Shown one piece after another: positions 1 to 33,139 of a DNA stretch of 33,139 nucleotides. Both the position numbers and the translations under genes were made by a program. Positions within the stretch are counted from its first letter, which is position 1, and every line of letters starts with the position of its first letter. Under the pieces are notes generated by a model, which was given only the letters and a program-made list of their open reading frames with translations, had not been told where the DNA came from and did no database searches. The stretch is from Pirellulaceae bacterium (GTDB lineage: Bacteria > Planctomycetota > Planctomycetia > Pirellulales > Thermoguttaceae): NCBI GenBank assembly GCA_012744395.1, contig JAAYCB010000086.1, positions 1 to 33,139 of the forward strand, in the 5' to 3' direction.

Positions 1-188
1 CCCAGGCGGGTCTCGCCGATGGCCAGGTAGATCAGCGCGCCGCCGAACGGGAAGATCAGAATGATCGTCAGCCAGGCCAGCGAGACGCCGACAGGGCGGC
101 GGCGCATGATGACCCGCGCCGACAGGCCGACGCGGATCAGCAGATCGGCGACAAACAGGGCGATTGTGATTGAGGTGGCCAGATTCAT
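1..188 (-). CDS. Cardiolipin synthase-like protein, N-terminal part (cut by window edge)
   Basis: Reading the minus strand from the ATG at 188 gives 62 codons running off the window start. The residues form two hydrophobic helices joined by a basic loop: a first helix near residues 5-20, the loop RRRPVG around residues 27-32, then a second helix with W and FPFGG, ending in IGETRL. This is the PLDc_N arrangement seen at the N-terminus of membrane-bound cardiolipin synthases, which condense phosphatidylglycerol into cardiolipin. The two HKD phospholipase D motifs that would prove the function lie outside the window, so other PLDc_N proteins remain possible. It is transcribed divergently from the DUF1080 gene and has a good promoter about 90 bp upstream. 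Sure of the domain, less sure of the enzyme. Confidence 0.72.
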   Translation of the reverse strand, partial: MNLATSITIALFVADLLIRVGLSARVIMRRRPVGVSLAWLTIILIFPFGGALIYLAIGETRL

Positions 189-572
189 CGGCAATCGCCT
201 CTGCGCGCCGCGGCATGAGCGGGAATGCGGAGCCGGCCGGCGCGGTCGACTCGCCGTCCTCGCGTCGGGCTCGCCCGAATTATCCTTGCGGGTGCGGGGA
301 AATCAAGCAGGCGCGGCCTGCCTGGGCGGTCCGCCCCGCCCGCCGCTGCCGCGGACTGGCCGACAGGACCGGCCCGCCCCCCCCCCGGGCTGCCCTTTGA
401 ATTTGCCGCGATCCCGCGATACGCTATACCTCTTGTCGATGGTCGCCGCCGGGGACCATCCCGTTTGCGCGGCGCCCGGCCCCCCAGGCCGCGTCCGCCA
501 AGCGCTGCGCAAGCGGGACGCGATCCCGCGGACGCTTACCGCCCCCGCTACACTACGCCAGGAGCCATCCGG
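189..572. other. Divergent intergenic region
   Basis: 384 bp between two divergent genes. It holds the minus-strand promoter at 279-306. For the plus-strand gene at 573 only a weak pair is visible (TTGAAT 397-402, TACGCT 420-425, 17 bp apart). Open frames that cross it have no recognisable domain and I do not call them genes. Confidence 0.5.
279..306 (-). promoter_or_regulatory. Sigma70-like promoter of the cardiolipin synthase-like gene
   Basis: On the minus strand TTGATT (306-301) is followed after 16 bp by GATAAT (284-279). It points at the ATG at 188 and would give a leader of roughly 85 nt. The AT-rich -10 stands out in very GC-rich surroundings. Position relative to the gene is the only other support. 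Confidence 0.5.
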
Positions 573-1760
573 ATGATTGCCAATCCCCTTCGTTTCGCGC
601 GGATCGGTTTGGTCTCGCTCGCGCTGCTCGCCTTCGCCCAGCCGGCGAGGGCGGCGGAGCCGAATACCCTCTCGCCCGAGGAGGTGGCCGACGGTTGGAT
701 TCTGCTGTTCGACGGCGAAACCCTGTTTGGCTGGCGCCCCGCCACCCAGGTCGATTGGCAGGTCGTCGACGGCGCGATCACCGCCAGCGAAGGTGAGAAC
801 GGCCTGCTCTACACGACCGGCCAGTTCGGCGATTACCAGTTGCAGGTCGATTTTCGCTGCGCGCCTGGCGGCAATAGCGGCGTCTTTCTGCGGACGCCGC
901 CGATGCCAACCGACGTGAAGACCCGCTGCTATGAGCTGAACATCGCGGACCCGGCCACAAACCGGTTTCCAACCGGCAGCTTCGTCGAGCGGCAGGCCGC
1001 CGATGGCGCGGATCGCGGCGGCGGCTGGCAGACCTTCGACGTGACCGCCGAGGGGGGCCACTTTCTGGTCAAGCTCGGCGGCCGGGTCGTGCTCGACTAC
1101 CGCGACCCCGCCCCGCTCGGCCGCGGCTACATCGGCCTCCAGTTCAACACCGGCAAGATCGAATTCCGCAACATCAAGCTCAAACCGCTCGGCATGAAAC
1201 GCCTGCTGAACGGCCGGGACCTGGCCGGTTGGAAGACATTCCCCGATCTGGCCAGCGTCTTCACCGTCACCCGGGAAGGCTGGCTGAACGTGAAGAACGG
1301 CCGTGGAATGCTCGAAAGCGAGGGGCAGTACGCGGATTTCACGCTCCAGCTGGAATGCTTCGTCAACGGCAAGGGGCTCAATTCGGGGGTCTTTTTCCGC
1401 TGCATACCGGGCGACATCATGAACGGCTACGAATGCCAGATCCATAACGGCTACTTGGGCGGCGACCGCACCAGGCCCGAGGATTGCGGCACCGGCGGAT
1501 TCTTCCGACGGCAAGATGCTCGGCGGGTCGTGGCCGACGATTTCACCTGGTTCTCGCTGACGCTGCACGTCGACGACCGGCACATGGCCGCCTGGGTCAA
1601 CGGCTACCAGGTGAGCGATTGGAGCGACACGCGGGAGCCGAACGAGAATCCCCGCCGCGGGCTGCGGCTGGAGGCCGGCACGCTCCAGATCCAGGGGCAC
1701 GACCCGACCACGGATTTCAACTTCCGCAACCTGCGGATTGCCGAAATTCCGCAGCGGTGA
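573..1760 (+). CDS. Secreted protein with two DUF1080 (3-keto-disaccharide hydrolase) domains
   Basis: 395 aa. The ATG at 573 is chosen because it starts a classic signal peptide (basic RFAR, then a hydrophobic run ending in PARAAEP); upstream in-frame codons encode low-complexity sequence. Two DUF1080 jelly-roll domains follow. The first is near residues 35-210 (WILLFDGETLFGW ... GNSGVFLRT ... GYIGLQFNTGKIEFRNIKL). The second is near 212-394 (LLNGRDLAGWKTF ... LNSGVFFRC ... GYECQIHN ... TDFNFRNLRI). The family is linked to hydrolysis or binding of 3-keto-glycosides and is much expanded in planctomycetes; most members have one domain. Periplasmic or extracellular location is inferred from the signal peptide. 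The second domain keeps the NSGVFFR and YECQIHN signatures, so both copies look structurally intact. Substrate unknown. Downstream is a cytochrome gene about 180 bp away with a possible promoter of its own. Confidence 0.85.
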   Translation: MIANPLRFARIGLVSLALLAFAQPARAAEPNTLSPEEVADGWILLFDGETLFGWRPATQVDWQVVDGAITASEGENGLLYTTGQFGDYQLQVDFRCAPGGNSGVFLRTPPMPTDVKTRCYELNIADPATNRFPTGSFVERQAADGADRGGGWQTFDVTAEGGHFLVKLGGRVVLDYRDPAPLGRGYIGLQFNTGKIEFRNIKLKPLGMKRLLNGRDLAGWKTFPDLASVFTVTREGWLNVKNGRGMLESEGQYADFTLQLECFVNGKGLNSGVFFRCIPGDIMNGYECQIHNGYLGGDRTRPEDCGTGGFFRRQDARRVVADDFTWFSLTLHVDDRHMAAWVNGYQVSDWSDTREPNENPRRGLRLEAGTLQIQGHDPTTDFNFRNLRIAEIPQR

Positions 1761-1795
1761 CGCGGTCGGCGACAGGTCGCCGGCCCCCGGACAGG

Positions 1796-1825
1796 TTGCC
1801 GAACCCCGGCATCGTCCGCTAAATT
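1796..1825 (+). promoter_or_regulatory. Possible promoter of the cytochrome c/b pair
   Basis: TTGCCG (1796-1801) and TAAATT (1820-1825) are 18 bp apart, about 110 bp upstream of the cytochrome start. Both hexamers are only partial matches to the sigma70 consensus. It suggests the cytochrome pair may be transcribed separately from the preceding DUF1080 gene. Confidence 0.35.
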
Positions 1826-1937
1826 GGAGCGATTGACCAATCGGGTCGCGCCCTCGCCGGCTGACCGATCGTCGTCTTGCGCATGCCGCCGAGCGACATG
1901 CCGTGCCTTGAGGATCACGAGACTTGGAGCGACACTC

Positions 1938-3983
1938 ATGAACTGGCGTCTTCTGGCCGTGGCCGCGTTGCTTCCGTGGGTTGGAGCGGCCGCCTGGGCG
2001 GCCACCGCGGAAACGCGCTTTTCCCAGACACTCAGCCGCAGCGACTATGTCCACTGGATCGAACTCTACGACGCCAAGGGCGACCAGATCGACCCGGCCC
2101 GTCCCGATGCCGCCCCCTACTCGCCGGTCCACACCTGCGGGCGCTGCCATGACTACGAAGCGATCCGGCACGGGTACCACTTCAGCACGGGGTCGACCTC
2201 CGGCGACTCGAGCCGCCGGGGCGAGCCCTGGATCTGGACGGACGACCGCACCGGCACGCAGATTCCGCTCTCGGCGCGGGGCTGGCCGGGAACCTACGAT
2301 CCGGCCGGGCTCGGCATCTCCGAGTGGGACTTCGTCCTCAAATTCGGCCGGCACCTCGCCGGCGGCGGACCCGGCGAAGGGCCCAGCGCGGCGGGCGATC
2401 CGCCGGCGGCGGCCGACGCAGAAGACGCCCAGAAGCCCGCGAAGCCCGCGAAGGCCGGCGACAAGGCCCAAGCCAACGCGCCTGCCGGGCGCTGGCATCT
2501 GTCGGGCCAACTGGCGATTGATTGCATGATCTGCCACGCGAAGGACCGGTCCTATAGCCCGGAAGTCTGGTCGGACCAGATCGCCAGCCAGAACTTCGCC
2601 TGGGCGCCGACGGCGGCCCTCGGGTTGGGCCGGGTGGAGGGGAAGGTTTCGGCCTTGCCGGACGATCTTGACGCCGCTGCGGCGGACGCCAAGGACAAGC
2701 TGCCGAAAACCACTTATCTTCCGCACCGCGTCGGCGCCGACAAGAAAGTCTTTTTCGATGTCGTTCGCACGCCCGACGACCGCGCGTGCTACTATTGCCA
2801 CACCACGCGGTTTACGGGCGCGGAAGTCGCGCCCGAATGGACCCATGACGAAGACGTCCACCTCCGCGCCGGGATGACCTGTAGCGATTGCCACCGCAAC
2901 GGGATCGAGCACCAGACGGTCCGCGGGTTTGAGGGCGAAACGAGCCCCAGCGGCCAGCCGGTCCAGACGCTCTCCTGCCGCGGCTGCCACATGGACGAGA
3001 GCGGCGGCGGGCGGCTCGGCGCGCCGCGGGCGGTGCACAAGGGGCTGCCGCTGGTGCACTTCGACAAACTCGCCTGCACCGCCTGCCACAGCGGCCCCCG
3101 CCCCGGCGACAAGCCGGTGCAGATCCTCACGTCGATGGCACACGGCTTGGGGCTGCCCGCCCACCATTACGGCGAGAAACTGCCGCCGGCGATGGTTGCC
3201 CCCGTCTATCTCCAGGCCGGCGGCGCGCTCGCTCCGCACCGGATGGTCTGGCCGGCCTTCTGGGGCGCGCTGAAGGATGGCGAAATCGCGCCGCTGAATC
3301 CCGACAAGGTCTACGACGCCTTGCGGCGGACGCTGCGGGTCCGCCGCGGCTCGAATTTCACCGCTGCGGTCTCCGAAGTGAAGCTCACCGCCGCGGACAA
3401 AGCGAAGGCGCTCGGCGAAGAGCGGGCCGCGGTGGCCGAGAAGGAGCTGACCGGCGAAGAGAAGGCCAAGCTGGAAGAATTGACCGCCGTGATGGCCGCC
3501 GACGCCTTTCGCAAGAAGCTCGCCGAGGCTCTCGGAGAGCTGAAGAAAACCCTTCCGGCCGACGGCTCCGAGCCGGTCTATGTCGCGGGCGGCCGCGCGT
3601 ACCGCGCCGCCGAGGGCGCCGTCGAGGCGTTCGAGCACGCCGCGGCCGAACCCTACGCCTGGCAATTCGCCCACGACGTGCGGCCGGCCCGCGATGCGAT
3701 CGGCGCGGCGAGTTGCTTCGAATGCCACGCCGATGACTCCAAGTACTTCGCGGGCGTCGTTACCGCGCTCGGGCCGGCTCCCGACAACCAGCCCCCGCAG
3801 TCCACGATGCGCCAGCTCGCCGGGCACGATCCGCTGATGCACAAGGCCTGGAACCTCTCGTTCCCGGGCCGGACGGCCTTCAAGTTCTTCGGCTTCGCCT
3901 CGTTGGGCGTGCTGGCCCTGGTGCTGCTGGCCTACAGCGCCCTGGCGGTCGTGGCGATCGCGCGGTTCGTGCGGCGCTTGTAG
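1938..3983 (+). CDS. Seven-haem c-type cytochrome, membrane-anchored
   Basis: 681 aa. The ATG at 1938 opens a signal peptide (MNWRLLAVAALLPWVGAAAW). Seven CxxCH haem-binding motifs are visible: CGRCH (C67), CMICH (C196), CYYCH (C284), CSDCH (C315), CRGCH (C347), CTACH (C380) and CFECH (C593). The C-terminus has one hydrophobic helix (GFASLGVLALVLLAYSALAV) and a basic RFVRRL tail, so the haem domain should face the periplasm with a C-terminal anchor. Between hemes 1 and 2 is an Ala/Lys/Pro-rich stretch; between hemes 6 and 7 is a charged, probably coiled-coil segment (around residues 480-535). It likely carries electrons between the quinone pool and a periplasmic or external partner. The next gene, 62 bp downstream, encodes a cytochrome-b-like membrane protein, its probable partner. 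I cannot assign a substrate; no signature of a known nitrite, hydroxylamine or tetrathionate reductase is recognised. Confidence 0.85.
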   Translation: MNWRLLAVAALLPWVGAAAWAATAETRFSQTLSRSDYVHWIELYDAKGDQIDPARPDAAPYSPVHTCGRCHDYEAIRHGYHFSTGSTSGDSSRRGEPWIWTDDRTGTQIPLSARGWPGTYDPAGLGISEWDFVLKFGRHLAGGGPGEGPSAAGDPPAAADAEDAQKPAKPAKAGDKAQANAPAGRWHLSGQLAIDCMICHAKDRSYSPEVWSDQIASQNFAWAPTAALGLGRVEGKVSALPDDLDAAAADAKDKLPKTTYLPHRVGADKKVFFDVVRTPDDRACYYCHTTRFTGAEVAPEWTHDEDVHLRAGMTCSDCHRNGIEHQTVRGFEGETSPSGQPVQTLSCRGCHMDESGGGRLGAPRAVHKGLPLVHFDKLACTACHSGPRPGDKPVQILTSMAHGLGLPAHHYGEKLPPAMVAPVYLQAGGALAPHRMVWPAFWGALKDGEIAPLNPDKVYDALRRTLRVRRGSNFTAAVSEVKLTAADKAKALGEERAAVAEKELTGEEKAKLEELTAVMAADAFRKKLAEALGELKKTLPADGSEPVYVAGGRAYRAAEGAVEAFEHAAAEPYAWQFAHDVRPARDAIGAASCFECHADDSKYFAGVVTALGPAPDNQPPQSTMRQLAGHDPLMHKAWNLSFPGRTAFKFFGFASLGVLALVLLAYSALAVVAIARFVRRL

Positions 3984-4045
3984 TCCCCACACGCAAGCCA
4001 GAGAAGTCTTGCCCTCGGAATCCAACCCCTCCTGGAGCCGCCTCC

Positions 4046-4648
4046 ATGTTCCCCGATATCTGCCGTCTGCCGATTGCCGCCAGCTCGCACTCCAGCGAGA
4101 TATTTCGCATCGCGCTGCCCGTGGGCCTGCTGGCCGGCGCTGCGATTGTCCTTCTGCACCTGGTGATCACGCGGTTCTGCGGCAAGGCGCCGCAGCGCAA
4201 GCCCTGGCGATGGTGGGAAGCGCTGGTCTATCTCGGCGTGCTGGGGATCATCGCCTGCCTGGGCGTCACGGCGTTTGCCGCCGTGCTCCGCCTCGGCGCG
4301 ATCGGCGGATGGTGGCTGTTTGCCCACATGTGCGGGGCCGGCGCGATGGTGGCCGCCCTGCCCGTGCTGGCCCTGATGTGGGCCGATTCCAACCGCTTCC
4401 AGATCGGCCCGGCAGACAGCGGCCCGGCCGAACCGGTCCAGTTCCTGGCAATCGCCAAGCTCGCTTATTGGACGGTCCTGGCCAGCGGGCTGGTCGTCGC
4501 GGGCACAATGATCGTGAGCATGCTCCGCTGGCTCGGCACGCCCGGCCAGCAGCTGATGCTCGACGTGCACCGCTACGCGGGGCTGGTCTGCGTCGTGGCC
4601 GCGGGGGTGCACCTGTACGGCGTTGCGCTGCGGCGGCTGGCCCCGTGA
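4046..4648 (+). CDS. Cytochrome b-like integral membrane protein
   Basis: 200 aa, with about five hydrophobic helices (residues roughly 23-43, 58-80, 87-111, 133-160 and 174-195). Histidines lie in or at the edge of helices: H38, H94, H175 and H189. H175 in DVHRYAGL and H189 in AAGVHLYG, 14 residues apart in the last helix, resemble haem-b ligand spacing in di-haem cytochrome b subunits. The gene follows the seven-haem cytochrome c directly and in the same direction, so a quinol-oxidising or quinone-reducing membrane subunit that exchanges electrons with the multihaem protein is a reasonable inference. A start at 4009 in another frame gives no membrane protein and is rejected. Family membership is not certain, as no strongly diagnostic motif is present. 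Confidence 0.65.
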   Translation: MFPDICRLPIAASSHSSEIFRIALPVGLLAGAAIVLLHLVITRFCGKAPQRKPWRWWEALVYLGVLGIIACLGVTAFAAVLRLGAIGGWWLFAHMCGAGAMVAALPVLALMWADSNRFQIGPADSGPAEPVQFLAIAKLAYWTVLASGLVVAGTMIVSMLRWLGTPGQQLMLDVHRYAGLVCVVAAGVHLYGVALRRLAP

Positions 4649-4690
4649 GGCAAGCGCGGCTTGCGCTGCACGTCTCGGGCAACGCCCAGG

Positions 4691-4804
4691 GTGGGGAGGT
4701 GAAAACTGGTCTATTCTGGTTTGGCCGTTTTTGTTCCATCGTTGTCTTCGGGTGGCACTGAAAACAGCGCGGGCCGGTGGCGGCTAAGGTTTTCACCTCG
4801 CCAC
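4691..4804. repeat. Element bounded by 16-bp inverted repeats between convergent genes
   Basis: gtggggaggtgaaaac (4691-4706) and gttttcacctcgccac (4789-4804) are inverted copies with 15 of 16 positions matching, enclosing 82 bp. It lies in the gap between the cytochrome b-like gene (+) and the DUF1080 gene (-). It could be a MITE-like remnant or a long-range stem used as a two-way terminator. There is no clear target-site duplication and no open frame inside. The rest of the 278-bp gap shows no gene. Confidence 0.45.
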
Positions 4805-4926
4805 GCCCGTGGTGCTCCGCTGAAGCCGTCGCCGGAACCGCGCGAAAGATCGTGATGCCAGTTCCGCCCCTGCTCGCGCGCGTCTGCGCAAATCAACGTT
4901 GCGTGGGCTGGCCCGCGTTGGGCCGC

Positions 4927-5709
4927 CTACGGAAGGAGCTTGAGTTCGACCTTGCGAAACTCGCAGGGGTGGCTCTCCGCCTGGAGCGAGATCGAGCCGC
5001 CGGAGAGCATCTTCTGGCCGTCTTTGATCAGCTTCCTGGCGTCCGGGTCGTTCTCGTCGAGCTGCGGCTGTTCGTATTCAAACACGAGCTCGCCGTTGAC
5101 GCGATGGCGGATCAGCTGGTTGCCGTGGACCTCGACTTCGACCGTTACCCACTGGTCGCCGTGATAGGTTTTCGACGACGAGTTGTTGCAGTGCGCAGTA
5201 ATCAGTTTGCCGTTCTGCACGAAATGGGTGCCGGGCGAGCAGACGTTGGCCGTCGGCCGGCGCCCCTGGCCACTGCCGCCGAGCAATTGAACTTCGATCG
5301 ATACGGGGAAGCTCTGATCCTTGCCCATCGTTTCGGGCGGTTGGCCGTGGAGCATGATGCCGTTGTTTCGAAACGCCCAGCCGGGACCGCCCGGGGCCTG
5401 CTGGCCGACGAAGCGATATTCGACCCGCAGGATGTAATTGGAAAAGGGCTTCTCGTAGAACAGATGGCCGAATCGGTCGTTGAACTTCTCGTAGCGGTCA
5501 TAGGCCACCTTGAGCACGCCATCCTCGACGCGGAAGGTGTCGCCCCAATTCTCGCCCAGCTCATAACCCTTGATCTTGACCTTCCAGCCGTCGAGGTTCT
5601 TGCCGTTGAACAACGGGATCCACTCGCCGCGGGGCGGTTCGCCGCCAAGCGCCGCCGTGGCCGCCAGACCGAGCAGCACTGCAAACAGGCCGTTGCATGT
5701 CTTCTGCAT
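4927..5709 (-). CDS. Secreted DUF1080 (3-keto-disaccharide hydrolase) protein
   Basis: 260 aa. The ATG at 5709 is chosen because it starts a signal peptide (MQKTCNGLFAVLLGLAATAALG) and has an AGAGG ribosome site a few bases upstream; a longer frame from 5775 would overlap the preceding gene. A single DUF1080 domain covers residues about 30-258: WIPLFNGKNLDGWKVK, then FRVEDGVLKV, GHLFYEKPFSNYILRVEYRF, NNGIMLHG, VSIEVQLLGG, WVTVEVEVHGN and a C-terminal RKVELKLLP strand. DUF1080 proteins act in the periplasm or outside the cell on keto-glycosides. The gene lies 4 bp after the beta-helix protein gene on the same strand, so the two are almost certainly cotranscribed and may act on the same glycan. 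The substrate cannot be read from the sequence. Confidence 0.85.
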   Translation of the reverse strand: MQKTCNGLFAVLLGLAATAALGGEPPRGEWIPLFNGKNLDGWKVKIKGYELGENWGDTFRVEDGVLKVAYDRYEKFNDRFGHLFYEKPFSNYILRVEYRFVGQQAPGGPGWAFRNNGIMLHGQPPETMGKDQSFPVSIEVQLLGGSGQGRRPTANVCSPGTHFVQNGKLITAHCNNSSSKTYHGDQWVTVEVEVHGNQLIRHRVNGELVFEYEQPQLDENDPDARKLIKDGQKMLSGGSISLQAESHPCEFRKVELKLLP

Positions 5710-5713
5710 GGCA

Positions 5714-6682
5714 TTACCTCTCGTCTTCGGTGTCCGGGGCCGAGTCTCCGGCCGGTTTCCATTCGTCGAGGCCATCCTCGACCTTCTTGCCGTCGGCGAA
5801 GACGGTGCCGCCGCGGTCGACCCAGGCGGGGGCCGTGTTCGACAGGAGTTGCGAATTGAGCACGTAGGTCCGCGAATAGGGGTGCGTCAGCAATTGCGCT
5901 TCGCCGTTGTCGCCGAGCAGGCAGTTCTCGATGTTGACCAGCGACGCGCCGCCAACGCTCACGCCGGCCCGCGCGTTGCCGCGGCAGGTGATTTGCCGCA
6001 GGACGATCTCCCGCGCGGTGTTGTGGGCGCTGAGGCCATCGAGCTGGAACCCCTGGATCGTGAAATTCCGGATTTCGACGTGCTCGACGGAAAACAGTGT
6101 GATTCCCACCCGGCGAGCGGCCATCGCCAGCGGGTAGTCGGGCGGCTGCTTGTAGGGCTCGGTGCGGAAATAGATCGAACCGTCGTGCAGGCACCACTCG
6201 ATCGGCCCGAGTTCGAGGGGAAAGGCGTCTGGATGCCGGCAGGCGGCGCGCGGAACCGGCTTGCCGTGCAGGAACATCTGCTCGTAGACCAGATCGCGGG
6301 GCTGGAAACGGTAGACCGTCTCGTGGCAGTGCTGCCAGACCGTCTCCGGCACCGGTTCGGCGCCTTCCAGCAGGGCCCCGTTGCCGTCGATCGTGAACGG
6401 GCGCTGCCGCGAGCCGCTGTGCCGCCGGCCGACAAGGCTCAAGCTCTCGCGATACGGCTGCCCGGTATTGGCGACGAGGATCCGGTCGCCCGAGTCGGCG
6501 ATTGCCAGCGCGCGGCGGAGCGTCTTCAGCGGTCCGGCGCCGTCGGACGTGGGCGCAACCTGGCGCCCAAGGTAGCGGTCGTTGCCGGCGAGGTTGTTGA
6601 CGTGGATGTCCCTCGCCCACGCCGGACCATCCGCACCGGCCATGAGGCCCACGATGGCAATCAAACCACGCATGGTGTGCAT
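5714..6682 (-). CDS. Secreted right-handed parallel beta-helix protein (pectin lyase-like fold)
   Basis: 322 aa, ATG at 6682 with AGGAGG eight bases upstream. A short signal peptide (RGLIAIVGLMAGADGPAWA) is followed by DIHVNNLAGNDRY and GPLKTLRRALAIADSGDRILV, the usual opening of planctomycete beta-helix proteins. Strand-turn repeats follow through residues about 195-290 (HVEIRNFTIQGFQLDGLSAH, EIVLRQITCRGNARAGVSV, LVNIENCLLGDNGEAQLL, TYVLNSQLLSN). This fold is found in polysaccharide lyases and hydrolases and in non-catalytic surface proteins; I see no catalytic residues that would decide. The acidic C-terminus (DGLDEWKPAGDSAPDTEDER) is not helix-like. It is the first gene of a pair with the DUF1080 gene 4 bp downstream, which suggests a shared carbohydrate target. 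Confidence 0.78.
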   Translation of the reverse strand: MHTMRGLIAIVGLMAGADGPAWARDIHVNNLAGNDRYLGRQVAPTSDGAGPLKTLRRALAIADSGDRILVANTGQPYRESLSLVGRRHSGSRQRPFTIDGNGALLEGAEPVPETVWQHCHETVYRFQPRDLVYEQMFLHGKPVPRAACRHPDAFPLELGPIEWCLHDGSIYFRTEPYKQPPDYPLAMAARRVGITLFSVEHVEIRNFTIQGFQLDGLSAHNTAREIVLRQITCRGNARAGVSVGGASLVNIENCLLGDNGEAQLLTHPYSRTYVLNSQLLSNTAPAWVDRGGTVFADGKKVEDGLDEWKPAGDSAPDTEDER

Positions 6683-7030
6683 CGGTCCTGCCTCCTGGTG
6701 ATTCCAACTCTTGCCCGCACGGGGATCATGCCTGACGGAACCTACAAGTTTAGCATACCCGCAACCCGGAATGTGGAAAAATCGCTACCGTTGGCGGTCG
6801 ATTCCGCCAAGCCCGTGCCGATTCCGGCAAACCCGGGGCCGGCCCGGTGGGCCGGCCACCGCCGGGCCGCCAGGTGTGCCGTCTGGCGGCCGTTGCTCAA
6901 AGCGCTGCCGCCGCGGTACATTGAGACTTCCGCGAGGCACTCCCGGCGACGCTCGGCCTGAGGCCAACGCTGGGAGGTATCTTGCTCCAAGATAAGAACT
7001 TGCGCCGCCATGTTGCGGAGGAGTCGACGG
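6683..7030. other. Divergent intergenic region
   Basis: 348 bp between the beta-helix gene (-) and the macrodomain gene (+). It carries the possible minus-strand -10 at 6747-6755 and the ribosome site GGAGGAG at 7017-7023. No promoter for the plus-strand gene is clear and no gene is visible. Confidence 0.5.
6747..6755 (-). promoter_or_regulatory. Possible extended -10 promoter for the beta-helix/DUF1080 pair
   Basis: On the minus strand TGC-TAAACT (6755-6747) fits an extended -10 (TGN plus TAnAnT). No convincing -35 lies 16-18 bp upstream, which extended -10 promoters can tolerate. The leader would be about 60 nt. Confidence 0.35.
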
Positions 7031-7576
7031 ATGAAAGTCAAAATCAACCGGCAGACGCTGGAGCTCCGCTGCGGAGACATCACGCTCGAGGAGGTCGACG
7101 CGGTCGTCAATGCGGCCAACAGCCGTCTTGCGGGCGGTGGCGGCGTCGACGGGGCAATTCATCGGCGGGGTGGCCCGGCGATTATGCAAGAGACCGATCG
7201 GCGCTACCCCGACGGCTGCCCAACCGGCAGCGCGGTGATTTCCGCAGCGGGCAATCTTCCGGCCATGTACGTGATTCACGCGGTCGGCCCGGTCTGGAGC
7301 GGCGGCCGCCGCGGCGAGGCGGAACAGCTGGCTGCCGCGTATCGGCGATGTTTCGAGCTGGCGGCGGAGAACGATTGCCGGAGCATCGCCCTGCCCGCAT
7401 TGAGCACGGGGGCCTACGGGTATCCGATCGATCAGGCCGCGCGAATCGCCCTCGGCACGGCGATCGAATTCCTCGCCAAGCGCGGCGCTCCGGCCTTGGT
7501 TCGCTTCGTGCTGTTCACTGAGGGCGCTTACGGGGCGTTTGCCGCCGCTCTGGAAGATCTGACCCGCCAAGAGTGA
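7031..7576 (+). CDS. Macrodomain protein (ADP-ribose / O-acetyl-ADP-ribose hydrolase type)
   Basis: 181 aa, a stand-alone macrodomain. The ATG at 7031 has GGAGGAG seven bases upstream and starts right before the first strand. Motifs follow the MacroD/YmdB order: GDIT at 15-18, VVNAANSRL at 26-34 (the Asn that contacts the distal ribose), GGGGVDGAI at 35-43 (catalytic Asp40 by analogy), IHAVGPVW at 82-89 and LPALSTGAYGYP at 121-132 (phosphate loop). These proteins remove ADP-ribose from acidic residues or deacetylate O-acetyl-ADP-ribose in the cytoplasm. No ADP-ribosyltransferase or DarT-like toxin is adjacent, so a general ADP-ribose housekeeping role is more likely than antitoxin. It stands alone, with a TSUP permease 97 bp downstream behind a REP-like palindrome. 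Confidence 0.9.
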   Translation: MKVKINRQTLELRCGDITLEEVDAVVNAANSRLAGGGGVDGAIHRRGGPAIMQETDRRYPDGCPTGSAVISAAGNLPAMYVIHAVGPVWSGGRRGEAEQLAAAYRRCFELAAENDCRSIALPALSTGAYGYPIDQAARIALGTAIEFLAKRGAPALVRFVLFTEGAYGAFAAALEDLTRQE

Positions 7577-7604
7577 GGCATTGAACGCGCGATGGATTTT
7601 GCCC

Positions 7605-7628
7605 GTTCCCAAGCCGGAGCTTGGGAAC
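7605..7628. repeat. REP-like palindrome, copy 1
   Basis: gttcccaagc and gcttgggaac form a perfect 10-bp stem with a 4-nt loop, between the macrodomain and TSUP genes. The same arms recur at 8814-8839 and 27952-27977. A degenerate gtgggaacgagg tail follows. Confidence 0.7.
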
Positions 7629-7672
7629 GAGGGTCGGGGTGGGAACGAGGGTTAGAACAGGTCGATCCATCC

Positions 7673-8653
7673 ATGCAGCTTTTTATTCCGGTCCTGATTG
7701 GACTTGTTGCCGGCGTTCTGGGCGGGCTCCTGGGCATCGGCGGATCGTTGATCATCATTCCGGGAATGGTCATTTACCTGAGCCACACGGCGGCTGGCTA
7801 TCAGGGGATCGATCAGCACCTGCTCCAGGCGGCGGCGATGATTGTCAACGTGTTCGTGGCCGCGCCGTCGGTGATCGCCCATTACCGAGCCGGCGCGATC
7901 ATGCGGCCGATCGTGGTCTGGCTGATCCCCGCGTCGATTGTCGGAATCCTCTCGGGCGTGGCCTTGAGCAACAGTCCGGCCTTCGCCCGGCAAAACGGCG
8001 CTTACCTGGCGATGATCTTCTGCGGATTCCTCGTTTACGTGATCGGCTACAACCTGCACCGCATGCGGCAGCTGCCGCGTCCGGTCGGCGATGAGCCGCT
8101 CCGGCCGGAACGCTGGAAAGTGGCCCTGGTCGGGCTCGTGATGGGGCTGCTTGCCGGGTTGCTGGGCATCGGCGGCGGGGCGATTTGCGTGCCGATGCAG
8201 CAGGTCCTGCTGAAGGTTTCTCTGCGGAAGGCGATCGCCAACAGCGCGGCGACGATTCCTTTTGCGTCGATGATCGGCGCGGTCCACAAAAACCTCACGC
8301 TTGCGGGGCATGGGTTCGAAATCAGCCAGTCGCTGCTGTTGGCCGCGATGCTGATCCCCACGGCCATTGTGGGGAGCTACTTCGGCGGCCGGCTGACCCA
8401 TGTGCTTCCCCGGCGGATCCTGCGGGCGACCTTCGTGCTGTTTCTTTCGGCGGTTACGGTCCTCACGTTCTCCAAGGCGTTCCGTGCGCTCAAGACGCCC
8501 CGCGACACGCGGGCCATCGTTCAGAACGTTGCTGCTGGAGGAGGGCGAGCCGGCGGAGGTAGTGGGAAGCCGAACGATCCGCCGGATGGGTTGGCGGGGG
8601 TAGTGGGAAGCCGAACAATCCGCCGGAGGGGCCGGCGGGATTTTCTGGGGTGA
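7673..8653 (+). CDS. TSUP (TauE/SafE) family membrane permease with repeat-derived C-terminal tail
   Basis: 326 aa. The ATG at 7673 begins the first membrane helix; upstream in-frame sequence is the REP palindrome. Two homologous halves are visible, each opening with the TSUP signature: GLVAGVLGGLLGIGGSLIIIPGM near residues 9-31 and GLVMGLLAGLLGIGGGAICVP near 155-175. Seven to eight hydrophobic helices are expected. TSUP proteins move anions such as sulfite or organosulfonates across the inner membrane; nothing nearby tells the substrate. The last helix ends about residue 268. The remaining tail of roughly 55 residues, rich in Gly/Arg/Pro, is encoded by the dispersed repeat array at 8541-8780, and the stop codon TGA (8651-8653) lies inside a repeat unit. 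The original stop has probably been lost to repeat insertion. Confidence 0.85.
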   Translation: MQLFIPVLIGLVAGVLGGLLGIGGSLIIIPGMVIYLSHTAAGYQGIDQHLLQAAAMIVNVFVAAPSVIAHYRAGAIMRPIVVWLIPASIVGILSGVALSNSPAFARQNGAYLAMIFCGFLVYVIGYNLHRMRQLPRPVGDEPLRPERWKVALVGLVMGLLAGLLGIGGGAICVPMQQVLLKVSLRKAIANSAATIPFASMIGAVHKNLTLAGHGFEISQSLLLAAMLIPTAIVGSYFGGRLTHVLPRRILRATFVLFLSAVTVLTFSKAFRALKTPRDTRAIVQNVAAGGGRAGGGSGKPNDPPDGLAGVVGSRTIRRRGRRDFLG

Positions 8654-8780
8654 GAGCGAGCCGGCGGGGGTAGTGGGAAGCCGAACGATCCGCCGGGCGA
8701 GCCGGCGGGATTTTCTGGGGTGAGGGCGAGCCGGCGGGGGTAGTGGGAAGCCGAACGATCCGCCGGAGGGGCCGGCTTGA
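8541..8780 (+). repeat. Repeat array A: four copies of a hairpin-forming unit
   Basis: The core tagtgggaagccgaacgatc (one copy has aacaatc) starts at 8560, 8601, 8671 and 8741, spaced 41, 70 and 70 bp. Each core is bracketed by ccggcgg on the left and ccgccgg on the right, so a single copy can fold into a hairpin. The 70-bp spacings include a second motif, gccggcgggattttctgggg. A related array with the variant core aaggatcc lies at 16579-16840. It spans the end of the TSUP coding region and the gap before imuA. Confidence 0.9.
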
Positions 8781-8787
8781 TTTTCCT

Positions 8788-8839
8788 GGTTGCCAAGCTC
8801 CAGCCAGCTTCCTGGTTCCCAAGCTCCAGCTTGGGAATT
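8788..8839. repeat. REP-like palindrome, copy 2, with a degenerate half copy
   Basis: ggttcccaagct-cc-agcttgggaatt at 8814-8839 is a near-perfect palindrome of the family at 7605 and 27952. Just upstream, 8788-8818 carries a decayed copy (ggttgccaagctccagcc, agcttcctggttcc). Both lie between repeat array A and the imuA promoter. Confidence 0.7.
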
Positions 8840-8897
8840 TGGGTCTCGCCTACGGCCGATCGGCTGGTTTTTCGCGCGGCGGATGCCGATAAACCAA

Positions 8898-8926
8898 TTG
8901 ACACCGATAGCGTACAAGTGTACACT
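8898..8926 (+). promoter_or_regulatory. imuA promoter overlapped by a candidate SOS operator
   Basis: TTGACA (8898-8903) and TACACT (8921-8926) are exactly 17 bp apart, about 25 bp upstream of the imuA start. cgtacaagtgtaca (8911-8924) overlaps the -10. It is GTAC-N4-GTAC and matches the spacing and outer bases of the GAAC-N4-GTTC LexA box with one symmetrical change in each half. imuA-imuB-dnaE2 cassettes are LexA-controlled in many bacteria, so LexA or a similar repressor is a fair guess, but the box itself is unproven. Confidence 0.6.
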
Positions 8927-8950
8927 GCCGGAAGGAAAGGAGATTCCCGC

Positions 8951-9697
8951 GTGGATAAGCAACGGGCGAAAGCGATGGGGCGCGGCGGCGGCCGCTGGCC
9001 GGCCCTGGTGGAGAACTTGCGCCGCCGGATCGCGGAAATCGAGGACGGCCGCCGGCCCGCCGGCTGCGCGGTCGTTTCGTCCGGCTGCGCGGCCCTCGAT
9101 CGCCTTCTGCCTTCCGGCGGGTTCCGGCGAGGGAGCCTGGTCGAGTGGCTCAGCCGGGCTGGCGCCGGCGCCGAGACCCTGGCGATGATCCTCGCCCGGA
9201 AGGCTTGCCAGCAGGGGGGGGCGTTGGTGGTGATCGACCGCCGCGGCGAGTTTTATCCGCCGGCGGCCGTGCGGCTGGGAATCGAACCGGCGCGCCTGCT
9301 GGTCGTGCAGCCGTCCGGCGGGGCCGACGAGCTTTGGGCGCTGGATCAGAGCTTGCGAGCTTCGGGCGTGGCGGCCGCCATGGCCTGGCTGGAGCGGCTG
9401 GGGAGCCACGACTTTCGCCGCCTGCAACTGGCTGCGGAAAGCCGGCGCGTCCTGGGGCTGTTGATCCGTCCCGGGCAAGCCCGGAGCGAACCCTCCTGGG
9501 CGGACGTTCGCCTCCAGGTCGAGCCGCTGCCTTCCGCATCGGCTGCCGGCCGCCGAGTGAGAATTGACCTCCTCCGCAGCCGGCGAGGCATCGCACGTGG
9601 AACGGTCGAATTGGAGATCAATGAACAGGCGCATCCTGTGCATCTGGTTGCCCGACTGGCCGGTGCTGCGGCACCTGCTCGAGCAGCCCGAGCGTGA
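8951..9697 (+). CDS. imuA: ImuA, RecA-like accessory protein of the mutasome
   Basis: 248 aa from a GTG at 8951, chosen for the GAAAGGAG ribosome site eight bases upstream and the promoter just before it; an ATG eight codons later is possible. The centre has the RecA-fold outline: a strand-loop at SLVEWLSRAGAGAETLAMILA where a Walker A would be (no Lys, so nucleotide binding is doubtful), ALVVIDRRGEFYPPA, then ALDQSLRASGVAAAMAWLERL and HDFRRLQLAAESRRVLGLLIRP. ImuA works with ImuB and the DnaE2 polymerase in error-prone bypass of DNA damage. The gene is first of the cassette. Its last 77 nt overlap the start of imuB in another frame; its conserved-looking tail VELEINEQAHPVHLVARLA lies there, so the overlap seems real. 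Confidence 0.9.
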   Translation: MDKQRAKAMGRGGGRWPALVENLRRRIAEIEDGRRPAGCAVVSSGCAALDRLLPSGGFRRGSLVEWLSRAGAGAETLAMILARKACQQGGALVVIDRRGEFYPPAAVRLGIEPARLLVVQPSGGADELWALDQSLRASGVAAAMAWLERLGSHDFRRLQLAAESRRVLGLLIRPGQARSEPSWADVRLQVEPLPSASAAGRRVRIDLLRSRRGIARGTVELEINEQAHPVHLVARLAGAAAPARAARA

Positions 9698-11288
9698 AGC
9701 CGGCAAAGGGGCAGGTCCATGTCTTCGGGGAGGATCGGCGCCTCCCTTGCGCTTGCATGGCCGAAGAATCGACCTCTCCCAGGAGATTGTCGTCCTTCAT
9801 GAAACCTACCGCGGCAGCCGGCGGGTGGCGGCTTGCTCGCTGGCGGCGCGGGGCCGGGGCGTGGCGGTTGGCATGACGGTCAGCGAAGCGGCGACAATCC
9901 TCGGCGAGCGGGAACCGGCGCCGAAAAATCAGCGCTGGCGCCTGGCGGCCCACGATCCCCTGGCCGATCGCCAGGCCCTCGAGCGGCTGGGCGTCTGGTG
10001 CCATCGCTTCAGCCCCTTGGTCGGCCTGGACGGCACGGCCGAGCCCGACGGCCTGCTTGCCGACGTGACCGGCGTCGCCCGCTTCTTCGGCGGCGAAGAG
10101 GTCCTGGCCGACCGGATTCTGGGTCCGTTCACTCGCCGCGGAATCCCCGTCCGCATCGGCCTGGCCGACACGGTCGGCGCCGCCTGGGCCGCCGCCAGGT
10201 ATTTTGAAAGCGGAGGGCGGGACGGGGAAAGCGGAAAGCGGAAGGGGGAGGGCCGCCCGGTGGCGATCATTCCGCCGGGACAGACCGGGGCCGCCCTTGA
10301 TCCGATGCCGCTGGAGGCCTTGCGGCTTTCGGCCGGCGTGCTCGATCTGCTCGAACAGTTGGGGGTCCGGCGGATCGGCGAGTTGGCCCTGTTGCCGCGG
10401 GCGGATTTCAACGCGCGATTCGGCCCGGAACTGCTCCAAGCCTGGGATCGGGCCACCGGCCGGCTCGACGAGCCGATCAGCGCCTTGCCGCTGCCCTGGC
10501 GATTCGAGGCCGAGCAGTTCTTCGAATTTCCCACGGATCGCCGGCTGGCCCTGGAGGCGGCGCTCGAGCAACTCGTCGGCCGCGTCGCCGGGATGGCCGC
10601 GCTTGCCGGCCGCGGCGCCTTGCGAATCGATGGATGTTTCGACTGCCAGAATGCCGGGCGTGTACGGTTCAACGTCGGCCTGTTTCGCCCCACGGCATCG
10701 GCCGGCCACCTGTTCGCCCTGCTGCGGATGCGGCTCCAGCGGCTTGCCCTGCCGGGCAAGGTGGAGATGGTCCGCGTCGAGATCACGGAAACGGCCCGGT
10801 TGGAAAACGGGCAGGCCGAGCTTTTTCAGACCGCGGCAAGCGAGCGCGAAGAGCGGCTGCCGGAGCTCGTCGACCGGCTGGCGAGCCGGCTCGGCCGCGG
10901 GGCGATTCTGGGCGTCAGCCTCCGCGCCGAGGCGCAGCCGGAACTGGCCTACGATTACGCCCCGCTCGTCGGCGCAAACCGCGCGCGGCGCGGCAGCCGG
11001 CCCGCAACCCGGGACCTGCCGCCGCGCCCGTTGCGTCTTTTGCCCCATCCGATCGAATTGCAGGCGGCGGCGGTCATGCCTGACGGTCCTCCGCTGGATT
11101 TCCTCCTCTGGGGCGACCGGCAGCGGGTGGCGAAGGCCTGGGGGCCGGAACGGATCGAAACCGGCTGGTGGCGCGGCAGCCCCGCGCTGCGCGACTATTA
11201 CCGCGTGGAGACCATCGCCGGCAACCGCTTCTGGCTGTTCCGCCGCCGCACCGATGGGCAATGGTTTTTGCACGGCCTTTTTGGGTAA
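9621..11288 (+). CDS. imuB: ImuB, catalytically inactive Y-family polymerase-like protein
   Basis: 555 aa, ATG at 9621 (TTGGAG upstream), inside the end of imuA. It starts with RRILCIWLPDWPVLRHL, the ImuB counterpart of the Y-family active-site strand but lacking its metal-binding acidic residues. Further family marks are SLAARGRGVAVGMTVSEA, GLLADVTGVARFFGGEE, LRLSAGVLDLLEQLGVRRIGELALLPRADFNARFG (helix-hairpin-helix) and a little-finger region. QAELF at 398-402 fits a beta-clamp-binding pentapeptide. The C-terminus has RPLRLLPHPIEL and RIETGWWRG plus RDYYRVETIAGNRFWLFRR, typical of ImuB. It bridges ImuA, the clamp and DnaE2. Residues about 196-211 (ESGGRDGESGKRKGEG) are a repeat-derived insert in a loop between palm and hairpin domain. 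The following 180 bp before dnaE2 hold a transposase relic. Confidence 0.93.
   Translation: MNRRILCIWLPDWPVLRHLLEQPEREAGKGAGPCLRGGSAPPLRLHGRRIDLSQEIVVLHETYRGSRRVAACSLAARGRGVAVGMTVSEAATILGEREPAPKNQRWRLAAHDPLADRQALERLGVWCHRFSPLVGLDGTAEPDGLLADVTGVARFFGGEEVLADRILGPFTRRGIPVRIGLADTVGAAWAAARYFESGGRDGESGKRKGEGRPVAIIPPGQTGAALDPMPLEALRLSAGVLDLLEQLGVRRIGELALLPRADFNARFGPELLQAWDRATGRLDEPISALPLPWRFEAEQFFEFPTDRRLALEAALEQLVGRVAGMAALAGRGALRIDGCFDCQNAGRVRFNVGLFRPTASAGHLFALLRMRLQRLALPGKVEMVRVEITETARLENGQAELFQTAASEREERLPELVDRLASRLGRGAILGVSLRAEAQPELAYDYAPLVGANRARRGSRPATRDLPPRPLRLLPHPIELQAAAVMPDGPPLDFLLWGDRQRVAKAWGPERIETGWWRGSPALRDYYRVETIAGNRFWLFRRRTDGQWFLHGLFG
10206..10253 (+). repeat. GCGGAAAGCGGA-type repeat insert inside imuB
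   Basis: Purine-rich stretch built of gaaagcgga, ggcggg and aaagcggaagg units, encoding ESGGRDGESGKRKGEG in frame. Its composition differs from the flanking coding sequence and matches the three-unit repeat in dnaE2 at 13830-13892, so both come from one repeat family. Confidence 0.65.
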
Positions 11289-11352
11289 ATAACCCATGGG
11301 AGCTGTCCATGCAAATCGGTCATCGCCCATCCTTCACCGTTCAGCGAGCGTG

Positions 11353-11467
11353 CATCAGCAGGATGATTTTCAGTGGCAGCAAGGTTATGGCGCGTTCTCG
11401 ATCAGCCCGGCGCATGTCATGGCGATCACCGATTACATTGCCAATCAAGGCCAAAAAAGGGGCTTTC
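11353..11467 (+). pseudogene. Relic of an IS200-like / REP-associated Y1 transposase (C-terminal piece)
   Basis: In the frame running through 11353 the translation reads HQQDDFQWQQGYGAFSIS, then PAHVMAITDYIANQ and GQKRGF. The FxWQxGYGAFSxS and the following YIxNQ are hallmarks of the C-terminal part of Y1 (TnpA_REP) transposases, which act on REP palindromes. The N-terminal HUH and catalytic Tyr regions are absent. Upstream of 11353 the frame continues without recognisable similarity. It fills most of the 180-bp gap between imuB and dnaE2 and ends just before the dnaE2 ATG, so it may now serve as the leader. Cannot be functional. Confidence 0.75.
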
Positions 11468-11468
11468 C

Positions 11469-14400
11469 ATGCGGTTCGCCGAAATTCATGCCAAGTCGAA
11501 TTTTTCGTTTCTCGAGGCGGCGTCGCATCCCGACGAACTGGTCCAGCGGGCGGCCGAGTTGGGGTATGAGGCCCTGGCGCTCGCCGATCACAACACCCTG
11601 GCCGGCGTCGTGCGGGCCCATGCGGCGGCCAAGCAGGCCGGCATCAAGCTCCTCGTGGGGGCGGAAATCGCCCCCCAGGACGCTCCACCGGTTGTCCTCC
11701 TGCCAACCGATCGGGCCGCGTACGGCCGGCTGGCGCGGATCATCACCGAGGGCTGCCGCCGGGCGAACAAGGGCGCGTGCCGGCTGGCGTTCGACGACCT
11801 CGCCCGGCATGCCGAGGGACTGCTGGGCTGTGTCTTGCCCGAGCCTGGCGGTGGAGCGCAATTTCGCCGCGCGTTGTCCGCGTATCGCGAGCTGTTTGGC
11901 GATCGCTGCTACCTGGCGGCCTCGTTGCACTACGGGCCGGACGACGCCCGCCGGCTCGCCGAGCTTTGCGCGTTGGCACGGCTGGCGCGGGTTCCGCTGG
12001 TCGCCAGCGGCGCGGTTCGCTACCACGCGGCCGAGCGGCAGGCGCTCCAGGACGTGCTGACTGCGGTTCGGCATCGCACGACCGTTGCCGGGGCGGCCGA
12101 GCACCTGTTCGCCAACGCCGAGCGCTATCTCAAGCCGCCCGAGCAGGTCGCCGCCCTGTTTGCCGGCGCGGCGGACGCGGTCCACCGCACGCTGGAGATC
12201 GCCGGCCGGATCGGCTTCTCGCTCGATGAGCTGCGCTACGAATATCCCGAGGAACTGGCGCCGCGGGGGCTTACTCCGGCCGACTATCTCCGCCGGCTGG
12301 CCTGGCAAGGGGCGCGAGAACGCTATCCGCGCGGAATCCCCGCCAAGGTCCGCGGGCTGCTCGAACATGAGCTGGCGCTGATCGGCGAGCTGCGCTACGA
12401 GGCCTATTTTCTCACCGTCTGGGACCTCGTCCGGTTTGCGCGAAGCCGGGGCATCCTCTGCCAGGGCCGCGGTTCGGCGGCCAACTCGGCCGTCTGCTAT
12501 TGCCTGGGCGTGACGGCCGTCGATCCCGACCGGTCCGACGTGCTCTTCGAGCGGTTCGTCAGCCGCGAGCGGAACGAGGCGCCCGACATCGACGTCGACT
12601 TCGAACACGAGCGGCGCGAGGAAGTGCTCCAGTATCTTTACGAAAAATACGGCCGCCAGCGGGCCGGCATGACCGCCGAGGTGATCACCTACCGGCCGCG
12701 TTCGGCGGTCCGCGACGTCGGCAAGGCTCTGGGGCTCTCGCTCGATCGGATCGACAACCTGGCCCGGCGGATCGAGCATTTTCGCGAAGAGCCGGAGATG
12801 GCCCAGCGCTGCCGCGAGGCGGGCATCGACCCCGAATCGACTGCCGGGCGGCAGCTCGTGGAATTGGTCGGCCAACTGGTGGGCTTTCCCCGCCACCTCT
12901 CGCAGCACACCGGCGGGATGGTGATGACCGAAGGCCCGCTGTGCGAGCTCGTGCCGATCGAAAACGCCGCGCTGCCCGGGCGGACCGTGATCCAATGGAA
13001 CAAGGACGATCTGGACGAGCTGGGGATTCTCAAGGTCGATTGCCTCGCGCTGGGAATGCTGACGGCGATCCGCAAGTGTTTTGCGCTAATTGAAAAGCAT
13101 CTGGGGCGGCGGCTCGCGCTGGCGACCGTCCCGCCGGAGGACCCGCAAGTCTACGCGATGATCCGCCGGGCCGACACGATGGGCGTGTTTCAGATCGAGA
13201 GCCGGGCCCAGATGAGCATGCTCCCGCGGCTCAAGCCGCGGTGCTTCTACGACCTGGTGATCGAGGTGGCGATCGTCCGCCCCGGCCCGATTCAGGGCCG
13301 CATGGTGCACCCCTACCTGCGGCGGCGCAACGGCCAGGAGCCGGTCACCTTTCCCAACGAGGCGGTCCGCGCCGTGCTGGAAAAGACGCTCGGCGTGCCC
13401 CTGTTCCAGGAGCAGGCGATGCGACTGGCCGTCGTCGCCGCCGGTTTCACCCCGGGGGAAGCCGACCAGTTGCGCCGCGCCATGGGCGCCTGGCGGCGGC
13501 CGGGCCTGATCGACGAGTTCCGCAGAAAGCTGATCGCCGGGATGCGGGCCAACGGGCTGCCCCAGGAGTACGCCGAGGCGATCTTCCAGCAGATTCGCGG
13601 ATTCGGCGACTACGGCTTCCCCGAATCGCACGCCGCCAGTTTCGCCCTCCTGGTTTATGTCTCGGCGTGGCTCAAGTGCCACCACCAGGCGGCCTTCACG
13701 GCGGCCCTGCTCAACAGCCAGCCGATGGGCTTCTACGCCCCCGCCCAGCTGATCCGCGACGCGGCGGCCCATGGGGTCGAGGTCCGGCCCGTGGATGTCA
13801 ACCAGAGCGCGTGGGACTGCACCCTGGAGAAAGCGGAGAGCGGAGAGCGGAAGGCGGAGAGCGGAGAGCGGAAGGCGGAAAGCGGAGAGCGGCGGGCGGG
13901 CTTGGCGCTGCGGTTGGGGATGCGGTTGTTGCGAGGGATGTCGCGGGCGGAGGCGGAGGCGATCGAAGACGCGCGCGGCTGCCGGCCGTTCCAGTCGATC
14001 GACGAGTTCACGCGCCGCACCGGCTCGGGCCGCGCGCTGGCCGCGCGGCTGGCCAAGGCAGGGGCGTTTGCCTCTCTCGGGCTCAACCGCCGCAGCGCCC
14101 TCTGGCATGCCCTGGACCAGGACCGCAAGGAGTTGCCGTTGTTCGGCTTGCCGCCCGCGGCCGAGCAGAGGAATCCGCTCATGGAAATGTCCGAAGTGGA
14201 GGCGATGCTGGCCGACTATCGCAACCTGGGGCTGACGCTGGGCAAACACCCCCTGGCCTTCCTGCGGCCGGCCCTGGAGGAGATTCGCGTTGCCAGGGCG
14301 GAAGACCTCCGCCTGCTGCCCAATGGCCGGCCGGTGGCGGTGGCGGGCGTGGTGCTCGTTCGCCAGCGGCCGGGCACGGCCAAGGGAATCACCTTCGTCA

Positions 14401-14609
14401 CCTTGGAAGACGAGACGGGCACGGCCAACCTGATCGTCCGGCCCGATGTCTGGAAGCGATTCCGCGCCACGGCCCTGAGAGCCAACATCCTGCTTGTTCG
14501 CGGCCGCCTCCAGCGCGAAGGACGCGTGATCCACGTGATCGCAGCCTGGATGGAAGACCTCTCCAGCAGACTGGCCGAACTGGCCGCCAGGAGTCGGGAT
14601 TTCTGCTAG
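11469..14609 (+). CDS. dnaE2: DnaE2 (ImuC) error-prone DNA polymerase III alpha subunit
   Basis: 1046 aa, close to the usual DnaE2 length. The ATG at 11469 (AAGGGG upstream) begins directly with the PHP domain: FAEIHAKSNFSFLEAASHPDELV and ALADHNTLAGVVRAH. The polymerase core has GRGSAANSAVCYCLG, the PDIDVDF motif with D375 and D377, and a third catalytic Asp at D524 in LGILKVDCLALGML. Then come GDYGFPESHAASFALLVYVSAWLKCHH, the helix-hairpin-helix/clamp region and a C-terminal OB fold (VAVAGVVLVRQRPGTAKG, FVTLEDETGTANLIVRP). It is the catalytic subunit of the ImuA-ImuB-DnaE2 mutasome and probably shares the imuA promoter. Residues 788-808 are three tandem KAESGER units, an in-frame repeat insert in a surface loop. 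Its stop codon overlaps that of the convergent zinc-ribbon gene. Confidence 0.96.
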   Translation: MRFAEIHAKSNFSFLEAASHPDELVQRAAELGYEALALADHNTLAGVVRAHAAAKQAGIKLLVGAEIAPQDAPPVVLLPTDRAAYGRLARIITEGCRRANKGACRLAFDDLARHAEGLLGCVLPEPGGGAQFRRALSAYRELFGDRCYLAASLHYGPDDARRLAELCALARLARVPLVASGAVRYHAAERQALQDVLTAVRHRTTVAGAAEHLFANAERYLKPPEQVAALFAGAADAVHRTLEIAGRIGFSLDELRYEYPEELAPRGLTPADYLRRLAWQGARERYPRGIPAKVRGLLEHELALIGELRYEAYFLTVWDLVRFARSRGILCQGRGSAANSAVCYCLGVTAVDPDRSDVLFERFVSRERNEAPDIDVDFEHERREEVLQYLYEKYGRQRAGMTAEVITYRPRSAVRDVGKALGLSLDRIDNLARRIEHFREEPEMAQRCREAGIDPESTAGRQLVELVGQLVGFPRHLSQHTGGMVMTEGPLCELVPIENAALPGRTVIQWNKDDLDELGILKVDCLALGMLTAIRKCFALIEKHLGRRLALATVPPEDPQVYAMIRRADTMGVFQIESRAQMSMLPRLKPRCFYDLVIEVAIVRPGPIQGRMVHPYLRRRNGQEPVTFPNEAVRAVLEKTLGVPLFQEQAMRLAVVAAGFTPGEADQLRRAMGAWRRPGLIDEFRRKLIAGMRANGLPQEYAEAIFQQIRGFGDYGFPESHAASFALLVYVSAWLKCHHQAAFTAALLNSQPMGFYAPAQLIRDAAAHGVEVRPVDVNQSAWDCTLEKAESGERKAESGERKAESGERRAGLALRLGMRLLRGMSRAEAEAIEDARGCRPFQSIDEFTRRTGSGRALAARLAKAGAFASLGLNRRSALWHALDQDRKELPLFGLPPAAEQRNPLMEMSEVEAMLADYRNLGLTLGKHPLAFLRPALEEIRVARAEDLRLLPNGRPVAVAGVVLVRQRPGTAKGITFVTLEDETGTANLIVRPDVWKRFRATALRANILLVRGRLQREGRVIHVIAAWMEDLSSRLAELAARSRDFC
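13830..13892 (+). repeat. Three 21-bp tandem repeats inside dnaE2
   Basis: Units at 13830-13850, 13851-13871 and 13872-13892, each aaRgcggaRagcggagagcgg, differing by one or two purine transitions. 21 bp is seven codons, so each unit adds KAESGER without breaking the frame. They lie between WDCTLE and the LALRLGMRLL strand, a loop in other DnaE2 proteins. Confidence 0.9.
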
Positions 14610-14971
14610 CTGAGGAACTCGTCGTGGCGCATCACGCCCGATTCATCCTCCACCTCGGCATGGGTCTGCCAGCGCCAGCGGCGCGTGCCCCGCTTGTTCT
14701 CGCGCCGGATCGCCGTCCGCTGCTTGACCTCCACGCCCATGAACGCCTTGATTCGATCCCAAAACGTGGGCTCCAACTCGTACTCGACCTCCACGACCTC
14801 CGGCGGCGGCTCCGGCTCGAGATAGACCTTTCGCATCGATGTCTTGACGCCGAAATCCCCACCGCAGAGGCTACAGGGTAGCTCGTTCTTGGGGGCCTTC
14901 ACCGCATGTCCGCAGGACCTGCACAGGTGGCGGTATTCCCAGGGGCCGTAACCATAATGCTTTTCGGTCAT
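14606..14971 (-). CDS. Small zinc-ribbon protein of unknown function
   Basis: 121 aa from the ATG at 14971, preferred because MTEKHYGYGPWEYRHLC leads straight into the zinc ribbon; longer in-frame extensions are low-complexity. CRSCGH at about residues 17-22 and CSLCGG at about 32-37 give a CxxC-CxxC zinc knuckle. A middle acidic/proline stretch (LEPEPPPEVVEVEYELEP) precedes WDRIKAFMGVEVKQR and a basic, Trp/Arg-rich C-terminus (ENKRGTRRWRWQTHAEVED). I do not recognise a family; a nucleic-acid or protein-binding role is possible. It converges with dnaE2, and the two stop codons overlap in ctag (14606-14609). A good minus-strand promoter lies at 15164-15192, giving a leader of nearly 190 nt. 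Confidence 0.65.
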   Translation of the reverse strand: MTEKHYGYGPWEYRHLCRSCGHAVKAPKNELPCSLCGGDFGVKTSMRKVYLEPEPPPEVVEVEYELEPTFWDRIKAFMGVEVKQRTAIRRENKRGTRRWRWQTHAEVEDESGVMRHDEFLS

Positions 14972-15163
14972 CCTCGATGCCTCGGCAAACGGGCAAAATC
15001 TCTCGATCGCTCGGGGCAGCCGACTTTCCCTGCGCACCGATCGGCGCATCAACTGAAGAGCCTGGGCGAGATCCGGCACGGCCCGCGGGCTGCCGGCCGG
15101 ACTGCGGCCGCGACCCACTTGAGAGGGGGGTAGTTCGACTTCCGGCACCCCTCCGACGCATAT

Positions 15164-15192
15164 AGTATACTCAGGGGTCATCAAGATACCAA
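15164..15192 (-). promoter_or_regulatory. Sigma70-like promoter of the zinc-ribbon gene
   Basis: On the minus strand TTGGTA (15192-15187) and TATACT (15169-15164) are 17 bp apart. The -10 lies in the perfect palindrome agtatact (15164-15171), so a TATACT also reads on the plus strand toward the glycosyltransferase gene, though no good plus-strand -35 accompanies it. Confidence 0.5.
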
Positions 15193-15256
15193 GTGATTAT
15201 TGGAGTGGCGCGCGGCAGGCGAACGCCACTCGGCCCCGCATCGAGGACCGCCCGCC

Positions 15257-16603
15257 GTGCCGGATTCTCTGCCACAATCATCGGTCTCGGCCGATAACCC
15301 CACGGGCCGGGCGTGCGGTTGGCGACGGCTCGCGCTCCTGCTGGCCGTTGCCCTGGGGATTCGAATCGCGGCGGCCGTTTTCTGGCAGGCACAGGTCGCC
15401 GGCGATCGGTTCGTCTTCGGCGACAGCGAAAGCTATTGGACGCTGGCCCGCGGGATCGCCGCCGGCGAGCCCTTCGAATACGGCAGAAACGGTCCGCGAA
15501 TCTTTCGCACGCCCGGCTATCCCGCCCTGCTCGCGCCGCTGTTTCTGGTGTTCGGCGGCGATCCCCCGGTGATTGCGGCCCGCTGCCTGTCCGCCGTCTT
15601 CAGCACGATTGCCGTCGCCGGAGCCTGGCTCCTGGCATGGCGCCTTTTCGGCCCCGCGGCGGCGTGGTTGGCCGGACTGGCCGCCGCATCCTATCCGGGA
15701 CTGATCGCCCTGGGCGTCCTCGTCCTCACCGAGCCGGTGTTCTGCGCGCTGCTGCCGCTGCAATTGCTCCTCTGGTCGGCTGCCTGGCAGGCGGGCGGCC
15801 AGCGGCGGCGGCTGCTCCTGGCGCTGGTCGCCGGACTGGCTGCCGCGGCCGCCACGCTCGTCCGGCCGAGCTGGCTGCTGTTTGTGCCATTTGCCGCCGC
15901 GATCGGGCTGGTGTTCGGACGTCCCAGAACCCGCCATGCCCTGATCGCCGCCGGTCTGATCGCCGGCCTGATCGCCGGAATGCTCCCCTGGTGGCTCCGC
16001 AACGCCCGCGTCGCCGGCCATTTCGTCCCCACCACGCTACAGATGGGCGCAAGCCTCTACGACGGATTGAACCCCCAGGCGACCGGCGCCAGCGACATGG
16101 CCTATGTCCCGCATTTCATCGAAATCGAGCGGCGCGCCGAGGCGTCGGGCGAAGCCAACCTCGAAGACCCGTTCGAGTATCGACTGGACCGCCGGATGCG
16201 CGACGCGGCCCTTGCCTGGGCCCGCGAAAATCCCTCCAAAGCGCTGCGGCTGGCCCTCGTCAAGTTTGTCCGAATCTGGAACGTCTGGCCCAATGAACCG
16301 GCCTTCTCCACCACGATCGTGAGGCTCGCCGTGGCGGCTACCTATCTGCCGCTCCTCCTGCTCGGCCTGGCCGGCGCTGCCTGGACCGCGCGGCGCGGCT
16401 GGCCCTACGCGCTCTGCTGGCTCCCGGCTCTCTACCTGACCTTGATGCACATCGTGTTCGTCGGGTCGATCCGCTATCGAGAACCGGCGATGATCGGGTT
16501 GATCGTGCTCGCCGCCGGCGTGGCGGCGGCCTGGGGCGGGCGCGAGAATTGGCCGTCAGCCATTGGGCGGGACGCTGGGGGAGGGCGAGCCGGGTGGGGG
16601 TAG
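15257..16603 (+). CDS. GT-C fold glycosyltransferase (GT39/ArnT-like), multi-spanning membrane protein
   Basis: 448 aa from a GTG at 15257 (GAGGA about ten bases upstream); a TTG at 15200 is the alternative and the start is uncertain. About ten hydrophobic helices. The first periplasmic loop has the GT-C mark GDSESY (Asp56), then EPFEYGRNGPRIFRTPGYP, as in dolichyl-phosphate-mannose or ArnT-type transferases. Such enzymes move a sugar from a polyprenyl phosphate to lipid or protein on the outer face of the inner membrane; donor and acceptor are unknown. The last helix (MIGLIVLAAGVAAAW) ends near residue 428. The remaining residues run into repeat array B, whose first unit supplies the TAG stop at 16601-16603. 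This is the second gene in the window that ends this way. Confidence 0.8.
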   Translation: MPDSLPQSSVSADNPTGRACGWRRLALLLAVALGIRIAAAVFWQAQVAGDRFVFGDSESYWTLARGIAAGEPFEYGRNGPRIFRTPGYPALLAPLFLVFGGDPPVIAARCLSAVFSTIAVAGAWLLAWRLFGPAAAWLAGLAAASYPGLIALGVLVLTEPVFCALLPLQLLLWSAAWQAGGQRRRLLLALVAGLAAAAATLVRPSWLLFVPFAAAIGLVFGRPRTRHALIAAGLIAGLIAGMLPWWLRNARVAGHFVPTTLQMGASLYDGLNPQATGASDMAYVPHFIEIERRAEASGEANLEDPFEYRLDRRMRDAALAWARENPSKALRLALVKFVRIWNVWPNEPAFSTTIVRLAVAATYLPLLLLGLAGAAWTARRGWPYALCWLPALYLTLMHIVFVGSIRYREPAMIGLIVLAAGVAAAWGGRENWPSAIGRDAGGGRAGWG

Positions 16604-16840
16604 TGGGAAGCCGAAGGATCCGCCGGGCGAGCCGGCGGGGGGGTAGTGGGAAGCCGAAGGATCCGCCGGACGAGCCGGCGGGATTTTCGGGGAGGGATCC
16701 GCCGGGCGAGCCGGGTGGGGGTAGTGGGAAGCCGAAGGATCCGGCGGGCGAGCCGGGTGGGGGTAGTGGGAAGCCGAAGGATCCGCCGGGCGAGCCGGCG
16801 GGATTTTGGGGGAGGGATCCGGCGGGCGAGCCGGCGTCCG
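16579..16840 (+). repeat. Repeat array B: four copies of the hairpin-forming unit
   Basis: The core tagtgggaagccgaaggatc starts at 16601, 16644, 16722 and 16764, spaced 43, 78 and 42 bp. Flanks ccggNggg and ccgccgg or ccggcgg can pair around each core. Interspersed gccggcgggatttt segments match those of array A. All four cores here have aaggatcc, whereas array A has aacgatcc or aacaatcc. It fills the gap between the convergent glycosyltransferase and serine hydrolase genes. Confidence 0.9.
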
Positions 16841-16868
16841 CGCCCCGCTACAAGACCGGTTGCGCTGG

Positions 16869-18029
16869 TCAGTATCCGTAAGACTCCAGCGCGGCGTCGC
16901 CGATCCGGGCCCGCGCTTCGTATTGCTGGTCCTTCCGCTTGCCGCCGACCATCTTCGGATGATTCCGATTGGTCAGCACGATGACGTAAACCTGTTTTTC
17001 CGGATCGATCCAGATGGATTGCCCGGTGTGCCCGCTGTGGCCGTAGGCCCTGTCGGAAAGCCTTGTCGGCCGGTGCAAGGCGCGGCGATCCATGTCCCAG
17101 AACAGGCCGCGGCGGGGCAGCGGCGGAGCGAGTTGGTTGACGGTCATCCGGTTGTGCGTCTCTTTCGAGAGAATCCGCGCGACGCCGGATTGGCCTTCGC
17201 CCAGCATCATCCGGCAGAACCGGGCCAGATCGCCGGCGGTGCTGAACAGGCCCGCGTTGCCCACCGGTCTGGCGGCGAGGCGGGCCTGGTCGTCCTCGAT
17301 CTGGCCGAGCTGGCGGGCCCCGCTCGGCACGACGCGCGGCGAAGGGGGGAGCGGTCCGAACGACGTGTCGCTCATCCCCAGCGGGGCAAAGACCCTCTCC
17401 CGGCAGAACTTGTCCAATCGGTCGCCGCTTGCCTTTTCGACCATCCTTCCCAGCAGGATCATGTTGAGACAGGAATAGTAGAAGCGCGCGCCCGGCTGCC
17501 ACTGGGGGGAAACGCCAAGCATCCGTTCGAGCATCGCCTCGCCCTCCGCCCGCTGGTGATACTTGGCGTTGTCGAACCCCGAGGTATGGGTCGCCAGCAT
17601 GGCGATCGTGATCGGCTCGAGGCCCGCGCCGGTCAGCCCCGGCAGGGCCTCGCGGATCGGTGTCTCGAAGCGCAGCAGTCCCTGATCGACGCAGACGCCC
17701 ACCGCCGTGCCCGTCGCCACCACCTTGGTCACGCTCGCCAGGTCGAAGAGGGCGTCCTTGGGCATCTCCAGCTTCTCGGGGACGATCCGCGCGTGGCCGA
17801 AGGCCTCGTGGTAGAGCACGCGATCCGGGTTGCCGAGGAGCACGACCGCGCCGGGAAACAGCCCGGCGTCGATCTCCTGCTCGACCGCCCGGCGGATCGT
17901 TTGCCGCTCCTCGGCGGCCGGCGATCCCGCTCGACGGGCTGCCGGGGCCGGGTGGTGTTTTTCACCCGCATGAACAAGAACAGACGCCGCAACAAGAATT
18001 CCCGCGGCGATCTTCAGGAGTGTGTTCAT
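16869..18029 (-). CDS. Secreted serine hydrolase, beta-lactamase/CubicO (class C, S12-like) family
   Basis: 386 aa, ATG at 18029 inside the end of the M14 gene (4-nt overlap, ATGA). Signal peptide MNTLLKIAAGILVAASVLVHA. The nucleophile motif is SVTK (Ser99, Lys102) in LFDLASVTKVVAT. The second motif, usually YSN or YSD, reads Y185-S-C187 in ARFYYSCLNMILLG. The third, KTG-like, is HTG (334-336) in GHSGHTGQSIWID. The order and spacing fit penicillin-binding-protein-like esterases and D-aminopeptidases, which act on esters or peptides in the periplasm; true beta-lactamase activity is unlikely. It is the last gene of a unit with the GH10 xylanase and M14 carboxypeptidase, so it may remove acyl groups from the same polymer. 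The YSC variant is unusual. Confidence 0.87.
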   Translation of the reverse strand: MNTLLKIAAGILVAASVLVHAGEKHHPAPAARRAGSPAAEERQTIRRAVEQEIDAGLFPGAVVLLGNPDRVLYHEAFGHARIVPEKLEMPKDALFDLASVTKVVATGTAVGVCVDQGLLRFETPIREALPGLTGAGLEPITIAMLATHTSGFDNAKYHQRAEGEAMLERMLGVSPQWQPGARFYYSCLNMILLGRMVEKASGDRLDKFCRERVFAPLGMSDTSFGPLPPSPRVVPSGARQLGQIEDDQARLAARPVGNAGLFSTAGDLARFCRMMLGEGQSGVARILSKETHNRMTVNQLAPPLPRRGLFWDMDRRALHRPTRLSDRAYGHSGHTGQSIWIDPEKQVYVIVLTNRNHPKMVGGKRKDQQYEARARIGDAALESYGY

Positions 18030-20110
18030 CGTCGCTGCTCCGGCCAGGTCTGTGGCGGTGGATAGGCAAGGAACAGGGCTCGGCAGAGCTCGCAGACCAC
18101 GTCGGTCTGGAGAACGGCGCCATACGTCGAGCGGTAACCGGCGGTGACTTCGATGACCAGGCCAAACCGGTCGCGCATGCTCGTGTTCTTGAGTTGCGGC
18201 ACGCTGCCGCCCATTCTGACCCGCTCGAGCAGGTATTGGGAAACCGTTTCTTCATCATTCTGCCGCAGCAGGTGTCGGCCGCGGAGGCGCTCGTTGGCGA
18301 TCCGCTGGAGCTCGATCGCGGCAAGCTCGTTTTCGGGCTTCGCCGTTGCCGGAAGGAGCCCCAGCTTGTTGTTGACGGCGCTGGTGTTGCCGTGGAATTC
18401 GAGCACACAGTAGAGGTTCGGCAGCTCGGCGATCTTGCGGTAGGTCCGCGCTTCGGGTTCGGAAAACGGCGCGGTTCCCTTCCAGTCGTAGTCGCCCGCC
18501 GACCAGCGGCCATCGTTGTTGCTGTCCCTTCCCTGGAATTTCTCCCAGGCGAAGTCGCCTTGCCGGTTCAGATCGACTCCCTGGGCGTTCTGGCGGCGCA
18601 TCTTGTCATAACCCCAGGGATTCAGATAGGGGATGATCTTGATCTGGACGTGTTCGAGGTCGACGACGTCGCGCAGCTCGCCCTCCGCCAGTCGCCGGGC
18701 GAAGGTCAACAGGCCGTATCCCGGCTCCCATTCGCTGCCGTGCGCGGCCGCATAGAGGAAATAGAGCGGCGCGCCCGGCCGGCCGAGGTTCAGGCTCCAG
18801 AGGCGGTAATCCTCCGAGGCCGGCCCCTCCTCCTGGATGCGGACGCCGGGCAGCTCGCCGGCCAGCCGCCGCATCTGGTCGACAAACTCCGCATACGTGA
18901 ACTTCTTCGGATAGTACTGGCCCAGGCGGACCGGATTGGTCAGCGCGCCGGCCAGGGGCGCGTACTTGTAATAGGCGTCGACATTCCGGTAGTACGGCTG
19001 GCGGAGCGAGAGCACGTCGCAGCTGACCACGAATCCCTTGCCCACGGCGAGGCGGACCAGCCCGGGCTGGCCGCCGGGCCCGGCGGCCAGCACCTCCATC
19101 TCCGGCAGGGTGAAGCCCGCCGGCAGGACGAACAGCCTCCCCTCGGGCCAACCGGCGCGGGGCATGATCTGGCCCGGTTCGAACCCGGCGGTCGCCGCGT
19201 CTCGCTTGACCACGCGGAGGCCCGCGGACATTTGCCTCTCCACCGGTTGCCCCTCGACCGGCCCGACCTCGACCGCCGCGGCCTCGGCCCGGCAGGTTCG
19301 CGCGAAGCCGCGGATGTCCATGAACACGCGGCCGCCGCGGCGAGCGAAATCGGTTGCCATCCGGGCAACGCGCTGCGGTATCTCCGCCTCATAGAGCACG
19401 ATCGCGCCCAGGCAATCGCGGAGCTCGTCGGCGCCGCCCGGCCCAATCGGCTTGAGGCCATCCTCGAACAGAACCTTCAGCTCCTCCAGGCAGGCGTGGT
19501 CGGCCGCCAGGTCGGTCAAGAGTCCGACCTTCGGCGCGGGCGGCCTGGGCACGGGCGGGCGGAGGACGACAAGCTCGGCATCGTCGAAGAATACCTTCCC
19601 AACGCCGCCCCGGGTTTGCAGGTAAGCCATCACGTAGGCGGCGCCGCCGGGGATCGTCGTCCGCACGCGGCTCGGCGTCCAGTCAAACCGGCCGGCGAGC
19701 GGCCCCGAGGTGGGCTGGGCGAGGATTCCCCCCTCTTCGTCCATGCAGTAGATTTGCAGCGTCGCCTCGCCTTCCGCGCTTTGGTCCGACTTGATCCAGG
19801 CCGACAGCTCCACCAGGCTCCCCGGCTCGATGACGATCGAGCGGTCGCTCCCCTGGCGGAGCCGCGTGTGGGCCGGCCTGGTGTTTTCCAGGACGGCGGC
19901 GGCGCCGCTGCGGCCGGCCGACTCGCCCCGGTAGAGCGCGCGGTCGGCATCGTCCGGCGTGCGTTTCTCCCAGGCCGGTTCGAGCGGCTCCTCAAAGCCG
20001 GAATTCTCCAAGAGATTCAGACGCCCGGCCGGCTCTCCTCCCACGGCCGGAATCGACAGCGCCAGGATGAACGCGGTTCCCAACGCCCAGTGCAGACGGC
20101 AAGGCAACAT
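18026..20110 (-). CDS. Secreted M14-family zinc carboxypeptidase with N-terminal carbohydrate-binding-like domain
   Basis: 694 aa from the ATG at 20110, with GAAGGAG eight bases upstream. Signal peptide MLPCRLHWALGTAFILALSIPAVGG. Residues about 31-185 resemble a carbohydrate-binding jelly roll (LLENSGFEEPLEPAWE ... VELSAWIKSD ... VFFDDAELVV). Residues about 194-370 form a Rossmann-like middle region with GGRVFMDIRG. The M14 domain follows from about 395: H457-GSE-E460 (zinc), VDLNR at 512-516 (substrate Asn-Arg), H573 in LEFHGN (third zinc ligand) and E654 in FGLVIEVTAGYRS (catalytic). All key residues are present, so it should be an active metallo-carboxypeptidase or amidase outside the cytoplasm. 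It overlaps the serine hydrolase by 4 nt and follows the xylanase after a spacer with a strong hairpin. Confidence 0.85.
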   Translation of the reverse strand: MLPCRLHWALGTAFILALSIPAVGGEPAGRLNLLENSGFEEPLEPAWEKRTPDDADRALYRGESAGRSGAAAVLENTRPAHTRLRQGSDRSIVIEPGSLVELSAWIKSDQSAEGEATLQIYCMDEEGGILAQPTSGPLAGRFDWTPSRVRTTIPGGAAYVMAYLQTRGGVGKVFFDDAELVVLRPPVPRPPAPKVGLLTDLAADHACLEELKVLFEDGLKPIGPGGADELRDCLGAIVLYEAEIPQRVARMATDFARRGGRVFMDIRGFARTCRAEAAAVEVGPVEGQPVERQMSAGLRVVKRDAATAGFEPGQIMPRAGWPEGRLFVLPAGFTLPEMEVLAAGPGGQPGLVRLAVGKGFVVSCDVLSLRQPYYRNVDAYYKYAPLAGALTNPVRLGQYYPKKFTYAEFVDQMRRLAGELPGVRIQEEGPASEDYRLWSLNLGRPGAPLYFLYAAAHGSEWEPGYGLLTFARRLAEGELRDVVDLEHVQIKIIPYLNPWGYDKMRRQNAQGVDLNRQGDFAWEKFQGRDSNNDGRWSAGDYDWKGTAPFSEPEARTYRKIAELPNLYCVLEFHGNTSAVNNKLGLLPATAKPENELAAIELQRIANERLRGRHLLRQNDEETVSQYLLERVRMGGSVPQLKNTSMRDRFGLVIEVTAGYRSTYGAVLQTDVVCELCRALFLAYPPPQTWPEQRR

Positions 20111-20139
20111 GGAGGGCTCCTTCGCGCGGCACAACCGAT

Positions 20140-20166
20140 GCCGCCGCGTGTGACACACGCGGCGGC
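20140..20166 (-). other. Strong hairpin between xylanase and M14 genes
   Basis: A perfect 12-bp GC-rich stem (arms 20140-20151 and 20155-20166) with a 3-nt loop lies in the 91-bp spacer. No T-run follows it on the minus strand, so it is not a standard terminator. It could lower read-through or protect the upstream mRNA end, setting the ratio of xylanase to the downstream genes. Confidence 0.55.
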
Positions 20167-20201
20167 GAGGAACGGCGTCTTGCTTCGCGGTCCAACGGTT
20201 G

Positions 20202-21539
20202 TCAAGGTTTTAACACGAGTTGGCCTGCCAGGCCATCCTCGGCCAGATCGACCTCGAACTGCTGCGTCTTGCCCTCCGCGACGACCTTGACTGTGTATTT
20301 TCCATAGAAACCGCGGAAGCCACAGACGCCCCGCTCATCCGTCTTGGCCGTCGCGTGCGTCTTCCACTGCTGGTTGATCAGCTCGTCGAGCGCACGGTAG
20401 GCGGCCTTGGGTTTCAGCTCCTCGTCCATCAGGCCGCCTTTCGCCTCGTTCTCGCCTTTGACGGCGGTGCCGTCGCCGAGATTCCACCAGGTGATGCCGG
20501 CCATCCTCGGCGCACTGAACCAGAGCCGGTAGTGGTCGCGGACGACTTCCGCCTGCAGCTCCTCGCCCTCCTCGCCCGCCGAGGGAATCGTGATCTCGGT
20601 GACGTACAGCGGCAGGTCGAACCGGCCGAACTGCTCGTAGACGTCGAGCATCCTGTTGGGGCTGCAATTCCGGCCGGCGAGGTGCTTGTCGAGGGCTTCG
20701 CGGCGGAAGTAGTGGTACTGGAAGCCGATGCCGCGGACCTGAGCGCCTTGCGCCAGCAGCGTCTTGACCTGCTCGAAGTACCGGTTCGACGACGGCAAGA
20801 AGTTGTAGCTCGTCACTTCGTTGATCATCAGCGTCGTCGTTTCCGGGAACAGCGGCGCGGCTTCCTGGAACGCCCAGCGGACGTAGTCGCGGTCGGGCGT
20901 GAACAGCGGGTAGCTCTGCGGGCAGACGAGCGACTCGTTGACCACGTCGAAGATGTTGATCTTGCCGCCGAAGCGGCTGGCGATTTCGCGGAACCGCTTC
21001 TGGTACAGCTTGCGGAGTTCGTCGGCGTCCTTCGGCAGCCACGACGGATTGTAGGCGTGCCAGAGGAGCGGATGCCCCTTGAGGGTGATCCGATGCTTCT
21101 CGGCCCAGGGCAGGAACCGCGCCGGCGGCGGCCGCCGCCAGATGTCGGCGGCCGGCTCCTCATAGCGCAACTCGCCTTGGGCCGGCTCCGTGGCATGCCA
21201 GTAGAACGGCACGGTGGCGAAGTTGAACAGCTTCATGAAGCCCTCCTCGTACCGCCGCTCCAGTTCGTCCGTTTCGAGCTGGCCGAGCACGAAGGCATTG
21301 CAGCCGAACAGGAACTTGTGGCTGACCTGGGAAAACTCGACCTCGGCGCCGCCGACCGGCTTGCCGGCGGCGTCGACCACCGTCAGCGCCGCATCGCCCT
21401 TGCGATACTTCTCGATGTTGCGATCGATCCGCGCGTTGACCGCCGGGTCGCGCCACTCGCTGCGGTAGTTCTCCGGCGCGGCTGCCGACGCCACGGCGGC
21501 GGTCAGGCAAACGAGCAGGATTGTCTGAAGAATTCTCAT
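20202..21539 (-). CDS. Secreted GH10 endo-1,4-beta-xylanase
   Basis: 445 aa, ATG at 21539 (GGAG upstream), signal peptide MRILQTILLVCLTAAVASAAA. A short beta-sandwich-like N-terminal segment (AALTVVDAAGKPVGGAEVEFSQVSHKF) precedes the GH10 barrel: GHPLLWH at 155-161, then FDVVNES with the acid/base Glu202, GIGFQYHYF at 270-278, and LYVTEITIPS with the nucleophile Glu315, then ITWWNLGDG. All retaining GH10 landmarks are present, so it should cut beta-1,4-xylan or a related glycan outside the cytoplasm. The C-terminus (about 385-445) is an extra beta-rich domain (ERGVCGFRGFYGKYTVKVVAEGK) of a type often appended to planctomycete enzymes. It is the first gene of the three-gene minus-strand unit. 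A weak minus-strand pair (TTGAAG 21816-21811, TAATCT 21793-21788, 17 bp apart) may be its promoter. Confidence 0.9.
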   Translation of the reverse strand: MRILQTILLVCLTAAVASAAAPENYRSEWRDPAVNARIDRNIEKYRKGDAALTVVDAAGKPVGGAEVEFSQVSHKFLFGCNAFVLGQLETDELERRYEEGFMKLFNFATVPFYWHATEPAQGELRYEEPAADIWRRPPPARFLPWAEKHRITLKGHPLLWHAYNPSWLPKDADELRKLYQKRFREIASRFGGKINIFDVVNESLVCPQSYPLFTPDRDYVRWAFQEAAPLFPETTTLMINEVTSYNFLPSSNRYFEQVKTLLAQGAQVRGIGFQYHYFRREALDKHLAGRNCSPNRMLDVYEQFGRFDLPLYVTEITIPSAGEEGEELQAEVVRDHYRLWFSAPRMAGITWWNLGDGTAVKGENEAKGGLMDEELKPKAAYRALDELINQQWKTHATAKTDERGVCGFRGFYGKYTVKVVAEGKTQQFEVDLAEDGLAGQLVLKP

Positions 21540-22075
21540 CGGTTGGATCTCCAAAGAAGGGAAAACGTGCGCGTTGAACTTACCGTTTCGCGTGCCGCCC
21601 GTGCGGGCGGCGGCCGCGCCGCCCTTTCGCACGCGGCCGGCCGGCGGGGGCCCAAGCGGCAACGCAAGTCGTTTGGCGATCGCGAAATCAGGCCTGCGCC
21701 AGACACAGGAGGCGGTCGAAGGCCTCCTTGCCCTGCCGCGTGGGGGCCGAGGAAAACGGGAACCGCCCGCCTCCACGATACGCATCCAGATTACCCGGAT
21801 TCGGCCAATACTTCAATTTGCCCCGGCGAAAACAAGCCCGACGCTCGCCAGAAAATAGCCGGAACGCCGGCTCGACGCCGGCTCTTTGACGGTTCGGACG
21901 CCGTCAAGTATGATTTCGGAAGGCGAGGCGGACAGGTCGGCGGTCGTGCGGCGCGGCTTGGCGGCGAGGGGGCGTGGCGCTGGGAAGATCGCAAAACTCT
22001 CCCGGCCCCTTGGCCCTCAACGGAACGCCAACCGGTTCGTTTGCTGACCGATCCATTCCCCGAGGAGGCTCACCG
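21540..22075. other. Divergent intergenic region
   Basis: 536 bp between the xylanase (-) and DUF1080 (+) genes. It holds the plus-strand promoter at 21886-21914, a GC-rich inverted/direct repeat of gccgg units at about 21858-21882, and a weak minus-strand promoter near 21788-21816. I see no gene. Confidence 0.5.
21886..21914 (+). promoter_or_regulatory. Sigma70-like promoter of the DUF1080 gene at 22076
   Basis: TTGACG (21886-21891) and TATGAT (21909-21914) are exactly 17 bp apart, each one base from consensus. The leader to the ATG would be about 155 nt. Confidence 0.7.
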
Positions 22076-22780
22076 ATGCGGAATTCTGCCATTCGATGGT
22101 CATTGGCGGCGGCGTTTCTGATGCTCTTCGCCCTGCCCCTTCAGGCGGCCGGGAAGGGCAAGGGGATCGAACCGTTCAACGGCAGGGACCTGTCCGGCTG
22201 GCGGACCGCCGGCGGCGATCCGCAAGCGACGCTCAAGGTTGGCACGGCACGCCTCGATCCGCAGGACCCCGCCCGGCTGATCGTCGAACCGGGCGGGTCG
22301 GACCTGGTCAACCCCACCGCCCATGCCAAGGACTTCTTCACGGAACAGAAATTCGGCGACGGCGTCTACGAGATCGAGTTCATGGTGCCGAAGGGCTCGA
22401 ACTCCGGCATCTACATCATGGGCGAGTACGAGATTCAAATCCTCGACAGCTTCGGAAAGACCGAGGTTGGCCCCGGCGACGTGGGCGGGTTGTACGGCGC
22501 CCAGGCTCCCCGGGTCAACGCCGCCAAGGCGCCGGGCGAGTGGCAAAAGTTCGTCGTCGATTTCCGCGCGCCCAAGTTCGACGCGTCCGGCCAGAAGACG
22601 GCCAATGCGCGATTCGTCCGCGTCACTCTGAATGGCAAGGTGATCCACGAAAACGTCGAAATGAAGCAACAGACGCCCGGCGGAGTGACCGGCAAGGAAC
22701 ACCCCGAAGGGCCGCTGATGTTTCAAGGCAACCACGGGCCGGTCGCGTTCCGCAAGATCAAGATTCGGCCGCTGGAGTGA
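22076..22780 (+). CDS. Secreted DUF1080 (3-keto-disaccharide hydrolase) protein
   Basis: 234 aa, ATG at 22076 with GAGGAGG upstream. Signal peptide with RWSLAAAFLMLFALPLQAAG. One DUF1080 domain: IEPFNGRDLSGWRTAGG, then DFFTEQKFGDGVYEIEFMVPKGSNSGIYIMGEYEIQILDS, EWQKFVVDFRAP, VRVTLNGKVIHENVEM and the closing GPVAFRKIKIRPLE. NSGIYIMGEYEIQI is the most conserved block of the family. Short compared with the two-domain protein at 573. Exported, probably acting on keto-sugars or binding glycans; substrate unknown. It is driven by its own promoter and stands next to the xylanase unit on the opposite strand. Confidence 0.87.
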   Translation: MRNSAIRWSLAAAFLMLFALPLQAAGKGKGIEPFNGRDLSGWRTAGGDPQATLKVGTARLDPQDPARLIVEPGGSDLVNPTAHAKDFFTEQKFGDGVYEIEFMVPKGSNSGIYIMGEYEIQILDSFGKTEVGPGDVGGLYGAQAPRVNAAKAPGEWQKFVVDFRAPKFDASGQKTANARFVRVTLNGKVIHENVEMKQQTPGGVTGKEHPEGPLMFQGNHGPVAFRKIKIRPLE

Positions 22781-22790
22781 GAGTGTAGCC

Positions 22791-22814
22791 GTCAGCCATC
22801 AGCCATCAGTCATC
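22791..22814. repeat. Short simple repeat (gtcagccatcagcc type)
   Basis: Three near-copies of tcagccatca in 24 bp, just after the DUF1080 stop. A similar ggtcagcagtcagcc stretch is at 23152-23166 inside the end of the Trm112-like gene, so the two bracket that gene. Confidence 0.5.
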
Positions 22815-22845
22815 TGATCGGTGTTCGTACCCTGTTGAATCGCCG

Positions 22846-23187
22846 ATGATCGACAAGGAACTCCTCGACCTGCTCTGTTGCCCCGAGACCGGCTCGCCGC
22901 TTGTGGAGGCCGACGGCGCGTTGCTGGCCAGGCTGAACGAGGCGATTGCCGCCGGCCGCGTGAAGAATCGGGCGGGCGACACGGTGGCGGCCGCGCTTGC
23001 CGGAGGACTGGTCGCCGGCGGGGCGAACCTCCTCTACCCGATCATCGAGGACCTGCCGGTGATGCTCATCGACGAAGCGATTCCGCTGGCGCCAATCGGC
23101 AAGCAGCCGGATCGTCCGGGCGGTTGCGATTCCAGCGAGACAGCGATTCGCGGTCAGCAGTCAGCCGTCGGCGGTGGCGGCGAGTGA
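22846..23187 (+). CDS. Trm112-like small protein with extended tail
   Basis: 113 aa. The start IDKELLDLLCCPETGSPL and the block LLYPIIEDLPVMLIDEA (about residues 61-77) are the Trm112 signature. In bacteria these small proteins are often of unknown role; in eukaryotes and archaea Trm112 activates methyltransferases. The usual two-cysteine zinc ribbon is reduced here to CC near residue 11. No methyltransferase is adjacent. The C-terminus (ETAIRGQQSAVGGGGE) is encoded by simple tcagcagtcagcc repeat DNA and is unlikely to be part of the folded domain. There is no obvious ribosome site before the ATG at 22846. It converges with clpX. Confidence 0.75.
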   Translation: MIDKELLDLLCCPETGSPLVEADGALLARLNEAIAAGRVKNRAGDTVAAALAGGLVAGGANLLYPIIEDLPVMLIDEAIPLAPIGKQPDRPGGCDSSETAIRGQQSAVGGGGE

Positions 23188-23220
23188 GACGGCTGCGGCT
23201 TGGGCCGCTCCGCAGCCGCC

Positions 23221-23257
23221 AAGAAAACGAACGGGGCGGCCGAAAGTCGGCCGCCCC
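23221..23257 (-). terminator. Rho-independent terminator of clpX
   Basis: ggggcggccga (23233-23243) and tcggccgcccc (23247-23257) form a perfect 11-bp stem with a 3-nt loop. Read on the minus strand, GTTCGTTTTCTT (23232-23221) follows. It lies about 55 bp after the clpX stop. It may also slow transcription coming from the convergent Trm112-like gene. Confidence 0.8.
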
Positions 23258-23310
23258 GGCTGGGAGAGGTGGAATGATTGTGCGGCTTCAATGATCCAAC
23301 GTGGATTGGA

Positions 23311-24597
23311 TTACGCGCTTTTGTTCTTGGCCTCCGGCAGGGGGAGCAGCTTGCTGCGGCCATAGACCACATCGTCGGTGATGCAGTATTTCAAGCCCCG
23401 CTCCTGGTCGGGCAGTTCGAACATGATATCGAGCATCACGTCCTCGACGATCGCCCGCAGGCCCCGGGCGCCGGTCTCGCGCTCCTGCGCCCGCTCGGCA
23501 ATCGCCCTCAGGGCCCCGTCGGTGAACGTCAATTCGGCCTCCTCCATGGCGAACAGCTCCCGGTATTGCTTGACCAGCGCGTTCTTGGGATCGCGGAGGA
23601 CGCGAACCAGGGCGTCGGTGTCGAGCGGCGTGAGCGCGGAGATCACGGGGAGCCGCCCGATCAGCTCGGGGATCAGGCCGAATTGGAGGATGTCGTCGCT
23701 GGTGACCTGCGGCAGGGCCTCGGCGATCTCCAGATCGTGATGCGACTGGGCCACCTGGCCGAAACCGATCGTCTTCCTGCCGAGGCGCTTGCTGATGATC
23801 TTCTCCAGCCCGACGAACGTCCCGCCGCAGATGAAGAGGATGTTCGAGGTGTCCATCTGGATGTACTGCTGCTCGGGATGCTTGCGTCCCCCCTGGGGGG
23901 GCACGTTGGCGGTCGTCCCTTCGAGCATCTTGAGCAGGGCCTGCTGGACACCTTCGCCGGAGACGTCGCGGGTGATCGAGACGTTCTGGCTTGTCTTGCC
24001 GATCTTGTCGATTTCGTCGATGTAGAGGATGCCTTTCTGGGCGGCCTCGATGTCGAAATCGGCGGCGTGGAGCAGCTTCAGCAGGAGGTTTTCCACGTCC
24101 TCGCCGACGTAGCCGGCCTCGGTCAGCGTGGTCGCGTCGCCGATCGCAAAGGGCACGTCGAGCAGTTTGGCGAGGGTCTGGGCGAGCAGCGTCTTGCCCG
24201 ACCCGGTCGGCCCGATCAAGAGGATGTTCGACTTGTCGATGACCACGTCGGAACTGGCCGAGTGGTGCATCAGCCGCTTGTAGTGGCTGTGGACGGCGAC
24301 GGCGAGAATCCGCTTCGCCGACTCCTGCCCGATGACGAATTCATCCAGCCTCGAGACGATCTGGCGAGGCGTTGGAATGTTGGAAAAGGGCTGCTTCGAG
24401 GTCCCGCGGCGGCGGCGCTCCTGGTCGAGGATTGAATGGCACAGATCGATGCATTCGCCGCAGATATAGACGTCGCCGGGCCCCTCGACCAGTGGCCCGA
24501 CGTCGCGGTAGCTCTTCCGACAGAAAGAACAAAAAGCGTTTTTCTTGGTGGGCCCGCTCCCGCGGCGTCCCGTGCCAAAGTCCCGTCCAGAGGGCAT
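23311..24597 (-). CDS. clpX: ATP-dependent protease ATP-binding subunit ClpX
   Basis: 428 aa. ATG at 24597 with AAAGGA upstream. The N-terminal zinc-binding domain has C23, C26, C46 and C49 (CSFC, CGEC). The AAA+ core has Walker A GPTGSGKT at 129-136, pore loop GYVG at 162-165, Walker B LYIDEID at 191-197, [13 protein letters not shown] and the sensor-2 region [22 protein letters not shown]. All hallmark residues are present. ClpX unfolds tagged proteins and feeds them to ClpP. Neither clpP nor tig is next to it; instead a SHOCT-like membrane protein gene lies 278 bp upstream on the same strand. A strong terminator follows. I see no CIRCE element or clear promoter in the 278 bp upstream. Confidence 0.97.
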
Positions 24598-24875
24598 GCT
24601 TGCTCAATCCTTTCCAATGTGTGTCCGCGACGCGAGCCGGCACGCCCACGTCCGAACGAGGGTGTCAAACTCCAGGTGTCGCTCGATGGCCGGCTGGTTT
24701 AAGGAAAGTGAGTTCGGCCTCTGGGGCATCCGTGTCCACGCTATGTCGAGCTTGGGGCGCCAATGGTTCCTACGCTGACCGGGCACGCCGGGTTTCCGCC
24801 GCCTCCCTGGGAAACCGTGGCGAAGGCGTTACAGCCGCTCCGACCGTTCCTTTCGGCCAGGCCGCGGGCAGGCCT

Positions 24876-25139
24876 CTAACCCTTTTCGCCGTTAATCTTT
24901 AACTCGTCGTGGAGTTGCTCCGTCAACGCAGTCTTTATTGTTCGGAATTCTTCGTCGCTGAGGTCACCCTCGACGTGAAGTTCGCGGAATTTTGAAAGCA
25001 TTTCGCTCGCTGGCGGTTCGCTTTGTGCGGCCTCTGCACGGATTTTCAAAACCGCGTAGGTCGCGATCGCCAGCAGAACCAGGAAGACGGCCGACCAAAG
25101 GACGAGCTGAACGATCGGGTCCTGCCAGAATTCTTCCAT
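24876..25139 (-). CDS. Small membrane protein with SHOCT-like C-terminus
   Basis: 87 aa from the ATG at 25139; an upstream in-frame start at 25208 would read through the promoter. One membrane helix at about residues 10-30 (IVQLVLWSAVFLVLLAIATYAVL), then a short linker and a SHOCT-like helical hairpin (LSKFRELHVEGDLSDEEFRTIKTALTEQL, about 48-76), in which GDLSDEEF is the diagnostic turn. SHOCT modules are small oligomerisation units at the ends of bacterial membrane proteins; the role here is unknown. It is upstream of clpX on the same strand and may be cotranscribed with it. A promoter lies at 25200-25228. Confidence 0.8.
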   Translation of the reverse strand: MEEFWQDPIVQLVLWSAVFLVLLAIATYAVLKIRAEAAQSEPPASEMLSKFRELHVEGDLSDEEFRTIKTALTEQLHDELKINGEKG

Positions 25140-25199
25140 CCTACGCTCTACGCACCCGCCAGACTCGGCGCCGATTGACCCCCTCCGATTGCTACCGCT

Positions 25200-25228
25200 A
25201 TTATGCACAAATCGGCTGATTTCGTCCA
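25200..25228 (-). promoter_or_regulatory. Sigma70-like promoter of the SHOCT-like gene
   Basis: On the minus strand TGGACG (25228-25223) and CATAAT (25205-25200) are 17 bp apart, with a leader of about 55 nt to the ATG at 25139. Confidence 0.5.
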
Positions 25229-25506
25229 GAATCGACTGGCGCGATGATCGCGGAATCCTGCCGCAATCCTCCCAGCGGGCCGACTGCGGTCGGCATCGAC
25301 TGCGGCCGGGCGGCCGACCGGGGCAGCACGCATGCCCCAGCCCGACGCGTGCCGTCTCTCCGCCCCGACCTTTGGGTGGCTGCGAAACCTGCGCGGGAAC
25401 GGGCCTGCATCCGCTCTGCCTGGCCGCCCGCCGCCGGGTAGCGAACAGACCGGCGTGGACTGCCTGTCGCCCAGGAAGTCAGAGGGCGTGATGGGATCGG
25501 GCGTGT

Positions 25507-25535
25507 TTGCATGGCGGCCGGCTTCCGGATATTCT
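25507..25535 (+). promoter_or_regulatory. Sigma70-like promoter of the SGNH gene
   Basis: TTGCAT (25507-25512) and TATTCT (25530-25535) are exactly 17 bp apart, about 70 bp upstream of the ATG at 25604. It lies inside an upstream in-frame extension of the gene, which supports the downstream start. Confidence 0.6.
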
Positions 25536-25603
25536 CTTCTTTCGCGTCGATTGTGGCCGGCGCAGCCGGCCGGAACCCACCCTGTTGCTTTGAGGAACCA
25601 CCG

Positions 25604-26335
25604 ATGACGTCCTTTTCCCGCAAGATCCTGCCCCCGCTGGTCTTCTTTGCCTGTCTGGCCAGCCTTGCCGCCGCCGCCGAGCAGGCAACGCTCCATGCGG
25701 CAATCGACCCGGCGCCCAGAGAAGGCAAGAGTTGGATGCAACGCCACGAGCAGATGAACGCCCGCGTGGCCCAAGGCAACGTCGGCCTTCTGATGATCGG
25801 CGACTCGATTACCCACGGATGGGAGGGGGCGGGCAAGGCAGTCTGGGAGAAATACTACGCCAAGCGAAACGCCGTCAATCTAGGGATCGGCGGCGATCGG
25901 ACGCAACATGTCCTCTGGCGGCTGCAAAACGGCAACATCAAAGGCATCGCGCCCAGGCTGGCCGTCCTGATGATCGGCACGAACAATTCCGGGAGCAATT
26001 CGCCCGAGGAAATCGCCGAGGGGATTGAGGCGATCGTCAGCTATCTGCGCGAAGAGCTGCCCCAGACAAAGGTGCTGATCCTGGCGATCTTCGCCCGCGG
26101 GCCGAACAACGACGATCCGCGCCGGCAGGTCAACGAGAAGACCAACGCAATCATCGCGAAACTGGCCGACGGCGAGATGGTCCACTTTCTCGACATCAAC
26201 GACAAGTTCCTCGACGACGATGGCACGCTGCCGAAGGAGATCATGCCCGACCTGCTGCATCCCAGGGAAAAAGGGTACGGCATCTGGGCGGAAGCCATGG
26301 AGCCGACGATCGCCCGCTTGATGGACGAGAAGTAG
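25604..26335 (+). CDS. Secreted SGNH/GDSL esterase (PAF-acetylhydrolase-like)
   Basis: 243 aa, ATG at 25604 with GAGGA upstream. Signal peptide TSFSRKILPPLVFFACLASLAAAA. The four SGNH blocks are present: GDSITHG with Ser68, LGIGGD with Gly97, MIGTNNSG with Asn127 or Asn128, and DLLHP with Asp216 and His219 as the catalytic pair. Related to planctomycete platelet-activating-factor acetylhydrolase-like enzymes, often serving as carbohydrate acetyl esterases. Location outside the cytoplasm is inferred from the signal peptide. The substrate is unknown; an acetyl esterase on glycans would fit the xylan-degrading genes nearby. It has its own promoter. Confidence 0.92.
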   Translation: MTSFSRKILPPLVFFACLASLAAAAEQATLHAAIDPAPREGKSWMQRHEQMNARVAQGNVGLLMIGDSITHGWEGAGKAVWEKYYAKRNAVNLGIGGDRTQHVLWRLQNGNIKGIAPRLAVLMIGTNNSGSNSPEEIAEGIEAIVSYLREELPQTKVLILAIFARGPNNDDPRRQVNEKTNAIIAKLADGEMVHFLDINDKFLDDDGTLPKEIMPDLLHPREKGYGIWAEAMEPTIARLMDEK

Positions 26336-26430
26336 AAGGCCGGCGCCCCAGCGGCGCAAGTCGAGCCGGTCTTTCCGAGACGCCGGCCCGAGTCCCGGAA
26401 AGACGCGGCCATTGCCGATGATTCTCGTAG

Positions 26431-26448
26431 AACGGAATATATTCCGTT
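26431..26448. promoter_or_regulatory. 18-bp perfect palindrome, possible operator
   Basis: aacggaatatattccgtt reads the same on both strands and is strikingly AT-rich in this region. A TTGCCG hexamer begins at 26413, but no good -10 is spaced from it. It may be a binding site for a dimeric regulator; the target is not evident. Confidence 0.45.
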
Positions 26449-26635
26449 ACCAGCCGCCGCCGGCTAGCGCTGGACGGCCGGCAGCGGACTTCGTCCAGCG
26501 ATGCGACCGAGGACGATCTCCGGCGCATTATCGGTGGGGTGTTTTCAAGTCGAAGACTGACAATTGCCTCGATCGACTCCCAAACCGTGGCATCAGCCGG
26601 GCACCCCGGGGTGTCGGGTGCACCGGCCCCCTCTA

Positions 26636-26664
26636 TTGACGGCCGCCCGTCGGAAGTCGATACT
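26636..26664 (+). promoter_or_regulatory. Sigma70-like promoter of the small gene at 26697
   Basis: TTGACG (26636-26641) and GATACT (26659-26664) are 17 bp apart. It lies about 30 bp upstream of the ATG at 26697, so the leader would be short. Confidence 0.55.
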
Positions 26665-26696
26665 CTTGTGTGGTCTTAACCTCTTGGAGCGTTCGA

Positions 26697-27107
26697 ATGG
26701 GCCGCCCGGTTCCTCCAATCCGCCGCCGCCCGGACTGGCTTCCCGCGGTCGTGGTGATCGTGGTGATTCTGGCCGGCCTGCCGGAGTTTGCCGCCTGGAC
26801 TGCCGAGTCGGGCGGCGGATCGGCGGCTGTCGCCGCCGGGCAAGCGCCGCGGCCGGCCTGCGACTCGGTTCCCGCGCCCCTTCAGCTACATCTCGGCCAT
26901 TCCCTGCCGCTGCACGAAGCGCTCCCCCAAGAAAGGCCCGTCGGACCCCAGCTTGACCTGACCAGCTGGAAACCGATTTTCTCCACCGGCGCCGCTGCCT
27001 GCCGTGCGGATCAACTCATTCCGCGCCGCTGGCGCCGACCGGCCCCAGCGCAGCAGCTCCGCCCTCGTCGATCGGTTCAGGTCCTCTTCTGCACTTGGGT
27101 CGTTTAA
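26697..27107 (+). CDS. Hypothetical small protein with one N-terminal membrane helix
   Basis: 136 aa. ATG at 26697 with TTGGAG upstream and a good promoter 30 bp before it; these are the main reasons for calling it. A basic N-terminus (RPVPPIRRRP) is followed by one hydrophobic helix (LPAVVVIVVILAGLPEFAAW) and a Pro/Arg/Ala-rich remainder with two cysteines (A-C-R near 111, F-C-T near 131). I recognise no domain. The hydrophobic helix could be a signal anchor. The next gene, 320 bp downstream, is another small protein. Confidence is moderate since the C-terminal half is low-complexity. Confidence 0.5.
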   Translation: MGRPVPPIRRRPDWLPAVVVIVVILAGLPEFAAWTAESGGGSAAVAAGQAPRPACDSVPAPLQLHLGHSLPLHEALPQERPVGPQLDLTSWKPIFSTGAAACRADQLIPRRWRRPAPAQQLRPRRSVQVLFCTWVV

Positions 27108-27427
27108 TCTGCGTTCCCCGCTCGGAAGGAATGCCCCCGGGACGTGGCCCGCAAGTCTCCGTGGCCCCCTTGGGCTCCACGAGCGGTAGCCCGGGCGCGA
27201 TTCCCTTGCGGACCCCAAGCGTGCCGCGAGTGTACGCCCCTGGCAAGAAACGGCCCGGCGCCGCTGGGCCGTTCCTGCTGATCCGCCGCTGCGGCGTGTC
27301 CGATTCTTCCGCCGCCACCCCGGCCCGTGGCCGGCCGCACCGCCGAGCCGCGCGGCCCGCCTGGTGTGCGGCATGTGCAGATCAACGACCAATCCAAACC
27401 GATCTTTACGCGAAGAGGAATTCATCG
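27108..27427. other. Intergenic region
   Basis: 320 bp between two small genes. Open frames cross it on both strands but none has a recognisable domain or ribosome site. I see nothing else except the AGAGGAA ribosome site of the next gene. Confidence 0.4.
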
Positions 27428-27661
27428 ATGGCCAATTCGGACCTTGTCCACTGTAGCCACTGCGCCAGGGATGTCGAGTATCACTACGACCCGGTCAACC
27501 ACGGGAAGCACTTCCTGCTCTCCGTGTGTTCCCTCGGATTGTGGCTGCCGATCTGGCTTTTCGCGGCTCTAAGTCCGAGCAAGCTCTGCAACCAGTGCGG
27601 AAACCCCTTGTGGAGCACCGAGGTCGCCGAGATGCCCCGGCAGCCACGAAGACCGTCGTAA
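27428..27661 (+). CDS. Small zinc-ribbon membrane protein
   Basis: 77 aa, ATG at 27428 with AGAGGAA upstream. CSHC at about residues 9-12 and CNQCG at about 57-61 frame a hydrophobic helix (HFLLSVCSLGLWLPIWLFAAL), so the two halves of a zinc ribbon would be brought together with the helix between. The layout fits a small membrane-bound zinc-ribbon protein of unknown function. No neighbour gives a hint. It is too small for a domain assignment beyond that. Confidence 0.72.
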   Translation: MANSDLVHCSHCARDVEYHYDPVNHGKHFLLSVCSLGLWLPIWLFAALSPSKLCNQCGNPLWSTEVAEMPRQPRRPS

Positions 27662-28017
27662 GCCGCGGCCGCAGGCCCCCTCCGCTGGTCCGGCGGGGAC
27701 CGTCCCGTCCTTCGCTCACAAGCACCGCGTTCGATGCCGCTTACCCGGGATCGGCCGCGGACAAACGGGGCAGTCCCCGCCGGCAGCCCAAGGTTGTTCC
27801 CTCTTTGGCAGGGTGTGCGCGATTGGCCTGGACACGTTGCGCGCCATTGCATACGCTTCCAAGCCAATTCCGCGCGGTATCGCCGGTTGGTTCGGTCACC
27901 CGTGCCGCAAGGCGGCCGGATGATCGAAATCAGTCGTTCTTCAAGACGGAAGGTTCCCAAGCTTCAGCTTGGGAACCAGCGAGTGTGCCAGGAGCCTTTG
28001 AACAGGAGGAGTCGGCG
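27662..28017. other. Intergenic region with a REP-like palindrome
   Basis: 356 bp. It contains the palindrome at 27952-27977 and the AGGAGG ribosome site of the next gene. No clear promoter or gene is seen in the rest. Confidence 0.5.
27952..27977. repeat. REP-like palindrome, copy 3
   Basis: ggttcccaagct and agcttgggaacc form a perfect 12-bp stem with a 2-nt loop, about 40 bp before the small gene at 28018. Same family as 7605-7628 and 8814-8839. Confidence 0.8.
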
Positions 28018-28260
28018 ATGAACTTCAATTTCTTCGATTGGCTGCGAGCGGGCGTGAAGCAATCGGTCATCCTCGGCGTCAACGACGCGGTGGACTGTCT
28101 CGGCACGTGCCACCAAAAAGACGATGTCCAGCAACGCCTGATGGGATTCTTGCAGGATTCACCGGCCGCAACCGCCCCGCGCCTCGGCGCCGGCAACCGG
28201 GGCAAGAAGCTCGGCCGGACGCTCAAGCAGATTCAGGCCGACTCGGTCAAGGCTTCTTAG
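28018..28260 (+). CDS. Small conserved-type protein of unknown function
   Basis: 80 aa, ATG at 28018 with AGGAGG eight bases upstream, an excellent ribosome site. The N-terminus MNFNFFDWLRAGVKQSVILGVNDAVD is an amphipathic or weakly hydrophobic helix; GNRGKKLGRTLKQIQ near the end is basic. Proteins beginning with a FDWLRAGVKQ-type segment are, as I recall, common in planctomycetes, but I know no function for them. It could bind nucleic acid or membranes. Clearly translated, judging by the start signals. Confidence 0.72.
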   Translation: MNFNFFDWLRAGVKQSVILGVNDAVDCLGTCHQKDDVQQRLMGFLQDSPAATAPRLGAGNRGKKLGRTLKQIQADSVKAS

Positions 28261-28374
28261 TCGGTGATCGCCGCGTGGGCGATGGCGATCGTCCGCCTGT
28301 TCCCGACAACCTGCCAACCGGCCGCTCTCAGAGCGCAGCGAACCAGCCGATGACCACCGGCGAGGACCGCCCCT

Positions 28375-29184
28375 TTGCAGAATCCGAGAATTCACGGAAA
28401 GCCGCCGTTGCGTGTCGCCGTCCTTCACGGAGGCCCCGGCGCCCTGGGCGGAATGGCCCCCGTGGCGCGGGAGCTTGCAGCCGGTCACGGCGTGCTCGAA
28501 CCGATCCAGCGGGCCGACTCGATTGCCGGGCAGGTCGAGGAGCTGCGCGGGGCGATTGTGGACCGCGGCAGTCCCCCGCTCGTCCTGATCGGATCGTCGT
28601 GGGGGGCGATGCTCGGATTCATCTTCTCCGCGCGCCACCCCGAACTGGTCCGCAAGCTGATCCTCGTCGGCAGCGGCGTGTACGAAGAGGCCTCCGCGGC
28701 GCGAATCCAGGAGACCCGCGTCAGCCGGCTCAGCCATGAGGAGCAGCAACTGGCCGAAACCCTCGCCGAAACCCTCGACGATCCTGCCGCGTCCGACAAA
28801 GACCGCGTCCTGGCCCGGCTTGGCGGATTGATGACCAAGGCCGACGCCTACGACCCGGCGGCGCTGGACACCGAGGCGCCCGAGTGCTCGTTTCCGATTC
28901 ACCGCGCCGTTTGGAGCGAGGCCCAAGAGCTCAGGCGGAGCGGAGAGCTGCTCGGCCTGGCTCCGCAAATCCGCTGCCCGGTGGTGGCAATCCACGGCGA
29001 CTACGATCCCCATCCCGCCGAGGGCATCCAGTCGCCGCTCTCGTCCGCCGTCAACGACTTCCGCTTCATCCTCCTGAAGAACTGCGGCCACCTGCCCTGG
29101 ATCGAACGGCAGGCGAAGGACGAATTCTTCGCCCTGCTGCGAAGGGAACTTCAGGAGTCGCTTCCGCGCACCGAATGCCCGTGA
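28375..29184 (+). CDS. Alpha/beta hydrolase
   Basis: 269 aa from a TTG at 28375, supported by GCGAGGA about eight bases upstream; no in-frame ATG precedes the first strand. HGGPG (18-22) forms the oxyanion hole, GSSWG (73-77) has the nucleophile Ser75, Asp209 or Asp211 in IHGDYDPH is the acid, and His239 in NCGHLPW the base. A helical cap lies between about 105 and 190. HGGPG with a GxSWG nucleophile elbow also occurs in proline iminopeptidases, but the substrate cannot be read from the sequence. No signal peptide, so cytoplasmic. The start codon is the least certain point. Confidence 0.85.
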   Translation: MQNPRIHGKPPLRVAVLHGGPGALGGMAPVARELAAGHGVLEPIQRADSIAGQVEELRGAIVDRGSPPLVLIGSSWGAMLGFIFSARHPELVRKLILVGSGVYEEASAARIQETRVSRLSHEEQQLAETLAETLDDPAASDKDRVLARLGGLMTKADAYDPAALDTEAPECSFPIHRAVWSEAQELRRSGELLGLAPQIRCPVVAIHGDYDPHPAEGIQSPLSSAVNDFRFILLKNCGHLPWIERQAKDEFFALLRRELQESLPRTECP

Positions 29185-29236
29185 CCGAAGTCGAGGCAAT
29201 CCGCTCCGGCGGCGCCGCGGCCGGCCCGCTTGCCGG

Positions 29237-31699
29237 TCAATCGAGCTTGAACATCGCCAGATCGTCGAGGTGGACTTCTTCGTCCGGCCCGAAGCCGTCG
29301 ACCACGACGATCAGCCGCAAGGACTTGACCGGCTTGTTGTTGATCGCCGCGGGGATCTCGCCGGCGACCGCCAGGCGTGTCCAATCGCCGGCCTTCGCGC
29401 GAACAACCGTGGAGACGGCCGGCAGGTTGGCGTTCTGTTCGTCCAGCGGAGTGATGCTGAGCGTGATCGTGGCGTTGCCCCGGGGCTCCTTGGGCACGCG
29501 GACCATGGCGACGGCGGCGTAACGACCCGGCGCCATGGCGATCGTTTGCAGCGGTCCGCCCCGCCGCATCCCCTTGCACAACACGCCGGCGCCGCCCGAG
29601 TGCGCCGCGGCCGGGCTGATCGTTATCGTGCCGATGCTCTCCTTGACCCACCGCGTCCAGGCGGCGGGCCACGCGCCGTCCGGGGTCTCGAACGAGGGGT
29701 TCTTCGACAGCGAGTCGGCCGGCGCGTCGAGCATCACGAGCATCGTCTTGGCCGGCAGGCTCGCCGCCCCCGGCGACTGGGCGAGCAGCGCGAGCCGCTT
29801 CCGGACTTGTTCGCTGCGGCCGGCGAAGTCAAACACCGTCCAGATCAGGCCGGCCCCCCAGGTGTCGCCGCGCAACAGCGGATAGCGATCGAAGTCGATG
29901 GGGTGGAGCAGTTCCCGGCGCTTGGGAAAGACCTCGGCGACCAGCCGCTGCCGCTTGCCGGCCATTTCCAGCCGCCGGGCCGCTTCCTCCAGCAGGCACA
30001 GCGCGTCCGCCTCGCTGGCGACGACCGCCTCCTCCGCTCGGCGGTGGCCTCCGTAAGCGAGCGCCGAGGCTTCGTAATACTCGAACGCCAGGATCAGCAA
30101 TTCCGCCCGCGCCGTTTGCTGCGGGGTCTTCGTCTTCGTCAGCACGTTTTCCAGGAGCCGGCGGCTCTTGGCCATGTCCTCGCCGGTTACGTCGGCCAGG
30201 TACGCGGGGCTGTTGAACCGCAGGTATTGCCCGCCCTTGGTGAACCATTTCGACTGGAGGATCCTCAGGGTCCAGAAATCTTCCCAATCGGCGTAGTAGT
30301 CCGCCAGGTCGCCGGCCGCATCGGGGCCGACCGCGCGGACATACCACTCGCGGAGCAGCTCGTCGACGTCGCGGTCGGGGTTCCATTGCAATTTGAGCGA
30401 CACGTACAGTTTGGGGCCCTCGCCCCAGTTGGGATACGCTTCGGCGTACATCGCCCGGACGCCGTGGTTCCGGGCGTAGCGGTAGTAGTCGCTCATCAGG
30501 TGGAACCACACCCGGGGCACGCAGTAGGCCGAGCCGTAGATGTAGTCGTACCAGCCGAGCACGGGGCTGGCCGCCTGCCAGGCCTCGGTGATCCGCTTGC
30601 CGTCGGCGGCAAGCTCCGCATCGATCCACTTCATGCGGTCGTAGGTCATGTAGGGGATGATTCGCGGGTTGATCGCGACGCGCGACGGCGCCTGGGCCAC
30701 CTCGCTGTAGGCCAGGCATCCAAACCACTTGTCGGGATGCTCCTTGAGCACGCGCTCGACGACCCGGTTGCACCAGCCATAGTAGCGGTCCGAGCAGTCG
30801 CGGCGGCCGAGGAAATTCAGCTCCTGCGGATCTTGCGCCTGGCACTCCGCGCACTCGCAGTGGCCGCTGGAATCGACGACGCCGAGGGAATACGACTCGG
30901 CCTGCGGGTGTTCGTCGAAATACGCGCAGATCGTCTTGGCCGCCTCCTCGGCCAGCCCCGGGGCCGAGAAGCAGGGCTGCCAGCCGTGCGTGTTGCTGTC
31001 GGGCGGGATGTAGCGCTGGCCGCCGCGGATCGGAAAGAATTCTGGATGCGTCCGGGCATACGTCTCCGGCGCGACGAGCCGCTGGAGATTGTGGTGGAAC
31101 TGCACGCGGCCGTGCATTCGGTTTCGCCGAGCCCAGGTTGTCTGCGCCCCGGAAAGCCCGCTGAACAACCGCGAGAAGAACACCGGCTCCTGGCGAACCT
31201 CTTCGCGCGGGATTTCGATCGTCTTCCGCTGCGGCACGTCCGTTCCATGATCGCCCGGCATCAGCCAGCGAACACCCAGGTAGCGCTCCAAGAACTCGCA
31301 GACGCCGAACTCCGTGCCGTACGGCGTCGGGCCGGCGATGACGACCGTCTTCTCATCCACGCCGCGGATCACGAAACCGTCCTCGTCCAACTCCTCCAGC
31401 CCCAAGTCGAGGCCTTGCACGTACGCGTCCGGGCCGACGTGAATCGCGACCGGTTGCCCGCCGGCGCCGGGATCGTCTTCCGGAACGACCGCAAGTTCTG
31501 CTCCCGAGGATTCTCTGATATATTGGGCAAGCAGCTCGGTGGCGGCTCGCGTTTGCGGATCGCATGCGGCCGAGACGACCGCCACGGCCCGCGGCGTGCC
31601 GCCGTCGACGATCAGGATCGGTTCGGCCGCCGCGCCCGTGCGGCTGGCCAGGGCGGCGAGCGTCGCGATCCAGAGAAGAGAAATCCGGCACCCGTTCAT
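29237..31699 (-). CDS. Secreted DUF4838 glycoside-hydrolase-like protein
   Basis: 820 aa, ATG at 31699 with GGGAGA upstream; signal peptide SLLWIATLAALASRTGAAA. The N-terminal region (about 25-150) is the alpha/beta domain seen before GH20 and GH67 barrels (ATELLAQYIRESSGAELAV, AIHVGPDAYVQ, DEDGFVIR, YGTEFGVCEFLERYLGVRWLMPG). The central DUF4838 barrel-like part (about 200-470) carries YSLGVVDSSGHCECAECQ, GWYDYIYG, MYAEAYPNWGEGPKLY. The C-terminal part (about 640-815) is a CBM-like beta domain (SKNPSFETPDGAWPAAWTRWV ... VHLDDLAMFKLD). The family is predicted to be glycosidases acting on polysaccharides. It is exported. Convergent with the alpha/beta hydrolase; divergent from the Tat isomerase-like gene. 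Confidence 0.87.
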   Translation of the reverse strand: MNGCRISLLWIATLAALASRTGAAAEPILIVDGGTPRAVAVVSAACDPQTRAATELLAQYIRESSGAELAVVPEDDPGAGGQPVAIHVGPDAYVQGLDLGLEELDEDGFVIRGVDEKTVVIAGPTPYGTEFGVCEFLERYLGVRWLMPGDHGTDVPQRKTIEIPREEVRQEPVFFSRLFSGLSGAQTTWARRNRMHGRVQFHHNLQRLVAPETYARTHPEFFPIRGGQRYIPPDSNTHGWQPCFSAPGLAEEAAKTICAYFDEHPQAESYSLGVVDSSGHCECAECQAQDPQELNFLGRRDCSDRYYGWCNRVVERVLKEHPDKWFGCLAYSEVAQAPSRVAINPRIIPYMTYDRMKWIDAELAADGKRITEAWQAASPVLGWYDYIYGSAYCVPRVWFHLMSDYYRYARNHGVRAMYAEAYPNWGEGPKLYVSLKLQWNPDRDVDELLREWYVRAVGPDAAGDLADYYADWEDFWTLRILQSKWFTKGGQYLRFNSPAYLADVTGEDMAKSRRLLENVLTKTKTPQQTARAELLILAFEYYEASALAYGGHRRAEEAVVASEADALCLLEEAARRLEMAGKRQRLVAEVFPKRRELLHPIDFDRYPLLRGDTWGAGLIWTVFDFAGRSEQVRKRLALLAQSPGAASLPAKTMLVMLDAPADSLSKNPSFETPDGAWPAAWTRWVKESIGTITISPAAAHSGGAGVLCKGMRRGGPLQTIAMAPGRYAAVAMVRVPKEPRGNATITLSITPLDEQNANLPAVSTVVRAKAGDWTRLAVAGEIPAAINNKPVKSLRLIVVVDGFGPDEEVHLDDLAMFKLD

Positions 31700-32093
31700 G
31701 GCATCATCTCCCGTCGGTCGTCCGCAATTGCCCGCCGGCTTGCCGTGGCCTCGGCCGGCTGCCGGCGCGGCGAAATTCGTCCGGCTCATCGTAACAGGCG
31801 GCGGGGGAGAACCCAAGCATTCGCGCTGCGCAGCCGGCGCGGAATCCGCGGCCTCCGGGGTGGCCGAAATCTGGAGTCGACGCTGCCGGGCGCGCGGAGG
31901 ATCGGCGGCGCGGAGCGTCCGCTCCGGCCTCCGAGCGGGCCCTCTGCAAGCCGGCGATTGCCCGCCTTTCTTGACAGGCCGCTCTCCGTCTCACGACAAT
32001 GGGCCCGACATGTTCGTGGTTCGGCACGCGCGGTTGCGTCTCCGGGGCTTGTCAGCGGTAGTCAGCCGTTACTTTTGAGAAAGGGACCTGGCA
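31700..32093. other. Divergent intergenic region
   Basis: 394 bp between the DUF4838 gene (-) and the fucose-isomerase-like gene (+). It contains the plus-strand promoter at 31971-32000. A weak minus-strand pair (TTGGGT, then TACGAT at 31793-31788, 17 bp apart) may drive the DUF4838 gene. No gene seen. Confidence 0.5.
31971..32000 (+). promoter_or_regulatory. Sigma70-like promoter of the fucose-isomerase-like gene
   Basis: Consensus TTGACA (31971-31976) and GACAAT (31995-32000) are 18 bp apart, about 95 bp upstream of the ATG at 32094. Confidence 0.6.
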
Positions 32094-33139
32094 ATGTGTG
32101 AGCACTGCACGCGGAGGGAGTTCTTGGGGGTGGGCGCCGCCAGCGGATTGCTGCTGGCGGGCGCGACCTGGGCGCAGGCGGCGGCTTCCGAGACGCCGCC
32201 CGAGCAGCCGCGCGGCAAATCGCGAATCTGTGTTGTTTTCACGGGGACTCCCCAGCCGGAAGATCGCAATTGGGGCGCTGATGTTCAACAGATCGAGGCG
32301 GTCAAGGCCCGGCTTGCCGAAGCGGAAAAGAAGCTGGGGAATATCGAGCTGGTTGTCGGGCACGCGACCAGCCCCCAGGAGACGGCGGCGCTGCTGGAGA
32401 AAGCCGGCCCGGAAGCGCCGGTCCTGGCGATCAACGTGCAGAATTTCTCCTTGATGCGCGTCGTGCCCCCGATCCTCGATTCGGAACGCCCCTTGGCGGT
32501 GTTCGCGCTGCCGGCGAGCGGCCATGACTGGATGTATGCGCCCCGGTGGCGGCGCCAGGGCCACCGCGTCGCGCTGTTGGCCAGCAGCGACCTCGGCGAA
32601 GTGGAGCGCGCCCTGCGGTTGCTCCGCGTGATCCCGATGATGCGGCAGACGAGAATCCTCCTGTTCCCCCCGGCCCGCGGCACGGAGGCGGCGCGCTCGC
32701 CGGAGGAAATCAAGAACCGGCTCGGCGCCGATGTGGTGCTCTGCGAGCAGGCGGATTTCGACGAGATACTCGACGCGGTGGACGGCGACGCGGTCCGCGC
32801 GGAGATCGAGGCGTGGACCAAGGGCGCCAAAGAGATCATCGAGCCGACGAAGGAAGACATCGAGAAAGCCGCCCAAGTCAGCGTGGCTTTGGACCGCCTG
32901 ATGGAACAGGAGCGGGCGGACGCCCTGGCGATCGGAACCTGCATGGGGTGGCTGCCCCGCGGGTTCCCGTGCCTGGGGTTCACGCGCCTCCGCGATCGCG
33001 GCGTGCCGGCCGCCTGCGAAGGCGATATGGACTCGCTGTTGACCATGCTCTTGTTCCAGTATGCCATCGATCAACCCGGCTTCCAGGGCAACGCCACCTT
33101 CGACACCGCGCGGAACGCCCTCTGGACCGCCCACTGCAC
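32094..33139 (+). CDS. Tat-exported L-fucose/L-arabinose isomerase-like protein (3' end beyond window)
   Basis: 348 codons to the window edge; ATG at 32094 with AAAGGGA upstream. The N-terminus CTRREFLGVGAASGLLLAGATWAQA is a twin-arginine signal (Arg7, Arg8), so the folded protein is probably exported. The body has alpha/beta layers (RICVVFTGTPQPE, VLAINVQNFSL, HRVALLASSDLGEVERAL). The last 70 residues match the end of fucose/arabinose isomerase-like proteins: ALAIGTCMGWLPRGFPCLGF, then ACEGDMDSLLTMLLFQY and TAHC. Cytoplasmic isomerases of this fold interconvert aldoses and ketoses with a metal; an exported version is unusual. Function is unproven, and the active-site residues after 348 cannot be checked. 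Confidence 0.8.
   Translation, partial: MCEHCTRREFLGVGAASGLLLAGATWAQAAASETPPEQPRGKSRICVVFTGTPQPEDRNWGADVQQIEAVKARLAEAEKKLGNIELVVGHATSPQETAALLEKAGPEAPVLAINVQNFSLMRVVPPILDSERPLAVFALPASGHDWMYAPRWRRQGHRVALLASSDLGEVERALRLLRVIPMMRQTRILLFPPARGTEAARSPEEIKNRLGADVVLCEQADFDEILDAVDGDAVRAEIEAWTKGAKEIIEPTKEDIEKAAQVSVALDRLMEQERADALAIGTCMGWLPRGFPCLGFTRLRDRGVPAACEGDMDSLLTMLLFQYAIDQPGFQGNATFDTARNALWTAHC

Follow-up and report, generated by a model that had tools for sequence, protein, structure and literature searches.

A seven-haem cytochrome c resembling an octahaem reductase scaffold, its cytochrome b-like partner and a possible link to periplasmic glycoside oxidation in three bacterial phyla

The window, that is the whole stretch of 33,139 nucleotides analysed (contig JAAYCB010000086.1 of a Pirellulaceae bacterium, assembly GCA_012744395.1), carries two genes, designated A and B, whose coordinates in the initial annotation proved exact (Table 1). 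A encodes a protein with exactly seven CxxCH motifs (residues 67, 196, 284, 315, 347, 380 and 593), within which all 14 of its cysteines are located. Chance was ruled out as the origin of this number, since residue-shuffled versions of A contained a mean of 0.009 CxxCH motifs and a maximum of 2. The structural model of A has a signal-like N-terminal helix (residues 3-23) and a C-terminal helix (residues 632-680), which together with the motif count confirms the initial description of a seven-motif haem protein with a C-terminal anchor. B starts 62 bp past the stop codon of A and exhibits five hydrophobic segments with histidines at positions 38, 94, 175 and 189, as expected from the five helices and paired histidines claimed for the second gene.

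A same-strand gene for a 3-keto-disaccharide hydrolase precedes A by 177 bp and occupies the same place in L016, a locus of the same genus; a second, convergent hydrolase gene follows B. A third gene of this family is present in the window at 22096-22788. Short intergenic repeats, probably a dispersed repeat, were also observed at about 7590-8930; these translate as PKLELGN- or QAPAWE-like peptides that recur in the same-genus loci L099 and L100.

Table 1. Features of the A-B locus and its flanks, in window coordinates
Feature	Position	Strand	Basis
3-keto-disaccharide hydrolase (PF06439, two stretches)	573..1760	+	Pfam, 234.5 bits (cut-off 26.8)
A: c-type cytochrome of 681 aa with seven haems, a signal peptide and a C-terminal membrane anchor	1938..3983	+	Sequence, 68-sequence alignment, model
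Haem 1 motif CGRCH, residues 67-71	2136..2150	+	C, C and H in 68/68
FGRHLAGG, residues 136-143, replaced haem-2 site	2343..2366	+	Aligned to CGxCHPGGG of seven octahaem relatives
Haem 2 of A, CMICH, residues 196-200	2523..2537	+	68/68; register with eight-haem relatives
Haem 3 of A, CYYCH, residues 284-288	2787..2801	+	68/68
Haem 4 of A, CSDCH, residues 315-319	2880..2894	+	68/68
Haem 5 of A, CRGCH, residues 347-351	2976..2990	+	68/68
Haem 6 of A, CTACH, residues 380-384	3075..3089	+	68/68
Beta-rich insert and helical arm between haems 6 and 7, residues 394-576	3117..3665	+	Model, pLDDT mostly >90; conservation
Haem 7 motif CFECH, residues 593-597	3714..3728	+	68/68
C-terminal membrane helix of A, about residues 650-676	3885..3965	+	Sequence; helix 632-680 in model
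B: five-helix cytochrome b-like protein, 200 aa	4046..4648	+	Sequence; sub-cut-off Ni_hydr_CYTB / DUF4405 similarity
3-keto-disaccharide hydrolase (PF06439), convergent, downstream of B	4927..5775	-	137.5 bits; also in L016

In an alignment of 68 A proteins the cysteines and histidines of all seven motifs were invariant, with one Acidobacteriota member (L026) having CxxxCH at haem 1. Exactly seven further histidines, outside the motifs, were invariant in all 68 sequences (39, 81, 308, 325, 367, 374 and 579 in window numbering), and no lysine was invariant across the alignment. The beta-rich insert also contains a conserved WPAFWG. Seven haems matched by seven invariant partner histidines would leave no free substrate site, and from this conservation all seven haems are probably bis-His ligated. 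A is thus probably an electron wire and not a catalyst, and the predicted ligation supports the electron-conduit role suggested initially.

The model of A built from 68 sequences (pLDDT 89.0, pTM 0.86) replaced an earlier one from 16 sequences that had a pLDDT of 59.5 and a poor haem core. A Foldseek search of the PDB with this model gave no significant match. Alignment with VIA-align placed octahaem tetrathionate reductase (OTR) of Shewanella, 1SP3, at the top with a Z score of 8.1, near the level reachable by unrelated folds, an rmsd of 4.6 and 312 of 436 residues aligned, spanning residues 35-641 of A; the next row had a Z score of 2.9. Sequence searches of the PDB with A yielded short NrfA-like matches only, and Pfam gave generic multihaem matches only. 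A missed the curated cut-offs of all the named enzyme families: TIGR04315 for OTR (29.7 bits, cut-off 375), TIGR04314, MmcA (36.4 bits, cut-off 250, with A the sole match to this model in the window genome) and PF03264, the NapC/NirT/NrfH tetrahaem quinol dehydrogenases (19.5 bits over 54 residues, cut-off 24.1). The weak sequence matches of A to the OTR family agree with the fold match to 1SP3. The initial view that no known multihaem enzyme signature is visible therefore holds for curated sequence models, all of which scored below cut-off, but is corrected by the fold match to OTR.

A group of eight-haem relatives of A clarifies the comparison. Those of loci L004-L007 and L158-L160, from Pirellulaceae and Acidobacteriota, are about 26-29% identical to A over most of its length and share with it the haem order and the C-terminal membrane region, whereas they keep the second haem, and the sugar-gene cluster described below is absent from all seven neighbourhoods read. 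Their additional CGxCHPGGG aligns with FGRHxPGGG in A, in the stretch that separates its first two haems, so that haem 2 of A is expected to be the counterpart of OTR haem 3. The second haem of OTR is catalytic and lysine-ligated (PMC11024163). Since it is the CGxCH at this position that is replaced, A looks like an octahaem tetrathionate reductase scaffold minus its catalytic second haem, a change whose direction we infer. While A has the overall fold of OTR (1SP3, TIGR04315), it differs in lacking the catalytic haem, in being membrane-anchored and in being paired with B. Eight-haem A relatives with a C-terminal, cytochrome b-like membrane region were also found in L199-L205, in addition to the seven loci above; inspected by eye, the neighbours of eight-haem loci included ArsR-type regulators, an ArsA-like ATPase, an ACR3-like permease or CcdA/thioredoxin-like genes, and no sugar genes.

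The closest functional parallel is MmcA of Methanosarcina acetivorans, a seven-haem relative of OTR that lacks the second haem and has been demonstrated experimentally to be a conduit (PMC11024163). By its published description, MmcA has in common with A seven haems and an OTR scaffold without haem 2, and its role as a membrane conduit is the one predicted for A. Unlike MmcA, A carries a membrane anchor of its own and a beta-rich insert and is partnered by a cytochrome b. Two of the haem motifs of MmcA are non-canonical, and it has no transmembrane helix and a place in an Rnf operon (PMC11024163). The motifs of A in the window are all canonical CxxCH. In a general clustering of the genes around A, Rnf did not appear among the recurrent neighbours. 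Relative to MmcA, the new points are that A comes from bacteria, is anchored in the membrane, has a cytochrome b as partner or fusion domain and is found in a putative sugar-oxidation cluster in three phyla.

Searches with profiles built for A and B found the two genes adjacent or fused in 70 of 75 loci from Planctomycetota, Acidobacteriota and Verrucomicrobiota, 24 of the 70 encoding both as a single fused ORF, and direct tblastn placed B next to A in nearly all of 16 clear relatives. The linkage proposed for the pair from one locus is therefore borne out across three phyla and is not due to chance, and the fusions are good evidence for one joint complex. His94 is kept in 67 of 68 B proteins and His175 in all 68, while His38 and His189 are conserved in the clade of the window; outside this clade, two near-invariant histidines leave room for one haem only. 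B scored below the cut-offs of both PF01292, cytochrome b561 / Ni-hydrogenase cytochrome b (17.5 bits, and 24.9 for a relative, against 30.1), and DUF4405 (18.1 against 26.7). It resembles the cytochromes of these families as a small helical membrane protein with paired histidines and differs from them in its tie to a multihaem partner. DUF4405 cytochromes have been linked to ApbE clusters (PMC11334425). B is predicted to bind haem b and may react with quinone.

The 16 clear relatives of A came from a scan of GTDB contigs and belong to Planctomycetota, Acidobacteriota and the Verrucomicrobiota/Kiritimatiellota/Lentisphaerota group. Whole-genome sampling at E < 1e-40 gave matches in 35 of 392 Planctomycetota, 32 of 396 Acidobacteriota and 20 of 387 Verrucomicrobiota-group genomes, counts that include a few weaker matches representing eight-haem relatives. 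A cytochrome c assembly gene was present in 20 of 20 genomes tested against 8 of 14 controls. UbiA, used as a marker for quinone synthesis, was present in all 14 controls and was therefore uninformative. In L165, ApbE is immediately followed by a gene for a UbiA/MenA-like prenyltransferase, approximately 1.5 kb downstream of A, which might connect the locus to quinone.

Outside the clade of the window the A-B pair lies within a cluster of sugar-related genes. Among 67 such loci, 52 were well flanked and were used for counting, with Gfo/Idh/MocA (Gfo) genes scored within 4 kb. One specific Gfo orthologue was found beside A in 45 of the 52, spanning three phyla, and the other members were ApbE (43), a secreted F5/8C-like protein (40) and an Agl23-type glycosyltransferase (34) that scores above its curated cut-off. 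The cluster Gfo proteins have a mean column identity of 62%, an invariant twin-arginine motif and the usual glycines of the nicotinamide site. Their nearest named kin, all distant, are inositol dehydrogenases, glycoside 3-dehydrogenases of the BT_2158 type and DgpA; against the model for BT_2158 glycoside 3-dehydrogenase (NF058561) they reached 83.1 bits and missed the cut-off of 750. They differ from the BT_2158-type and DgpA enzymes in being Tat-exported and encoded next to a cytochrome.

Two cluster ApbE proteins matched PF02424 at 192.1 and 233.8 bits (cut-off 25.6), and most of the ApbE proteins read had no obvious signal peptide. No conserved [ST]GA[ST] flavinylation motif was found in the cluster proteins, a point against the proposed scheme at the ApbE target and at the step from nicotinamide to haem. 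The Gfo gene is preceded on its own strand, often directly, by genes for a TIM-barrel isomerase (19 loci), a 3-keto-disaccharide hydrolase or ThuA; the hydrolase is beside Gfo in ten loci and between B and ApbE in two more. These three families are typical of 3-keto-sugar breakdown. An open-literature search returned nothing relevant on 3-keto-sugar enzymes with cytochromes or on the A-B cluster. Variations in gene content were noted: the F5/8C-like and Agl23-type genes occur as a free-standing pair without A in L099, L102, L103 and L104 (Pirellulaceae), and in L083 and L021 Pfam identifies an FGE-sulfatase (sulfatase-modifying-factor) gene immediately before A, a position also occupied by a gene in L082. 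A divergent ApbE-Gfo pair is present in both L082 and L083.

The window itself and its whole clade are without this cluster. In the tree, the window, its Pirellulales kin and a few others form the cluster-free set, requiring two label changes against 8.6 in shuffles. The window genome contains no cluster-type Gfo, its 69 other Gfo/Idh/MocA matches reaching 163 bits at best against roughly 500-820 in the clusters, and no gene for the F5/8C-like protein was found in it. Hydrolase genes are the only cluster-type flanks of the window pair. Genes for Gfo proteins and 3-keto-disaccharide hydrolases abound in planctomycetes, and the window genome has 31 matches to the hydrolase family, so the flanking hydrolases could be there by chance; chance is nevertheless an unlikely explanation for one hydrolase neighbour. 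The initial statement that the pair was not assigned to a known pathway stands for the window but not for its relatives, whose cluster includes a Tat-exported Gfo and 3-keto-sugar genes.

These observations suggest that A-B, as a conduit in the membrane, connects glycoside oxidation in the periplasm with quinone, a reading to which we give an even chance. Its conduit part is well supported; the link to sugar is drawn from gene context and is weaker for the window itself. A would be a periplasmic seven-haem wire on an OTR scaffold, held to the membrane by its C-terminal helix, and B a b-haem membrane protein through which A and the quinone pool exchange electrons. In the majority of relatives this wire would serve the oxidation of periplasmic glycosides by the Tat-exported Gfo/Idh/MocA enzyme, most likely a dehydrogenase forming 3-keto-glycosides. 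ApbE, the F5/8C protein (putatively sugar-binding-like), the Agl23-type glycosyltransferase and often the hydrolase, isomerase or ThuA would belong to the same glycoside-oxidising system. Electrons would most likely flow from sugar to bound nicotinamide, possibly to a flavin, and then through A and B to quinone; in this scheme the haem b of B, the link to quinone, the flow direction, the substrate and the flavin step are all predicted. The neighbouring genes somewhat favour an entry of electrons into the membrane from sugar oxidation, with reduction of quinone, over their exit from it. As the pair is free-standing in the clade of the window, the dehydrogenase donating its electrons there must be encoded elsewhere. 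In the genus of the window, the hydrolase genes that flank the pair on either side point to the same sugar chemistry. A more specific proposal, that A, B, the Tat-exported Gfo and ApbE together constitute a respiratory glycoside dehydrogenase, in which a sugar oxidoreductase bearing nicotinamide acts outside the cytoplasmic membrane, with electrons passing via flavin and the seven-haem wire to quinone, is tentative and somewhat doubtful.

Flow in the opposite direction is rather unlikely but would account for part of the evidence. Here B would oxidise quinol and A would pass the electrons to a periplasmic or extracellular acceptor such as a metal, humics or another reductase, comparable to MmcA with Fe(III) and AQDS, the sugar genes being metabolic context only. 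The predicted all-bis-His wire, the MmcA-like architecture and the free-standing pair in the clade of the window, without a dedicated dehydrogenase, are consistent with such a role, whereas the pairing of A-B with one specific exported Gfo orthologue in clusters of three phyla is not readily reconciled with it, and no family of outer-membrane conduits or terminal reductases recurs among the clustered neighbours. The regular presence of the Agl23-type glycosyltransferase and the F5/8C protein could instead indicate that the cluster builds or modifies a surface glycan or glycoprotein, in which Gfo oxidises an attached sugar and A-B drains its electrons in a process other than catabolism; this is distinctly improbable, as these two genes are also found together without A, and the hydrolase, isomerase and ThuA neighbours suggest breakdown. 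A reductase of the OTR or NrfA kind with a cryptic active haem would fit the fold match and the weak similarity to TIGR04315, but is most improbable given that the catalytic haem-2 motif is replaced, that seven partner histidines serve seven haems and that there is no invariant lysine; A as a nitrite or tetrathionate reductase was rejected on the absence of the catalytic haem.

Planctomycetes and their kin encode dozens of Gfo/Idh/MocA and 3-keto-disaccharide hydrolase proteins, many of them apparently exported and of obscure use. Should the proposal of a respiratory glycoside dehydrogenase hold, polysaccharide degraders of three phyla would have converted a reductase scaffold into a sink for the electrons of 3-keto-sugar formation. 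With the archaeal MmcA, A is probably a further case of an octahaem reductase fold that lacks its catalytic haem and functions as a wire, in many relatives as a fusion with a membrane cytochrome b. The conserved wire beside an exported Gfo offers a testable answer to the question of how exported nicotinamide enzymes are reoxidised.
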